The notes under the pieces are model-generated. The model was not told the DNA's origin. It ran no database searches and was given only the letters and a program-made list of their open reading frames with translations. A stretch of 64,000 bases of DNA from positions 2,914,001-2,978,000 of the forward strand of contig NZ_CP079946.1 of the NCBI RefSeq assembly GCF_019968905.1, in the 5' to 3' direction. This stretch comes from Corallococcus sp. EGB. GTDB lineage: Bacteria; Myxococcota; Myxococcia; Myxococcales; Myxococcaceae. Shown here one piece after another: positions 1 to 64,000 of the stretch. The translations under genes were made by a program, and so were the position numbers. Every line of letters starts with the position of its first letter. Position 1 is the stretch's first letter.

Positions 1-509
1 AGGGCTACACGCAGCGATCCGGGGACGGGCTCAACCCCGTCCTGCGGCGGTGGGCCCTCCAATTCTCCAGCCTCTCGAAGGTGGACGCGGACGGCCTGGA
101 GGCCTTCCTGCGTGCCCGTGCTGGTGTCGAGGCCTTCGAGTTCGTCACCCTGGACACGGCCTGGGCCGTCACCGCGCAGCCCTTCGGGGTGGGGGATGGG
201 GGCCGGACGCAGTGGCTCCTCCAGCGTCCGCTCTCCGCGGATGTGCCGGAGCTGCTGGTGCCTGCCGGGGACTGGACGGCACCGCCCACCGTTTATGTCG
301 CGGGCATCACCCAGGTGGAGGGGACGGACTACGAACTGTCCGGTTCGGGCCTCGTCACCTTTGCCGCAGCGCCGGCCGCCGGGGCCGCGCTCACGTTCGC
401 CGGCGCGGGTGAACTGGTGGCGCATGTCGTGTGCGAGGAGTGGCACCGCACCGCGAAGGGCTTCAACGCCTACGACTTCACCGCGACGTTCCAGGAGGAG
501 GCAGGGTGA
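1..509 (+). CDS. Lambda gpM-like minor tail protein (5' end outside window)
   Basis: The reading frame is already open at base 3 and ends in TGA at 507-509, so the N-terminus is missing. The first visible residues (GYTQRSGDGLN) match the 'FGDGYSQR..GLN' signature of lambda minor tail protein M, and the end (FTATFQEE) resembles the gpM end. The protein is longer than lambda gpM (about 109 aa) because of an insertion of about 55 residues in the middle. gpM acts at the tail tip during siphophage tail assembly. The stop overlaps the GTG start of the next gene (GTGA), which indicates translational coupling, and the gene order M-L-K-I-J is lambda's. The family is well supported; the true start is unknown. 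Confidence 0.75.
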   Translation, partial: GYTQRSGDGLNPVLRRWALQFSSLSKVDADGLEAFLRARAGVEAFEFVTLDTAWAVTAQPFGVGDGGRTQWLLQRPLSADVPELLVPAGDWTAPPTVYVAGITQVEGTDYELSGSGLVTFAAAPAAGAALTFAGAGELVAHVVCEEWHRTAKGFNAYDFTATFQEEAG

Positions 510-1201
510 GCATCGCCAGCGACATCCAGAGGCTAGACGCGGGGGCCCTTGTGGAGCTCTTCGTCCTGGACGCCACCAACCTGCCTGGCGGGGGCGTCAG
601 CCATTTCCACGCGGGCACCAACGGGCTCCGCGGGCCCGTCGTCTGGCAGGGCATGGCCTATGAGCCCTGGGCCATCCAGGTCAAGGGATTCGACAAGTCC
701 GGCATGGGGCGGCTGCCCCGGCCCACTCTGACGCTCGCCAATGTCGCCGGCACCATCGGCGCCATGGCGCGGGACCTGAACGATCTGCTGGGGGCGCGTG
801 TCCTGCGGAAGCGCACCTTCGTCCGCTACCTGGACGCGGTGAACTTCCCCGGGGGCGTCAACCCCACCGCCTCGCCGCTGGACGCCTTCCCGGATGACGA
901 GTTCGTGGTGGACCAGAAGACGGTGGAGAACAAACACGTCATCGAGTTCAGCCTGGCCGCGAAGTGTGACCTGGACGGTGTCCGCATCCCGCTGCGCATC
1001 ATCACGCAGATGTGCCCCTGGGAGTACCGCGGCGAGGGCTGCGGCTACGCCGGCCCTCCGGTGGCGAAGCGGAATGACACGCCCACGTTCAGCGCCACCG
1101 AGGATCGGTGCGGGAAGCGCCTGGCGAGCTGCAAGCTGCGCTTTGGGGAGAAGAACGTCCTTCCGTACGGCGGATTCCCTGCGGTCGGACTCATCCGCTA
1201 A
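506..1201 (+). CDS. Lambda gpL-like minor tail protein with Fe-S cysteine motif
   Basis: This 231-aa protein starts at a GTG overlapping the previous stop. Cysteines at about 170, 179, 202 and 209 lie in the C-terminal motif CPWEYRGEGCGYAGPPVA...C......C. As I recall it, this 9/23/7 spacing is that of the four cysteines binding the [4Fe-4S] cluster in lambda gpL, a protein needed to initiate tail tip assembly. The protein is full length; its stop codon is now TAA because an IS630-type element was inserted at the stop (see that entry). gpK should follow directly in a lambda-like module, but here it is about 6.3 kb away. Confidence 0.88.
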   Translation: MSIASDIQRLDAGALVELFVLDATNLPGGGVSHFHAGTNGLRGPVVWQGMAYEPWAIQVKGFDKSGMGRLPRPTLTLANVAGTIGAMARDLNDLLGARVLRKRTFVRYLDAVNFPGGVNPTASPLDAFPDDEFVVDQKTVENKHVIEFSLAAKCDLDGVRIPLRIITQMCPWEYRGEGCGYAGPPVAKRNDTPTFSATEDRCGKRLASCKLRFGEKNVLPYGGFPAVGLIR

Positions 1202-2381
1202 TCCTATGACCGGGTGAAGTCAGTGTGGTGGTAATGGAATTTCGCTCGGGCCTTCGGCACAGTGAATCGCCAGCGAATCCGGAGCTGGTGGCGGTTGGCC
1301 CACTTCTGCCATGCCTGCGTTTCGCAGCGAAGCTTGTCGAGCGTGGGGATACGCCGCCTTCCCAAACACTGACGGGAGAGCACGGAAATCTCCACCTCCG
1401 CCTGATTGAGCCGACTGCCGTGGACGGGCGTGTAGTATGGAGTGAATCGACGCCAGAGCCGACGCCCTGCACATACCCCGTACCGCACCTCCAACGCATG
1501 GCGGCTGTGGGTACTGAGGTTGTCCAGAACCAGGTGGATGGTGTTCGCCTCCGGTACTGCTTGGCGATGTCCTGGAGGGCTTCGGCAAACGCCGGACTCT
1601 TTCTGTTGGGTGTGGCCTTCACGAAATGCCACCCTGCCTTGGGCTCCACCACGCAGAAGAGATTCGCCGTGCCACAGCGGAAGTAGGCGTAGTCCCGACA
1701 TGCCTCACGCCCAGGGCAGGCGGGCGATGCTGGGCGTACCCACTCCAGCAACTGCACGGGTCGCTCATCGAAGCAACTGACGGGTTCAGTGGGGCACACG
1801 GGCCGCTGGTACAGTTCCAGCACGTCTTCCATTTGCTGGGCGTATTGGGCGTCCAGCTTTGGCACTCACCACACTTTTTCCCGCCACGGCTTCAAGTCAT
1901 GACGCAGGAGGAGTTCGCGCACGGTTTCCCGCCTAACCTCCGGAACCAGGCCCCGGCGTATTGCTTCCCGCGTAATGAGGCGGACCGTCCAGCGGGCGCG
2001 CCCCGCAGGCGGCGGTGCACACACCATGGCGACCACCTCGCTGGCCTGCTTCTCCGTGAGGCGCCGCGACGCCGCAGGCCGCGGCTTCTCATGAAGCGCT
2101 GCGCTGAGCCCCTCCTCCCGGTAGCGTCTTCGGACGGTGCGCACCGTGGTTTCAGTGACGCCCACTGCCTCGGTCACTCCCACAACCGGCCAGCCCGCCG
2201 CTAGCAGTTGCAGCACCCGGGCTCGCCACAACACCGCACTGACTCGCATCCTCGGTGCGTCAGCGCCTTCAGCGCTGCGCTGTCCGCCGCCTTCAGCTTC
2301 AACCCTTGGCTTCTCGTGTGCCTCCTCATACCCGGAGCAACAGCGACAGTTCGCCCGTTAATCTCCACCCGATCAAAGGAC
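1201..2381 (-). mobile_element. IS630-family insertion sequence (inactive)
   Basis: This is a 1181-bp element. The left end (from 1201, ATCCTATGACCGGGTG) and the reverse complement of the right end (to 2381, GTCCTTTGATCGGGTG) are imperfect terminal inverted repeats. TA occurs on both flanks (1199-1200 and 2382-2383), as expected for IS630/Tc1-type TA target duplication. The only gene inside is a minus-strand IS630-type transposase broken by a nonsense and a frameshift mutation. Removing the element with one TA rebuilds a TAG stop for gpL, so the insertion did not change the tail protein. The ends were read by eye and could be off by a base. Confidence 0.82.
1204..2249 (-). pseudogene. IS630-family transposase, inactivated
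   Basis: The N-terminal part (2249-1866) has the helix-turn-helix start of IS630 transposases (GVTETTVRTVRRRYREEGL). An in-frame TGA then replaces the usual Cys codon in the conserved 'KVWC-PKLD' segment. The catalytic part continues in the same frame (CFDERPVQLLEWV, first Asp). Near 1556 one base is missing, and the remainder (HLVLDNLSTH, second Asp; HGSRLNQAEVEI, Glu) lies in the next frame up to 1204. Both lesions make a functional product unlikely, although some IS630 elements use programmed frameshifting; the nonsense codon argues against that here. Confidence 0.9.
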
Positions 2382-2497
2382 TAGTGGAGCACGTTTCCTG
2401 GTCTTGTACCATGCACTGGAGGGTCGGCCTCTACCCAGGCGATTGTCTTCACCAATCGCTGGCATTGGGAGTCGCGGGAGCCTGATACTGATTCATC

Positions 2498-3001
2498 ATG
2501 GTGACCCGCTCCGTTTCGAATCGGGCTTTCTCGCTCTTGCTGTACATCCTGACCACGTCGATCGTCGCGGCTGGATGCAGCCCTTGGCGGTTCCGATTGA
2601 GAGAACGCCCCGACGTTGCCGGCGACAAACCGCACTCGCTGCTCTTGAGATGCGGCGATCAGCCCATCCGGTTCGCGGTGACGGACGAGGGGTTCGTGCG
2701 CGGCTTCGGGCCTGTGAAGCTGACGTGTGATCCCATGAATCCGAGCAATAGCTGCACTGCGCCGAACGAGCAGGGGGAGGATGCCCATGCAATCAAGGTC
2801 GAAGCAGGCGCATGGTTAATGGTCGAAGCTCACGTCGACTCGCTCCCTAAGGGCGCGAGCACAGCCAATGGGGCCCTCTGCTGGGGGGAGAAGGCCGGAT
2901 CTTCGGAATGCGCAGTCGACGCATACCTGCTGGACTTGTACATCGAGTGCCAGAATCCAATTGTGGAGGAGCAGAAGAAGGGGGCGGAGTCGAAGCCGTG
3001 A
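2498..3001 (+). CDS. Small lipoprotein of the cargo cassette
   Basis: This 167-aa protein starts at ATG 2498 with a hydrophobic signal ending in a lipobox (IVAAG-Cys27), so it is predicted to be lipid-anchored. The mature part has several Cys residues (RCGDQP, LTCDP, NSCTAP, LCWGE, SECAVD, IECQN), which suggests disulfides outside the cytoplasm. No family is recognised. It overlaps the next gene at GTGA, so the three cargo genes are translationally coupled. GC content is visibly lower than in the tail genes. It may anchor or assist the downstream VWA/protease protein, but that is only an inference from co-transcription. Confidence 0.72.
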   Translation: MVTRSVSNRAFSLLLYILTTSIVAAGCSPWRFRLRERPDVAGDKPHSLLLRCGDQPIRFAVTDEGFVRGFGPVKLTCDPMNPSNSCTAPNEQGEDAHAIKVEAGAWLMVEAHVDSLPKGASTANGALCWGEKAGSSECAVDAYLLDLYIECQNPIVEEQKKGAESKP

Positions 3002-4806
3002 CCATATTCATGTCGTCAGCCTGGCGAGGGCGTGGCCTCTTGGCGGGGTGCCTTGTGAGCCTGCTCCTGGCTTTGTCGGGAGGGGCACATGCCAGTGGGA
3101 CACAGAAGGACTGCAACGTTCGAGGGAACGTCTCGCTGGTCCTGGCTTTTGATCGTTCCAGGAGCATGGATCCGGCTGCTGAACATACCTTCGCGGCAAT
3201 CAAACGCGCTCTTTCGAGCCCACAGTGGGGCGACCTCAAATGTGAGATTTTCTATGTGGCCCGAGGGTTCTATGCACCCCGCCCCACGGTCGCGCGCAGG
3301 CCTGATGGGAGGGCCCCCACGCAGCGATTGGAGTGGTTCCCTGCCTGTGACGGGGGCACAGACTGCACCACGGATAAAGTCTTCGCTCATTTCAATGAGA
3401 AGACCGAGGATGAGCGGGAGTCCTTTCTTGCCCGAGTGAGCGCCGCAACCGCCGATGCTGGAAACAGGAACAAACTCAATAGGGACAACACTCCCCTGGC
3501 GGAGGCGATTCGTTGGGCATCTCAGCATCCTCGGCCTGCAGATGCACCGACGGGCATCAGCATCCTCATTCTGGCAACGGATGGTATTCCCGAATACGGC
3601 GTATTGGTTGGCCTCCAAGCCAAATCAAAGCTCGACTGTGCCCCCCACGGTGAACTTGTGACGGACATGCGGAATGCTTGGCTGGAAGCGCGCCACCAGT
3701 TCAGCCACATCTTCGTCATCGATCCCGCGCGTGCCCAGGATGCCGGAAGCAAACTGCGTCCTGGGTCTGATCTCGACTTCCTGAAATCAGTTGCGACCGG
3801 GGCGGAACTATCAAGCCTTCCTCCTCCTGCGTCCGTGCCCAAGGGTTGCGATGGAGGCGTCAACCTCCTTCCGCTGAATGACATGGCCCCAGAGAAACTG
3901 CGCGCCGAGATCAGCAGCTTCTCCGCAGGCAGTTCTGACAGTGTGAATGAACTGGCTGCGAAGTTCGTCAAGCTATTGAAGGAAACCTGCGATCTCTCCA
4001 GCACCTGTTGCGACCCCGAAATCTGCGACGGCATAGATAATGACTGTGACGGCGATGTTGATGAACTGCCATGCCCGAGCTGCGAATCAGCGCCGGCTGG
4101 TTTCCCCGAGGTCGTCGCGGTCGGCATGAGGGGGCGCTATTGGTGCTCGGGGGTGGTCATATCCCCGCATGCCGTGCTCACAGCTCGCCACTGCCTGCCC
4201 GCCGATACGGTGCTCTCCGGCGAGTCCATCCATGCAGTCGCGGAGTTGCGGCGGGCCGTCCGGGTGCACGTTCCCAGTGAGCTCGGAGCGGACGTTGCGG
4301 TGTTGGAACTGGAGGCGCCATTGAAGGTTCTCTCGCCGCCACGGCGCCATTCAGGGGACGTCTCCCCCCCAACGAGTGCGCTCTCCCACGTGGGCTTCGG
4401 GACATCAACTCCACAAGGCGAGCTGGGCTTCGGCTTCAAGCATGCGCTGGCGCTAGACGGAAGAGGCTGGGGGTGTGACCGGGAAATTGCACTGGAGACC
4501 GGATGTGACCCGTCCTTGGAGATGTTCGTCCCTGGCAGCCCGGGAAGGGATACCTGCCAGGGGGATAGCGGGGGGGGGCTCTTCGAGCTCGTACCTCCCA
4601 TCCCCGCTTGCGTAGATCCGGTGACGCGAGCCTGGCTCCCGCAGCGTCGTCTCCTCGGGGTGACCTCTCGAACCACGAGCCGTGCAACGGTGGCGTGTGG
4701 TCAGGGCGGAATCTACACGCGAATCGATCAAATCGCACCCTGGCTAGATCCTCTGCTCAAAGACATCCACAAGCGTCATGCCGTGCAGGGAGGGGATTCG
4801 GAATGA
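2998..4806 (+). CDS. Secreted VWA / MopE-motif / trypsin-like serine protease
   Basis: This is a 602-aa protein if the coupled GTG at 2998 is used (ATG 3010 is the alternative). The order is: a signal peptide (about 10-32); a von Willebrand A domain with a MIDAS motif (AFDRSRS, Asp about 52) and later ATDG; a myxobacterial MopE-type Cys motif (EICDGIDNDCDGDVDE); and an S1 trypsin-like domain. The catalytic triad is visible as TARHC (His about 399), GADVAVLEL (Asp about 433) and CQGDSGGG (Ser about 524). All three catalytic residues are present, so the protease is predicted active and exported. Fusing an adhesion/metal-binding domain to a protease suggests a substrate-targeted surface enzyme. 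It is not a phage structural gene despite its location. Confidence 0.85.
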   Translation: MTIFMSSAWRGRGLLAGCLVSLLLALSGGAHASGTQKDCNVRGNVSLVLAFDRSRSMDPAAEHTFAAIKRALSSPQWGDLKCEIFYVARGFYAPRPTVARRPDGRAPTQRLEWFPACDGGTDCTTDKVFAHFNEKTEDERESFLARVSAATADAGNRNKLNRDNTPLAEAIRWASQHPRPADAPTGISILILATDGIPEYGVLVGLQAKSKLDCAPHGELVTDMRNAWLEARHQFSHIFVIDPARAQDAGSKLRPGSDLDFLKSVATGAELSSLPPPASVPKGCDGGVNLLPLNDMAPEKLRAEISSFSAGSSDSVNELAAKFVKLLKETCDLSSTCCDPEICDGIDNDCDGDVDELPCPSCESAPAGFPEVVAVGMRGRYWCSGVVISPHAVLTARHCLPADTVLSGESIHAVAELRRAVRVHVPSELGADVAVLELEAPLKVLSPPRRHSGDVSPPTSALSHVGFGTSTPQGELGFGFKHALALDGRGWGCDREIALETGCDPSLEMFVPGSPGRDTCQGDSGGGLFELVPPIPACVDPVTRAWLPQRRLLGVTSRTTSRATVACGQGGIYTRIDQIAPWLDPLLKDIHKRHAVQGGDSE

Positions 4807-7082
4807 ATCGCTGGGTGTACATTGTACTGTGTTTGGGGCTGCTTCACGCTGTGGCTTCGGCCGCCGAGCCCATTGCCCCTATTCCACTGGGGAGGGGGCT
4901 TCTCAGCGTCGGGAGCACCAAGGTTTTCATGGTCACTCCCATGACGACTCCACCGACACGGACTCGGTGCAGCTTTGATCGCGTAAAGGTCAAGGAGAGC
5001 ACTGAGAGCGCGCATGTGGAGGTGGTATGGGATCCCGCTGAGGCAGCGCCTTTGTCCAAGAAGGTCATTCTGGAGGCGGGGGAATGGCAGGTGTCGTTCT
5101 CGGCGCTTCCCCAGCAGCACCCCACGGACCCCTACGCCAATCTTGCCTGGAGCGTGTTCTCCTTCCCCGCAGACTTCGAGGCAAGCATGGCCTGCGGTAA
5201 TGATGTTGCGCGTTACGCATTTGCCTACAAGCGAATTTCCAAGGGAGGTCAATTTCCCCCAACGGATGGAGGGAGCCCGGATCAGATTCTTACGTCCCCA
5301 GAGTGGGAGCGCGTCCCTATCACCTTCCGATGCTCGAACATGCCTTCCATCGAGAAACTGGTCGAGGGGTTCGGCCAGCAGGGAGAGGTGTATACGCCCA
5401 TCTCCAGTGGGCAGCGGAGTCTCGCCCAGGAGGCTCAGCCGCTGCTGAACGACATGCTCCAGGCCGTGGCCGACGTTGCCGTGATGCGCGTCGAGGCCCA
5501 GGCGCTGGAGGTCGCTAAGGAGCGCATCAGCTACCAGCTCTGCGGAGGATGGGTGGACGAGCATCTCGACCAGCTCATCCCCAGCATTTCGGGCTTCGCC
5601 GCGCAGCCTGCGTTGCATCCGGTGTTTTCGCAGACCTGCTCGGCCATTCATCGGCTGACACTCCAGGATCTCGACAACGTGGGGAACGTGCTGCGCCGCG
5701 CGATGCTCGTGGACCTGGGCCAGTTCACGGCCGGCATGCTGCGTCATCGGTACGCGGCCTGCTTCGAGCCCACCGCGCGATTGAAGCCCGAGTGCGTGTC
5801 CTTCCTGGATGCAGGCAACATCACGAAAGCCTACGCGCTCATCCTCGCAGGGCTCGCGACCGTCTTAGTCTCCTCTCAGCTCGAGGCACCGAACCTCTCG
5901 GACGCGCAGTTGCTCGTGCAGCAGATTCTGGAGCGGCTCAAAAAGACACTTCTGGACGGGGACACGAAGCTGACGGCCAACACTGGACTGACTCAGCTGA
6001 GTCAGGGTGATGCCGCGAAGGTGGGACTGGTCGTGGCCGCTGGTGCCATCGCATGGTGCCACGCGAACGGTCGCTGCGACACGAACGCCATTCGTAACAT
6101 CACGCACGACCCCTCGCGCTTCTTCACGCCGTTCTCGGGCTACTCGACGGAGCAGGTCAAGGCACTCTCCCAAATGCCTGAGTACCAGCACCTGGAGGGC
6201 AAGATTATCTCTCTGGTTGAACAGGGCGTGGAGGTGATGGCTCCGCGCAAGGGCGAGGACGCGCGCCAGGCAATTCAGCGTGCGGCCCTCCTCGCCTTCG
6301 ATGTCTTTGATCTGTTGCTCCAAGCGGACTGTGGTGCTGGCACGAGCACACTCCGGTGCGTGCAACTACGCGCGAAGGTGAGCAGCCTCCGGTCGCTGAC
6401 CGTGGGTGTGCTCAACCAGGATCCTCCTACGGCGGTGCTTGCGTTCGCCGCGGTGTTGGCTATGGAGTTGGTCAACCAGAACGAGGCCGATCTCTCCCGG
6501 GGGCTGCGGGCAGCAGGCGCGCTCTCATCCTACGCCGCCAGCTACAGCAACCCTCCGGACCGAATTCTCTCTCCGGTGGAGAGGCGAGAGCGGCGAGCCC
6601 AAGCCGTCAATGCGCTCGCCGACGTTGCTGCTGAGCGAGTGCTCCGCGTCAAGGAGTTTTCCGGCTCGCTAGGGGTGACTCCGGGCATCCTGGGCCTGCG
6701 GAATGTCTACGGAGACCGTATCTACCCGAAGTATGGCCTCCAGGCGTCCTTCCCGATTGGCCTGACCGGCCACTACTTGCTTACGGAAGAACTCGGCGTC
6801 TTCGGTGCCCTGAACTTCGTGGACGTTGGCCAATACATCACGACCGTGCGCAAGATCCCGGATGCGGAGGATTCTAAAGAGGAAGATCCGAAGGACAAGA
6901 AGGCGGAATTCGCGCCCAGTCCCTTCACGTCACTCATGCTGGGCGGACAAATCGGTCTCCAGTACCACGGCTTCGTCCTGGCGTTCGACGCCCGCTACGC
7001 CCCCCAGCTCCAGACCGACGTCAGCAGCGGCTCCATCGGCATCCAGATCGGCTACTACATCCCACTCGTTCACCTCTTCTGA
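4803..7082 (+). CDS. Exported protein with barrel-like C-terminus (cargo gene 3)
   Basis: This 759-aa protein starts at an ATGA overlap with the protease gene. It has a signal peptide (YIVLCLGLLHAVASAAEP), then a long, mainly helical middle without a recognised domain. The last 130 residues or so have alternating strands (SLMLGGQIGLQYHGFVLAF, SIGIQIGYYIPLVHLF) and end in a terminal Phe, as in outer-membrane beta-barrel proteins. With the lipoprotein and VWA-protease it forms a three-gene, fully overlapping operon for the cell envelope. Barrel topology is an inference from strand alternation and the terminal residue; the function is unknown. Confidence 0.7.
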   Translation: MNRWVYIVLCLGLLHAVASAAEPIAPIPLGRGLLSVGSTKVFMVTPMTTPPTRTRCSFDRVKVKESTESAHVEVVWDPAEAAPLSKKVILEAGEWQVSFSALPQQHPTDPYANLAWSVFSFPADFEASMACGNDVARYAFAYKRISKGGQFPPTDGGSPDQILTSPEWERVPITFRCSNMPSIEKLVEGFGQQGEVYTPISSGQRSLAQEAQPLLNDMLQAVADVAVMRVEAQALEVAKERISYQLCGGWVDEHLDQLIPSISGFAAQPALHPVFSQTCSAIHRLTLQDLDNVGNVLRRAMLVDLGQFTAGMLRHRYAACFEPTARLKPECVSFLDAGNITKAYALILAGLATVLVSSQLEAPNLSDAQLLVQQILERLKKTLLDGDTKLTANTGLTQLSQGDAAKVGLVVAAGAIAWCHANGRCDTNAIRNITHDPSRFFTPFSGYSTEQVKALSQMPEYQHLEGKIISLVEQGVEVMAPRKGEDARQAIQRAALLAFDVFDLLLQADCGAGTSTLRCVQLRAKVSSLRSLTVGVLNQDPPTAVLAFAAVLAMELVNQNEADLSRGLRAAGALSSYAASYSNPPDRILSPVERRERRAQAVNALADVAAERVLRVKEFSGSLGVTPGILGLRNVYGDRIYPKYGLQASFPIGLTGHYLLTEELGVFGALNFVDVGQYITTVRKIPDAEDSKEEDPKDKKAEFAPSPFTSLMLGGQIGLQYHGFVLAFDARYAPQLQTDVSSGSIGIQIGYYIPLVHLF

Positions 7083-7462
7083 GCGGGCCGGTCCCTGGCG
7101 TCCTCACTCGGATGCCAAGTTCCGCTTTTGGAACTGGGCCTGATCCGCTTTCGGCTCCCCGGCAATTCGTATGGAGGGTGCACGCAGGTAGCGAGTAGTC
7201 CCCTGCGTCAGGGAAGTTGTCGCCTCGGCTGAGCGGCAGGGATGCCCACTCCTTGGGGCGAGAGCCGACAGGACGTAGTGCCGTACACGGATGGATTCAA
7301 GACGCAAATGGTGAAGCGGATGGTGGGCCCCGGCGCGATGGCTACTGTTTCGCAGAAGTCTCGCGGACGGCAAGGTGGCCTTCTACGTCGCCTATGCCCG
7401 GCGCAATGCCTCGCTGAGTGCATTGGGCGGATCCTGTCCACGCGGTCCCGCACCATGCCTGC
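7083..7462. other. Intergenic region between cargo and tail gene K
   Basis: This is 380 bp between the cargo operon and gpK. It contains a transposase fragment (listed separately) and, after a frame change, a short readable stretch (LADGKVAFYVAYARRN, about 7361-7408) that might be a remnant of the original phage sequence. No intact gene was found. It probably marks the right-hand junction of the cargo insertion. Confidence 0.5.
7282..7350 (+). pseudogene. Fragment of IS3-type transposase N-terminus
   Basis: The translation YTDGFKTQMVKRMVGPGAM resembles the N-terminal start of OrfA-type transposases common in myxobacteria ('DGFKxQMVxRMxGP', just before the helix-turn-helix). The similarity stops after about 25 residues and no start codon, downstream frame or terminal repeat remains. 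It looks like a scar of a second mobile element on the right flank of the cargo. The assignment rests on memory of a short motif. Confidence 0.45.
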
Positions 7463-8194
7463 ATGAGCGACCCCTGCCGGCTGACGCTGGCCAATGACGT
7501 CCTGTGCGCCGCGCTTGCCCACGCCCAGGCGGACTACCCTCGCGAGTCCTGCGGCCTCGTGGTGCTGGTGGACGGCGCCCAGCGGTACCGCCCCTGCCGG
7601 AACCTCGCCGCCGGCCAGGCGCACTTCGTCCTCTCCCCGGAGGACTACGCCCGCGCGGAAGGGGAGGGCGAGGTGGTGGCGGTGGTGCACTCCCACCCCA
7701 ACGCCGCGCCGGAGCCCAGCGAGGCGGACCGGGTGATGATGGAGCGCTGGGGCCTGCCCTGGCTCATCCTCAACGTGCCGGTGGGGCACTGGCGCCTCTG
7801 CTACCCCGACGGCTACCGGCCGCCGCTGGTGGGCCGCACGTTCAGCCACGGCGTCCTCGACTGCTACTCCCTCATCCAGGACTACTACCGGGAGCGCCTG
7901 GTCCTAACGCTGCCCGACTTCGAGCGCCCGGACGACTGGTGGGCGAAGGGCGGCAATCTCTACCTGGAGGGCTTCGGCCGCGCGGGCTTCGTGGATGTGA
8001 CGGGGCAGCCCCCGCGCGAGCACGATGTCCTCCTCATGCAGCTGCGTGCCCCGGTGCCCAACCACGCGGGCGTGTACCTGGGCGGGGACGTCCTCCTGCA
8101 CCACGTCATGGGGCGCCTGTCCGGCCGGGAGACGTACTCCGGCTTTTGGGCCCGCATCACCCAGCGTGTCGTGAGGCACGCGTCCCGATGCTGA
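7463..8194 (+). CDS. Lambda gpK-like tail protein (JAMM + NlpC/P60)
   Basis: This is a 243-aa tail assembly protein. The N-terminal half is a JAB1/MPN domain with the JAMM metal motif: Glu28 (RESCG), His76-Ser-His78-Pro, Ser86 and Asp89. The C-terminal half is an NlpC/P60 domain with Cys134 (DCYSL), His201 (NHAGVYLG) and the gpK end pattern (LLHHVMGRLSGRETYSGFW). In lambda-type phages this protein acts at the tail tip and may cut peptidoglycan during DNA entry. ATG 7463 gives the family's usual start. Its end overlaps the start of gene I by 7 bp. Confidence 0.92.
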   Translation: MSDPCRLTLANDVLCAALAHAQADYPRESCGLVVLVDGAQRYRPCRNLAAGQAHFVLSPEDYARAEGEGEVVAVVHSHPNAAPEPSEADRVMMERWGLPWLILNVPVGHWRLCYPDGYRPPLVGRTFSHGVLDCYSLIQDYYRERLVLTLPDFERPDDWWAKGGNLYLEGFGRAGFVDVTGQPPREHDVLLMQLRAPVPNHAGVYLGGDVLLHHVMGRLSGRETYSGFWARITQRVVRHASRC

Positions 8195-9249
8195 CGACCA
8201 TCGTCCTGGGCGGGCCCCTGGGGAAGCGCTTCGGGCGCGTCTGGAGGCTGGACCTCTCCGTGCCCTCGCCCGCGGAGGCTGTGCGGGCCCTCTCGGCCGT
8301 CTGCGACGGCTTCCGCCGCTACCTCGCGGAGAACAGCGAGCCCGGCTACCACGTCTTCGCGGGCAAGCGGGACGTGGGGGAGGGCGACCTGGGCATGCCT
8401 ACCGGCGCGCGCGTCCTCACCCTCATGCCCGCGCTGGCCGGGGCGAAGTCCGGCTGGTTCCAGGTGGTGGCCGGCGCGGTGCTCATCGCCGCCGGCGCCG
8501 TCCTCACCGTCTACGGGTACGGCGCGGGCATGCCCCTCATCACCGCGGGCATCTCCCTGGTGGTGGGGGGCGTCTCGCAGCTCCTCTTCGCCCCGCCCAC
8601 CGCCACCGGGCCGGACGAGAAGGACGCCAACAAGCCCAGCTACGTCTTCAACGGCCCCGTCAACACGCTCGCCCAGGGCCACCCAGTACCCATCTGCTAC
8701 GGGGAGATGGAGGTGGGCAGCTGCGTCGTCTCCGCCGGCTTCGTCACCGAGTGGGGCGGTGGTGGCGGCTTCGGCGGCGAGGGTGGCAGCGGGCAGACGG
8801 GCCCTGGCGGGGCCGCGCCCGGCGGCGGCACCTGCCCCGCGCCGTGGGTGCCCATCCTCCTGGCGGACGGGCGCGAGGTGCCCGCGAGCGAAGTCGAGGT
8901 GGGCATGGTGGTGCGTACCCAGGACGAGGAGACGCTGGCGTGGGGCGTCTTCCCCGTCGTCGCCGCGGAGCGCTCCGCGGGCGTGCGCTGGCTGCTGGAG
9001 TTGGAGGACGGCCGACGGCTGGAGGCCACCGGCAACCACCGTGTGCGGACGGAGGACGCCTGGGTGGAACTGCGCCACCTCGCGGCCGGCACGCGGCTGC
9101 TGGGCACGTGGCCGGGCGTGGTGCGCCAGGTGACGCGCGGCGAGCATGGCCCCGTGGTGCGCCTCACCGTGGCGGGCGCGCACACCTACGTGTCCAGCGG
9201 CATCCTCTCGCACAACGTGAAGAAGGCGGACCCGACGGTGGTGGACTGA
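8188..9249 (+). CDS. Lambda gpI-like tail protein with C-terminal Hint domain
   Basis: This is a 353-aa protein. Residues 1-185 match tail assembly protein I (two hydrophobic segments about 92-135, then GHPVPICYGEMEVGS, typical of gpI). A Gly-rich linker (190-214) leads to a Hint/intein-like domain of about 128 residues. It has Cys216 as first residue, ILLADGREVPASEVEVG (block A), TGNH 281-284 (block B) and His342-Asn343 at the end (SGILSHN). Residue +1 is Val, not Cys/Ser/Thr, and only 10 residues follow, so ordinary splicing is not possible and a BIL-type cleavage or ligation is more likely. Lambda gpI has no Hint domain. The gene lies between K and J as in lambda. Confidence 0.88.
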   Translation: MLTTIVLGGPLGKRFGRVWRLDLSVPSPAEAVRALSAVCDGFRRYLAENSEPGYHVFAGKRDVGEGDLGMPTGARVLTLMPALAGAKSGWFQVVAGAVLIAAGAVLTVYGYGAGMPLITAGISLVVGGVSQLLFAPPTATGPDEKDANKPSYVFNGPVNTLAQGHPVPICYGEMEVGSCVVSAGFVTEWGGGGGFGGEGGSGQTGPGGAAPGGGTCPAPWVPILLADGREVPASEVEVGMVVRTQDEETLAWGVFPVVAAERSAGVRWLLELEDGRRLEATGNHRVRTEDAWVELRHLAAGTRLLGTWPGVVRQVTRGEHGPVVRLTVAGAHTYVSSGILSHNVKKADPTVVD

Positions 9250-9250
9250 C

Positions 9251-11989
9251 ATGGGCGGAAGCAGCGGAGGAAAAGGGGAGGGCGGCGCTCAGCGCACCCC
9301 CGTTGAGTCCCCCAACACGTTGAAGTCCAGCTCCAAGGCGCGCGTGCTGGACTTGCTGTGCGAGGGGGAGATTGAAGGCCTCGTGGACGGGCTGAAGTCC
9401 GTCTACCTGGACGGCGTCGCCATCCAGAATCCCGACGGAACCAACAACTTCACGGGCGTCACTCTCTACGATGTGAAGGGCACTCAGTCCCAGGAGTACA
9501 TCCCCGGCTTCCCCTCAGCTGAGTCCGAGCACTCCGTGGGCGTGGAGGTGAAGCACGCCACGCCGGTGGTGCGCACGGTGACGGATCCGGAGGTGGATGC
9601 CGTGCGCATCACCCTCCAGGTGCCCCAACTGACCTACCAGGATCCGATGACAGGCGACTTGAAACCCACCAGCGTTCTGGTTTCCATCGCCGTGCAGAGC
9701 AATGGCGGCGGGTACGTGGTGCAATCCTTCCAGGACGCCGAGCTCTTCCGCGGGAAGTGCACCAGCCCCTATGAGCGCACCTTCCGCGTGGAGCTGACGG
9801 GCTCGCCGCCATGGGACATCCGCGTCACGCGCGTCACTGCGGACGCCAGCAGCGTGACGACGCAGAACAAGGTCATCTGGAAGTCCTACGCGACGCTGCT
9901 GGACGAGAAGCTCAGCTTCCCCAACACCGCGCTGTGTGCGTTGCAGGTGGCGGCCAGCCAGTTCAGCACCATCCCCACGCGCAGCTACCGGATTCGCGGG
10001 CTGCGGGTGCGCGTGCCCAGCAACTACGACCCCGCGGCCCGGACGTACGAAGGCACCTGGGACGGCACGTGGAAGGTGGCCTGGACCGACAACCCGGCCT
10101 GGTGCTTCTACGACTTGCTCACCACGAAGCGCTACGGCCTGGGCCGCTACCTCAACGAGGCCGCGGTAGACAAATGGGGTCTCTACACGGTGGCGAAGTA
10201 CTGCGACGAGTACGTCCCGTCCGGCACCCCGAAGCGCGCCGCCCTCGCTGCCTCCAACCTCTCTCTCGGCGTGGAGGACACGCTGCGCCGGTACTTCCGC
10301 AGCTCGGGCGGGCTCCTCGCCCTTGGCCTGCAGCCTGGCGACGAGGTGGTGTTTTCCGGCTTCGCGAACGCGGCAAACAACGGCCGTGCCACGGTGGAGT
10401 CCGTCTCCGACAGCAACATCACCGTCGCGCGGGGCAAGCCCCTGGTGCTGGAGTCCGAGGCGCCGGGGCGGGGCTTCGTCACGCAGGCGCCGACGGAGCC
10501 GCGCTTCCGCTGCAACCTCTACCTCCAGACGCAGGAGGACGCGTACAAGGTCATCAACAACCTCGCGTCCGTCTTCCGGGGAATGACGTACTGGGCCTCC
10601 GGCGCCGTCTTCGTGGCCCAGGACGCGCCGCGGGACGCCGAGTACCTCTTCACGCCGGCCAACGTGGTGGACGGCCTCTTCACGTACGCGTCCAGCGGTA
10701 AGCGCGCCCGGCACACCGTGGCGCTCGTCACGTGGAATGACCCGGACAACCACTTCAAGACGGCGCAGGAGTACGTCACCGACGAGGAGGGCCTCGCCAC
10801 CTACGGCTACAACCCCACCGAGGTGGTGGCGCTCGGCTGCACCTCGCCGGGCCAGGCGCAGCGCGTGGGCCGGTGGCTCCTCCTCACGGAGAGACTGGAG
10901 ACGGAGACGGTGACGTTCCGCACCGGCTTCGAGGGGGCCATGCGCAACCCCGGCGCGGTGGTGAAGATTCAGGACCCCTACCGCGCCGGGCGCCGGTGGG
11001 GCGGCCGCGTGGTGGCCGCCACCGCCAGCCAGGTGGAGCTCGATGCGGACGTCACCCTTGAGTCCGGGAAGACATACGCCCTCTCAGCGGTGCTGCCGGA
11101 CGGCACCGTGGAGGAGCGTCCGCTGGCTGCGCTCGCGCCGGCGCCATACCGCGCCCTCACCGTGGAGACGCCCTTCTCGTCCGCCCCCCAGCCCCAGGCC
11201 GTCTGGGTGCTGGCCGCGTCCGACTTGACGCCCACCCTCTGGCGCATCCTCAACGTGGCGGAGGTGGAGCCGCACCTCTACGAAATCACCGCGCTGCGCC
11301 ATGAGCCGGGGAAGTACGCGGAGGTGGAGTACGGGGTGAAGCTTCAGCCGCTTCCCACGTCCGTGCTGCCCTCGTCCGCGCCGCCCGCGGGCCTGGCGGT
11401 GGGCGAGTCGCTGTACAAGACGACGAATGGCGGCGTGAAAGTCATGGTGACGGCCCGGTGGACGCAGGTGGCCACCGCCACCGAGTACCGGGTGCGCTGG
11501 CAGCGCGAGGGCGGCAACTGGACGTCGGAGACGCCGGTGCAGACGCACTACTGGGAGCTTCTGGACTGCCTGCCGGGCGCGTACACCGTGCAGGTGGCCG
11601 CCGTCCTCAACGGCCTCGTCACCACCTACGCCTCGGCCAGCTACACTGTGCAGGGCAAGGCGGCCCCACCTTCTAACGTGACGGGCCTCTCCTACACTCT
11701 CAACGGCAACACCGCGACGCTGCGCTGGGCGGAGGTGCCAGACTTGGACAGGGACACCTACGAGCTGCGCTACGGCAGCAGTTGGGAGACAGGGAGTCCC
11801 ATCGGCAAGGTGCGCGCCACCACGCACGAGTGGGCCCTCCCTGCGCCGGGCGTCAACCACCTGGTGCATCTGAAGGCCATCGACACCTCGGGCAACCCCA
11901 GCACGAGCGCGGCGAGCGTCCTCGTGGTGTCCGCGCCCACGGTGCCGGCCACCCTCACCCTGGGGATTTCGTCCACGCCACCTCCGTAA
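9251..11989 (+). CDS. Lambda gpJ-like central tail fibre / host specificity protein
   Basis: This is a 912-aa protein starting one base after gene I ends. The start (NTLKSSSKARVLDLLCEGEIEGLVDG) is the classic gpJ N-terminus ('..S.A...dllSEGpI.Gl'). The middle part (YRIRGLRVRVPSNYDP, WCFYDLLTTKRYGLG) also follows gpJ. The C-terminal 230 residues or so look like two fibronectin type III domains. gpJ forms the tail-tip hub and carries receptor binding in lambda. It ends earlier than lambda gpJ (1132 aa); the distal functions seem to be on the next gene. Confidence 0.9.
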   Translation: MGGSSGGKGEGGAQRTPVESPNTLKSSSKARVLDLLCEGEIEGLVDGLKSVYLDGVAIQNPDGTNNFTGVTLYDVKGTQSQEYIPGFPSAESEHSVGVEVKHATPVVRTVTDPEVDAVRITLQVPQLTYQDPMTGDLKPTSVLVSIAVQSNGGGYVVQSFQDAELFRGKCTSPYERTFRVELTGSPPWDIRVTRVTADASSVTTQNKVIWKSYATLLDEKLSFPNTALCALQVAASQFSTIPTRSYRIRGLRVRVPSNYDPAARTYEGTWDGTWKVAWTDNPAWCFYDLLTTKRYGLGRYLNEAAVDKWGLYTVAKYCDEYVPSGTPKRAALAASNLSLGVEDTLRRYFRSSGGLLALGLQPGDEVVFSGFANAANNGRATVESVSDSNITVARGKPLVLESEAPGRGFVTQAPTEPRFRCNLYLQTQEDAYKVINNLASVFRGMTYWASGAVFVAQDAPRDAEYLFTPANVVDGLFTYASSGKRARHTVALVTWNDPDNHFKTAQEYVTDEEGLATYGYNPTEVVALGCTSPGQAQRVGRWLLLTERLETETVTFRTGFEGAMRNPGAVVKIQDPYRAGRRWGGRVVAATASQVELDADVTLESGKTYALSAVLPDGTVEERPLAALAPAPYRALTVETPFSSAPQPQAVWVLAASDLTPTLWRILNVAEVEPHLYEITALRHEPGKYAEVEYGVKLQPLPTSVLPSSAPPAGLAVGESLYKTTNGGVKVMVTARWTQVATATEYRVRWQREGGNWTSETPVQTHYWELLDCLPGAYTVQVAAVLNGLVTTYASASYTVQGKAAPPSNVTGLSYTLNGNTATLRWAEVPDLDRDTYELRYGSSWETGSPIGKVRATTHEWALPAPGVNHLVHLKAIDTSGNPSTSAASVLVVSAPTVPATLTLGISSTPPP

Positions 11990-11999
11990 ACGTGAGCGC

Positions 12000-14129
12000 A
12001 TGCGCTCGCGCGAGCAGGAAGAAGCGGCCGGCATCTACGACCGCGAGGTGAATGGCGTCCGCTCTCCGCAGCTCATCAAGACGCGCTACCTGGACATCCG
12101 CTGGACGCACGAGGAACTGCTTCCCGCGCACCTCCTCGCGGGCTTCCAGGTAGTCGTCTACGAGGGCAGCGACCCCAACAACACGGACAGCTACCTGCTG
12201 GAGCCGCGGAAGTTCGGCCCCTCCGAGAGGCGGTGGGTGGCGCCGCTGAAGCTGACGCAGCCGACGCAGGTGCAGTGCGCCGTCCAGGCCCTCTACACCA
12301 ACGGCAACCAGAGCAGCTGGCGCGTCCTCGGCGGTGGCGTGGTGGCGGATCCGGACACCATCACGATGGCCGTCGCGGACCTCTCCAACGTCCCCACGGG
12401 CAGCGTCTCCGCCCGGCACATGTCAGCCAGCTCCGTCACCAGCGCCGCAGTGGCCGCAGCGGCCATCAGCTTCCAGCACCTGCTGCTACCGCCCACGGAC
12501 AACCTGGTGCCCAACGGGTACTCGGAGGTGGACGCACAAGGGAAGTCCCCCGAAGGGGACGGGCTGGTGGACGAGCCGGCCAATGCGAAGGAGGGGCGCC
12601 GGTGCCGCAAGCTGACGGTGCCGGCGGGCGGCGGCTTCGTGGGCCTCAACTTCATTGGTGGTTTCCGCAGCACCGCGCCCGGCGGCCGCATCAAGTGCAC
12701 CGCCGGGGACCAGTTCTTCGCCGAGGCATGGTTGAAATCCTCGGCCGCGCTCACCCAGCCCAACGCGACGCTCTTCCTTCTCTGGGAGGGGGCGAATGGC
12801 GGCTACGAAAGCCAGCTCACCACCACCCCGGTGACGCTCACCGCGAGCTACCAGCGCGTGAAACTCAAGGGGACGTGTCCGGCCGGGTGCACTGGCGTGC
12901 AGCTGTACTTCGAGCTCAACGCCGCGAGCGCGGACGCGGGCAAGGCTGTGTACCTGGACGCCGTCAGCATGCGGAAGATGGTGACGTTTGACTTGCTGGT
13001 GGCCAACACCCTCCAGACGTCCAACTACGCGGAGGATGGCAACGGGGTGCCCGTCGCCGGGGCGAAGCTGGACAACGTGGGCACCGCCTTCAAGGCGGCG
13101 GGCGGCAACGTCCAGATTGGCAGCTACCTCTTGGACACGCCCTTCTTCCGGGCGAACCAGGCGCTGGACGGGACGTCAGCCGCGGGGCGCGTCCACTACC
13201 GAGGCAGCAACAACACAGGCGTGCGCGGCGGAGCGCCGCTCATCGACAGGCTGGACGTCCAGTGCACTGACTACTTCCGGTACACGACGCCCATCGTCCA
13301 CTCTTGGCTGGAGCACCACTTCTTCGTGCAGCCCTCCAGCATCGACGACAACCTGGACGCGCTCCGCTACCTCAAAGTGGACTACTACAGCAGCTTCAAC
13401 GCCACGTACCGAGGCACGCGCTACATCCCCCTGCCGGACCGGAAGTACGCCTCGGCGGTGGACGGCAACGCGCTCAACCGCATCGCCGTCAGCCACACCT
13501 TCCAGTACCCGGCGGCCCTCTCCGGACTCAACGGGCAGAACCTGGGGGAGTACGTCGCGCTCTTCTGCGAAATGCACGGCGTCTACGGCGTGAGCGCCTC
13601 CATGTGGTTCACGCCCGTCTACAACGCCGGGTTGGGCATCAACTTCGCGAAGTCCATCGCTTCTCCCTTCTCTGGAGCTCCCTCGGGAGGCGGTGGTGGC
13701 GGCTCTGGCGGAACGGGCGGCACCTGCGTCGCGCCCGAGACGCTCATCACGCTGGAGGACGGGCAGGAGGTGCCCGCGGCGTCGCTTCGCCCTGGCATGC
13801 GCGTCCTCACTCAGCACGAGGAGACGCGCAGGGTGGGTGTCTTCGAGGTGGTGGCCGCCTCCAGCCACCGCGCCGCGCGCTGGTGCGTGGAGCTCACGGA
13901 CGGCCGCGTCCTGGTGGCGACGCCGAACCACCTCCTCTACCGGCGCTTCGCGGGCTGGACGGAGCTGCGCGCACTCCGTCCCGGCGAGCTGCTGGAGGGC
14001 CTGCGCCCGGGGCTCGTGCGCCGCGTGGTGCCGGAAGGGGAGGGCGCCGTCGTGAAGCTCACCGTCCACGGGGCCCGCACCTACGAGTCCGCAGGCCTCC
14101 TCAGCCACAACATCAAGCAGCCCATCTAG
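12000..14129 (+). CDS. Distal tail fibre protein with C-terminal Hint domain
   Basis: This is a 709-aa protein. An FN3-like N-terminus (to about 110) is followed by a segment like the gpJ distal part. A jelly-roll carbohydrate-binding-like region follows (about 165-330, starting DNLVPNGYSE), and then unassigned fibre sequence. A Gly/Ser linker (about 560-574) leads to a Hint domain: Cys576, ITLEDGQEVPAASLRPG, TPNH 641-644, and terminal His703-Asn704 with only IKQPI after it. ATG 12000 lies 10 bp after gpJ with no clear ribosome site, and the frame is open upstream, so it could be a split gpJ. The likely role is receptor binding, with self-cleavage by Hint chemistry. Confidence 0.8.
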   Translation: MRSREQEEAAGIYDREVNGVRSPQLIKTRYLDIRWTHEELLPAHLLAGFQVVVYEGSDPNNTDSYLLEPRKFGPSERRWVAPLKLTQPTQVQCAVQALYTNGNQSSWRVLGGGVVADPDTITMAVADLSNVPTGSVSARHMSASSVTSAAVAAAAISFQHLLLPPTDNLVPNGYSEVDAQGKSPEGDGLVDEPANAKEGRRCRKLTVPAGGGFVGLNFIGGFRSTAPGGRIKCTAGDQFFAEAWLKSSAALTQPNATLFLLWEGANGGYESQLTTTPVTLTASYQRVKLKGTCPAGCTGVQLYFELNAASADAGKAVYLDAVSMRKMVTFDLLVANTLQTSNYAEDGNGVPVAGAKLDNVGTAFKAAGGNVQIGSYLLDTPFFRANQALDGTSAAGRVHYRGSNNTGVRGGAPLIDRLDVQCTDYFRYTTPIVHSWLEHHFFVQPSSIDDNLDALRYLKVDYYSSFNATYRGTRYIPLPDRKYASAVDGNALNRIAVSHTFQYPAALSGLNGQNLGEYVALFCEMHGVYGVSASMWFTPVYNAGLGINFAKSIASPFSGAPSGGGGGGSGGTGGTCVAPETLITLEDGQEVPAASLRPGMRVLTQHEETRRVGVFEVVAASSHRAARWCVELTDGRVLVATPNHLLYRRFAGWTELRALRPGELLEGLRPGLVRRVVPEGEGAVVKLTVHGARTYESAGLLSHNIKQPI

Positions 14130-14138
14130 GAGTCAGCC

Positions 14139-14681
14139 ATGCAGCCCACCCTCACGCAGAGCGACGTCTACGCCATCAATGCCGCCGAGGCCCGGAAGCG
14201 GGACCTGCGGCTGGAGATCGCCCGCATCAAGGGACAGCTCGACGCGTCGGCCGCCTTGTCGCGCGCGGCCGCCGAGGTGAACTCCGCGACGCTGGTGAAG
14301 AAGACGGCGCTCGAGCAGGAGCTGCTGCAACTGGAGTCCTCCGGCGCGGCCCCGGGCAGCAGCGACGACTGGGGGAAGTACTCCACCGTGGAGATGGCGG
14401 CCCAGGACGAGCGCTTCTACGCGAAGGACAAGGGCTACGACTGGCTCGTCTACAACCCGCTGGCCACCCTTGAGGAGACGGTGGCCGAGTTTGAGAAGTA
14501 CATGCTGGAGCAGCGGACCGCCCGGGGGCGGCCCTGGCTGCTCCAGCGCGGTGAGGGGCTCGTCCGCGAGTGGCAGGCGAACGCCTTCGCGCGTGGGCTC
14601 ATCGCTGAGGACTCTTGGTCCGCCTTCCGGGACTGGTTGCTCGCCGTCGGGAAGGAGCGGGCGATCTCTGCTGCTGACTGA
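14139..14681 (+). CDS. Coiled-coil phage protein of unknown function
   Basis: This 180-aa protein starts at ATG 14139 with an AGGAGT ribosome site just upstream. Residues 15-70 form a predicted coiled coil rich in Ala, Glu and Leu (AEARKRDLRLEIARIKGQL). The second half is aromatic and helical (YDWLVYNPLATLEETVAEF). No known domain. It is directly downstream of the fibre gene, so it could be a fibre assembly chaperone or tail accessory protein, as is common at this position; that is inferred from position alone. Confidence 0.7.
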   Translation: MQPTLTQSDVYAINAAEARKRDLRLEIARIKGQLDASAALSRAAAEVNSATLVKKTALEQELLQLESSGAAPGSSDDWGKYSTVEMAAQDERFYAKDKGYDWLVYNPLATLEETVAEFEKYMLEQRTARGRPWLLQRGEGLVREWQANAFARGLIAEDSWSAFRDWLLAVGKERAISAAD

Positions 14682-14717
14682 AGATGAACGCGATGGGCGG
14701 TTCTTGAGTTTGAGGTT

Positions 14718-15635
14718 TTATTGTTTTGTGTTTTTGGGGGTAATTGATTCTTTTGAGAGCTCAAGAGCCGATGCGATGATTCTCGATATGGGGTCGCCAT
14801 CTGATTCGGATGTGACTGGGGCCTGTGGGGTGGCGTTTTCTTGATGGTCTATAAGACGATTGATGATTGACGTGAGTGTGTTGCTGAATGTCGCGTCGTC
14901 GGCGGCTGCGGCGCAGTCGAGGGCTAGTCGCAGCCGGTCCAGCCTTTCGGCCTCGCTTGCGCCTGCCTGATGTAGGCTTCTGATCTTTATTTCGTGTCGC
15001 AAAAATGTAATGCCAATTGAAAATGGGACTGCGGATATTGGCAGTGCCATGGCCAAATAGTGCCAGTCGCCACGCGACATGACTTCTTTGAGTGCCGCAA
15101 GCGGTCCGACAAGCGAAAGTCCAAGGAAGCCGCAGGCCAAGAAGAAGGCCGATTCCGCTCTGCGCCACAGCTGTTCGCCAGACCGTCGCAATAGTGCTGC
15201 TTGGGATGCCAGGGCATTGCGTGCTGAAATTTGTTTAGAGGCTGATTCTTGAGCGCCTGTTGATGGGTTGTAGTGTGTTTTTGAGAATGGTGGGTTGGTG
15301 ATGATTGATGCTGTTGCGTCGCCTTGTCTTGTTATGAGTTTTACAATGTCGCGTCTGTTGGAGTAGGTGACTGAGAGCGGAATGATTGAGCCAATAGAGT
15401 AGAAGATTAAGTGAGGGTGAACTATCCCGGTGTTGAAGGTTGTTGTTAGTTCGCCCACAAGCGCTCCAAGCGGCACGACTGACAGCGCAAGACTGATGAT
15501 TCCAGAAAGTGCGTTCGAAGTCGTGCGCCAGTGCCAGTCTGGGCTTTCCGTTGGATTTAGAGTGACTACGGGAGGAAGGGGCGGAGCTGCGTCTTTGACT
15601 GGACTTTCATTGGGCTTTTCTGGAGTAGCGGTCAT
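14718..15635 (-). CDS. Four-TM membrane protein, antisense, low GC
   Basis: This 305-aa protein starts at ATG 15635. It has a short Pro-rich cytoplasmic-type start and two hydrophobic segments (ISLALSVVPLGALVGEL; LIFYSIGSIIPLSV). A soluble middle follows, then two more segments (FFLACGFLGLSLVGPLAAL; YLAMALPISAVPFSIGITFL) and a helical, charged tail. No family recognised. GC content is much lower than in the neighbours and the gene is opposite to the late genes, features of a separately acquired 'moron'. A superinfection-exclusion or abortive membrane protein is a possible role, without direct evidence. Confidence 0.72.
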   Translation of the reverse strand: MTATPEKPNESPVKDAAPPLPPVVTLNPTESPDWHWRTTSNALSGIISLALSVVPLGALVGELTTTFNTGIVHPHLIFYSIGSIIPLSVTYSNRRDIVKLITRQGDATASIITNPPFSKTHYNPSTGAQESASKQISARNALASQAALLRRSGEQLWRRAESAFFLACGFLGLSLVGPLAALKEVMSRGDWHYLAMALPISAVPFSIGITFLRHEIKIRSLHQAGASEAERLDRLRLALDCAAAADDATFSNTLTSIINRLIDHQENATPQAPVTSESDGDPISRIIASALELSKESITPKNTKQ

Positions 15636-15719
15636 TTTGTGTAGGATAGCCCGGAGGAGAGAGGGCTCAAGTTTGACTGCGGCGGACGCTGTCCACGCGA
15701 CCGTTGACCATGCGGCGGT

Positions 15720-16277
15720 ATGTCCCCCGCTCCCCGTCGTACCCCCGACAACACCGTCCGTGAGGACCTCGCCCGGCTCGCCGCCCAGCAGGAGGCGACG
15801 AACGAGCGCGCGGGTACCGCGCTGAAGGCCGCCGAGCGGATGGCGGTGGACCTTCACCGTCTAATGGAGGGCGTCCAGACGGAGGTACGCGGCGTCGGTG
15901 AGCGGATGGCTACTGCCGAGCAGGTGCGCCGCCTGGAGGACCGCATCATGGAGGTGGATCGACGCGTGACGGAGCACGCGCCGGCCGTCGGCGCGGTGCC
16001 AGGGCTGGCGGCGAAGGTGGAGGCGCTGGAGAAGTCCTCGGCCGCCCACGGGGTTGCGGTGGAAGCCATCCCTGCGATCCGTGAGCGCCAGGACGCGCAG
16101 GAGCACCGGAACTCCCGTCAGGCTGGGGCGCTGTGGGTGGTGGGCGTCGTCGTTGGCCTGCTGGGCCTCGCAGGCCTGCGCGACTGCGGCCGCTGGTTCA
16201 TCCAGGCCCAGGTGCCCGTGCCGCACCAGAAGGTGCAGGACGCGCCCGAGCCCGCCTCCTCGACGAGGCGCCGGTGA
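15720..16277 (+). CDS. Coiled-coil protein with one TM helix (lysis cassette)
   Basis: This is a 185-aa protein. Residues 15-130 form a long coiled coil (VREDLARLAAQQEATNERAG, VRRLEDRIMEVDRRVTEHA). One TM helix follows (about 138-157, ALWVVGVVVGLLGLAGL), then a short Pro-rich tail. This resembles small phage membrane proteins near lysis genes (holin- or inner-spanin-like) but no family can be named. Its stop overlaps the GTG of the next small gene (GTGA). Confidence 0.68.
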   Translation: MSPAPRRTPDNTVREDLARLAAQQEATNERAGTALKAAERMAVDLHRLMEGVQTEVRGVGERMATAEQVRRLEDRIMEVDRRVTEHAPAVGAVPGLAAKVEALEKSSAAHGVAVEAIPAIRERQDAQEHRNSRQAGALWVVGVVVGLLGLAGLRDCGRWFIQAQVPVPHQKVQDAPEPASSTRRR

Positions 16278-16387
16278 GTCTCGCCCTCTTCGCCGCGCAC
16301 GTGCTCGCCGCGTGCGCCTTCCTGGTCCTGGCCGCGTGGCGCGCCGCTGGCACCAGCTCACCCCGCGCGCCTTCGGAGTCTTCATGA
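16274..16387 (+). CDS. 37-aa single-TM microprotein
   Basis: It starts at GTG 16274 inside the previous stop (GTGA) and ends in TGA 16385-16387 inside the next gene's ATGA, so it is coupled on both sides. It consists of one hydrophobic helix (SLALFAAHVLAACAFLVLAA) and a short Ser/Pro/Arg tail. The exact fit between two overlaps supports translation. Size and position between a coiled-coil TM protein and a peptidoglycan hydrolase suggest a holin-like or spanin-partner role. Confidence 0.6.
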   Translation: MSLALFAAHVLAACAFLVLAAWRAAGTSSPRAPSESS

Positions 16388-16872
16388 CGACCACTTCTCA
16401 GCGCGCCGCGTTCCTCTCCCTGGCATTGGAGCAGTTGCACTCCCCCTACCGCTGGGGCGCCAAAGGCTTCCGAGCCCCCGGTGTAGAGCCGCGCCTCTTC
16501 GATTGCTCCGGCCTCGTCACCTGGTGCCTCCACGAGGTGGGCGGCCCGGACTGGCGTGCCACCCACAACACGGACCGCCTCTGGGACGTCTGCGCGCCGG
16601 TGGCGAGCGAGGCGCAGCTGCTGCCGGGCGACATCGTGCTGTACGGCCGCGCCGGCACTACGACGGCGGACGGGCGCCCGGTGACACGGCCTGACCCGGA
16701 CCACGTCATGGTGTACGTGGGCGCGGGCGTGGTGGTGGGCGCGTCCGGGGGCGGAAGCAAGACGCTCACCCTGGCCGACGCCCGGGCCGCTGGTGCCCGC
16801 GTGAAGACGTACCCGCGCATTGCCTACCGGAGCGACGTCCTGGGCTTCCGCCGGCTGCCCTTCGTCTCCTGA
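16384..16872 (+). CDS. NlpC/P60 family peptidoglycan endopeptidase (endolysin candidate)
   Basis: This 162-aa protein is a C40 peptidase fold: catalytic Cys in FDCSGLVTWCLHEVG, His in DHVMVYVGAG, and PYRWGAKG before the active site. Enzymes of this family cut peptide bonds in peptidoglycan stems. There is no signal peptide, so release would need a holin, consistent with the TM genes on both sides. ATG 16384 is chosen for its ATGA overlap with the preceding microprotein. Confidence 0.85.
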   Translation: MTTTSQRAAFLSLALEQLHSPYRWGAKGFRAPGVEPRLFDCSGLVTWCLHEVGGPDWRATHNTDRLWDVCAPVASEAQLLPGDIVLYGRAGTTTADGRPVTRPDPDHVMVYVGAGVVVGASGGGSKTLTLADARAAGARVKTYPRIAYRSDVLGFRRLPFVS

Positions 16873-16952
16873 TGGGCTCGCCTCCTCGATGCCGCCTGTG
16901 CGGCAGGCGCCTGGGCCAGTGCGACCACCCGCGCTGGCTGCCGCGCCGCTGA
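16872..16952 (+). CDS. 26-aa Cys-rich microprotein
   Basis: ATG 16872 shares its A with the TGA of the hydrolase gene (TGATG). The peptide has CRLCGRRLGQCDH: a CxxC followed by a CDH, a possible zinc knuckle. It ends at TGA 16950-16952. Support is the coupling and the regular Cys/His pattern; the function is unknown and chance cannot be excluded. Confidence 0.42.
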   Translation: MGSPPRCRLCGRRLGQCDHPRWLPRR

Positions 16953-16998
16953 CCCGCCCTCTCGCAGTCCTACCCGCAGCACCACCAGGAGCACCTGC

Positions 16999-17211
16999 AT
17001 GTCCACCCAGAAGCCCAGCATTGGCCGCGTCGTCCACTTCCAGCACGGGGATACGCCTTGCGCCGCCGACGTCCTCGCCGTCAACCCGGACGGCTCCCTC
17101 GCCTTGCTGGTGAAGCCGCCCAACCAGCAGCCCTACACCACGGACAACGTGGAGCAGGCCCCGGAGGGCGCCCCTGAGCCCGCGAAGTGGAACTGGCCGC
17201 CGCGCGCCTGA
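16999..17211 (+). CDS. Small phage protein, unknown
   Basis: This 70-aa protein (start ATG 16999, after CAGGAGCACCTGC) has a compact beta-type pattern (GRVVHFQHGDTPCAADVLAV, GSLALLVKPP) and an acidic/Pro-rich end. It resembles small SH3-like phage proteins of the lysis region, but no family is identified. It lies between the hydrolase and the holin-like gene. Confidence 0.65.
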   Translation: MSTQKPSIGRVVHFQHGDTPCAADVLAVNPDGSLALLVKPPNQQPYTTDNVEQAPEGAPEPAKWNWPPRA

Positions 17212-17288
17212 CGCCGTCCTCCGGCCTCGTGCCGGCGCCTGCCCGGGGCGCTTCCTGGGAGCCCCACACCCCTCGAAGGAGCAACACC

Positions 17289-17813
17289 ATGAAGAAGCGT
17301 CTCACCCTGGCCGCGTGCCTCACGGCCCTCCTCACCGCGCCGGCGGCCCTCGCCCAGGCTTCCACCGGCACCAGCTCCAGCATCCTGGACGCGCTGTTCA
17401 CGCCCACGGCCATCGGCATCGCGCTCGGCGCCGTGACGAGCGCCGTCGGCCTCTTCGCCGGCGGCACCTGGCTCACGGAGCGGCGCAAGCGGCGCATCGC
17501 CCTCGCCGCCTACCACGCCTTTCATGTCGTGGAGGACATCGCCGCCGAGGACCCGGCGGAGAACCTCGTGGACAAGGCGGCGCGCGGCCTCCAGGTCGTG
17601 GACGAGTGGATGCGGTCCAACGGCTGGCGTCCGCTCAAGCCTGGCGAGCAGTCGCTGGTGAAGCTCCAGTTCTCCGCGCTGCACGGCGAGCAGAAGGCGG
17701 AGGAGAAGGTGCAGGAGCAGGCACTCTCCGTCGCGCTCGGTGCCATCGGCAGCACGGCCGCGCTGCAGGAGGCGTCCCAGTCCCGCGCGGTCCCTTCGAC
17801 GCCCCGCGGATAG
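17289..17813 (+). CDS. Holin-like membrane protein
   Basis: This 174-aa protein starts at ATG 17289 behind GAAGGAGC. A cleavable signal or first TM (LTLAACLTALLTAPAALAQ) is followed by a strong TM helix (about 38-58, IGIALGAVTSAVGLFAGGTWL). A positively charged turn (ERRKRR) and an amphipathic helical tail (VVEDIAAEDPAENLVDKAA) come next. The TM-plus-helical-tail layout resembles LLH-type (superfamily 6) holins. Position next to the NlpC/P60 enzyme supports a role in lysis. Confidence 0.6.
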   Translation: MKKRLTLAACLTALLTAPAALAQASTGTSSSILDALFTPTAIGIALGAVTSAVGLFAGGTWLTERRKRRIALAAYHAFHVVEDIAAEDPAENLVDKAARGLQVVDEWMRSNGWRPLKPGEQSLVKLQFSALHGEQKAEEKVQEQALSVALGAIGSTAALQEASQSRAVPSTPRG

Positions 17814-17836
17814 CTGTCGCCGCGGGGCTGTCGCGG

Positions 17837-18028
17837 GTGCTGAGCGACGTGCCGGTGCGGACCGGCTACCTGGAGGCCCAGGCCGGCGTCTCCTCCCTCT
17901 CTGGCGCCTACGCGCGCCTGGAGGGCGGGGCGCGGCTCCGGGAGAACCTGGGCGTCTTCGCCTTCGCGGAGGCCAACCAGCATCAGCGGGTGGCTGGTGC
18001 CGGTGTGCGGTGGACGTTCGGCTGGTGA
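17837..18028 (+). CDS. Small beta-strand protein ending in Trp
   Basis: This is a 63-aa protein if GTG 17837 is the start; the frame is open further upstream, overlapping the holin-like gene. The sequence has alternating strands (YLEAQAGVSSLSGAYARLEG; LGVFAFAEANQHQR) and ends VAGAGVRWTFGW, like the closing strands of an outer-membrane barrel. A strong hairpin follows immediately. It could be an outer-membrane component of lysis (spanin-like) or a remnant of a larger barrel protein. Confidence 0.5.
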   Translation: MLSDVPVRTGYLEAQAGVSSLSGAYARLEGGARLRENLGVFAFAEANQHQRVAGAGVRWTFGW

Positions 18029-18032
18029 TGCA

Positions 18033-18066
18033 CAGCGGCCCTCCCTAGATACTTAGGGAGGGCCGC
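18033..18066. terminator. Strong hairpin after the late operon
   Basis: A perfect 14-bp stem (AGCGGCCCTCCCTA / TAGGGAGGGCCGCT) with a 6-base loop (GATACT) starts 5 bp after the last late gene. There is no U-tract, so it may be a hairpin-type terminator or an mRNA-stabilising end. It separates the late operon from the defence-like pair. Confidence 0.75.
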
Positions 18067-18218
18067 TGATCGTGTATAGTCCGACAGGCAGCCGAGAGCA
18101 GAATTTCGATTAATATATGGTGTTGCTAGCTACCCTCCTGGGTTCACGCTGACGCTGTTTGAATTTGACGTTAGGTGTGGCAGAACCCTGGCCGTCATCC
18201 AACCTCGGTGGGGGGTAC

Positions 18219-19385
18219 ATGCCGGTATCTCAGGCTTTTGGAAGCAGTCACTACGTTCCGATTTTGAAGGGTAAGAAGGGAGAGTTTGATGCTCTCAAGA
18301 ACCTATTTCCCAACGATCTCGCGCTTCTCACGCCGGTGATTGAAGTCCCGGCGGTGGATTGGGACTGGGACAATGATGTGCCGAGGAAGCCAGAGTCGGT
18401 GCACGTCGCCACAGTCGTAGATAACATTTTCAAAAGCTGGGGTGGACAGCGCCCGCTTTACGTTGATGTTAGCACTGCCGCATTGACGACCCCGCTGGTC
18501 GGCGACGCCCAGGCGAGGGATCCGTACTCTTTCTTCTTCGACGCCGCGCGAAACAAGGGATTGCTCGCGATTCCTGTTGTGGCTTTGAGTCCCGATGCCA
18601 CTACTTTGGCGGCGGTGAAGAGTGCCGTTGCAAAGGATAATCTGGGCGTGATGGTGCGTGTCGGGATTGACCAGATCAGGTCTCCGACTCTGTATGCTTC
18701 GTTGACGTCGATACCTCAACTCCTGGGCATCCCGGTCACGCAGATCGATTTGCTCCTCGATCTTGAGGAGGTCCCGGAAACTGCTGTGATGGGGCTCACG
18801 ATGGGGCTCCCGCAGTGGATCGCGGGGCTGCCTCACTTGGCGTCGTGGCGGACTCTTTCACTTGCCGGGTCAGGGTTTCCAAAGACTCTCGCGGGACTCA
18901 TGAGTGGACAGCTCATGACTACTCCACGAAGCGAGTGGGTCCTATGGACGGGAATCGTGCAGCATCTGCTCGCGATGAAAACTCGTGTCCCGACATTCAG
19001 CGACTATGGGATCACGTTCCATGATTCTCCAGAAGTCGATCCTCGGGTAATGAGGCCTTCTCAGAATATCCGATACACTATCAGTAACGAGTGGCTTGTT
19101 ATCAAAGGCCTCGTCCTCAGAACAGGAGTGGGAATGCCTCCACACCAGCTCTGTCAGGCCGTCAGATCGCACACCGCTTTCTGCGGTCCCGCGTTCAGTC
19201 ATGGTGACAACCACATCGACCGCTGCGCGCAGCAACTGACCGGTCCGGGCAATCTGACGACTTGGCGCGAGATGGGCACCAACCATCATCTCACGTTCGT
19301 GGTGCGGCAGATCGCCAGCCAGACCGCGCTTTCAGTGCCAGTCGTACCTGGTCCCGTAGCTGGTCAGGCGCAAGGCATTCCGTGA
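18219..19385 (+). CDS. 'Beta family' protein (T4 beta-like), candidate defence gene
   Basis: This 388-aa protein starts at ATG 18219 behind GGTGGGGGGTAC. The N-terminus (SHYVPILKGKKGEFDALKNL followed by LTPVIEVP) and the repeated hydrophobic strand pattern are those of the beta family (named after a phage T4 protein), a barrel-like fold of unknown activity. In bacteria these proteins often lie beside sce7726-type proteins, as here: the next gene is convergent and overlaps its 3' end by 95 bp. Composition differs from the phage late genes. The pairing suggests an anti-phage module; the family assignment is from memory of its N-terminal pattern. Confidence 0.72.
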   Translation: MPVSQAFGSSHYVPILKGKKGEFDALKNLFPNDLALLTPVIEVPAVDWDWDNDVPRKPESVHVATVVDNIFKSWGGQRPLYVDVSTAALTTPLVGDAQARDPYSFFFDAARNKGLLAIPVVALSPDATTLAAVKSAVAKDNLGVMVRVGIDQIRSPTLYASLTSIPQLLGIPVTQIDLLLDLEEVPETAVMGLTMGLPQWIAGLPHLASWRTLSLAGSGFPKTLAGLMSGQLMTTPRSEWVLWTGIVQHLLAMKTRVPTFSDYGITFHDSPEVDPRVMRPSQNIRYTISNEWLVIKGLVLRTGVGMPPHQLCQAVRSHTAFCGPAFSHGDNHIDRCAQQLTGPGNLTTWREMGTNHHLTFVVRQIASQTALSVPVVPGPVAGQAQGIP

Positions 19386-19872
19386 GGCGCTCGTAGAGGA
19401 ACGCGCGGGGCTTGCTACGCACGCCTCGCGCGGCTCCTGCCTGCTCAAGTAGCTTGAGCGCCTCAGGTCGCCAGAGCAGCCGGGCAACCGAAAGCATCTG
19501 CTGCTCCGGATTTCGGGCCGCGATCCTGTGCGCCTCGACACGTACCGCACTTCCTTCGACCGAGTGCGCGATGCTCAATCCCCACCAATCCGGTACAAGA
19601 GCTGAGGCTTTGGCTAGGTGGCCTTCCGCGACGACTAGCGTCGCGCGGTCAAGTGCGGCGCTGTAGGCGGTCACCTGACGAGGTAGCCGTGCCAGGGTGT
19701 CGCGCTCGCTCTTGAGTTCGTAGCCGTGAATCTCGCCGTTGATCACCACAACGTCGACGCGGACGTCGCCATGTTCCAAGCCGAACTCGTCGAGCAGCCG
19801 CGTGTCATCGTCGCCGGCATGCTCGGCGCGCAGCTGCTCCCAGAGGGCGTGGCGAACGTCGATGTCACGCAT
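19291..19872 (-). CDS. sce7726-family protein, PD-(D/E)XK-like
   Basis: This is a 193-aa protein. The start (MRDIDVRHALW) and the motif RVDVVVINGEIHGYELKSE are typical of the sce7726 family, first named in Sorangium cellulosum. Asp40, Glu52 and Lys54 fit the D...ExK core of PD-(D/E)XK nucleases. The C-terminal third overlaps antisense with the beta-family gene. A nuclease-like effector together with a beta-family partner fits a two-gene defence or addiction unit, but neither activity has been shown here. Confidence 0.75.
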   Translation of the reverse strand: MRDIDVRHALWEQLRAEHAGDDDTRLLDEFGLEHGDVRVDVVVINGEIHGYELKSERDTLARLPRQVTAYSAALDRATLVVAEGHLAKASALVPDWWGLSIAHSVEGSAVRVEAHRIAARNPEQQMLSVARLLWRPEALKLLEQAGAARGVRSKPRAFLYERLTECLAPDQLRDQVRLALKARSGWRSAAPRT

Positions 19873-20350
19873 GGCCCGTCGCTCTCAGCTTCAGGTAGAC
19901 CGTCAACCTCTGTCGGTCCAGGTAACGAGGACTCCAGCTTCTGCAGCTAATCTTCCAACTTCCCCTCATTGAAGGGTCGCCGGGAGCCGCGGGTTCTTTC
20001 GCAGGCCTCAACACCTACAATCCCGGTTCATTCTCGACGGCGGGCACAGAAAGTTGCGTCCACGCAGATGCAAATCAGGCCGCTCGGTAAGTAGTCGTGC
20101 AGCCATCCTATTGGAGGCGTTCGGCACGGTGACGAACAGGACGAGCTCACCTGCAGCTGAGCTCTTTCCACCGGTACCACTGATGGCTGAGTCGCTGCCT
20201 GCTGTGGTGGTGGATGAGCTCCAGGAGAGCAGGTGGCGCAGGGGCAGCACAGCAGAAAGTGATAGCGCTGTCCTCGCGACAAGTTAAGTCCCAGGCTTGG
20301 GGTTTGCCCTACTGGGTAGGGTCCACCTCGGGAGCGTTGGAGTATCGGCA
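19873..20350. other. Intergenic region without clear gene
   Basis: This is 478 bp upstream of the sce7726-like gene up to the repeated methyltransferase segment. Only short frames without codon bias or homology signs are present. It must hold the promoter of the sce7726-like gene. Confidence 0.4.
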
Positions 20351-20536
20351 TCCCCGTGCACCACGCGTGCGTGTGGTGCACCCCCACGCCACGTCCCCCC
20401 GAGGCTCCTGGGTGACGCCCTGCTTCCAGGCCGACACCATCGCTCTGTTCCACTCCGACTGCTGCGGCGCTCTGCCCGGGATCCAATCCGGATCCGTGTG
20501 CGTGCTGCTCACCGAGCCACCTCCGGGGTTGCTCAG
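20351..20536 (+). pseudogene. Decayed copy of methyltransferase 5' end (direct repeat copy 1)
   Basis: This segment matches 24361-24547 over about 185 bp, including about 60 bp upstream of the start. GTG 20412 opens a frame VTPCFQADTIALFHSDCCGA that parallels VKPYFQTDTITLFHADCRDA of the intact gene. The catalytic DPPY has become EPPP and similarity ends right after it. It is a non-functional partial duplicate, and together with copy 2 it brackets the toxin/lipoprotein cassette. Confidence 0.85.
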
Positions 20537-21006
20537 CGATTTGGCGGCTCGCTGTTCAACCAGAACACTCGGTTGCCGCTGCGCAGTGCTCGCTCCAAAA
20601 ACTCCGCGAAGCTGGAGGCGATGCGCTCCATCTCCGGGAACGTCTCGTGGAAGGCGTCGAACAGGAGGTAGCGGCCCGCCTCACGCTGGATGGCGTCGAG
20701 GACGACGTAGTCGGAGTCCTGCATGTCCACCAGTGTGAAGACGGACGGCGCCCCGTCGCGGTCCTCGTCGCTGGCTCGGATGGCCTGGCGTGCGCGGCGG
20801 ATCTCCGCGAGCGGCAAGACGCGGTAGAGCGCATCAGCCTGGGGCTTGAAGAGCGTGCACCCGTCGCAGTGCAGGTAGAAGGCGCGCAGGTCTTTGTCCA
20901 GCTCCCAGCCCACGCGCGCTTCGAAAGCGGCGAGCTGCGCGGGCGTCGCGGGCGGGTTGGGGAAGTGGAGCCGGGAGACTTCGGCGAGAAGTGGGTCCAT
21001 GGTCAT
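20533..21006 (-). CDS. SMI1/KNR4 (SUKH) family immunity protein
   Basis: This is a 157-aa protein (ATG 21006; ATG 21000 is possible). The SUKH pattern is visible: PPATPAQLAAFEARVGWELD, then LRAFYLHCDGC, LPLAEIRRARQAI, and near the end RIASSFAEFLERAL. SUKH proteins neutralise nuclease toxins of polymorphic toxin systems. It starts 5 bp after the toxin-like lipoprotein gene and is read in the same direction, as expected of a SitI-type immunity gene. Confidence 0.85.
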   Translation of the reverse strand: MTMDPLLAEVSRLHFPNPPATPAQLAAFEARVGWELDKDLRAFYLHCDGCTLFKPQADALYRVLPLAEIRRARQAIRASDEDRDGAPSVFTLVDMQDSDYVVLDAIQREAGRYLLFDAFHETFPEMERIASSFAEFLERALRSGNRVFWLNSEPPNR

Positions 21007-21011
21007 GGCCG

Positions 21012-21653
21012 TCAGTCCGCGTAGGGCCGGTCGGGACCCGGCTTCAGCCACTGGCCACCTGGCGCGTAGCAGGCCGGGTACTCGCGGTTGAAAACACCGT
21101 GCACGTCGTCAGGCACCGGGATGACATTGTCCCGGGCCAGCGGCGCACCGCCGTGGCCCAGGTCGAAGATGTGGTGCCCCTGCCAATTCGCGCCGTTCGT
21201 CGTGGGCCAACCGCCGAACTCGCGGGCCCACTCGTCGCGGAACGAGGTCCGCGAATTCTTCCAGGTATCCCGACGCCGCTGCAGGTCCGTCACCTTGGGG
21301 TAGTCGCAGCAGCAGTGGGTGATCGCGAGGCGGCCGCCTGCCTCCGCAGGCATGAGCAGGAAGCGGCCCTGCCAGTCGCCCTTGATGTCGGCGAGCCACA
21401 TGCAGCCCATGAGCGGGTAGCCCTGCGCCGCGCACTTCGACTCGCAGCGAGACAGGAACGCGGCGCTGCACTGCCAGGGGCCGTAGTAGATGGTCGTCCG
21501 GACCTGCCCGCCGTCCGGCGTCCTGACGATGCCCCCGACCCACGTCGCGCGCGCCGGACTGCCACCCCCGCCGACAGTCGCCGAGCCGCACCCGACGAGG
21601 GCGAGGAGCGTGGTTGCGCTCGCGACACAGCGGAGGGGGAAACCGGCAGTCAT
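21012..21653 (-). CDS. SitA-like lipoprotein toxin with HNH/HHH-type nuclease end
   Basis: This is a 213-aa protein from ATG 21653 (GTG/ATG at 21677 is also possible). It has a lipoprotein signal with lipobox (LALVG-Cys22) and a Cys-rich middle (CESKCAAQGYPLMGCMW; CCCDYP). The C-terminal toxin-like domain contains GANWQGHHIFDLGHGG, NVIPVPDDVHGVFNREYP and a final GPDRPYAD, a His-rich nuclease pattern. In Myxococcus xanthus, SitA lipoprotein toxins are transferred to neighbouring cells by TraA/TraB outer-membrane exchange and are often carried on prophage-like elements. The adjacent SUKH gene supports a nuclease toxin/immunity pair. Nuclease activity is inferred. Confidence 0.78.
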   Translation of the reverse strand: MTAGFPLRCVASATTLLALVGCGSATVGGGGSPARATWVGGIVRTPDGGQVRTTIYYGPWQCSAAFLSRCESKCAAQGYPLMGCMWLADIKGDWQGRFLLMPAEAGGRLAITHCCCDYPKVTDLQRRRDTWKNSRTSFRDEWAREFGGWPTTNGANWQGHHIFDLGHGGAPLARDNVIPVPDDVHGVFNREYPACYAPGGQWLKPGPDRPYAD

Positions 21654-21744
21654 GGTAATCCATGACAGCACGGCCAAAACGGCGAGTTAAGTCAGCACGG
21701 AGGCGCGCGTCCTGTTGGGTAGGATGCGCGGGACGACCTGGGCG

Positions 21745-22161
21745 CTACTCCTTCTCTGGCCGCACACTGCCGTCCGGCCCCGTGACGAAGCGAAACGCGC
21801 CTGATCCCTCGCCCGTGACGCCGATGCTGTAGAGCCGTCCCGATTGCAGCGGTTGGGCGGGCTCCACCGTCTCGAAGCCGTCCGGCGCCTCTCCGTAGAC
21901 GATGCGGCGTCCGCGCGTCCCTCCAAACGAGAGCGCGCGCACGTGCCACACCGTTTTCCCCTCTTCGGTCACTACGCGGATGACGTCGTACCGCGGAGGG
22001 CCGCCATCCTGGGAAGGCTCATCGACCAGGAAGGCAGGGTTTGGCAGGTGCTCGCTCTTCGACGCGAGCGTCACGTCCAAGGGGGGCTGGCAGGCGGCGA
22101 GGAACGCCACCTGGAGGAAGACGAGCGCGAGCGGCAGGACTCGGTGGAGGCGCATGGTCAC
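21745..22161 (-). CDS. Lipoprotein upstream of toxin (SitB-like candidate)
   Basis: This is a 138-aa protein from GTG 22161, which overlaps the stop of the preceding gene (GTGA); ATG 22155 is the alternative. It has a signal with lipobox (FLAA-Cys24). The mature part is a compact beta-rich domain (YDVIRVVTEEGKTVWHVRAL, GRLYSIGVTG). In M. xanthus, sitB encodes an accessory lipoprotein just before sitA; this gene has the same position and export type. Similarity to SitB itself was not tested. Confidence 0.68.
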   Translation of the reverse strand: MTMRLHRVLPLALVFLQVAFLAACQPPLDVTLASKSEHLPNPAFLVDEPSQDGGPPRYDVIRVVTEEGKTVWHVRALSFGGTRGRRIVYGEAPDGFETVEPAQPLQSGRLYSIGVTGEGSGAFRFVTGPDGSVRPEKE

Positions 22162-23198
22162 GGTGCTCCTTTGCCGGCGCGGAGGGACTCCTTCGCAGCC
22201 TCGAACTGCTTGGTGAAGTCCTTGCCGTCGACCTTGAACGGCGCCGGAGGATCTTCAAAGCAGCCCTGGGCGAAGGCCTGCTCGATGAGCTCCGCCTGCT
22301 GCTCAGGGTTCATTTGCTCCCACGATTTGCCTTCCCGGAGCGCCTTGCCGAAGTTGTAGCCGTCGCCGAAGAACTGCGCCACCAGCGCCTCGCTCATGTA
22401 GTCGTTGCCTCCGTGCTGGTGTTGCCACACGTGGGCCGCCTCGTGCACGAGCACTTCCGGCTGCAGGGGCAGCGAGCCCGGGGGGATGTAGATGGTGTCG
22501 CCGTGCGTAAAAGGGCGCCCGCCCACCGTCAGCAAGCCCCCGTTGCCCTCCTTGATTTCGATGCGCGTGTAGTCGATGGAGTCCCCGTACACGTCATGCA
22601 GCGCCTTCAGTTCGTCGCCCGTCAGCTTGCGGCTCGCAGGTTCGATGAAGAGCATCGTCTGGATGGCGCTGAGGATGCTCCCGCCCAGGCGCAGGAGCCC
22701 GTCCGTCGGCGTCTGGATGGCCTTCAGCACGCTGAGCCCGAGCTGCGCGAAGCCCTCTTTGAAGCGGCCCGTGAAGATGTTGCCGATGCCCTTTCCGAAC
22801 GTCTCCGCCATCTCCCAGGTGTTCTTCAGGGTGCCCTTGACGCTGTCGTAGATGCCCTTGCCGATGCCCGCGATGCCGTCCACCACGCGCCCGCCGAAGT
22901 CCTTCAGAGCGCCGCCGATGGCGCTCCCGATGCCCTTGGCGGCGACTCGCGGCTCGCCCTCCGTCGCCTTCGCCAGGCCTTCGGTGGGCGGGCGGATGGT
23001 GATGGCCTTGGGCGTAGCCGCGCGGCGGGCTTGGTCGACGAGCGCCTTCTGGCTGGGCGTGTGCGGGGTGAAGACGTCGACGGTGTTGACGGCTCTCTCC
23101 AGCACCTGGGGCTTCGGCGCGGTGCGCTGGGGCTGCTCCGCGGGCTCGCGGTAGGTGGTGGGGAGGAGGGTGGTGCGGCTGCGTGAGATGGGGTCCAT
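22158..23198 (-). CDS. HEXXH protein resembling DUF4157/eCIS-core metallopeptidases
   Basis: This is a 346-aa protein. It has a disordered Pro-rich start and a Gly/Lys-rich helical middle (about 88-185). The C-terminal domain carries HEAAHVWQHQHGG (His252, Glu253, His256), like the 'HEltHvvQ' core of DUF4157 zinc metallopeptidase-like domains. No signal peptide. It is coupled to the lipoprotein gene downstream (GTGA). DUF4157 proteins are frequent in toxin cargo and contractile injection contexts. A processing or toxin-associated role is plausible but unproven. Confidence 0.65.
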   Translation of the reverse strand: MDPISRSRTTLLPTTYREPAEQPQRTAPKPQVLERAVNTVDVFTPHTPSQKALVDQARRAATPKAITIRPPTEGLAKATEGEPRVAAKGIGSAIGGALKDFGGRVVDGIAGIGKGIYDSVKGTLKNTWEMAETFGKGIGNIFTGRFKEGFAQLGLSVLKAIQTPTDGLLRLGGSILSAIQTMLFIEPASRKLTGDELKALHDVYGDSIDYTRIEIKEGNGGLLTVGGRPFTHGDTIYIPPGSLPLQPEVLVHEAAHVWQHQHGGNDYMSEALVAQFFGDGYNFGKALREGKSWEQMNPEQQAELIEQAFAQGCFEDPPAPFKVDGKDFTKQFEAAKESLRAGKGAP

Positions 23199-23319
23199 GC
23201 TGGCTCCGTGCTGCGTGTCCCCCAGGAGCAGTGCAGCGCCTGTGCCCTCCGTCTTCCCTCTGAGGCCGCCCTACAGTCCCATCTCGCGGCAGGGACGGCC
23301 GTCCACGAACGGGCGGGCG

Positions 23320-24252
23320 TCAGAAGCCGCAGGTGTGGAAGTTGCCGGACGCCGAGTACTGGCACTGCGCGGGGTTGCTGCACAGCGAGCCGCACTGGTT
23401 GTTGCGCCCGGGCACGGAGCACGTGCCGCAGAAGCACGTCGTCTGGTTGCCGAACGATGTGACGAAGGTTGAGCAGAAGCCCGCGGAAGAGCCTGTCGCC
23501 GCGGTGCAGTTGTTGGCGATGAGGACCCCGGCGCTCGTGGCACAGGTGAAGTGAACACGGGGCGTCGCAGCGCTGGCGCCAGAGGCCGTGGCGCAGACTC
23601 CGTTGGAGTCGATGCTGCCGCACGTGCAGGCCCCGTTGCCGGCGGCGTCGAGCCGCTTACACCGGCCCGGGCCGCACTCCATGGTGACGATGCCCTCCTG
23701 CGCATCGCACCGCACCCAGGTGTCCCCGGAGCAGTAGCCGTACTGGCTGACGCCCTCGCAGGCACCGCCGACGCGGACGCAGCCGTCGTGCGCCTGGTTG
23801 GGCACGTAGCCCGGCGCGCACGCGCAAGAGTTGCCCGCAGCGCTGCACGTTGCGTTCGCCGGGCAGGTGCCGCAGACGCCACCGCAGCCGTCCGGTCCGC
23901 ACATCTTGCCGTTGCACTGGGGGATGCAGACGCACGCCCCGGCGGCGCTGCACGTGGCGTTGCTTCCGCACGTCCCGCAGCTGCCGCCACAGCCGTCGGG
24001 GCCGCAGGACCGGCCGGTGCAGTTTGAGCGGCAGGTGGCGCCGCCGTCCTGAGGTGGGGCACCGCCATCCCTCGAGGTGCTCCCTCCGTCCGCCGGGCTC
24101 CCGCCGTTGACGCTGCCGCCGTCGTGCGCCGCAGGCGGTGATGACGGCGGACCCTCGTCCACGTCCTCGGATGGGCCGCAGCGAAGAGCCGCCAGGGAAA
24201 TCAGGAGTACGAGCACGAGTTGAGGCAGGGAGGAGGGGAGACGCGGGCTCAC
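23320..24252 (-). CDS. Cys-rich repeat lipoprotein
   Basis: This is a 310-aa protein from GTG 24252. A hydrophobic signal (LPQLVLVLLISLAALRCG) carries an atypical lipobox (Arg before Cys). A low-complexity Gly/Ser/Asp linker follows (HDGGSVNGGSPADGG). Two tandem Cys repeats come next (SCGPDGCGGSCGTC; MCGPDGCGGVCGTC), each ending in a 'CSAAG' unit, and then a longer Cys-rich domain. Such 'CGPDGCGG.CG.C' repeats are common in secreted myxobacterial proteins. The function is unknown; it is the first gene of the leftward cassette. Confidence 0.75.
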   Translation of the reverse strand: MSPRLPSSLPQLVLVLLISLAALRCGPSEDVDEGPPSSPPAAHDGGSVNGGSPADGGSTSRDGGAPPQDGGATCRSNCTGRSCGPDGCGGSCGTCGSNATCSAAGACVCIPQCNGKMCGPDGCGGVCGTCPANATCSAAGNSCACAPGYVPNQAHDGCVRVGGACEGVSQYGYCSGDTWVRCDAQEGIVTMECGPGRCKRLDAAGNGACTCGSIDSNGVCATASGASAATPRVHFTCATSAGVLIANNCTAATGSSAGFCSTFVTSFGNQTTCFCGTCSVPGRNNQCGSLCSNPAQCQYSASGNFHTCGF

Positions 24253-24360
24253 GATGTGTCCAGGGGAGTGCGTCCGAACGAGGTCATTCGGCGCGAGAGC
24301 GTCCGCGGAGAGCAGGACGCATGCCGAGAGCTCTAAACGCTGCGCGGAGCCGTCCGGCAT

Positions 24361-24547
24361 CTCTCGTGCACAACGCGCGCGCGTGGTGCGACCCCCGCGC
24401 TACGTCCTCACGAGGCCCCAGAGTGAAGCCCTACTTCCAGACCGACACCATCACCCTGTTCCACGCCGACTGCCGCGACGCCCTGCCCGGACTCCAGTCC
24501 GGATCCGTGGACGTGCTGCTCACCGACCCGCCCTACGGGATGGCCTA
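24361..24547 (+). repeat. Direct repeat copy 2 (start of methyltransferase gene)
   Basis: This is the intact partner of the decayed segment 20351-20536, offset by 4010-4011 bp with one single-base indel upstream of the start codon. The two copies flank the SitBAI-like cassette in the same orientation. Confidence 0.85.
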
Positions 24548-25127
24548 CGAGGCAAAGGGGAGGAGCGGCGCGGCCATCCGCGCCGACGGCTCACGTCAGG
24601 GCATGCGCGTCTTCCGCCAGGCACTCACTGCGGCTGGACCCGCGCTGAAGCCGGACCTGCACGCGTTCGTCTTCTGCCACTGGGAGAGCTGGCCCGACTT
24701 CTTCGACGCCGCCTCAGCGCACCTGAAGATCAAGGGCGCGTTGATGTGGTGGAAGGCGCGGGGCGGCATGGGCGACTGCGCCGCCAGCTTCGCGCCGGAC
24801 TACGAGGTCGTGCTGCACGGCACCGGACCGTCGCGGCGTGCCCTGTTCGGGAAGCGGCACGGGGCGGTCCTCTCTGGCTACCCGCCGGTGCCCGCGAAGG
24901 CTCGCACGCACCCCACGGAGAAGCCGGTCAACCTGCTGGCCTACCTGCTCGAGCGCGCGTGCCCCAAGGGCGGCCTCGTCCTGGACCCGTTCGCCGGCAG
25001 CGGCGCGACACTACTGGCCGCGCAGCAGCTCGGGCTGCGTGCCGTGGGCGTGGAACTCGAGGAGCGCTACTGCGAGGCCGCCGCCCGCCGACTGGAGGCC
25101 GGGACCGCCTTGGCGCACGCGGCGTGA
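24423..25127 (+). CDS. Orphan DNA methyltransferase (N6-adenine/N4-cytosine type)
   Basis: This 234-aa protein starts at GTG 24423. Catalytic motif IV is DPPY at 35-38 (LLTDPPYGM). HPTEKPVNLLAYLLER precedes the SAM-binding motif I DPFAGSGATLLAA near 185, then AVGVELEERYCE. The order (IV before I) is that of the beta class of N4/N6 methyltransferases. No restriction endonuclease is adjacent. In phages such enzymes protect DNA from host restriction or mark it for packaging. It is one of only two plus-strand genes in a mainly leftward region. Confidence 0.88.
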   Translation: MKPYFQTDTITLFHADCRDALPGLQSGSVDVLLTDPPYGMAYEAKGRSGAAIRADGSRQGMRVFRQALTAAGPALKPDLHAFVFCHWESWPDFFDAASAHLKIKGALMWWKARGGMGDCAASFAPDYEVVLHGTGPSRRALFGKRHGAVLSGYPPVPAKARTHPTEKPVNLLAYLLERACPKGGLVLDPFAGSGATLLAAQQLGLRAVGVELEERYCEAAARRLEAGTALAHAA

Positions 25128-25178
25128 CGCACCAGGTGTGGCGGGACGTGCCTCCTGCCGACGTGGCAGGCTGGGGAC

Positions 25179-25541
25179 GTGACGAAGGAGGAGCTGCTCC
25201 AGCAAGTTGAGAAGCTCGGGCACGAGTTCGAGGCGCGGGGCATGACCGCGCACGTCCGCTCGCTGCGCCTCTACTGGCTCGCGCTCAAGCACGACCTGGT
25301 GGAGCCGGACCTGAGCCTCCAGGTCCACGCCACCGCGGACTGGGTGGTGGACTGGTTCAAGTTGCTCCGCCTCCCGCCGCACGAGCACGCCCTCACCGTC
25401 CGACGGCACGGCGAAGGCTGCGGACGCTGCCTCCCGGGATACGGGACGAGCCGGACCCTCACCGTGTTCCCGGACGGCTACCGCATGACGTGCGACGCAT
25501 GCCGCAGTGAGTGGTTGGTGCTGGAGCCCCGGAAGCGGTGA
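25179..25541 (+). CDS. Zinc-ribbon phage protein
   Basis: This is a 120-aa protein (GTG 25179). It has a helical N-terminus (TKEELLQQVEKLGHEFEARG) and two Cys pairs (CGRC and CDAC, about 35 residues apart) that could form a zinc ribbon, separated by beta strands (TLTVFPDGYRMT). It lies 51 bp after the methyltransferase in the same direction, likely co-transcribed. No function known. Confidence 0.65.
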   Translation: MTKEELLQQVEKLGHEFEARGMTAHVRSLRLYWLALKHDLVEPDLSLQVHATADWVVDWFKLLRLPPHEHALTVRRHGEGCGRCLPGYGTSRTLTVFPDGYRMTCDACRSEWLVLEPRKR

Positions 25542-25548
25542 GCCCCCG

Positions 25549-25764
25549 TCACGGATAGGCCGCGAGCTGCTCCACCAGGTCCAGCGCCTGGCGCGCGCCG
25601 AGCACCTGCATGGTCAGGTGCTCGGCCGCGCGGTACTCCATTCGCGCCCGGGCCAGCCGCATCCGCGCCCGTGGACTGCCGTCCGATTCCCACTGCGCTC
25701 GCTGCAACTCCTTCTCAGCCTCCCCCAGGCGCTGCGCCAGCGCCTCCCGCTCCGCTATCGTCAT
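25549..25764 (-). CDS. Small helical phage protein (coiled coil)
   Basis: This 71-aa protein from ATG 25764 is almost entirely helical and charged (AEREALAQRLGEAEKELQRA). It ends 8 bp from the convergent zinc-ribbon gene. Unknown function. About 220 bp without a gene lies upstream. Confidence 0.58.
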   Translation of the reverse strand: MTIAEREALAQRLGEAEKELQRAQWESDGSPRARMRLARARMEYRAAEHLTMQVLGARQALDLVEQLAAYP

Positions 25765-25987
25765 GGCGGGGGCAGAGAGCAGGAGACGTGCCGCCCGCGA
25801 GGAGACTGCGTGCGCCCGAACCGACATCACCTGGCCGCACGTCACCGTCCGTGCCCGCGTACTCACGTCCGTGCGAGCGCACCGTGCTGCGGACGCGCGG
25901 AGGCGGTTGCGTGCGACTGCCGCCAAGCCTGGGCATGTGACGACCACGGCGAAACGCCCCCGCCTCACCTGGATGACTGAGGTGCTC

Positions 25988-26185
25988 CTACCAGTCCTCC
26001 GGTGGCGGCTCACGCACGTCCACGGGCGCCTCGCGGTTGGCCTCCCGGAGCGCGTCATCCACCAGGTGGGCCACGCGCTCCGCGTTGGCCGGGAGCTGCC
26101 CGCCGGACTCCATCGCCTCTGCGTGCAGGCTCGCTGCGGCCGCGGTCAGGTACTGCCGTACGACGGGCATCCGGGACAGGGGCAT
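25988..26185 (-). CDS. Small helical phage protein
   Basis: This is a 65-aa protein from ATG 26185 (ATG 26170 possible). It has a helical sequence (VVRQYLTAAAASLHAEAMES; RVAHLVDDALREANREAP) and no recognised family. It belongs to the end of the leftward operon that begins at 29173. Confidence 0.55.
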   Translation of the reverse strand: MPLSRMPVVRQYLTAAAASLHAEAMESGGQLPANAERVAHLVDDALREANREAPVDVREPPPEDW

Positions 26186-26246
26186 GGCCACCTCCGCCGC
26201 GGAAGGTGGCCATGCGCACGCGGGGCCGCAACGACAAGGGCCGCGC

Positions 26247-27083
26247 CTACGACTCCGGCCGCACCCAGCGCCAAGCGGCGTACTGCGAGACGTAGATCCA
26301 CCGGGTGAGGGACATGCCGGGCCCGTGGCGCTGGCGCTTGAGATGCCCGCGCACCTGGCGCGCCACCGCGTCGCGCTCGGCAGGGCCTGCCCCAGGTAGG
26401 GACTCCAGCGGGGGCGCCACGGCGCCGTCCAGGTAGACGTTGCGCACCGGCAGGCCCGCGCGGGCGTCACGCTGGCGGCCCTCCCCGATGCGAAGGGGCG
26501 TGCCCTCCGCCTCCGCCAGCAGCCCGAAGACGACCGCGTAGCGCGCGGCCTCCCGCGCCCAAGCGGCATGCCCGAACGCGTGGCCCTCGTCGATGAGGGG
26601 AGAGCGCTCCTGGTGGGTGCCCTCGTCCAGGTCCTCTCCCGTCCATCGAGGCCGCCAGGGCGCGAAGGCGGCAGCCCCGTTGCCCAGCAGTCCCAGCAGG
26701 TACGAGGTGCCGTCCAGCGAGTACCCGGCCAACGCGAACGTGTCGCCGAAGAGCCGGTCCCCCTCGTCCGGGTGCCGTGCCTCGAGCAGCCAGGGCTGGC
26801 GCAGCAGCGCCGGGGGCGCGTCGGGGAGGGAGTGCAGGTCCGTCAATGAGGCATGGCGGGCCGCCGCGCCACGCAGCTGGTGCACGGCGAGCTGGCGCCG
26901 TCCCAGCAGTCCCAGCATCGCGACGTCGATGAGGATGGGCGCGTCCTCCACCATCCTCCGGCTCCAGGTGCTGGCCGCCAGCTCGGCGGCGACCGACTGG
27001 AGGTCATCCGCGGGGCGAGAGGGCACCCTGTCCAGGTGGGGTGCCACCTTGGCGAGGAGGTCCGAAATCATCGTCAGTCGCAT
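26247..27083 (-). CDS. Phage protein of unknown function
   Basis: This is a 278-aa protein (ATG 27083; GTG 27089 possible), overlapping the end of the preceding gene. It is globular, with a Trp-rich C-terminus (MSLTRWIYVSQYAAWRWVRP). Recognisable stretches such as GDTFALAGYSLDGTSYLLGL suggest an enzyme-like or structural core, but no family can be named. It is co-directional with its neighbours. Confidence 0.65.
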   Translation of the reverse strand: MRLTMISDLLAKVAPHLDRVPSRPADDLQSVAAELAASTWSRRMVEDAPILIDVAMLGLLGRRQLAVHQLRGAAARHASLTDLHSLPDAPPALLRQPWLLEARHPDEGDRLFGDTFALAGYSLDGTSYLLGLLGNGAAAFAPWRPRWTGEDLDEGTHQERSPLIDEGHAFGHAAWAREAARYAVVFGLLAEAEGTPLRIGEGRQRDARAGLPVRNVYLDGAVAPPLESLPGAGPAERDAVARQVRGHLKRQRHGPGMSLTRWIYVSQYAAWRWVRPES

Positions 27084-27901
27084 GTCCACTCCAAATCCAT
27101 GTGCAGCGAGGTGTCCTCAGCTAACGGGGCTTTGGCCGCGCGGTGCTTGCGGTAGGCCTCGCCCAGCACGCCCAATTCCGGGTCCGCGCGGACCGTCTCG
27201 TCCAGCCAGTAGCGGCTGGTGGAGTGCGCACGCAGGTGCCCGTGCAGCCAGCCAGCCACCAGCGGCAGCTGCTCCTCGACGGTGGCGCGCGGCAGCTTGC
27301 CCGCGCGCTCCAGCAAGCGGCCCAGGAAGTCGTGGACGGCCCGGGCGCGTACCACCCGCGCGTATGCCAGCTGCTTGTCGCTGGCGGCCTGGAGGGGTGG
27401 CACGTCCAGTCCCTCCAGCGTGAGCGCCACGAGGGGTACGGAGACGCGGACGCTGCCGGCCTCCAGCGCGTCCGCCAGTGCCTCGCCGCGCCGCGACGCC
27501 TCCGCGGCTCGCGCGGCCCGGGCCTCGGTGATGCCCAGGCGGGCCTCCAGGGCCTGGAGTGTGGCACCCACCGTGCGCGGCTCCTCCTCGTCTACGCCGA
27601 GGACGGTGGCGCGGAGGGCCCCGTCCACCTCCGTCACCTCGACGTAGGCGTTCCGGGCCCGCCGAGCGCTCGCGACGCTGCGCACGCGGTACAGGCCGGG
27701 CGCCGCCACCTGCACCGTGGCCGTGCCGTTGCCCTGGCGGTTGAGGTCCGCCTCCTCCCGCAGCCACCGCACGTGCCACTCAGCGCCCGCGGGCTGGAGC
27801 TCGGCGACGCCGCCCCGGCGCTGGTGGACGGACACCTCCACCTTCAGTGCCCGCTCGCCGTCGTCCTCCTGCTCCACCTCGTGCGTCAGCCTCATCCGCA
27901 T
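27074..27901 (-). CDS. Phage protein with beta N-terminus and helical C-terminus
   Basis: This 275-aa protein starts at ATG 27901 after GGAGGAGTGCCCC, a good ribosome site. The first 100 residues are beta-rich (LKVEVSVHQRRGGVAEL; ATVQVAAPGLYRVRSV) and the rest helical. No family recognised. It overlaps the following gene by 10 bp, and its start lies inside the 3' part of the upstream gene. Confidence 0.65.
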   Translation of the reverse strand: MRMRLTHEVEQEDDGERALKVEVSVHQRRGGVAELQPAGAEWHVRWLREEADLNRQGNGTATVQVAAPGLYRVRSVASARRARNAYVEVTEVDGALRATVLGVDEEEPRTVGATLQALEARLGITEARAARAAEASRRGEALADALEAGSVRVSVPLVALTLEGLDVPPLQAASDKQLAYARVVRARAVHDFLGRLLERAGKLPRATVEEQLPLVAGWLHGHLRAHSTSRYWLDETVRADPELGVLGEAYRKHRAAKAPLAEDTSLHMDLEWTCD

Positions 27902-28220
27902 GGGGCACTCCTCCGTCCGCAGTAGGTGCTGAGGGGGCGGGCGGGGGCAATCCCCCGTCCGGGGGAGACGTTAGCCGTGGACGCGGCGGCCGCAGGCCCA
28001 GGGACTCCACGGCCACGCTGACGCCCCAGCGGATGGCACCCGCGGAGGTGGCTTCGTGCATGGGGTTGGGCTGAGGGTGGGCCACCAGGTGCGCAAGGAG
28101 GAGGCCTACGTCCTCGGCCTCCTCCTTGCCCAGTGGGACGGGCAGCTTCGCCACGACGCTGCCCTTGGGCGCGCGGCGCTGCGCCGGGGGCGTCAGCGAT
28201 TTGTCGTGGTGACGTGCCAC
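27780..28220 (-). CDS. Small phage protein with low-complexity tail
   Basis: It begins at GTG 28220, which shares its G with the TAG of the upstream gene (TAGTG), so translation is likely. The N-terminal 75 residues look protein-like (VVAKLPVPLGKEEAEDVGLL; AIRWGVSVAVESLGL). After that the sequence becomes Pro/Gly/Arg low complexity and overlaps the next gene by 122 bp in another frame. The real stop could differ if there is a frameshift, so only the first half is trusted. Confidence 0.5.
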   Translation of the reverse strand: MARHHDKSLTPPAQRRAPKGSVVAKLPVPLGKEEAEDVGLLLAHLVAHPQPNPMHEATSAGAIRWGVSVAVESLGLRPPRPRLTSPPDGGLPPPAPSAPTADGGVPHADEADARGGAGGRRRAGTEGGGVRPPAPGRRRRAPARGR

Positions 28221-28753
28221 TACTTCTTCTCGTCCGGCGACGAGGGGCGCGGCCTGACGCGAAAGTGGACGCTCTCCGCCTCCTCAATCTCGGCGTCGTT
28301 CTCGCGTCGCTCGGTGCAATAGACGGTCGGGTCGCGCCGCCACGAGAGGATGTTTCCGACGCCTCCACTCACATCCAGCCATTCCCCCATATTCTTCTCA
28401 CTCAGTGCGTCCAAGGCCCATTGGCGTTCCAAATCGGTGGGCAGCGCCGCGATTCGCAGCATCTGAGGCGTTGCGTACCGGTGAGGGTCACGTGAGGCGT
28501 CCACGCCCTTTCCATCGTCCAGGAGAGTCACCGGCTCGCACATCCACTCGTCGTTGGCGAGGGGATGGGTGTGAGGCCCCGGCACGCGGGCCCACGCCTG
28601 CTGGCCCGGCGCAGGTGCCACGCGTGCGTGGATAGCCCTCACTGTCTCCGGGTGGACACGCCCAGTCCGCGGCAACCACCCCTCTGGCACCCACCACAGT
28701 GGTTGACCCTTTGGATCCCACTCCCTACCGTCCAACTCGCTTCTCACGCGCAT
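28220..28753 (-). CDS. Phage protein of unknown function
   Basis: This is a 177-aa protein. ATG 28753 is preceded by GAGGGGAGGACGT, an unusually strong ribosome site, so it is preferred over GTG 28768. The sequence is Trp- and Pro-rich (GQPLWWVPEGWLPRTGRVHP) with a charged end (RPRPSSPDEKK). No family known. It is coupled to the next gene by a TAGTG overlap. Confidence 0.65.
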   Translation of the reverse strand: MRVRSELDGREWDPKGQPLWWVPEGWLPRTGRVHPETVRAIHARVAPAPGQQAWARVPGPHTHPLANDEWMCEPVTLLDDGKGVDASRDPHRYATPQMLRIAALPTDLERQWALDALSEKNMGEWLDVSGGVGNILSWRRDPTVYCTERRENDAEIEEAESVHFRVRPRPSSPDEKK

Positions 28754-28843
28754 ACGTCCTCCCCTCACAGCATGACCACGTGGCCCCAGCGCGTGGGGCC
28801 GCGTCCGTCAGGCCGCCAGCGGCTTGTGTCCGCGGCGCCATGG

Positions 28844-29173
28844 TCAGCGGTACGGGTTGTAGCCCTCACCACCCTCGTTGAAGAGGCGGTCGTACCGACG
28901 AGCCTTGGAGTAGTCCCCGCGCGAGGAGCGGGCAGGAGCGGGCTTGGGCTCCACGTAGACGGGCACGGCCGCCAGCTCGGCCATGAGTGCGTCCACCTGC
29001 TCCACGGTGGGGCTGTAGGACAGGCCACGGACGCTACGGCGGGGGCCGAAGCGCACCTCAAGGCCGTGGCTGCCGCGCCCCACGGAAACTTCGAGGTCGG
29101 CACGGCCCAAGGCCGCGACGCGGGACTCCACGTACTGCTGGCTGTTGGTCGAGTCGAGGACGATGGCGGTCAT
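28844..29173 (-). CDS. First gene of leftward phage operon, unknown
   Basis: This 109-aa protein starts at ATG 29173 after GGAGACACGC. It has a beta/alpha pattern (DLEVSVGRGSHGLEVRFG; TVEQVDALMAELAAVPVYVE) and a charged tail ending EGYNPYR. No family recognised. It is directly downstream of a cluster of palindromes (29209-29252), so it is probably a regulated first gene. Confidence 0.65.
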   Translation of the reverse strand: MTAIVLDSTNSQQYVESRVAALGRADLEVSVGRGSHGLEVRFGPRRSVRGLSYSPTVEQVDALMAELAAVPVYVEPKPAPARSSRGDYSKARRYDRLFNEGGEGYNPYR

Positions 29174-29208
29174 GCGTGTCTCCTGGGCGGCTCCATGCCA
29201 CGAACAAT

Positions 29209-29252
29209 GGAATAGATATTCCCTATTCCCCGTGCCGTCAAGGGAATAGGGA
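29209..29252. promoter_or_regulatory. Operator-like palindrome cluster (GGAATA half-sites)
   Basis: The palindrome GGAATAGATATTCC (29209-29222) overlaps an 11-bp inverted repeat TCCCTATTCCC / GGGAATAGGGA (29220-29230 and 29242-29252). Four GGAATA-type half-sites fall within 44 bp, just upstream of the operon starting at 29173, which fits repressor binding. The larger repeat could also serve as the terminator of the gene ending at 29271. Confidence 0.6.
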
Positions 29253-29270
29253 GTCCTTATCTCGGTCCCG

Positions 29271-29981
29271 CTACAGCGGCAGCAGGTCCGCCTGCAGCGC
29301 GACGCCCGCGGTGACGTGGGTGCCCGTCAGGCCCGGCACCGACGTGCCTCCGGCGGGCACGTGCGTCAGCGTCAGGCCCGCCGTCACCCGCTGCACCGTG
29401 ACGGAGGCGCCCAGGGACAGGCCCAGCCAGGTGCCGCTGGCGTCCCCGGTGCGGCGGCGCAGCACGGGCCCGGCCTCCAGCGTCCCCAGCACCAGCTGCG
29501 TGGGCGTGTGCACCTGCCACCAGTGCGCGGCCACGCCCGCGTCCGCGCGCAGCGACGTCCAGGAGGCGCCGGATGCGGAGTCGAGGGACGCGCCCGCCGC
29601 GAGGTAGCCGCCCACCGTCAGCGGCAGCGCGCCGCGCTCGCCCAGCCGGTGGAGGCGCGCGGCCGCGCTCACGCCCAGGCGTCCACCGGGACGCAGCAGC
29701 AGCCCGCCGGCCGCGTCCTGTCCGTCCGCCGCGACGCTGGGCGCCAGGTGCGCGAGGACGTGGAGGGCGCCGCGCTCGCTCCAGCGGCTGTACCCGACGC
29801 CCAGGGCCAGGGGGCGCGGGTTGCCCCCGGGTGCGGCCGGGTTGAGGACGCCCTGCGCGGTGGCGGTGGCGGTGAGCGAGCTCCACACCGGGAAGGCGGC
29901 ACCGCCGGCGGATGCTTCCTCCTGGGCGAGGGCGGTGGTGGACAGGACGAGGGACAGCAGGATGGCGGAGTGGTTCAACAC
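29271..29981 (-). CDS. Exported beta-barrel-like protein
   Basis: This is a 236-aa protein from GTG 29981 (GAGG upstream). It has a signal peptide (AILLSLVLSTTALAQ). The mature part consists of alternating strands throughout (LALGVGYSRWSERGALHVLA; LGLSLGASVTVQRVTAGL). The strand pattern suggests an outer-membrane barrel. A prophage-encoded outer-membrane protein could change phage receptors, but there is no direct evidence. It lies 90 bp downstream of the next early gene. Confidence 0.65.
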   Translation of the reverse strand: MLNHSAILLSLVLSTTALAQEEASAGGAAFPVWSSLTATATAQGVLNPAAPGGNPRPLALGVGYSRWSERGALHVLAHLAPSVAADGQDAAGGLLLRPGGRLGVSAAARLHRLGERGALPLTVGGYLAAGASLDSASGASWTSLRADAGVAAHWWQVHTPTQLVLGTLEAGPVLRRRTGDASGTWLGLSLGASVTVQRVTAGLTLTHVPAGGTSVPGLTGTHVTAGVALQADLLPL

Positions 29982-30070
29982 GGGGACCTCGGGGAGCGGG
30001 CGCGCGGGTAGAGCCCTGCCGTCCGGCGCCCGGGCCGGCAGGTGGTGAAAGGGGTGAGGTGGTGGGGCGG

Positions 30071-30496
30071 CTACCGGCCGTCGCGGCTGAAGAGCAGCCA
30101 GCGCAGGCGCCAAACCGAGTGGAGCGCGATGTTGTAGAGCCCGCTCAGGTGCTCCCGGACGTACAGTTCGGCATCCGGTACGAAGCGGCTCGCGTGTTCC
30201 TCCAGCGCCTGCCGGAGGTAGACGGCGAGGTCGAGCGCCTCCTGGTAGGCGTCCACCGGCGCATCGCGGCCGTTGCCCGCCTGGAGGGGCACGCCGTACC
30301 GCTTGCGTCCCTGCGCATCCCGCGCCCTCGCGTCGGCACGCACGAGCGCCATGAGGTCCCGCGTGGACCACGGGAATGGAGCCTTCAACGTGCTGAGGGG
30401 CGCCTCGTCGCGCTCCAAGTCCTGCACCACGAGGTCCCAGACGGCGGGCTTGTCGTTGGCCGCCGGGGGCGGCTGGGGCTGGAAGTGATCACCCAC
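30071..30496 (-). CDS. Phage protein, NTP-pyrophosphohydrolase-like helical protein
   Basis: This is a 141-aa protein from GTG 30496, overlapping the upstream gene by 8 bp. The stretch RYGVPLQAGNGRDAPVDAYQ followed by EALDLAVYLRQALEE resembles phage MazG-like all-alpha NTP-PPase proteins (Glu/Asp-rich metal-binding helices). The upstream gene also carries a MazG domain, so nucleotide-pool cleaning is a consistent theme. The assignment is tentative. Confidence 0.55.
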   Translation of the reverse strand: MGDHFQPQPPPAANDKPAVWDLVVQDLERDEAPLSTLKAPFPWSTRDLMALVRADARARDAQGRKRYGVPLQAGNGRDAPVDAYQEALDLAVYLRQALEEHASRFVPDAELYVREHLSGLYNIALHSVWRLRWLLFSRDGR

Positions 30497-32819
30497 GGGG
30501 CACCTCCTCCCCGGGCAGCGGGAGGTCGCGGAGCAAGCCCTCCAACTCGCGGTAGCCATTGGTTTCGGCGAGGTCGGCGATGTCTCCAGACGCTTGCGCC
30601 TCACGGGCCGCCCGCTCGCGCATGTCCGTCGCCCCGAGGCGCGCGGCGTCCAGGACCGCCCTCGCCATCGCCGACCCGGCCAGGTCCTGTAGGCCGGCCA
30701 CGCCCTGCCACACGTCCACGAGGTTGTTGTGTACGAGGGCGACGCGCTGGTGGGCGGGCTCCGGCAGGTCGTGCCGGTCCAGCACGTCCGCGAGCGCCGC
30801 CTTGCAGGCCTGGGCCATGAGCACGACGTCCTGGTAGCCGAGGGCGTCCGGCGGCTTGCGCATCCCCAGCGCGCCCTGGACGCGGGCTGCCTGCCGGTTG
30901 GTGAGCAGCTTCACCGCCTCGTGCCCTTCGTCACCGTCTGGCACCGGCAACTCCGGGTAGACGGCGCGGAGGACGGCCACGGCCGCGCCCTGCTCAGGCG
31001 TGGTGACGCGGAGCGCACTCCACACGCGCACCACGGCACGGCGGACGCTCTCCGGCACGTAGGGGCTGCCGCACGCGTCACACCGGGCCCGGCACCACTC
31101 GCACTGGCCCTCGCCCGCGCAGGTGCAGCGGCCGGAGGGGTGCAGCATCGCGTCCACCTCGGAGGCCACGAGACGCCCGGTGGGTGTCAGCTCGTGGCCC
31201 AGCTTCGCGAGGCTGGAGTCGATGCGCTCGGGCAGGCTGGGGCGGCCCTCCTGCGCGCGCCGGAGGACGCGAGCCACGTTCGCCGAAACCCAGCCCTCGG
31301 GCTTGATGACCTTGCCGTCGGCGCGGCGGAGCACCTTTCCGTCCGGCCCGCGCTTCCGGAGGTTCGCCGGGTGAATCTCCTCGTCGATGGCGGCGAACAC
31401 CGGCAGGCCGAACTGTACCGCGCGCCCGCTCACCACGTACTGCAGGTCGGCGAGCTCGTGGAGCATCTGGACCAGGTCCGGTCCGGGGCCGTCTGTGTCT
31501 TCTTCGATGACGACGTCGGCCACGTCCAGCACCAGGGCGTCCAGCAGCACGCGCACCCCGGCTCCGCGGAGGAACTCGAACGCTTCCTCGAGGATGAGCT
31601 TCCCAGCGAGCACGCGCTCCTCGACGGTGCCGACGTCCGGACCGTGGCGCACCGGGAGTCCCATCGCCTCGTGGAACTCCGTCACCCGGGACACGTAGGG
31701 GTCGGCCTCCGGCAGTTGCTCCAGCACCGGCGGCACCGCAGGGCGGACGTCGAGCGCGGAGAGCATCCGGTGCGGCTGCGCAGGCGCGCCCTCCTGGCGC
31801 TCTGGCGCGGGCGTCGTCTCGGCGGGCGGGGTGGCGCTCACGCGTGGCGTCTTGCATCCACGCCGACTTCCATCGCACTGCGATAGACGACGGCCACACG
31901 CGCAGAAGGGCTCCAGCCACGTGACGTCTTCGGGCGTCGTCTCGGCGTCCGCAGCCATCTCCGCGTCCGCCTTCGTTGACTGCTCCGCACTGTAGGCCGC
32001 CTGGGCCTCGCACAGGACACACGGATTCGTCGGGCCCGGATGGCGCTGTTCGCACTTCGGGCACAGCACAAGCGTCGTCTCGGCGGGCGGGGCGGAGAGG
32101 GCGGCGAGCACGGACTCCAGCGCGTCCTTCGTGCCCGCCATGTAGAGGTTGGTCCTGCCCAGCCGCTCGGCTCCAGCCTCCTGCTCCTTCAACCCACGCT
32201 TCACCATCTCGCGCACCGCCTCCACCTGCGCGCGGAGGGCGTCGCGCTCGGACACCAGCTCTTCAATCCGCTGGAGCTGATCACGGCCGTGGTCCTCCAA
32301 CTCCTCCACCCTCGCTTGGAGGGTAGACACCTCGCGCGTCAGCTCCACCTCCCGGCCTTCGGACGCAGCACACCGCGCTTCCAGGCGGAGGATGCGGCCC
32401 GTGAGCGACAGTTCGGACCTCGGATTGCCCGGTGTGTCGTGCGTCGAGACCTTGGCGTTCGTAAGCGCTCGGTGCGCGTCCTTCAGTGCCTGCTCCAGCC
32501 CCGGCGCCTTCGCCCCTTCCAGCGCGGCGGTCAGCATCAGCGACAGCGACATCTGCCAGTCGGGCGCCCGTATGTCCTTCGTCCCGTTAATCGCCAGGGT
32601 CAGCTTGCGATAAGCCAGCCTGACATCCTCGGTCGTGTACGTCGGCATGCCCGAAGACGGCTCAGCCGACGGCAGGGCGGACGTCAGCGGCGCGAGCCAG
32701 GCCCATGCCTGCGCCAGCGCGGCCCGGACCTGAGCCTCATCGGCGGGAAACTCGCCTAGGGCGATGCGACGGACCTCCTCCAGCTCCTTCGGCATGCCGC
32801 TGACGTCCGCTGTCTTCAT
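30489..32819 (-). CDS. Large phage protein with internal MazG-type pyrophosphohydrolase domain
   Basis: This is a 776-aa protein from ATG 32819, overlapping the upstream stop (ATGA). The order is: a helical N-terminus; a coiled coil (about 150-235); two Cys clusters (CPKCEQRHPGPTNPCVLC; CACGRRLSQC); a MazG/HisE-like domain (FHEAMGLPVRHGPD, VLAGKLILEEAFEFLRG, LHELADLQYVVSG, HPANLRKRGPDGKVL); another Cys cluster (CTCAGEGQCEWCRARCDACG); and a helical C-terminus. MazG domains hydrolyse (d)NTPs to monophosphates. The enzyme domain is normally a stand-alone protein of about 150 aa; its embedding here is unusual. Confidence 0.78.
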   Translation of the reverse strand: MKTADVSGMPKELEEVRRIALGEFPADEAQVRAALAQAWAWLAPLTSALPSAEPSSGMPTYTTEDVRLAYRKLTLAINGTKDIRAPDWQMSLSLMLTAALEGAKAPGLEQALKDAHRALTNAKVSTHDTPGNPRSELSLTGRILRLEARCAASEGREVELTREVSTLQARVEELEDHGRDQLQRIEELVSERDALRAQVEAVREMVKRGLKEQEAGAERLGRTNLYMAGTKDALESVLAALSAPPAETTLVLCPKCEQRHPGPTNPCVLCEAQAAYSAEQSTKADAEMAADAETTPEDVTWLEPFCACGRRLSQCDGSRRGCKTPRVSATPPAETTPAPERQEGAPAQPHRMLSALDVRPAVPPVLEQLPEADPYVSRVTEFHEAMGLPVRHGPDVGTVEERVLAGKLILEEAFEFLRGAGVRVLLDALVLDVADVVIEEDTDGPGPDLVQMLHELADLQYVVSGRAVQFGLPVFAAIDEEIHPANLRKRGPDGKVLRRADGKVIKPEGWVSANVARVLRRAQEGRPSLPERIDSSLAKLGHELTPTGRLVASEVDAMLHPSGRCTCAGEGQCEWCRARCDACGSPYVPESVRRAVVRVWSALRVTTPEQGAAVAVLRAVYPELPVPDGDEGHEAVKLLTNRQAARVQGALGMRKPPDALGYQDVVLMAQACKAALADVLDRHDLPEPAHQRVALVHNNLVDVWQGVAGLQDLAGSAMARAVLDAARLGATDMRERAAREAQASGDIADLAETNGYRELEGLLRDLPLPGEEVPRG

Positions 32820-33217
32820 CGGGTGGTCGCCTCCGCCAGCGCCTTCGAGGCGGCGCGCCCGCGCGCCAGATGGACGTCCTCGACGCTGTTGGGGGCGGCG
32901 TTGTCCGCCCACGCAGCCGGAAGGCGGTTCGTCTTCTTCAGCATGCGGAGCTTCTGGTAGTGCGCGGCGCAGTAGCCCTTCGTCCGGCTGGGCTTGCCGC
33001 AGCCCTTGATGGCACACACGCGCGCGCCGCCGGCCTTGACCACCTTCGCCTTGCCGAACTTCGTCGCCCTGGCCGCGCTCGCAGGGGCCACCTTCGTCGG
33101 AAGCGGGGGCGTCACCACTCCGCCCAGCTTCGCCACGGTGTCACGCAGCATCCGCGCGACGTCCTCCAGCCGGTCCGCCAGCTCCAGCAGGCCGCCACTG
33201 CTCTTCGTCTTCGTCAC
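32816..33217 (-). CDS. Small basic protein with Cys/His zinc motif
   Basis: This is a 133-aa protein (GTG 33217). It has an amphipathic helix at the start (LLELADRLEDVARMLRDTV), a Lys/Ala-rich linker, then CAIKGCGKPSRTKGYCAAHY. This C-x4-C-x8-C-x3-H-type zinc motif is seen in many myxobacterial and phage proteins and suggests nucleic-acid binding. It is coupled to the MazG-containing gene by ATGA. Confidence 0.68.
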   Translation of the reverse strand: MTKTKSSGGLLELADRLEDVARMLRDTVAKLGGVVTPPLPTKVAPASAARATKFGKAKVVKAGGARVCAIKGCGKPSRTKGYCAAHYQKLRMLKKTNRLPAAWADNAAPNSVEDVHLARGRAASKALAEATTR

Positions 33218-33325
33218 GTCCGTCTCGTTTCGTTGTTGGGGTTGAGCGCGCCACCGTGGCGGCGCGCGGAGAAGAGGCGGGCAGCGCGTGTCGTGCTGCC
33301 CGCGGTGCGACTCAACGGTGCTGCG

Positions 33326-33913
33326 CTACGGGATGGGCAGCGGCACCGCTTCCTTCGCGAGGATGGCAATCGCGACGGCCACCGCCAGGGCGACGTCACC
33401 CGCGGTGATGTTGGGGGCCTTCAGTTGAGCTGCACGCGAGGAGTACGTCTCGGTCAGGGCTCGCGCCTGAGAGGTGCCCTCGGTGTTCCGAATAATGAAG
33501 AGCTTCACGAGCTCCGCGCCCTTGTTCGGACCGCCCGGCGGCGGACGGCACCACTGCTCTTCCCTCGCGCGGTAGTGGGCCAGCGCATCGCGCGCCCCCT
33601 TCACGTCGTCCGCCGACATCTCCGGTAGTGGGTCGAGCACCAGGCTCTGGATGAAGCCCGCGGCCAGCTTGGCCATGGCGCACTCCACGTCCGCCTCGGT
33701 GAGGGACTGGCCGGGCTTCAGTCCGACGCGTTGTCCGAAGGCCCGAACCAGGTTGTTCAGCACGCTCCGGGCGTTGTTGTAGGTGATGCGGGCGGTGAGT
33801 TGCGGCAGCCCGGGAATCTCGGTGGTGGGAGTGAGGGGCGGGTACGGGCTGGCGAACGCGGGCAGCGACCAGCACAGCAGGGCGACGAGCAGCGACTTCA
33901 GCGTCTTCTTCAT
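33326..33913 (-). CDS. Exported phage protein with C-terminal hydrophobic segment
   Basis: This is a 195-aa protein (ATG 33913). It has a signal peptide (LLVALLCWSLPAFASP), a helical mature part with Cys residues, and a C-terminal hydrophobic helix (AGDVALAVAVAIAILAKEAV). Its layout is the same as the next upstream gene, so the two look like diverged paralogues. Unknown function, envelope location. Confidence 0.65.
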   Translation of the reverse strand: MKKTLKSLLVALLCWSLPAFASPYPPLTPTTEIPGLPQLTARITYNNARSVLNNLVRAFGQRVGLKPGQSLTEADVECAMAKLAAGFIQSLVLDPLPEMSADDVKGARDALAHYRAREEQWCRPPPGGPNKGAELVKLFIIRNTEGTSQARALTETYSSRAAQLKAPNITAGDVALAVAVAIAILAKEAVPLPIP

Positions 33914-34024
33914 GGGGTACCTGTCGAATTGATGGGGCGCGCGCCGAGGGACTCACCGGCGTGCAAGGAAGGGGCGCGGGCGGCCCGCACTGCACCGCCC
34001 GGAGGATTCAGGGAAGAGCAGGCG

Positions 34025-34702
34025 CTACGGCAGGCCGAGTGTCAGGACGTCGGACATCTCACTGGCCACCGCCCAGAAGACGGCGAAGGCGACGGCGGCG
34101 GACTGGGCCGCCGTCCACGCTTCGTTCGGTTTGATGGAGGCAATCGTCTGGCGCTCTTTCTCCGGCAGCGGCCCACGATGCCCGCGCGGAGCTTCCTTCT
34201 GCGGAACGGGCTTGCTGTGTTCCGGCTGGTACCCACGGTTCGGGTTATTGGCGGGCCCAAGGGGAAGGCCTGGGAGGACCTTCGCGGCCTCCAACAACAC
34301 CGCCTTCCCGTTCGTTGGGTCTCCGCCCTTGCCATCATCGTCGCCGCACGCGCGGCGCGCCTGGAATTGCACCCAGGCAATCAGGCTTGGGGGGACGCTC
34401 TCCTTGGACGCCTGCTTCAGGAGGTAGCCCAGCTGGACTTGATAGGCCATGCACTCCAGCGTCATCGACGGCACCTGATTGGGTGCTCTCCAGCCGAACT
34501 TCGCACCAACCTTCGTCAGGGCCAGCTGCGTCATGGCTCGGCAATTGTCGATGAAGACTCTCGCGTGCTGGGGGAGGAACTTCGCGACTTCGGCGACGTG
34601 CGCGGCCGAACCGAAGTCCGCGGGCAGCGGCGCAGGGGCGGCGTAGACAAGGGTGGACAGCAACAACGAAAGCAACACCACGAGCTTCAACATGACATTC
34701 AT
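34025..34702 (-). CDS. Exported phage protein, paralogue-like to the downstream gene
   Basis: This is a 225-aa protein (ATG 34702; TTGAGGCATTCC upstream). It has a signal peptide (LVVLLSLLLSTLVYAAP), a Cys-containing helical body (RVFIDNCRAMTQLALTKVG; ECMAYQVQLGYLLKQA), a basic linker and a C-terminal hydrophobic helix (QSAAVAFAVFWAVASEM). No known family. Together with the next gene it forms a tandem pair of exported proteins inside the early region. Confidence 0.65.
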   Translation of the reverse strand: MNVMLKLVVLLSLLLSTLVYAAPAPLPADFGSAAHVAEVAKFLPQHARVFIDNCRAMTQLALTKVGAKFGWRAPNQVPSMTLECMAYQVQLGYLLKQASKESVPPSLIAWVQFQARRACGDDDGKGGDPTNGKAVLLEAAKVLPGLPLGPANNPNRGYQPEHSKPVPQKEAPRGHRGPLPEKERQTIASIKPNEAWTAAQSAAVAFAVFWAVASEMSDVLTLGLP

Positions 34703-34829
34703 GGAATGCCTCAACTGAGTGGAGGGTGGATGAGAGAGGGACACGCCGGGAGAACTCACCGGCGTGCGCAGAGAGGCAGCGGGCCGCAGTCACTGCGCGG
34801 CCCGCGACGTCAGGCGCTGCGGTGTTGGG

Positions 34830-36641
34830 CTACTGCGCGGTGAAGGCCAGCCGGCCGCGGACGATGACCTGCACGGGCTTCGCGGCGCGCATGTCCTCCG
34901 CCTGGCCGCTGAGGAGGTTGCGGTCCCACCGCACGAGCGTGGCCGGGTAGCCCATGCCGAGCAGTCCCGCCTTTTCATGCCGGGCGATGGCTGACTCGCG
35001 GGTGTACCGGACGAAGGCGTCCTCCGCCGTCATCCGCTCATAGGCGGGGACGGAGTCCATCAGCGCGGCGATTTGCACGTTGGGCGGGGTGCTGTTGGGC
35101 CCGAACTCGTCACCGCCGAACGCGAACCGCAGACTCTCCTTCCGAAGGCTGTCGAAGCGCAGCGCGTCCGCAGCCTCCGAGGGCTGGTAGTGCGAGTTGA
35201 TGTCGCCACGCAGCGCCAGGTGCGGCGGGTTCTGGATGATGGCGTACCCGAGCAGCGCGACACGGAAGCGCAGCGAGCTGTTGGCCATGTCCGCGTGTTC
35301 GAGGGTGACGCAGCGACGCGGCAGTCGCTGCCCCGTCCCATACAGGCGCTCCACCTTCTCGGCCGCCGTCACCACCTGTTCCACCGACGCGGCGCCGAAG
35401 GTGTGGATCATCGTGCAGGTGGTGTACTCCTGGGTGTCGTAGCCAGCCGACAAGATGGCCCATTCCAGGTCGAAGTTGCTCAGGTTGGGGCCGCCGTACC
35501 ACGTGGGCGTGGACACGGACGGGCACTGGAGGTCAGGCGTGATGTACGGCTGCTTGCTCCAGCCACGGCAGGACTTGATGGCGCCCGATGCGAAGTACTT
35601 CTGGAGGAGCACGCCGCTTCGGCTGCGCAGGCTGTTCGGGCAGACGTCGCCCGGCGCCAGCGGGAGGCACGCCACCGTCAGGTCCACCGGGTGGTTGACG
35701 AGGGCGCGCACCGCAGCGGCCTTCTGCGGCCCACCCGCGAAGAAGATGTCCGTCACCGAGGTGACGCCCTGGGAGAGCGCCACGTCCAGGCCGGCCTGGT
35801 ACACCGCCGCGAGCTGCGCGTCGGAGAGGTCGCTGACGAGCGCCGCGAAGAAGGGCACCTGGGCCAGCTCCTGCGCCCAGCCGTCGAGCTCCATCAAGCC
35901 CGTGTACGGGTTGTAGACGCGGCCGTAGAAGCCGCTCCACGGGTCCACCACGCCGATGCCGTTGGGGTCCGTCGACGGGTTGAGGATGCCGGCCGCGGCG
36001 AACGCCAGCCGGTTGCCCCACAAGCCGTGGCCCTCGGTGGCGTCGAAGCCCACCGCCACCTTGTTCGGCGACGCGGCGGACAGCTCCTGGAGGAGGTTGT
36101 GGCCCTTCGAGGTGGCGTAGAACTTCCCGCCGAAGAGGATGACGCTGCGGCGCCGGGAGGCCTCGCCGTTGCAGCCCCGGAGCGCACCCACCACCTCGTC
36201 GAACGTCGGGTCGAAGTTGGGGTAGGGCGTGCCGTCCGGCGCGAAGGCGAGGACGGGGCAAAGGTCGCCGAAGGGACGGCCGTGCGCTGCATCCGGGAAC
36301 GAGTCGAAGGGCGGCACCTTGTGCTCGTGCGCGTCCACGATGCCGGCCGTGTATGTGGCACCGTGGCCGTCCTCCACGACGGTGCGCGGCCCGACGAAGG
36401 ACTGCCAGGTGCTGCCACGGCCCACCCAGAGGATGTCCTCGCCGCGCCAGGCGATGGCGGTGGCCCAGCGGCCCAACGCGTCCCCGTCCTGGCCGGTGTA
36501 GATGTTGGCGTTGTGGATGACGTGGTCCGCGTAGCCGCGCGGGATGCCGCTGGCGGACTCCGGCGGTGTGTCGCTGCCGGCGAGCGCCGGGGGTGCCGTG
36601 AGGCACACGAGTGCCGCGGCGAGGAAACGCCTTAAAGACAT
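34830..36641 (-). CDS. Secreted amidohydrolase-family protein (YtcJ-like)
   Basis: This is a 603-aa protein from ATG 36641. A signal peptide (FLAAALVCLTAPPALAGS) precedes an amidohydrolase fold: VIHNANIYTGQDGD at the start, metal site GIVDAHEHK, later His residues in TMIHTFGAAS and LEHADMAN, Asp in FGGDEFGP, and a final barrel strand (GYPATLVRWDRNLLSG). YtcJ-type enzymes hydrolyse amide or related bonds in unknown substrates. Extra Cys residues suggest disulfides outside the cytoplasm. It is a metabolic-type cargo gene inside phage early genes, possibly a lysogenic conversion gene. Confidence 0.82.
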   Translation of the reverse strand: MSLRRFLAAALVCLTAPPALAGSDTPPESASGIPRGYADHVIHNANIYTGQDGDALGRWATAIAWRGEDILWVGRGSTWQSFVGPRTVVEDGHGATYTAGIVDAHEHKVPPFDSFPDAAHGRPFGDLCPVLAFAPDGTPYPNFDPTFDEVVGALRGCNGEASRRRSVILFGGKFYATSKGHNLLQELSAASPNKVAVGFDATEGHGLWGNRLAFAAAGILNPSTDPNGIGVVDPWSGFYGRVYNPYTGLMELDGWAQELAQVPFFAALVSDLSDAQLAAVYQAGLDVALSQGVTSVTDIFFAGGPQKAAAVRALVNHPVDLTVACLPLAPGDVCPNSLRSRSGVLLQKYFASGAIKSCRGWSKQPYITPDLQCPSVSTPTWYGGPNLSNFDLEWAILSAGYDTQEYTTCTMIHTFGAASVEQVVTAAEKVERLYGTGQRLPRRCVTLEHADMANSSLRFRVALLGYAIIQNPPHLALRGDINSHYQPSEAADALRFDSLRKESLRFAFGGDEFGPNSTPPNVQIAALMDSVPAYERMTAEDAFVRYTRESAIARHEKAGLLGMGYPATLVRWDRNLLSGQAEDMRAAKPVQVIVRGRLAFTAQ

Positions 36642-36678
36642 ACAGACTCCATGGGGATTGGGGGTACGGCTGGACGGA

Positions 36679-36746
36679 GTGCCGGTGCCGGAGTCGAACC
36701 GGGAGCGCTGAGACATCCAGTTGGGGCCCACGCCCCGTCATCGGCA
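36679..36746 (-). other. tRNA-like element (T-arm and acceptor stem)
   Basis: On the minus strand TGCCGAT ... ACCGGCA can pair (6 of 7), and the T-arm CCGG-TTCGACT-CCGG is canonical. The D-arm (GGGGC-GTGG-GCCCC) and the anticodon arm (3-bp stem, no U33) are degenerate and the total is only 68 bases. It may be a degraded phage tRNA, a tRNA 3'-end scar of an integration event, or chance. Confidence 0.3.
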
Positions 36747-36771
36747 GGTGCTGCAGGTGCTGCAGGTGCTG
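36745..36771 (+). repeat. Three tandem 9-bp repeats
   Basis: CAGGTGCTG occurs three times in a row (36745-36771), continuing imperfectly. It is located upstream of the amidohydrolase start and next to the tRNA-like element. Confidence 0.85.
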
Positions 36772-36850
36772 CGGCGGACGGAAGGTCCCGGCGGGAGCGG
36801 GAGTGGGACCGCCCCCGCCGGGCAGCGCTCAACATCAGCGCCGTGAGAGG

Positions 36851-36877
36851 CCCCGCGCGGCCCTATGCCGCGCGGGG
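36851..36877. terminator. Perfect 11-bp hairpin (first of two)
   Basis: CCCCGCGCGGC / GCCGCGCGGGG with loop CCTAT. It lies in a 387-bp stretch without a gene between the small Cys-rich gene and the amidohydrolase. A terminator for the RecT operon or a structured RNA are both possible; no U-tract follows. Confidence 0.55.
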
Positions 36878-36932
36878 TGAGGTGGAGCGCTCCGTCCAGC
36901 CAGGTGAGGCGCTGGCCACTCCACCGACAAGG

Positions 36933-36955
36933 CCCGGTGGCCCAATGCCACCGGG
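36933..36955. terminator. Perfect 9-bp hairpin (second of two)
   Basis: CCCGGTGGC / GCCACCGGG with loop CCAAT, 56 bp from the first hairpin and with a similar 5-base loop. Read leftward, it comes before the first hairpin after the end of the RecT operon. Confidence 0.55.
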
Positions 36956-37028
36956 TTGCAACCCCGCGCGTTGAGAGATCGACCCGGGCCGTGTGAGGCG
37001 GCTTCGGAACGCGCGGTGCTGCGAAACG

Positions 37029-37280
37029 TCAGTCGTGGCTGAACTTCCCGAAGCACACCGGACCGCCGTGCTCCGGGCAGACGCGCGCGCCACCACACGC
37101 GCAGTCCCGGAAGGTCGCCTTCGCGCAGCACTCCACCTGCGGCGCAAGCTGTCGCGTCGCCAGCGGAGCGCTTTCCGCGCCCTCGCTTCGGAGCGCCCGC
37201 AACTCCGCGAAGTACTCGGCGCGGTTGGCTCGGTGCCGGAGGGTTTCCGTGGAGGGCTTGCGCGTGCGGCAGCGACGCAC
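37029..37280 (-). CDS. Small Cys-rich phage protein
   Basis: This 83-aa protein (GTG 37280) starts 2 bp after the RecT gene ends. It has a helical, charged N-terminus (RANRAEYFAELRALRSEG) and a Cys-rich end (CCAKATFRDCACGGARVCPE) with His, probably zinc-binding. Unknown function; co-translated with RecT. Confidence 0.6.
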   Translation of the reverse strand: MRRCRTRKPSTETLRHRANRAEYFAELRALRSEGAESAPLATRQLAPQVECCAKATFRDCACGGARVCPEHGGPVCFGKFSHD

Positions 37281-37282
37281 CG

Positions 37283-38266
37283 TCAGCCACCCGACCCCGG
37301 CTCGGGCGCGGGCTGCGGCTTGCCGGGCAGGCCCAGGCGCTTCCCCGCCGCCTTCAGTGCCTCCGCTGCGCTCGCCCTCAACGGTCCGTCAGGCAGCCTC
37401 CGCGCGCGAGCACCGAGCGCTTTCAGTTCGGACTCCGTCGCCGCCTGCTCCGCCTCCGCGACGATAGCGGTGGACTCGTCCTCGGGCCCGCCGACCTGCC
37501 GCGCCGTGCGCGCCGAAGCAGGGGCTGAGACCCGGCGCTGGCCGTGATGCTCCACCACCTCGGCCCGAGGGGCCTGCGCCATACTGGCCTGAGCGACCTC
37601 GGCCGCCTCCGTCGATGCGGACTTCGAGGGCAGGGCGCGCTCACGCGACTGCGGCGCGGTATCGTCGTCCTCCTCCTCCGGCATCTCCTCTCGGACGTAC
37701 AGTCCGCCGAAGGCTTCGGGGTACGCCGTGCGCAGCGCCGCGACGCGAGCGCACTTGCGCACCATCGTCCCCGGCATCTTCCCCCAGAGGGGCGTCTGCT
37801 GGACGACGCCGGCGAAGTCCACCCAGACGACGACGGCCACCTTCCCGCGGCGCTGCACCCGTGCCCAGGCACCCACGAGCGCCCCCTTACGCTGGGCGGG
37901 ATTGACCCGGTGCTCGACGGTGCCGGAGCCGTAGTCGATGCTGATGGGGTCCTCCCCGTACACCTCCGCAGCCTGGATGCCCTCGTAGTCCGGGAAGCGC
38001 TCCGCGCGGGCGAGCATGCCGGCCTCGGACGGCTGGAACTCGTGCTTCGTCACCCAGTTGGGCCGCTCGCGGTTGCCGATATTGAGGCGCCGCGCCACAC
38101 AGAAGGCCTCCTTGAGGAGCGGGTCCAGCCCGCTGCGCTTGCACTGCTCCATGAAGAGCAGGAACTCGTCTTCACTGATGCCCCGGGGGCAGATGGTCCG
38201 CTTCACCAGGTCCACTCGGTCCTGGCTCCAGCCCCTGTCCGACACCGGCGCGCTCTCGTCAGCCAT
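37283..38266 (-). CDS. RecT/Bet-family single-strand annealing recombinase
   Basis: This is a 327-aa protein (ATG 38266). The N-terminal 185 residues match the RecT/Bet family: VDLVKRTICPRGISEDEFLL followed by FMEQCKRSGLDPLLKEAFCVARR, then VWVDFAGVVQQTPLWGKMPG and MVRKCARVAALRTAYPEAFGGLY. The rest is an acidic, disordered tail and a helical, Ala-rich end. RecT-type proteins anneal ssDNA in phage recombination and replication, usually with an exonuclease; no exonuclease gene is recognisable nearby. Confidence 0.9.
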   Translation of the reverse strand: MADESAPVSDRGWSQDRVDLVKRTICPRGISEDEFLLFMEQCKRSGLDPLLKEAFCVARRLNIGNRERPNWVTKHEFQPSEAGMLARAERFPDYEGIQAAEVYGEDPISIDYGSGTVEHRVNPAQRKGALVGAWARVQRRGKVAVVVWVDFAGVVQQTPLWGKMPGTMVRKCARVAALRTAYPEAFGGLYVREEMPEEEDDDTAPQSRERALPSKSASTEAAEVAQASMAQAPRAEVVEHHGQRRVSAPASARTARQVGGPEDESTAIVAEAEQAATESELKALGARARRLPDGPLRASAAEALKAAGKRLGLPGKPQPAPEPGSGG

Positions 38267-38275
38267 CGTCCACTC

Positions 38276-38485
38276 CTACTCGTAGCGCTCGCCTGCGGCC
38301 TGCTCGGCCTGGCGCAGCAGTTCCCTCAACTCGGCCTCCACCTCGTCTTCCGGGGTGAGGCAGTCCCACTCCATGTCCCGACAGCGGTGCCGTCCCTCGT
38401 GTCCGTACTCCCGCTCGCACAGCACCCAGCATCTGTCCGGGTGCTCTGCGTAGGCGGGGCAAGGGGCGCGGCGTGCTTCCGGCAA
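38276..38485 (-). CDS. Small phage protein with Cys/His motif
   Basis: This is a 69-aa protein (ATG 38485), 9 bp before RecT in the same operon. Cys and His residues (CPAYAEHPDRCWVLCEREYG; GRHRCRDMEWDC) suggest a small zinc fold, followed by an acidic helix. Unknown function. Confidence 0.6.
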   Translation of the reverse strand: MPEARRAPCPAYAEHPDRCWVLCEREYGHEGRHRCRDMEWDCLTPEDEVEAELRELLRQAEQAAGERYE

Positions 38486-38536
38486 TGCAACCTCTCAGGT
38501 TGAATGCCAGCTTCTTACCTCTTGAGTCTGACGCGC

Positions 38537-38893
38537 CTATGCGGCGGCCCGGAGCACTTCCGCGCCCGCGCGCCGGTGCAGCGCGAGCCACAGCTGCCGC
38601 TCCACTTCCGCGCGGAGCAGCGCCTCCGCCTCCGCGATGCGGCCGAGCGACAGGCCCGCGTCCACCTGCCGCCGCTGGAGGCGGAGCCACCGCTCGAAGA
38701 CGGGCAGGGTGCCGTCCGGCGTGCACGCGTCCATGGCGTCCTGAGCCGCGCGCAGCTTCTCCTGCACCTGAGCCTGCAGCGCTTCCATCTCGCGCACCTG
38801 CCGCTGGAGGTCCGCCACGTCACAGGTGTCGCTCGTCCACCCCTCGCGGGCGAGGACGACGAGCGCCTCGGCCAGCTGGTGCAGGGGCTTCAC
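38537..38893 (-). CDS. Small coiled-coil phage protein
   Basis: This is a 118-aa protein from GTG 38893, inside the stop of the upstream 56-aa gene (GTGA). It is helical and coiled-coil (LQRQVREMEALQAQVQEKLR; GRIAEAEALLRAEVERQLW). Unknown function; typical early phage accessory protein. Confidence 0.58.
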   Translation of the reverse strand: MKPLHQLAEALVVLAREGWTSDTCDVADLQRQVREMEALQAQVQEKLRAAQDAMDACTPDGTLPVFERWLRLQRRQVDAGLSLGRIAEAEALLRAEVERQLWLALHRRAGAEVLRAAA

Positions 38894-39060
38894 TTCGCGC
38901 CGCCCTTCAGCCGGGCCAGGTCGTCCGCCATGCGGAGCGTCACGCCCTCGATGGTGGTGTCCAGCTCCTTCCACGCCCGCAACACCTCCCGCTCAACCTC
39001 CTGCTCGTCGAAGTAGGCGCGCAGCACCTCGCGCGGCGTCTTCGTCTTCTTCTCAGGCAT
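38890..39060 (-). CDS. 56-aa helical phage protein
   Basis: ATG 39060 lies inside the end of the upstream gene and the stop (TGA) overlaps the GTG of the next, so it is coupled on both sides. It starts MPEKKTKTPREVL and is helical and acidic/basic throughout (YFDEQEVEREVLRAWKELD). No family known. Confidence 0.58.
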   Translation of the reverse strand: MPEKKTKTPREVLRAYFDEQEVEREVLRAWKELDTTIEGVTLRMADDLARLKGGAK

Positions 39061-39313
39061 GGCACTCCTCCTTCTGGGGCACCGCGTGCCCCGGGTTGCA
39101 CAGCTGCTGCGCCTTGGCGCGCTTCACGGCGGCCCGCTCGCGGAAGTCGGCCGCGTCACGCTCGAGGTAGATGGCGCCCTCCGCGGAGCACCAGGCCGCC
39201 CCGGCCTGCTTCTCCTTGCGCGCCGCGCGTGCCTCCAGCTCCGCCACCTCTTCCAGCAACGCCGCCGCGTCCGTCTGCGGGCGCACCTCTCCCGTCGCCA
39301 TGTCGTTGGCCAT
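39053..39313 (-). CDS. Small helical phage protein
   Basis: This is an 86-aa protein (ATG 39313) with a coiled-coil-like core (ALLEEVAELEARAARKEKQA; DAADFRERAAVKRAKAQQL). It overlaps the next gene's start by 8 bp. Unknown function. Confidence 0.6.
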   Translation of the reverse strand: MANDMATGEVRPQTDAAALLEEVAELEARAARKEKQAGAAWCSAEGAIYLERDAADFRERAAVKRAKAQQLCNPGHAVPQKEECHA

Positions 39314-39370
39314 TTCGTCCTCGTGGTGGATGGGGTGGGCGGGCGCCGTGGTGGCGCCCGCCCGGGGGTA

Positions 39371-39583
39371 CTACCGGCGCACTTCCAGCACGTCTGTGTG
39401 CCGGTGCAGTTCGCCCTTGGTGTCCGTGAAGGTGACGAGCGGCTTGCCCTGCTGCCGCGTCGCCTTCACCTCGCGGATCTGCCGGTCATCCACTGCCGGC
39501 CCGTCGTCCTTCCGCCGGAACCACTGGCCCTCCCGGGCCTTCGCCGCATCCGTTGCTCGCATCGTCTGCCCCCACTCGCTCAT
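39371..39583 (-). CDS. First gene of the leftward early operon
   Basis: This is a 70-aa protein from ATG 39583 (an upstream in-frame ATG at 39667 exists). It is beta-rich and basic (GQWFRRKDDGPAVDDRQIRE; GKPLVTFTDTKGELHRHTD), of the size of small SH3-like or DNA-binding phage proteins. Unknown. It is the first gene left of the divergent control region. Confidence 0.58.
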   Translation of the reverse strand: MSEWGQTMRATDAAKAREGQWFRRKDDGPAVDDRQIREVKATRQQGKPLVTFTDTKGELHRHTDVLEVRR

Positions 39584-39809
39584 GTCCGTGTTGCGGTGCT
39601 GCTCCTGCAGGCGTCTCCGGTGGCGACCACCGAACTCCCGCTCCGCGACCATTCCCCCGAGGGGCAACGTCCGTCCGCCTCAACGAGACGCAACATAGCG
39701 ACTTGGTAATACCCAGTCAATCGATTGAATACGTCGCTTGACGTGGCAATACTTTGGCGGGCTGGGCTTGACCCTGTGATACCGCGCACTAAGCGGGTAA
39801 GGAGCGACC
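39584..39809. promoter_or_regulatory. Divergent control region with perfect palindrome
   Basis: This is 226 bp between the leftward early operon and the rightward ribbon-helix-helix gene, AT-richer than its surroundings. TCAATCGATTGA (39717-39728) is a perfect 12-bp palindrome. TTGACG (39738) and TTGACC (39768) could be -35 boxes for rightward transcription, but no convincing -10 was found. GGAG at 39801 serves the GTG start at 39810. Confidence 0.5.
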
Positions 39810-40169
39810 GTGGGAGCAATGGCGGAGACTCACCAGAAGAGGCGCAACGTGATTCCGACGAAACCTGCGACGAAGAAGCCGGAGCGGACCGGCGCAAAGA
39901 AGAGGGTCATCACATTCAAGCCTGATGACGACATCTCCGAGTACGTCGATGGAGTGGTGGCCACCGGGATGCGCCAAACGGATGTCATCGAGAAGAGCCT
40001 TCGGATCGTTCGCGACTTGGCCACCTCCTTGGGCATTGAGGACTGGGCCGAAGTGGAGAAGCGCGCGCGTGTGCAGGGCGTCACCGAGGGGCTCATCGTG
40101 GCGGAGCTCGTCCGGCCTCTCCTGGCAAGCGTCAGAACGGAAGAGCCTTCCGCGAAGCCCCGGAAGTAG
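39810..40169 (+). CDS. Small DNA-binding-like protein (possible ribbon-helix-helix)
   Basis: This 119-aa protein starts at GTG 39810 (TAAGGAGCGACC upstream); ATG 39819 is the alternative. A very basic N-terminus is followed by KKRVITFKPDDDISEYVDGV and VIEKSLRIVRDLATSL. This strand-helix-helix pattern resembles ribbon-helix-helix repressors. Position beside a divergent operator region suggests a regulator of lysogeny or of the early operon. No classical CI-type repressor is visible in the window. Confidence 0.55.
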   Translation: MGAMAETHQKRRNVIPTKPATKKPERTGAKKRVITFKPDDDISEYVDGVVATGMRQTDVIEKSLRIVRDLATSLGIEDWAEVEKRARVQGVTEGLIVAELVRPLLASVRTEEPSAKPRK

Positions 40170-40242
40170 CTCGGAGAGTCAGGAAAGCGCCGTAGATTGA
40201 GGTTGCAGGAGTCCTCTCCAGGCGGACGAGCAGGAGTGCGCG

Positions 40243-41214
40243 ATGGGCAGCGGTGTGAATAGCCGGAGCGGTGGTACGTCTCAGCGGGCGCGCGGAGGCG
40301 GTGGTGGGAGTCCGGGAGAGCCGCGCGCCAACGAGGGCCGGCAGACCGGCCGTGTGGGGCAGTACCACCTGAGCCGGTGCGTGGATCGCCGGACGGCGCA
40401 GGGTGACATTTACTTGGCGCGCGACGTGCGGACGGGGCAGCCCGCGCTTGTCGTGCGGCCCGAGCTCGAGGAGTCGATGCTCCTCGAGACAACGCCCGAG
40501 GAGGTACTGGAGCAGTTCCCCAGTGCTTCACTGGAAGTCACCTGGACGTCCTCCGATGCTCCCCCGTTCCGTGCCCTTCAGGTGCGCCTGCCGCGTGCGG
40601 CAGCTCCGGCCAAAGTGCACGAGGAACTGGCCGCTGTGGGTGATGACCTCCCGAAAATCTTGGACCGCGCGATGAAGGCGCCGGAGCTGCGCGAGCATCT
40701 GCTGGCGCCGCCGCTGACGCGCCGGCAGCGGTGGCGCGGCCTTGTTCGGCGCCAGGCGAACCGAGGGAAGGAACTCGTCGCCCAGCGCTGGAAGGATGCC
40801 GCGCTCGGCATCCTCGTTGCCGCGTTCCTCGGCAACCTCATTTGGCCGCAGCGCCAGCAAGTGCCGCTCGCTGAGCTTCCGCGAACGGTTGTTGCGGAGC
40901 GCCACGAGCCTGAGTCAGTCGTCCTGACGACCGGCGTTGGGCAGGCTGCGGTGGAAGAGATCGAAGCTCCTGTGCTCCTCGTCAGCGAGGTGTCGCCCTT
41001 CATCGCTCGCGACATGCCGTCCCGGCCCTTCAAGGTGCAGCGTCGGCCGCCGTGCCGCGGGAGCCAGAAAGAGATCAACGGGGGGTGCTGGGTGAAGGCG
41101 GATGTCGAAGACGCTCCGCCCTGTCCTGATGACCTCTACGAATACAAGGGCGGCTGCTATGCGCCGGTGAAGTCGGAGCCGGACGACGGCGCTTCGCGCT
41201 CGATTTCGAAGTAG
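40243..41214 (+). CDS. Membrane-anchored protein with myxobacterial kinase-like ends
   Basis: This is a 323-aa protein. After a Gly-rich start, VGQYHLSRCVDRRTAQGDIY resembles the beginning of a protein kinase N-lobe, but no Lys/HRD/DFG motifs follow. A TM helix (ALGILVAAFLGNLIWP) lies near 190-206. The C-terminal RPPCRGSQKEINGGCWVK ... CPDDLYEYKGGCYAPVK is a Cys motif usually found at the end of myxobacterial Ser/Thr kinases. It may be a decayed or truncated kinase acting as a decoy or signalling modulator; the function is unknown. Confidence 0.6.
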   Translation: MGSGVNSRSGGTSQRARGGGGGSPGEPRANEGRQTGRVGQYHLSRCVDRRTAQGDIYLARDVRTGQPALVVRPELEESMLLETTPEEVLEQFPSASLEVTWTSSDAPPFRALQVRLPRAAAPAKVHEELAAVGDDLPKILDRAMKAPELREHLLAPPLTRRQRWRGLVRRQANRGKELVAQRWKDAALGILVAAFLGNLIWPQRQQVPLAELPRTVVAERHEPESVVLTTGVGQAAVEEIEAPVLLVSEVSPFIARDMPSRPFKVQRRPPCRGSQKEINGGCWVKADVEDAPPCPDDLYEYKGGCYAPVKSEPDDGASRSISK

Positions 41215-41681
41215 CCGGCTTGCTTTTCAGTCGTACCCGCAGTAACGATTGATGCAGTCGTTTCGAAGTACCCACTGACTTGGTGGCAGTGGGCATCCCA
41301 AAGCTTCGCCACAGAATTCGCCGGTTGGACGTGATGGTCTGGTCGGCGATAGGGCCCTGCAACCACGTCGTGGTGCTGCAGGTGTGTCCGCGGGTTCCCG
41401 CTGGTGACCACCAAGCACCAGCGGGGCCTGTTTTGGGGTCGCCGTGGGTCATTCGCAGATCAGACAGCCTCTGCCGCTTCATCGTGTCGCCGCATCGTAC
41501 GCGGGCAGGACGGACGTCTCTGCGTGCGGACGGACGTTGCGTGCGGGTTGGGCGGATGTGCGGCCGAAGCGCGTTGGCGCGCAGGTTGCTCTAGCGCACG
41601 TCAGGCCTGGAGGTGGCCTACCCGTGCGGTCGTTGGCATGTATCAAACCTGATAGATTGTTCAGTCGTGACGGGGGACACC
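41215..41681. other. Gene-free region upstream of excisionase gene
   Basis: This is 467 bp without a convincing gene. TTTCGAAGTA occurs at about 41205 and again at about 41259, and CAGTCGT also occurs in two copies nearby; these short direct repeats could be arm-type recombinase/Xis sites. The AT-rich stretch just before 41682 (TATCAAACCTGATAGATTG) is a likely promoter area for xis-int. Confidence 0.4.
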
Positions 41682-41942
41682 ATGGTCAACTGTGACGACA
41701 GCGGAAGTGCCGGCAGCTCAAGGGAGGATTCCTCCCAGCAGATGGCCGCAGTCCCCGCGAGCGGCTTTTGGACAGCGGATGATGTGGCGGCCTACCTGAA
41801 GGTGTCTTCCGCCTGGGTGTGGAAGCAGGTGCGCTCCAACACGGGATTCCCGTTCGTGAAGCTGGGAACGCGCAACTACCGCTTCGACCCCGTCAAGGTA
41901 CGTGCGTGGGTGGACCGGCAGTCGTCGGAGGGACAGCCGTGA
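41682..41942 (+). CDS. AlpA/excisionase-like helix-turn-helix protein
   Basis: This 86-aa protein starts at ATG 41682 (CGGGGGACACC upstream). A disordered Ser-rich start precedes a winged-helix MerR/AlpA-type domain: FWTADDVAAYLKVSSAWVWK, then FPFVKLGTRNYRFDPVKVRA and WVDRQ. Such proteins act as recombination directionality factors. It overlaps the integrase gene (GTGA), so Xis and Int are co-translated. Confidence 0.8.
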   Translation: MVNCDDSGSAGSSREDSSQQMAAVPASGFWTADDVAAYLKVSSAWVWKQVRSNTGFPFVKLGTRNYRFDPVKVRAWVDRQSSEGQP

Positions 41943-43154
41943 CGAGCACGTACTTCCGCCCGAACAGCGCCGGACAGGCGCTCATTGAGGCAGGCAAGCG
42001 GCTCCGTCGCGAGGCACCAACCTACGGGACGTGGTGGCTGCGCTACCGCGACGAGAGCGGGCGGATGGTGCGCGAGCGGAGCACCGCGCGCATGCAGGCG
42101 GAGGCCGAGCGCCTCGTCCACGAGAAGGCCATCTTCGCGGAGCGGGTGAAGGCGGGCGTCGAGAAGCGCATGGTGACGCCCATCCCGTGCGATGAGCTCC
42201 TGCGGCGCTACGAAGCGGCAAACCAGCACCAGTCCAGCCTCGGGCCCATGCGGAGCCAGATCCGCTTGTGGATCGCTCCTCACTTCGGAAAGAAGCTCGT
42301 CAACCGCGTCACGCCGGCGGATTGCGAGGCGCTCCTCCAGAAGTCCCGTGACGCGGGCCAAGCCCCGGCGACCACCCGGATGCTCCACATCCGCTCGCGG
42401 CTCGTCTTCGAGTACGCGCGTCGGAAACTGGGGCTCATCGCGGAGAACCCCTGGAACGCGGTGGACCGCCCAACTCTGGAACGGCGTGCCGTGACGGTGC
42501 TGCAGCCGGAGCAGATTGCGACGTTGCTCGGTGCGGCCGGGCCGTGGCGCATCCTCCTGGTCGTGGCCCTGCTGACGGGCCTCCGCCGCGGTGAGCTGGC
42601 CGCGCTGAAGTGGTCGGACATCGACTGGGACGCCGGGGAGCACGGCGTCATCCACGTCCGGCGCAGCTGGTCCCGGAGCACGACGAAGGGCTCGAAGGAG
42701 CGGCTCGTGCCCATCCACCCGCAGCTCCGCCCAGAGCTGGACGCCTACAGGCACCGCGTCGGGGGAGGGGATGGGCTCGTCTTCCCGGCACCGCGGAAAG
42801 GCGGCATGCGCCACACGAGCTGGCACGTGACGAAGCTTCTGCGCTCCATCGCCAGCCGGGCTGGCGTGACGCTGCCGGCGGGCTTCACCTTCCACGGCCT
42901 CCGGAAGCAGTTCGGCAGCTTCGTCCACCAGGCCACCGGGGACCTCGTCGCCACCCAGCGCCTGTTGGGGCACGCGTCCCCCCAGGTGACGGCCGCCATC
43001 TACTTGGCGGACGACGTGGCGCACCTGGCGCGGCAGGTCGGCCGGTTCCGGGTGGTTTCAGGGATGGCGGACGAGCACACGGCGAGCACACGGACCGACC
43101 ATGGGGCGGTCCGCGACGGCAGTACCTCTAAAAAGGAGCAGCAAATGCAGGCAC

Positions 43155-44618
<1,464 letters not shown>

Positions 44619-44792
44619 GGGCAAACCGCTCACACTCTCACGGAAATAATCGGGGCATCAAGGGTCTCGTGCTGCCCGAAGGGCTGATGAAAAGACAAAT
44701 CTTTTGACTCTTCCCGGTGGGTCCGACTACACGCGACGGCCTGGGTCCATCCCCTGTGGGCCCTCTCTTTTCCCGTGGTTGCTGTCGGAGGA

Positions 44793-45545
44793 ATGATGCG
44801 TCGGATTTCGCTTTGGGCCGGGTTGGCCCTCGCCGTGGCCGTGATGACCGGGTGCCCGCCCACCTACCCCAAGTGCAACAACGACGAGCAGTGCCAGGAG
44901 AAGGGCGAGGTCTGCGTCCAGGGCCAGTGCCAGGAGTGCGCGACGGACGCGAACTGCCGCGAAGGCTTCACCTGCCAGGCGAACAAGTGCGCCCCGAAGC
45001 CCCCTGAGTGCACGACGGACACGGCCTGTGGCGCCGGCCGCATCTGCGAGGCCGGCAAGTGCGCCGAGGCCCAGTGCAAGGACGACTCCGCGTGCCACGG
45101 TGGCAAGTGCCAGGCCGGCCGCTGCCAGGCTCCCCAGAACACCTGCTCCACCAACACCGACTGCGGTGAGGGCCAGGAGTGCCAGGCCGGCCGCTGCGTG
45201 ACGTCTGACGCCTCCTCGCGCTGCGACTACTCGCCGGTGCGCTTCGGCTTCAACGAGTCCACGCTGGACTCCAGCGCCCAGTCGCGCCTGAGCGACCTGG
45301 CCGCCTGCATCAAGTCCAGCCAGGGCAAGATCACCCTGGGCGGCCACGCGGACGAGCGCGGCACGGAGGAGTACAACCTCCAGCTGTCCAACCGCCGCGC
45401 CGCGGCCGTGAAGCGCTACCTGGTCGACCTGGGCGTGCCGTCCAACCGGCTGACCACGGTGGGCTATGGTGAGACCCGCCCGGTCAACAACGCCTCCACC
45501 GAGGAAGCCTGGGCGGAGAACCGCCGCGTGGAGTTCCAGCGCTAG
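44793..45545 (+). CDS. Cys-rich OmpA/Pal-like lipoprotein
   Basis: This is a 250-aa protein (ATG 44793, GGAGGA just upstream; ATG 44796 possible). It has a lipoprotein signal (AVAVMTGCPP), then about 120 residues with many Cys pairs in EGF/Dickkopf-like repeats (CNNDEQCQEKGEVCVQGQC). The C-terminal OmpA domain has the peptidoglycan-binding core ITLGGHADERGTEEYNLQLS and RRAAAVKRYL. It anchors the outer membrane to peptidoglycan as in Pal; the Cys-rich insert is a myxobacterial feature. A YbgF/CpoB-like gene lies 9 kb downstream. Confidence 0.88.
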   Translation: MMRRISLWAGLALAVAVMTGCPPTYPKCNNDEQCQEKGEVCVQGQCQECATDANCREGFTCQANKCAPKPPECTTDTACGAGRICEAGKCAEAQCKDDSACHGGKCQAGRCQAPQNTCSTNTDCGEGQECQAGRCVTSDASSRCDYSPVRFGFNESTLDSSAQSRLSDLAACIKSSQGKITLGGHADERGTEEYNLQLSNRRAAAVKRYLVDLGVPSNRLTTVGYGETRPVNNASTEEAWAENRRVEFQR

Positions 45546-45568
45546 TTCTGGGGTAGGCTCTGGCGCGC

Positions 45569-46006
45569 ATGGCCGCCCTAGAGTCGGAAACGACGCGTCA
45601 GTCCTACCTCGTCTTCGCGTGTGGAAGCAGTTGGTACGCGGTACCCGCGGAAGCGGCGGCGGAGGTCGTCACCTTCCCCGAGCTGACGCGGGTACCGGGT
45701 TCCCCGCCCCACCTTCTGGGGGTGTTCGCGCACCGGGGTGAAGTCATCCCCGTCGTGGACATGAGCCTGCTGGTGGGCGGGGTTTCCGCCGGGTCCCGGC
45801 GCGCTGTGCTCGTCCGGCTTTCCCGCGGCACCCTCGCCCTCACGGCCAGCAACGTGGCTGGCGTGTCCGCGCTGATGGGGCCGCTGGAGCCCCTGGGCCC
45901 CTCGGGCGTGCATGTCCATCTGCGCGGCCCCGTGAAGAGCGGCTCGCGCGACGTGGCCGTGATTGACCCAGAGGGCCTCTTCGACCACCTGAGCCAGGGC
46001 GGCTGA
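45569..46006 (+). CDS. CheW-family adaptor
   Basis: This is a 145-aa protein. CheW fold: YLVFACGSSWYAVPAEAAAE, then LTRVPGSPPHLLGVFAHRGE and VIPVVDMSLL. It couples MCPs to the CheA kinase in the chemosensory array. It is the first gene of a seven-gene operon with short gaps and overlaps. Confidence 0.88.
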   Translation: MAALESETTRQSYLVFACGSSWYAVPAEAAAEVVTFPELTRVPGSPPHLLGVFAHRGEVIPVVDMSLLVGGVSAGSRRAVLVRLSRGTLALTASNVAGVSALMGPLEPLGPSGVHVHLRGPVKSGSRDVAVIDPEGLFDHLSQGG

Positions 46007-46011
46007 GCCCC

Positions 46012-46380
46012 ATGCCTCCCGCGGGCCGGGTCGAGGGCACGCTCCTGTGCCACGTGGGGCCGCACCGCATCGCCTTCGAGGCGGGCGAGGTGGCCTCCAT
46101 CGCCGCGCCGGACGCGGGCACCGTGTCCGCCCACCGGGCCTTCCACGGCACCGGCGACGCCCAGCGCGTGCTCGTGACGGCCGCCGGCGGGACGGTGGGC
46201 GTGGACGGGCTGGAGATCGACTCGGAGGTGCTGTCCCTGCTGCCGCCGTCGCCGGTGGTGGCGGGGTCCTCTGGTGGCAGCCTGCGCGGCTTCGTCCTCA
46301 CGCGAGGCGTGCTCTGGCCGCTCCTGCGCCTGGAGGCCTTCCAGCGCTACCTGCGCGGCCTGGACGGGGAGGGCGCATGA
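46012..46380 (+). CDS. Degenerate CheW-like protein
   Basis: This is a 122-aa protein starting 5 bp after the CheW gene. It has a CheW-like beginning (LLCHVGPHRIAFEAGEVASI) and end (GFVLTRGVLWPLLRLEAFQR), but it lacks the conserved Gly/Asp motifs in the middle. It could be a scaffold paralogue that tunes the array. ATGA overlap with the first MCP. Confidence 0.7.
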   Translation: MPPAGRVEGTLLCHVGPHRIAFEAGEVASIAAPDAGTVSAHRAFHGTGDAQRVLVTAAGGTVGVDGLEIDSEVLSLLPPSPVVAGSSGGSLRGFVLTRGVLWPLLRLEAFQRYLRGLDGEGA

Positions 46381-48221
46381 CGCCGCCGCCGGAGCTGCGC
46401 GCCCTCGGGCGCTGGACGACGCGGCCTCGCATTCCCGGAAGCTGTCTGGGCGTGGCGGTCGCGTTCCTGCATGTCCACCTGTCCCACACGATTCCGGAGA
46501 CGGGGCGCACGCCGCTGTCGGGGCTGATGCTGTGCGCGCTCGCGCTGTTCATCGGCGTGGGGTACGCGCGCGACTCACGCGCCCTGCGCACGCTCTTCGC
46601 GCTGGGGGAGGGCCGCCTGCCCGCCACGCCGCAGCACCTGCTGGTGGCGGTCCAGGAGGTGGCGGCCATCCCTGGCCGCAGCTTCTGGTTCGTGATGCAG
46701 GGCTGGCTGGGCGGCACGCTGCTGGTGGCGCTGTCCTTTCCCTCCCTGGCGCACGTGCCGTGGACGGAGTCCCTGCGGCTGACCGCGCTGGGGCTGTCCA
46801 TTGGCCCGCTGAGCGCGATGCTCGTGTACCTGATGGTGGTGCGCCGCGCGCGGGCCACGCTGGACCGGCTGGTGTCGCTGGGGCTGGCGCCGCTGGAGGT
46901 GCTGGCCGCGCTGCCGCCCCTGCGCATGCACATCCGCCGCCGGCTGGTGATGTTCACCGCCATCGCGGTGCTGAGCCCCTCCCTCTTCATCCTGGACGTG
47001 GCCTTCACGCGCACGGTGGCGGTGGTGGACGCCTGGGCCCAGGCCACCACGCCCTCGGAGCGGGCGGCGGTGATGGCGCGGGCGCGCGAAGGAGGCGGGC
47101 CGCCCCTGGGCCTCATCGCCGGGGTCGTCACGCTGCTCATCCTGGGCACCGCGGCGCTCGGGGGCACGGCGCTGTCGGAGCCCCTGCGCGCCATCACCGA
47201 GGACGCGACGCGCATCGCTCGCGGCGAGGTGCGGCCCCCGCGCGTCATCCACGCGGAGGACGAGGTGTGGGCCACCTCCGCGGCCTTCACCCAGATGCAG
47301 GTGCAGCTGGTGCAGGCCCTGTCGCAGCTGCGGCGCGCGGGCCTGCAGATCGCGTCCACCACCGAGCAGCTGGTGGCCACCAGCACGGAGCAGGAGGCGG
47401 GCGCGGACGAGCAGGCCGGGGCGCTCAACGCCACCAGCGCCACCACGGAGGAGCTGGCCCGGTCCGCGCAGCAGATCGCCGACAACGCGGAGTCCGTGTC
47501 CGCCATCGCGGAGACGACCTTCGGCGCGGCGCAGTCCGGCCAGCGCGGCGCCACCGCCTTCCTGGGCGCCATGCAGCGCATGAAGGAGGACAACGAGGCC
47601 ATCGCGGACGCGGTGGTGCGCCTCAACAAGCGCGTGCAGCAGATCGGCAAGGTCGTCGAGTTCATCAACGAGATCGCCGACAAGTCCGACCTGCTGGCGC
47701 TCAACGCGGAGCTGGAGGGCACCAAGGCGGGCGAGGTGGGGCGGGGCTTCTCGCTGGTGGCGGCGGAGATGCGGAGGCTGGCGGAGAACGTCATCCGCTC
47801 CACGAAGGAGATTGAAGGCCTCATCGGGGAGATCCGCGACGCGACGAACGGCGCGGTGATGGCCACGGAAGCGGGCCTGAAGACGACGGAGCTGGGCACG
47901 CTGCTGGCGGCGCAGGTGGACGACAGCCTGGGGCTCATCCTGGAGCTGGCGCGGCAGACGTCGCACGCGGTGCGCAGCATCTCGCTGGCCACGCTCCAGC
48001 AGCAGACGGGCACGGATCAGCTCGCGGCGGCCATGGGGGACATCCTGCGCGTCACCGAGCAGAACGCCGCGGCCACCAAGCAGATGGTGGCGGCCAACGC
48101 GGACCTGTCCGCCCTGGCGGCGGACCTGCAGGACGTGGTGCAGCGCTTCCACGTCGAGCCTGCGCCCGGAAGTGAGCCCCCTCCGGCGCCCGGCTCGCCC
48201 GCCGCGACGGGAGGTGCGTGA
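46377..48221 (+). CDS. Methyl-accepting chemotaxis protein 1 (multi-TM, no periplasmic domain)
   Basis: This is a 614-aa protein. About six TM helices in the first 270 residues (e.g. TALGLSIGPLSAMLVYLMVV; GLIAGVVTLLILGTAALGG) with only short loops, then a HAMP-like segment (SEPLRAITEDATRIARGEV). The cytoplasmic MCP signalling domain has the hairpin tip IADKSDLLALNAELEGTKAG, a variant of the usual 'QTNLLALNAAIEAARAG'. The lack of a ligand domain implies sensing inside the membrane or through partners. It shares a 95-bp identical stretch with the next gene. Confidence 0.88.
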   Translation: MTPPPELRALGRWTTRPRIPGSCLGVAVAFLHVHLSHTIPETGRTPLSGLMLCALALFIGVGYARDSRALRTLFALGEGRLPATPQHLLVAVQEVAAIPGRSFWFVMQGWLGGTLLVALSFPSLAHVPWTESLRLTALGLSIGPLSAMLVYLMVVRRARATLDRLVSLGLAPLEVLAALPPLRMHIRRRLVMFTAIAVLSPSLFILDVAFTRTVAVVDAWAQATTPSERAAVMARAREGGGPPLGLIAGVVTLLILGTAALGGTALSEPLRAITEDATRIARGEVRPPRVIHAEDEVWATSAAFTQMQVQLVQALSQLRRAGLQIASTTEQLVATSTEQEAGADEQAGALNATSATTEELARSAQQIADNAESVSAIAETTFGAAQSGQRGATAFLGAMQRMKEDNEAIADAVVRLNKRVQQIGKVVEFINEIADKSDLLALNAELEGTKAGEVGRGFSLVAAEMRRLAENVIRSTKEIEGLIGEIRDATNGAVMATEAGLKTTELGTLLAAQVDDSLGLILELARQTSHAVRSISLATLQQQTGTDQLAAAMGDILRVTEQNAAATKQMVAANADLSALAADLQDVVQRFHVEPAPGSEPPPAPGSPAATGGA

Positions 48222-48222
48222 C

Positions 48223-50049
48223 ATGGCCCCCGCTTCGCGCCAGGCGCCCCGGCGGGCCGCCTTCAGCCGGCAGCTGATGGTCCCCATTCCGCTGGCGAAC
48301 CTGGTGGGCTCCACGCTGGGGCTGCACTTCGCGTCGCTCGTGGTGGGTGAACCGTTGATCCGGCGGCTGGGCGCGCTCGTCGTCCTGGTGGTGGGCCTGA
48401 GCGCGCTGCACATGCTCCTGGGCGTGGGCGTGTCCCTGCGCCGCTTCCCCCGCCTGCGGGCCCTGGAGCGTGGAGCGCTGCCACCCACGCCCGAGCACCT
48501 GGCGAAGGCGGTGGGCGAGGTGGTGCGCGCGCCGGGTGAGGCGTTCTTCCGCTCGCTGGGCCTGTGGGGATTGACCACGGGCGTGGTGGCGCTGGCGCTC
48601 TGGTCGGTGATGGAGCTGCCGGGGGACGTCACCCTGCGGGCCGCCGGGCTGGGCGCGCTGTTCGGCCCGCTCACGTCGCTGCTCGTGTACGGGCTCGTCA
48701 CGTTGAGGGCCCGGCGCGGCGTGCTGTGGTTGGCGGGGCAGGGGCTGACGCACGCGCAGGTCATCGCCGCGCTGCCCCGGCGCGCACGCATCCGCGCGCG
48801 GCTGGTGGCCTTCACCGCCATCTGCGTGGTCACCCCCGCGGTGATGTGCGCGCAGGTCGTCACGGCGCTGTCGGACCGGCTCTTCCATCAGCTGCTGGAG
48901 GCGGGCAGTCCGGACGCGCAGGGCGTGCTGGTGGACGCGCTGCGGCTGGATGCGTTGACGTCCAGCGCGCTCCTGTTCGCGGGGGTGTTCAGCCTGGCGC
49001 TGGCCACGGCGTACCTGGGCGGAACGCTGCTGGGGCGCCCCATGCGGGAGCTGTCCGGCGAGGCGCGCCGCATCGCCGCGGGCGACCTGGCCAGCCACCG
49101 GCTCGTGCCCGCGGAGGACGAGGTGTGGGCGGTGTCCGCGGCCTTCACCACGATGCGCACGCACCTGGCGGACGTGCTCGCGGAGTTGCAGCGCGCGGGC
49201 TCGCAGATCTCCGCCACCACGGAGGAGATCCTCAGCACCTCCGGACGCTACGAGGCGGGCGCCGCCGAGCAGGCCAGCAGTCTGGACGAGACGAGCGCCA
49301 CCACGGAGGAGCTGGCCCGGTCCGCGAAGCAGATCGCCGAGAACGCGAGCTCGGTGGCGGAGATCGCCCAGCGCACGCTGGCGGCGGCCCAGGGCGGACA
49401 GCGCAGCGCGGAGTCCTTCCTGGGGGCCATGGCGCGCATGCGGCAGGACAACCAGGCCATTGGCGCGGCGGTGGGGCGGCTCGACAAGCGGGTGCAGCAG
49501 ATCGGCAAGATCGTCGAGTTCATCAACGGCGTCGCGGACAAGTCCGACCTGCTGGCGCTCAACGCGGAGCTGGAGGGCACCAAGGCGGGCGAGGTGGGGC
49601 GGGGCTTCTCGCTGGTGGCGGCGGAGATGCGCCGGCTGGCGGAGAACGTGCTGGAGTCCACCAAGGAGATTGAGGGGCTCATCGAGGAGGTGCGCGAGGC
49701 CTCCGCCGCGGCGGTGAGGGTGACGGGTGGCGGGGTGCGCGCGGTGGAGACGGGGACGGGGCTCGCGGAGCAGGTGTCCCAGTCCCTCAGCCAGATCGTC
49801 CGCCTGGCGGGGCAGACGTCGGACTCGGTGCGCATCATCTCCCGGTCCACGCAGCAGCAGCAGGCGGGCACGGATCAGCTCGCGGAGACGATGGCGGACA
49901 TCCTGCGCATCACCCAGCAGAACCTCAACGCGACGAAGCAGGTGGGCGCGGCGAACGGGGACCTGCTGGGCCTGGCGCAGGACCTGCGCGGGGTGGTGGA
50001 GCGCTTCCAGATCCACCAGGCGACCCTGCGAAGGGGGGGCGGCGGGTGA
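48223..50049 (+). CDS. Methyl-accepting chemotaxis protein 2 (paralogue)
   Basis: This 608-aa protein starts at ATG 48223 after GGGAGGTGCGTGAC. It has the same architecture as the preceding MCP: membrane-embedded N-terminus (LGALVVLVVGLSALHMLLGV; SSALLFAGVFSLALATAYLG), HAMP (MRELSGEARRIAAGDL), and signalling tip VADKSDLLALNAELEGTKAG. It is a tandem duplication product; both may form mixed receptor arrays. Its stop overlaps the CheA gene start (GTGA). Confidence 0.88.
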   Translation: MAPASRQAPRRAAFSRQLMVPIPLANLVGSTLGLHFASLVVGEPLIRRLGALVVLVVGLSALHMLLGVGVSLRRFPRLRALERGALPPTPEHLAKAVGEVVRAPGEAFFRSLGLWGLTTGVVALALWSVMELPGDVTLRAAGLGALFGPLTSLLVYGLVTLRARRGVLWLAGQGLTHAQVIAALPRRARIRARLVAFTAICVVTPAVMCAQVVTALSDRLFHQLLEAGSPDAQGVLVDALRLDALTSSALLFAGVFSLALATAYLGGTLLGRPMRELSGEARRIAAGDLASHRLVPAEDEVWAVSAAFTTMRTHLADVLAELQRAGSQISATTEEILSTSGRYEAGAAEQASSLDETSATTEELARSAKQIAENASSVAEIAQRTLAAAQGGQRSAESFLGAMARMRQDNQAIGAAVGRLDKRVQQIGKIVEFINGVADKSDLLALNAELEGTKAGEVGRGFSLVAAEMRRLAENVLESTKEIEGLIEEVREASAAAVRVTGGGVRAVETGTGLAEQVSQSLSQIVRLAGQTSDSVRIISRSTQQQQAGTDQLAETMADILRITQQNLNATKQVGAANGDLLGLAQDLRGVVERFQIHQATLRRGGGG

Positions 50050-52463
50050 ACCCCAGCGAACGGCTCCTCAAGCAGTTCCGCGACCTGGTCACGGTCCGTC
50101 TGGAGCGCATCAACCGCTCCCTGATGGAGCTGGAGTCCGGGGGCAACCTGGAGGCGGGGCAGCGGGTGCTGCGCGAGCTGCACGGGCTCAAGGGCGAGGC
50201 CCGGATGATGGGCTTCAACGACATCAACACGCTCGCCCACGAGATGGAGGAGCTGGTCCGCTCCGCGGAGCCGCAGCGCTACCGCCTGTCGTCGGAGTCC
50301 ACCGACGCGCTGCTCGCCACGGCGGACACGGTGCTCACGCTGTCGGGCGCGCTGCAGGCCGGCGAGCCGATGCTGGCGGTGGAGACGCTGGTGGCGACGC
50401 TCCAGCAGCGCGTCATCGCGGAGTCCACCCGTCCGGCGGGTGCCCCCCGTCTGGAGGAGGGCCACCGGCCCGCGAAGGGGGACGGGACCTCGCCCCTCAT
50501 CGTGGCGGACCGCCGGGAGCCTTCCGCCGCCGTGGTGGTCCCCGCGCACTGGGGAACGGCACCGGCGCGCACGGATGCCCAGGCGGGAGGTGCATCCCCG
50601 GCAGCCGCCGCGTCGCAGTTCATCGCGGCGGCCCTTCGCTCGGAGTCGGCCGCGAACCCCGCGGCGTTCCCGGGCCCCCTGCCGGGCGCGCGGATGGTCG
50701 ACAGCGCGCGCTCGCGTCCCGGCTCCGCGCAGAAGCCCGGGGCCGGCACGGTGCGCACCGGCGACGTTCGCATGGACACGGCCGTGCGCATCGGCGTGGC
50801 CAGCCTGGACATGCTCACCAGCGCGGTCACCAACCTGGGCCAGGTGGCCCGCCGCCGCGAGCTGGCCAACGCGCGCCGCCTGGAGCTCGTGCGCGAATTG
50901 AGCGAGCTGGCCCGCGCGGCGGAGGACTTGGGCCCCGCCGGCATCGCGCTCGCGGAGCGCCTGGGCCGCGCCAAGGAGCTGGCCGCCACCCTGCACCGCG
51001 AGGCCAAGCTGCTGGCCAACGCGGAGCTGCGCGACCTGGATCAGGTGTCGGAGGAGATCCAGGGCCTGCGCATGCTGCCCCTCTCCGTCCTCTTCGAGCC
51101 CTATCCCCGCATGGTCCGCGACCTGGCGCGGGAATTGGGCAAGGAGGTGGAGCTCGTCGTGGACGGCGAGGACACCCGCGCGGACCGCTCCGTCGTGGAG
51201 GCCCTGCGCGAGCCGCTCATGCACCTGGTCCGCAACGCCCTGGACCACGGCCTGGAGTCGCGCGTGGACCGCGTCGCGTCCGGCAAGCACCCCCGGGGCT
51301 GTCTCACCCTGCGCGCCGCCCGCGAGGGCAGCCGCATCATCCTGCGCGTGGAGGACGACGGCGCGGGCATGGACCCGTCGCTCCTGCGGCGCGTGGCCGT
51401 GCGCCGGGGCATCCTGGATGAGCCCGCCGCCCACGCCCTGTCCGACGCCGCCGCGCGCGACCTCGTCTTCCTGCCCGGCTTCACCTCGCGCGACGTGGTC
51501 ACCGACCTGTCAGGTCGCGGCGTGGGGCTGGATGCGGTGCGTACGTCCCTCCAGGCCCTGGGCGGCGACGTGGGCGTGGAGTCCGCGCCCGGCTGGGGCA
51601 CCATCTTCACCCTGCGCGTCCCGGTGTCCCTCACCGTGGCGCCCCTGCTCTTCGTCCAGGTCCTCGACGAGACGCTCGCCCTGAGCGCCGTCCACGTCTC
51701 CCGCGCCCTGAAGGTGGACGCCTCCGACATCGGCGAGGTCGCCGGCCGTCCCACCCTCCGCGTGGAGGGGCGCGTGCTGCCCTTCGCCTCGCTGGCGTCG
51801 CTCCTCGGCATCAACGCCGAGCGCCCCGCCCGTGAAGGGGAGCTGGTGCTGGTGGTGAAGGGCCAGGGCATGGAGGCCGCACTGGCGGTGGATCGGGTGC
51901 TGAAGGAGCGCGTCCAGGCGATCCTCCCGCTGAAGGGCATCCTCGCGCGCTACACACACCTCACCGGGGCCACGTCGCTCGCGGACGGACGGCTGGCCAT
52001 GGTGCTGTCCGCTGCCGCGCTGGCGGCGGGCGTGCACGGCACCGCGCCCCTGCGGCTCGCCCGCCCCCCCGCGCGCGCGCCCGCGCCGCGCCGCCGCCGC
52101 ATCCTCGTGGTGGATGACTCGCCCCTCACCCGAGAGCTGGTGGCCAACCTGCTGGAGGCCGTGGGGTACGACACCCTGCGGGCGGCGGACGGGCCCGCCG
52201 CGCTGGAGCAGCTGGCGCGGGAGGGCCCCCCGGTGGAGCTGGTCGTCACCGACCTGGAGATGCCGGAGATGGACGGCGTGGAGCTCACCCGGCACCTGAA
52301 GGCGGATCCGGCCCGAAGCCGCCTGCCCGTCGTCATCCTCACCACCCGGGGAGGGGAGGCGGACCGGGCGCGTGGGCTGGCGGCCGGAGCGGACGGCTAC
52401 ATCACCAAGGGCGACCTCGTCCGGCAGGACCTCGTGGACGTCGTGGGGCGGCTCCTGGGCTGA
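50046..52463 (+). CDS. Hybrid CheA histidine kinase with C-terminal receiver
   Basis: This is an 805-aa protein (GTG 50046). HPt domain with phospho-His46 (RELHGLKGEARMMG), then a Pro/Ala-rich linker without a clear P2 domain (about 130-225). Dimerisation and ATPase domains follow (N-box LMHLVRNALDHGLE; G-boxes VEDDGAGMD and GRGVGLDAV), then a CheW-like P5 domain. The C-terminal receiver (RILVVDDSPLTREL; VVTDLEMPEMDG) is fused as in FrzE of M. xanthus. No separate CheY gene is in the operon. Confidence 0.9.
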   Translation: MNPSERLLKQFRDLVTVRLERINRSLMELESGGNLEAGQRVLRELHGLKGEARMMGFNDINTLAHEMEELVRSAEPQRYRLSSESTDALLATADTVLTLSGALQAGEPMLAVETLVATLQQRVIAESTRPAGAPRLEEGHRPAKGDGTSPLIVADRREPSAAVVVPAHWGTAPARTDAQAGGASPAAAASQFIAAALRSESAANPAAFPGPLPGARMVDSARSRPGSAQKPGAGTVRTGDVRMDTAVRIGVASLDMLTSAVTNLGQVARRRELANARRLELVRELSELARAAEDLGPAGIALAERLGRAKELAATLHREAKLLANAELRDLDQVSEEIQGLRMLPLSVLFEPYPRMVRDLARELGKEVELVVDGEDTRADRSVVEALREPLMHLVRNALDHGLESRVDRVASGKHPRGCLTLRAAREGSRIILRVEDDGAGMDPSLLRRVAVRRGILDEPAAHALSDAAARDLVFLPGFTSRDVVTDLSGRGVGLDAVRTSLQALGGDVGVESAPGWGTIFTLRVPVSLTVAPLLFVQVLDETLALSAVHVSRALKVDASDIGEVAGRPTLRVEGRVLPFASLASLLGINAERPAREGELVLVVKGQGMEAALAVDRVLKERVQAILPLKGILARYTHLTGATSLADGRLAMVLSAAALAAGVHGTAPLRLARPPARAPAPRRRRILVVDDSPLTRELVANLLEAVGYDTLRAADGPAALEQLAREGPPVELVVTDLEMPEMDGVELTRHLKADPARSRLPVVILTTRGGEADRARGLAAGADGYITKGDLVRQDLVDVVGRLLG

Positions 52464-52543
52464 AGCCCCCGGAGGCTCGCGGAAGCCCCGGGCGCCATTC
52501 GCATTGCTATACTCCCGCGGCGCGACCGGGGTATTGAACGGAC

Positions 52544-53602
52544 ATGGGTAAGAAAGTGACGGTGCTGGTGGTCGATGACTCGGTCATCTGCCGCCAGCTC
52601 ATCAGCGCGGCGTTGAGCGACGACCCGGACATCCAGGTCATCGGCACCGCCGCGAACGGCCAGGAGGCCGTCGCCCTCACGAAGGAGTTGCGCCCCCACG
52701 TCATCACCATGGACGTGGACATGCCCGTCATGGACGGGCTCACGGCCGTGGAGCACATCATGGCCGAGTGCCCCACGCCCATCCTGGTGCTGACGGGCGA
52801 CCCGCGCTCGCAGGCCCCCGCGCTGACCTACCGCGCGCTGGAGCTGGGCGCGCTGGCGTTGCAGATCAAGCCCGCCATCGACGCGGGGCCGGACGCGTGG
52901 AACCTCACCAAGGAGGTGAAGCTCATCTCCTCCGTGCGCGTCATCCGCCACGTGCGGGGCCAGAAGCGCGGCGCGCCGGGGATGCCGCACACGCCCGTCC
53001 CGGCGCTGCCCGCGGCCTCCATGGGCATCGTCGCGGTGGCGGCCAGCACGGGCGGCCCGCAGGTGCTCTACCGGATGCTGTCGGAGCTGCCGGCGGACTT
53101 CCCGGCGCCCATCGTCATCGTCCAGCACATCAACGCCGCCTTCTCGGAGTCGCTGGCCAGCTGGCTCGCCAACGCGAGCAAGCTGAAGGTGCGCCTGGCG
53201 GTGGACGGGGACACGCTCCAGCCGGGGCTGGTGCTGGTGGCGCCGCCGGAGCAGCACATGATGGTGCCCGTGCGGGGCCGCGTGGCGCTCAAGGCCGGCG
53301 TGGAGCGCGACGGGCACATGCCCAGCGGCACCGTGCTGTTGGAGAGCGTGGCCAAGGCCTACGGCCGGCGCGCGGTGGGCGTGGTGCTCACCGGGATGGG
53401 CGCGGACGGGGCGGACGGGCTCCTGGCCATCAAGCAGGGCGGTGGGCTGGCGCTGGCGCAGAACGAGGAGTCCTGCGTGGTGTTCGGCATGCCGGGCGCG
53501 GCGGTGGAGCGCAGGGCGGTGGACCACCTCATCCACGGCGATGACGTCGCGGCCACCCTGGCGCGGCTGGCGCGCGGAGAGTCCCTGGCCGCCAGCCGCT
53601 GA
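52544..53602 (+). CDS. CheB methylesterase
   Basis: This is a 352-aa protein. Receiver domain (DD 11-12, Asp57 in [12 protein letters not shown]), linker, then the methylesterase domain with the catalytic Ser in VAASTGGPQ, His in VIVQHI and Asp in [11 protein letters not shown]. It removes methyl groups from MCPs, providing adaptation together with the CheR product. It lies 80 bp after the CheA gene. Confidence 0.9.
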
Positions 53603-53611
53603 TCGCGCGCG

Positions 53612-54865
53612 ATGACGTCCTCCCCCGAGCGCTGGACCCCCGTCCACGCCTGGCTCCAGGCGCACACGGGCATGGCGCTGAGCGCCGCCCAGCGGCGGCG
53701 GCTGGACGCGCGGCTGGAGGCGCTGGGGAACGGACGGAGCGCGGCGCAGCTGCTGGCGCACCTGGGCACCCCGGCGGGCGCCGCGGACCTGGCGCGGATG
53801 GTGGACGCGGTGGCGGTGCACACGTCGGAGGTGTTCCGGGACGAGGTGCAGCTGTCCGCCTTCCGGGAGCACGTGCTGTCGCCCCGGGTGCAGCGCTCGA
53901 AGCAGCCCCTGCGCGTGTGGAGCGCGGGCTGCGCGTCGGGCGAGGAGGTCGCCACGCTGCTCCTCCTGATGGCGCAGGAGGGAGCGGATCCCGCCAGCCG
54001 CGTGCTGGGCACGGACATCTCCGACCCGGTGCTCACCCGGGCTCGGGAGCTGAGCTTCACGGCGGAGGCGCTCCTGCGCGTGCCGGAGGCGCTTCGCACG
54101 CGCTTCTTCGAGCCGAAGGGCCGGCGTCACGCGCTGGTGGAGTCGCTGCGCGCGCAGGCCGACTTCCGGCGCCACAACCTGATGGAGTCCCCGTACCCGG
54201 AGGCCGCCGGGGGCAACGGGTTCGACATCATCTTCTGCCGCAACGTCCTCATCTACTTCACGCCGGACGCCTTCCAGCGCACGGTGCGGAGCCTGAGCGA
54301 GCGGCTCGCGCCCGGCGGGGTGCTGGTGCTGTCCGCCGCGGAGCCCCTGCTCCAGGTGCCCCCGGAGCTGCGGCTCCTGGCCAGCGAGCACGCCTTCTTC
54401 TACGTCCGCGAGGACGCCGCGCCCGCGAGCGCGCCCCGGCCGAAGCGCAACTCCGGCCGGTTCCCGACCATCACCCGGCCCGGGCCCGCCGCGCCGAAGC
54501 CGGGCGCACCGGCGCCGGTGCCGGACCCGCCCGCGCCTGCGGACGAGGCCGCGATGGCGCAGGCGGACTGGCTCTTCTCGTGCGTGCTCGACGGGGCCTC
54601 CAAGGGCGTCCCGGACGAGCGGTCCGAGCGCGACCTGCGCCGGTGTCTGGAGCTGGATCCGGACCACGTCGCCGCCCGCTACCTGCTGGGGCTCCTGCTG
54701 GAGCAGTGCGGCCAGCCCGGCGCGGCGCTGGAGGCGTACCGCAGGGCCCTGCGGGCGGTGGAGTCCGGGCGGGCGCGGCCGGTGCCCTTCTTCCTCAACC
54801 TGCCCCGGCTCCGGGTGGCCTGCGCCCGGGCCGTGGAGCGGCTGGAGGCGGAAGGGGGGCCTTGA
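53612..54865 (+). CDS. CheR methyltransferase with C-terminal TPR
   Basis: This is a 417-aa protein. CheR signature: HTSEVFRDEVQLSAFREHVL, LRVWSAGCASGEEVATL (SAM-binding), LGTDIS, and FDIIFCRNVLIYFTPDAFQR. A Pro-rich linker (about 270-305) joins a TPR-like region (LRRCLELDPDHVAARYLLGL, EQCGQPGAALEAYRRALRAV). It methylates MCP glutamates; the TPR may target other partners, as in FrzF. Last gene of the operon. Confidence 0.9.
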   Translation: MTSSPERWTPVHAWLQAHTGMALSAAQRRRLDARLEALGNGRSAAQLLAHLGTPAGAADLARMVDAVAVHTSEVFRDEVQLSAFREHVLSPRVQRSKQPLRVWSAGCASGEEVATLLLLMAQEGADPASRVLGTDISDPVLTRARELSFTAEALLRVPEALRTRFFEPKGRRHALVESLRAQADFRRHNLMESPYPEAAGGNGFDIIFCRNVLIYFTPDAFQRTVRSLSERLAPGGVLVLSAAEPLLQVPPELRLLASEHAFFYVREDAAPASAPRPKRNSGRFPTITRPGPAAPKPGAPAPVPDPPAPADEAAMAQADWLFSCVLDGASKGVPDERSERDLRRCLELDPDHVAARYLLGLLLEQCGQPGAALEAYRRALRAVESGRARPVPFFLNLPRLRVACARAVERLEAEGGP

Positions 54866-54976
54866 GCAGGGCAGGGGTGGCCTGCTCGCCCGGTCCACCT
54901 GCCGCCCTGGAGGTGGTCGCGGGCGATGGAAACAGAAGCGGCGCGCGGGGCGCTTTGGACCTAGGATGCTCGGCCC

Positions 54977-55852
54977 ATGCGCAGGCTCGTCCTCTTCGCC
55001 CTGTTGACCGCCGCCGTTCCCGGCTGTTTCTACCCCGCCGACCGTGGTCGTGCCCTGGAAGCCAAGGTGGACCGGCTGGGCGCGGACAACGCGAAGATGG
55101 CCGCGGAGCTGAAGGAGGCGCGCGACCAGCTCGCCGTCACCCAGCCGAAGCTCGATGAGAAGATCGCCCAGGTGACCCAGGCCCTGCAGAGCCTGGACAC
55201 CGCGGCGCGCCGCAAGGACGCGGACATCGGCGTGCAGTTCCAGAAGACGGTGGAGGACCTGGCGCAGCTGCGCGGCCAGGTGGAGACCTACCTCTACAAG
55301 ATTGGTGAGCTGGAGGCCGCGCTCGGCAAGAGCACGGAGGAGACCAACCAGCGGCTGCTGGCGCTCCAGGGCACGGAGGCGGTGAAGGAGGCCGAGGCCA
55401 GGAAGAAGGCCGAGGAGCTCCAGCGCCCCACGACCGCGAAGGACTTCTTCGCGCTCGCGCAGGACAAGGCGAAGGCCGGCGACGCGCTGGTCGCGCGCCA
55501 GCTCTACAGCGAGTTCGTGAAGAAGTGGCCCAAGGACGCGCTCGTGGGCGAGGCCCACTTCGGCCTCGGCGAGACGTACTTCACCGAGTCCAAGTGCCGC
55601 GAGGCCCTCTTCGAGTACGGCAAGGTGGTGCAGGACTACACGAAGACGCCCTCCGCGCCGGACGCGTACCTGCGCTCCTCCGACTGCTTCCAGAAGTTGA
55701 AGATGAAGGAGGAGTCGAAGCTGGCGCTGGAGGAGCTGGTGAAGAGCTACCCCAAGTCGGACGCGGCCAGGACGGCGAAGACGAAGCTGGCGGAGCTGGA
55801 GAAGAAGCCCGCGCCGGCCCCCGCTCCCGCGCCGAAGAAGGCGAAGAAGTGA
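54977..55852 (+). CDS. YbgF/CpoB-like TPR lipoprotein
   Basis: This is a 291-aa protein. It has a lipoprotein signal (LLTAAVPGCF), a coiled-coil trimerisation-type region (about 25-145) and TPR repeats (KDFFALAQDKAKAGDALVAR; KDALVGEAHFGLGETYFTES; APDAYLRSSDCFQKLKMKEE), ending in a Lys/Pro/Ala tail. CpoB/YbgF links Tol-Pal with peptidoglycan synthesis at division. Lipidation instead of periplasmic release is a variation. Its TGA overlaps the next gene's ATG (TGATG). Confidence 0.82.
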   Translation: MRRLVLFALLTAAVPGCFYPADRGRALEAKVDRLGADNAKMAAELKEARDQLAVTQPKLDEKIAQVTQALQSLDTAARRKDADIGVQFQKTVEDLAQLRGQVETYLYKIGELEAALGKSTEETNQRLLALQGTEAVKEAEARKKAEELQRPTTAKDFFALAQDKAKAGDALVARQLYSEFVKKWPKDALVGEAHFGLGETYFTESKCREALFEYGKVVQDYTKTPSAPDAYLRSSDCFQKLKMKEESKLALEELVKSYPKSDAARTAKTKLAELEKKPAPAPAPAPKKAKK

Positions 55853-56994
55853 TGCGCCTCCGCGCCCCGAAGCTCGCCGCCCTGGCGCTGCTGTTGCTCC
55901 TGCCGCTCGTGGCGGGGGCCGCGCCGAAGAAGCTCGTGCTGCTCTTCACCGGAGACAACGGGGGCGAAGTCGCTCCCTGTGGTTGACGCCACAACCCGTC
56001 TGGCGGTCTGGCCAGACGAAAGACGGTCCTGACGCAGGAGCGCGCCAGGGGCGTGCCGGTGCTCGCGCTGGACGCTGGCAACGCGCTCTTCAAGACCCTG
56101 GCGGATGGCCAGGATGCGTCGGCGAAGCCTCGCGCGGAGCTCCTCCTGGAGCAGCTGGACGCGCAGGGCTACACGGCCATGGCCGTGGGCCAGCGCGACC
56201 TCGTGCTCGGCGTGGACTTCCTGAAGAAGAAGACGAAGGGCGCGAAGCTGAAGCTCGTGTCCGCGAACCTCGTGGACGCGAAGGGGCAGGCGCTCTTCCC
56301 CGCGTCGGTGGTGACGACGGTGGGCGGGCTGAAAGTAGGCATCGTCGGCGTGTCCCCGGCGTCGGCGGACCCCCAGGCTCCGGCGGGCGGCGCGGCCTTC
56401 CTGCCCGCGGGCGTGCGGGGCCTGCCGGTGGCGCCGGCGGTGGGCGCGGAGGTCAAGCGCCTGCGCCAGAAGGAGCAGGTGCAGCTGGTGGTGCTGCTCG
56501 CGGCGGTGCCCTACGTGGAGGCCGTGAAGCTGGCCCAGGGCGCCGAGGGCGTGGACTTCGTGGTGCAGTCGCACGACAGCCGGGGCGTGGGCATGGCGCA
56601 GCGCCAGGGCGTGTCCACGCTGGTGCCGCCCGGGGAGCGGGGCCGCCAGGTGGCGAAGCTGGAGCTGTCCGTGGAGGGCGATGGCCCCTTCACCGACCTG
56701 TCCGAGGCGAACCGCGCGCGGGAGAGCCAGCGCATGGTGGAGGCGAACATCGAGCGCGTGAAGGAGCGCCTGAAGGCGGAGCAGGGCGAGGACGCGCGCC
56801 GCTCGCTCCAGGAGACGCTGGCCTCCTTCGAGTCCCGGCGCGACGCGCTGGCCCGCACGGCGGCGGCCCAGGGCCCGGCGACGGGGCGCACGTACCTGCT
56901 GACGTACCTGCAGCTGGGGGCGGACGTGGCGTCGGATGCCGCCGTCCAGAAGCAGGTGGAGCGCGTCGAGCCGCCCGGCTCCGCGGGTCACTGA
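55852..56994 (+). CDS. UshA-like selenoprotein (in-frame TGA = Sec45)
   Basis: Read through TGA 55984-55986, the frame gives 380 residues: signal peptide (APKLAALALLLLLPLVAGAA), LVLLFTGDNGGEVAPCG-U-RHNPSGGLARRKTV, then metallophosphoesterase-like strands (VPVLALDAGNALFKT; YTAMAVGQRDLVLGVDF) and a helical C-terminus. The expected motif in this UshA-like group is 'PCGC', so U replaces Cys. Without readthrough, only a 44-aa peptide results and the 3' 1 kb would lack a start, although it shows no decay. A SECIS hairpin follows the TGA (separate entry). Translation is coupled to the YbgF-like gene. Related UshA-like (seleno)proteins are known in delta-proteobacteria. Confidence 0.88.
55997..56018 (+). 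promoter_or_regulatory. Bacterial SECIS element
   Basis: Perfect 8-bp stem CGTCTGGC / GCCAGACG with loop GGTCTG. The loop starts 18 nt after the TGA. In E. coli fdhF the SelB-binding loop GGUCUG also starts 18 nt after the UGA (counted from memory of that sequence). Loop and spacing thus agree with a SelB site that recodes UGA as selenocysteine. Confidence 0.88.
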
Positions 56995-57315
56995 GCTTCC
57001 TGGCCCGGAGCCAACCCCATCCATCCTGGGATGGGGGATGAAACACCGGTTTCATCCGCCTGTCGCGGCATGTGTCACGCCCGTTCCAGCCCCTCTGGGG
57101 GGCTGGCAGGCCCTGCTTCGTGGAACGCATGGCAGGTCGGTGTTCGACCGAATAATGTGATTCGCGAGTTTTCATGGCCTCCCCCCACGCTGCTCGCACG
57201 ACGAGCGGCAGGCCGCGCGTGATCGACATCGACCGGCATCGACCCGAGGCACCTGCGTCCAGCGTTCCGGGCGCCCCTCTGGGCCGTGTCGCGTCCAAGG
57301 TGCGGAGTCAATTCA
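56995..57315. other. Intergenic region before the NRPS gene
   Basis: This is 321 bp without a coding frame of note. It contains a hairpin (57036-57057) and presumably the NRPS promoter; no clear promoter boxes or operator were seen. Confidence 0.5.
57036..57057 (+). terminator. Hairpin after the selenoprotein gene
   Basis: Perfect 9-bp stem GGATGAAAC / GTTTCATCC with loop ACCG, 41 bp after the stop. No T-run follows. A second, weaker hairpin (CCCCAT...ATGGGG) lies just upstream. Confidence 0.6.

Positions 57316-64000
<6,685 letters not shown>

What the first reader, a model, noticed from the sequence alone, without database searches (positions are those of the whole stretch)
8188..14129. Two tail-tip proteins of one phage both end in intein-like (Hint) domains
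The gpI homologue (Hint 216-343) and the distal fibre protein (Hint 576-704) each carry a Gly-rich linker followed by a complete Hint core (Cys1, block B T-x-N-H, final His-Asn) and only a short tail. Neither has a Cys/Ser/Thr at +1, so they should cleave or ligate rather than splice. Lambda proteins at these positions have no such domain. Paired use on either side of gpJ suggests self-processing as a step in tail-tip maturation, for example shedding the Hint domain or linking I and fibre to another nucleophile.
Basis: partly seen in the sequence, partly recalled or inferred. Interest (0 to 1): 0.87.

Follow-up and report, generated by a model that had tools for sequence, protein, structure and literature searches.

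The report
Self-processing Hint domains on phage tail tips
A myxobacterial prophage carries complete intein-like protein-processing domains at the ends of two tail-tip proteins; the same kind of domain recurs at the ends of tail-tip proteins in unrelated phages, which suggests a tail-maturation step that cuts or joins proteins by itself and that I found described nowhere in the papers searched.

Summary
Confirmed. The gpI homologue (8188-9249) and the distal fibre (12000-14129) each end in Gly-rich linker, complete Hint domain, short tail. Predicted models match mini-inteins (Z 11.9 and 19.9), with Cys at position 1 and Asn at the end. The two Hints are 54% identical. In two lambda-type phages checked, gpI stops at 187 aa, where the linker begins here; 1,452 phage records hold a gpI core and none was found with a Hint. 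With catalytic columns masked, no full-length phage copy lacks Cys1, block-B His or His-Asn; dN/dS is 0.17-0.29. The same Hint ends J-like hub proteins and other tail proteins, including in a human-gut phage. New here: Lys at +1 or +2 after His-Asn in 29 of 31 non-redundant copies, against 0 of 9 toxin-type Hints. Most likely a C-terminal self-processing domain that leaves near-normal gpI and fibre; whether the acyl group is hydrolysed, spliced to the short tail or passed to a lysine is unknown. New variant of the Hint/BIL kind; no activity has been shown.

The parts
8188..8754 (+). gpI core (aa 1-189), lambda tail assembly protein I type
   Evidence: phrog_32 E 8.4e-54 aa 2-188; 1,452 phage records match
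8755..8832 (+). Gly-rich linker of gpI (aa 190-215), ends GGGT
8833..9216 (+). gpI Hint domain (Cys216 ... His284 ... His342-Asn343)
   Evidence: (Z 11.9 to 4o1r, model 216-343 on chain 1-139)
9217..9246 (+). gpI C-tail VKKADPTVVD with Lys at +2 (K345)
   Evidence: Lys conserved across carriers
9251..11989 (+). gpJ homologue between the two Hint proteins
   Evidence: phrog_31 2.6e-275; NF049904 3.8e-143
12000..12404 (+). fibre N-terminal module (aa 1-135), kept in phages whose fibre has no Hint
   Evidence: 59-62% identity over aa 1-135 only in L014/L016
12405..13664 (+). fibre distal module (aa 136-555), shared with 1,080-aa Hint fibres of other phages
13665..13724 (+). Gly-rich linker of fibre (aa 556-575), ends GGT
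13725..14111 (+). fibre Hint domain (Cys576 ... His703-Asn704)
   Evidence: Z 19.9, rmsd 1.9 to Ssp DnaB mini-intein
14112..14126 (+). fibre C-tail IKQPI with Lys at +2 (K706)
7418..8194 (+). gpK homologue: Prok-JAB (JAMM motif intact) + NlpC/P60, directly upstream of gpI
   Evidence: PF14464 1.2e-18, PF00877 2.7e-9; sequence
431..1201 (+). gpL homologue
   Evidence: phrog_18 1.4e-101
14139..14681 (+). 180-aa ORF of unknown family that follows Hint-bearing fibres; possible fibre chaperone or partner

Best explanation
Each domain is a C-terminal self-processing (BIL-like Hint) module of a tail-tip protein. After folding, Cys1 (C216 in gpI, C576 in the fibre) takes over the preceding peptide bond as a thioester, helped by the block-B histidine. 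The His-Asn pair allows Asn cyclisation, which frees the short Lys-bearing tail. The acyl group is then resolved by water or by an amine, most simply that of the released tail (nucleophile-free splicing). The Hint is shed and leaves a gpI of about 215 aa plus at most 10, close to an ordinary lambda-type gpI, and a 575-aa fibre. It would act as a temporary C-terminal cap or assembly timer on proteins that must thread into the J cone (gpI) or trimerise (fibre). Shown by computation: fold, catalytic residues, conservation, architecture, recurrence in tail proteins. Inferred: that it reacts, which bond breaks, and what the product does.
For: Fold and end-to-end alignment with mini-inteins and BILs. 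With the catalytic columns masked, 86 of 91 unique fragments read C-H-H-N at the four catalytic columns; of the other five, three are truncated pieces and two belong to other Hint families. dN/dS 0.29 (gpI Hint) and 0.17 (fibre Hint). gpI minus Hint is 215 aa; gpI CDS is 187 aa in KS9 and ZQG1; lambda gpI is resolved to residue 223 (PMC10721106). 27 of 31 non-redundant copies lie within 14 residues of the C-terminus, nearly always after a Gly-rich linker. His-Asn is kept although almost nothing follows, which argues that the C-terminal chemistry is used (inference).
Against: No protein-level data. The F-block Asp of canonical inteins (VFDLTV in 4o1r) is mostly Lys/Arg here, and the F-block His is Arg/Lys in fibre-type Hints, so the C-terminal step may be slow or lost in fibres. 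Four carriers, in L062 and contigs L148, L149 and L154, have 61-1,137 residues after the Hint, so self-removal of a terminal cap is not the whole story for the wider family.
Confidence: 0.55

Rival explanations
1. Lysine-directed ligation: the Cys1 thioester is passed to a lysine, either the conserved +1/+2 lysine of its own tail or one on J or another tail protein, making an isopeptide as BUBL1 BIL2 does; the JAB protein K could reverse or edit it.
For: Lys at +1 or +2 in 29 of 31 non-redundant phage-tail Hints against 0 of 9 toxin-type Hints from the same searches (Fisher p 2e-7, not corrected for relatedness). The Lys is kept where no gene follows closely (L070, L067, L064) and where the Hint is internal (HN|KS), so it is not just a ribosome site. 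BIL2 makes a Lys isopeptide (PMC8616854) and is among the best structural matches. gpI-type proteins have an N-terminal Ub-like domain and a JAB neighbour (PMC1779556).
Against: A conserved basic residue may simply orient the tail or the active site. The substrate lysine of BIL2 lies in a neighbouring Ub-like domain. No partner is identified.
Confidence: 0.2
2. The fibre Hint stays on the virion and forms a thioester at the fibre tip that is transferred to an amine or hydroxyl on the host surface, a covalent adhesin working like Hedgehog.
For: The Hint is the most distal part of the fibre and travels with the distal module rather than with the N-terminal attachment module. Hedgehog Hint matches at Z 17.
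Against: It does not explain the Hint on gpI. His-Asn and the Lys tail are kept, and Hedgehog needs neither (general knowledge).
Confidence: 0.07
3. The Hint is a structural or selfish leftover: a former intein that fused to tail genes and now does nothing, or persists as a non-reacting fold.
For: Weak profile scores in curated libraries; altered F-block residues.
Against: Catalytic residues have no full-length phage exception; purifying selection; recurrence at tail-protein C-termini in distant phages; no room for an endonuclease domain (about 130 aa); separate branches per carrier show vertical retention.
Confidence: 0.13

Closest known systems
Bacterial intein-like (BIL) domains, A-type; Clostridium thermocellum BIL (PDB 2lwy)
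   Same: Hint fold, Cys1, His-Asn end, no fixed +1 nucleophile, sits in variable proteins (PMC7765530, PMC5874633); 2lwy Z 11.0 and 18.8, profile E 1.7e-7
   Different: Located at the extreme C-terminus of phage tail proteins after a Gly-rich linker; Lys at +1/+2; replaced F-block Asp. No phage tail example was found in the literature searched
Class 1 mini-inteins of DnaB (4o1r, 1mi8)
   Same: Closest by sequence and structure
   Different: No Cys/Ser/Thr +1 in the window copies, almost no C-extein, conserved tail instead of insertion in a conserved enzyme
BUBL1 BIL2 of Tetrahymena (6y75)
   Same: Hint acting on proteins with Ub-like domains; product is a lysine isopeptide (PMC8616854); Z 11.0 and 19.7
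   Different: There the Hint lies between two Ub-like domains; in gpI it follows the C-terminal domain, far from the Ub-like part
C-terminal autoproteolytic chaperone domains of phage fibres (peptidase S74 type; named from general knowledge)
   Same: C-terminal self-removing module of fibres
   Different: Unrelated fold and chemistry; the Hint is also found on gpI and J-like hub proteins

Membership tests
Hint superfamily | Horseshoe beta fold of Hint | tested here: met
   Z 11.9 (gpI) and 19.9, rmsd 1.9 (fibre) to mini-inteins; gpI model overall pLDDT is low (46), most of the Hint part 66-84
Hint superfamily | Cys/Ser/Thr at position 1 and block-B histidine | tested here: met
   no full-length phage copy without them, masked profile
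Class 1 intein | Cys/Ser/Thr at +1 | tested here: not met
   V and I in the window; I, L, A, K, V, M among representatives; Thr in L060/L061
Class 1 intein | Inserted in a protein with both exteins needed for function | tested here: not met
   only 10 and 5 residues follow; gpI CDS of KS9 and ZQG1 ends before the linker
A-type BIL | Intein-like motifs with conserved His-Asn end and no nucleophile at +1 | tested here: met
A-type BIL | A-type specific sequence motifs of Amitai 2003 | not tested
   the motif definitions were not available here
A-type BIL | Self-cleavage or nucleophile-free splicing | not testable with these tools
   needs expression
Hedgehog-type Hog | Sterol-recognition region after Hint | tested here: not met
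   5-10 residues follow the Hint
Polymorphic-toxin PT-HINT | Toxin domain C-terminal to the Hint | tested here: not met
   nothing follows the short tail
Lambda gpI family | gpI core and L-K-I-J gene order | tested here: met
   phrog_32 8e-54; K with JAB+NlpC/P60; J; L upstream of K with a cargo stretch between

The most novel reading that the evidence does not exclude
Phage tail-tip proteins carry a built-in, ATP-free protein ligase: the Hint activates the C-terminus of gpI or the fibre as a thioester and hands it to a lysine (its own +2 lysine or one on a neighbouring tail protein), giving isopeptide cross-links at the tail tip, with the Ub-like gpI and the JAB peptidase K as maker-and-breaker partners.
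Probability: 0.13. Interest if true: 0.9.

Novelty: new variant of a known kind. Interest (0 to 1): 0.68.

Why it matters
How tail tips are matured, and why lambda-type phages keep a Ub-like protein next to a JAB peptidase, is unsettled. A self-processing domain fused to gpI, J-like hubs and fibres offers a direct experimental handle on tail-tip maturation. The conserved His-Asn-x-Lys end suggests unusual Hint chemistry that could become a compact C-terminal labelling or ligation tool.

Tried and rejected
Chance or mis-framing: rejected (homologues in many phages, fold match). Canonical splicing intein: rejected by missing +1 nucleophile and lack of C-extein. PT-HINT toxin: rejected, nothing follows. 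Obligatory pairing: rejected by L014/L016 and by Hint fibres with no gpI detected nearby. Recent copying between gpI and fibre within one phage: not favoured by the tree. Conserved Lys as a by-product of the next gene's ribosome site: possible for gpI (AAGAAGG lies in the tail) but not for fibres without a close downstream gene or for internal Hints. Own-genome search with Hint_2 PF13403 found nothing, so that model is too far off. The gpI model is poor outside the Hint, so gpI-Hint geometry was not interpreted. Full-text searches for Hint or intein-like plus tail proteins found no prior report; subscription journals are mostly not covered. The collection used a pattern containing Cys and HN, so its invariance there is circular; one search masked those columns, though its alignment still derives from that set.

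Full report
Observation. The window lies in a 9.43 Mb chromosome of the genus Corallococcus: relative G017, listed as same genus, matches contig NZ_RAWE01000022 of C. carmarthensis by coordinates. It holds a lambda-like tail module L (431-1201), K (7418-8194), I (8188-9249), J (9251-11989), fibre (12000-14129). The gpI core matches phrog_32 over aa 2-188. After it come a Gly-rich linker, Cys216, a TGNH block B, LSHN at 340-343 and the tail VKKADPTVVD. The fibre ends in the same way: Cys576, TPNH, LSHN 701-704, IKQPI. The two domains are 54% identical and are the only matches to the fibre Hint in the chromosome.

Reality of the domain. Library scores are weak, but NpuDnaB intein 4o1r matches at 1.2e-6 by sequence and 6.8e-11 as a profile, and the Clostridium BIL 2lwy at 1.7e-7. 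AlphaFold models place gpI 216-343 on residues 1-139 of 4o1r (Z 11.9, rmsd 4.2; the rest of the gpI model is unreliable) and the fibre Hint on Ssp DnaB mini-intein (Z 19.9, rmsd 1.9, 137 residues), with BUBL1 BIL2 (19.7), 2lwy (18.8) and Hedgehog (17.2-17.3) close behind.

An addition to gpI. In KS9 and ZQG1 gpI is 187 aa and ends where the linker starts here. 1,452 phage records hold a gpI core, while Hint searches of the same collection found only hits in helicase, ATPase or terminase genes and one J-like protein. In the family, all 8 full-length gpI homologues carry the Hint.

Separability. Phages L014 and L016 keep gpI-Hint, but their fibre shares only aa 1-135 and ends without a Hint. Conversely the distal fibre module plus Hint sits on 1,080-aa fibres, in L070 downstream of a tape-measure-like gene, with no lambda-type I or J detected nearby. 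In a tree of 76 domains gpI-Hints, two fibre types and the 1,080-aa type each fall on one side of a branch (SH-aLRT 91, 99, 82, 100; quick tree, few columns). So each carrier inherits its own Hint, and pairing is common but not required.

Wider family. The same Hint lies at the C-terminus of J-like hub proteins (L141, L152, and L128 from human-gut phage MT835519), phrog_376 tail proteins (L079, L139, L142, L143, L157) and further fibres. A few large proteins carry it internally (L148, L149, L154). 27 of 31 non-redundant copies lie within 14 residues of the C-terminus.

Function under selection. With catalytic columns masked in the profile, no full-length phage copy lacks Cys1, block-B His or the final His-Asn. 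dN/dS among Corallococcus copies is 0.29 (gpI Hint; core 0.14) and 0.17 (fibre Hint). Positions that vary are informative: the F-block Asp of 4o1r is mostly Lys/Arg here, and the F-block His stays in gpI Hints but is Arg/Lys in fibre Hints of the window type. After His-Asn comes Lys at +2 (23) or +1 (6) in 31 representatives, the other two having it at +3; none of nine toxin-type Hints from the same searches has it at +1/+2 (read; Fisher p 2e-7, ignoring relatedness).

Mechanism. I favour self-removal: thioester at Cys1, Asn cyclisation at the end, then water or an amine finishing the job, leaving an ordinary-length gpI or fibre. The retained His-Asn with almost no C-extein argues that the C-terminal step matters. 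Lambda gpI threads through gaps of J and touches its FNIII-A (PMC10721106, PMC11101478), so a C-terminal domain could time or guard that assembly (inference). A lysine-directed ligation is the more exciting rival: BUBL1 BIL2 makes a lysine isopeptide (PMC8616854), gpI-type proteins have an N-terminal Ub-like domain and a JAB neighbour (PMC1779556), and K here keeps an intact JAMM motif. None of the reactions has been shown.

Verdict. The specific argument from pairing is not. It is a new variant of the Hint/BIL kind.

Noticed in passing
window 1202-7417: The stretch between tail genes L and K is a variable cargo slot: about 6.2 kb with a trypsin-like ORF (2908-4806) and an 824-aa ORF here; 0.8-3.1 kb of different genes in L054, L055, L056, L057, L060 and L084.
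   Followed up: partly
window 14139-14681: A 180-aa ORF without a known family follows Hint-bearing fibres in the window and L012, L060, L063, L068, L078, but is not found after the Hint-less fibre of L014/L016; possible fibre chaperone or partner.
   Followed up: partly
L148, L149, L154: Contigs that carry relatives of this Hint inside large proteins with His-Asn-Lys junctions and 229-1,137 residues after it; they may be true splicing elements using lysine.
   Followed up: no
L128:2656-4869: Human-gut phage MT835519 has a J-like hub protein ending in the same Hint, with no annotation in the record.
   Followed up: partly
window 9217-9250: The codons of the gpI C-tail (GTGAAGAAGGCGGAC) contain a Shine-Dalgarno-like AAGAAGG some 25-30 bases before the J start, so part of the gpI tail conservation may be translational.
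   Followed up: partly
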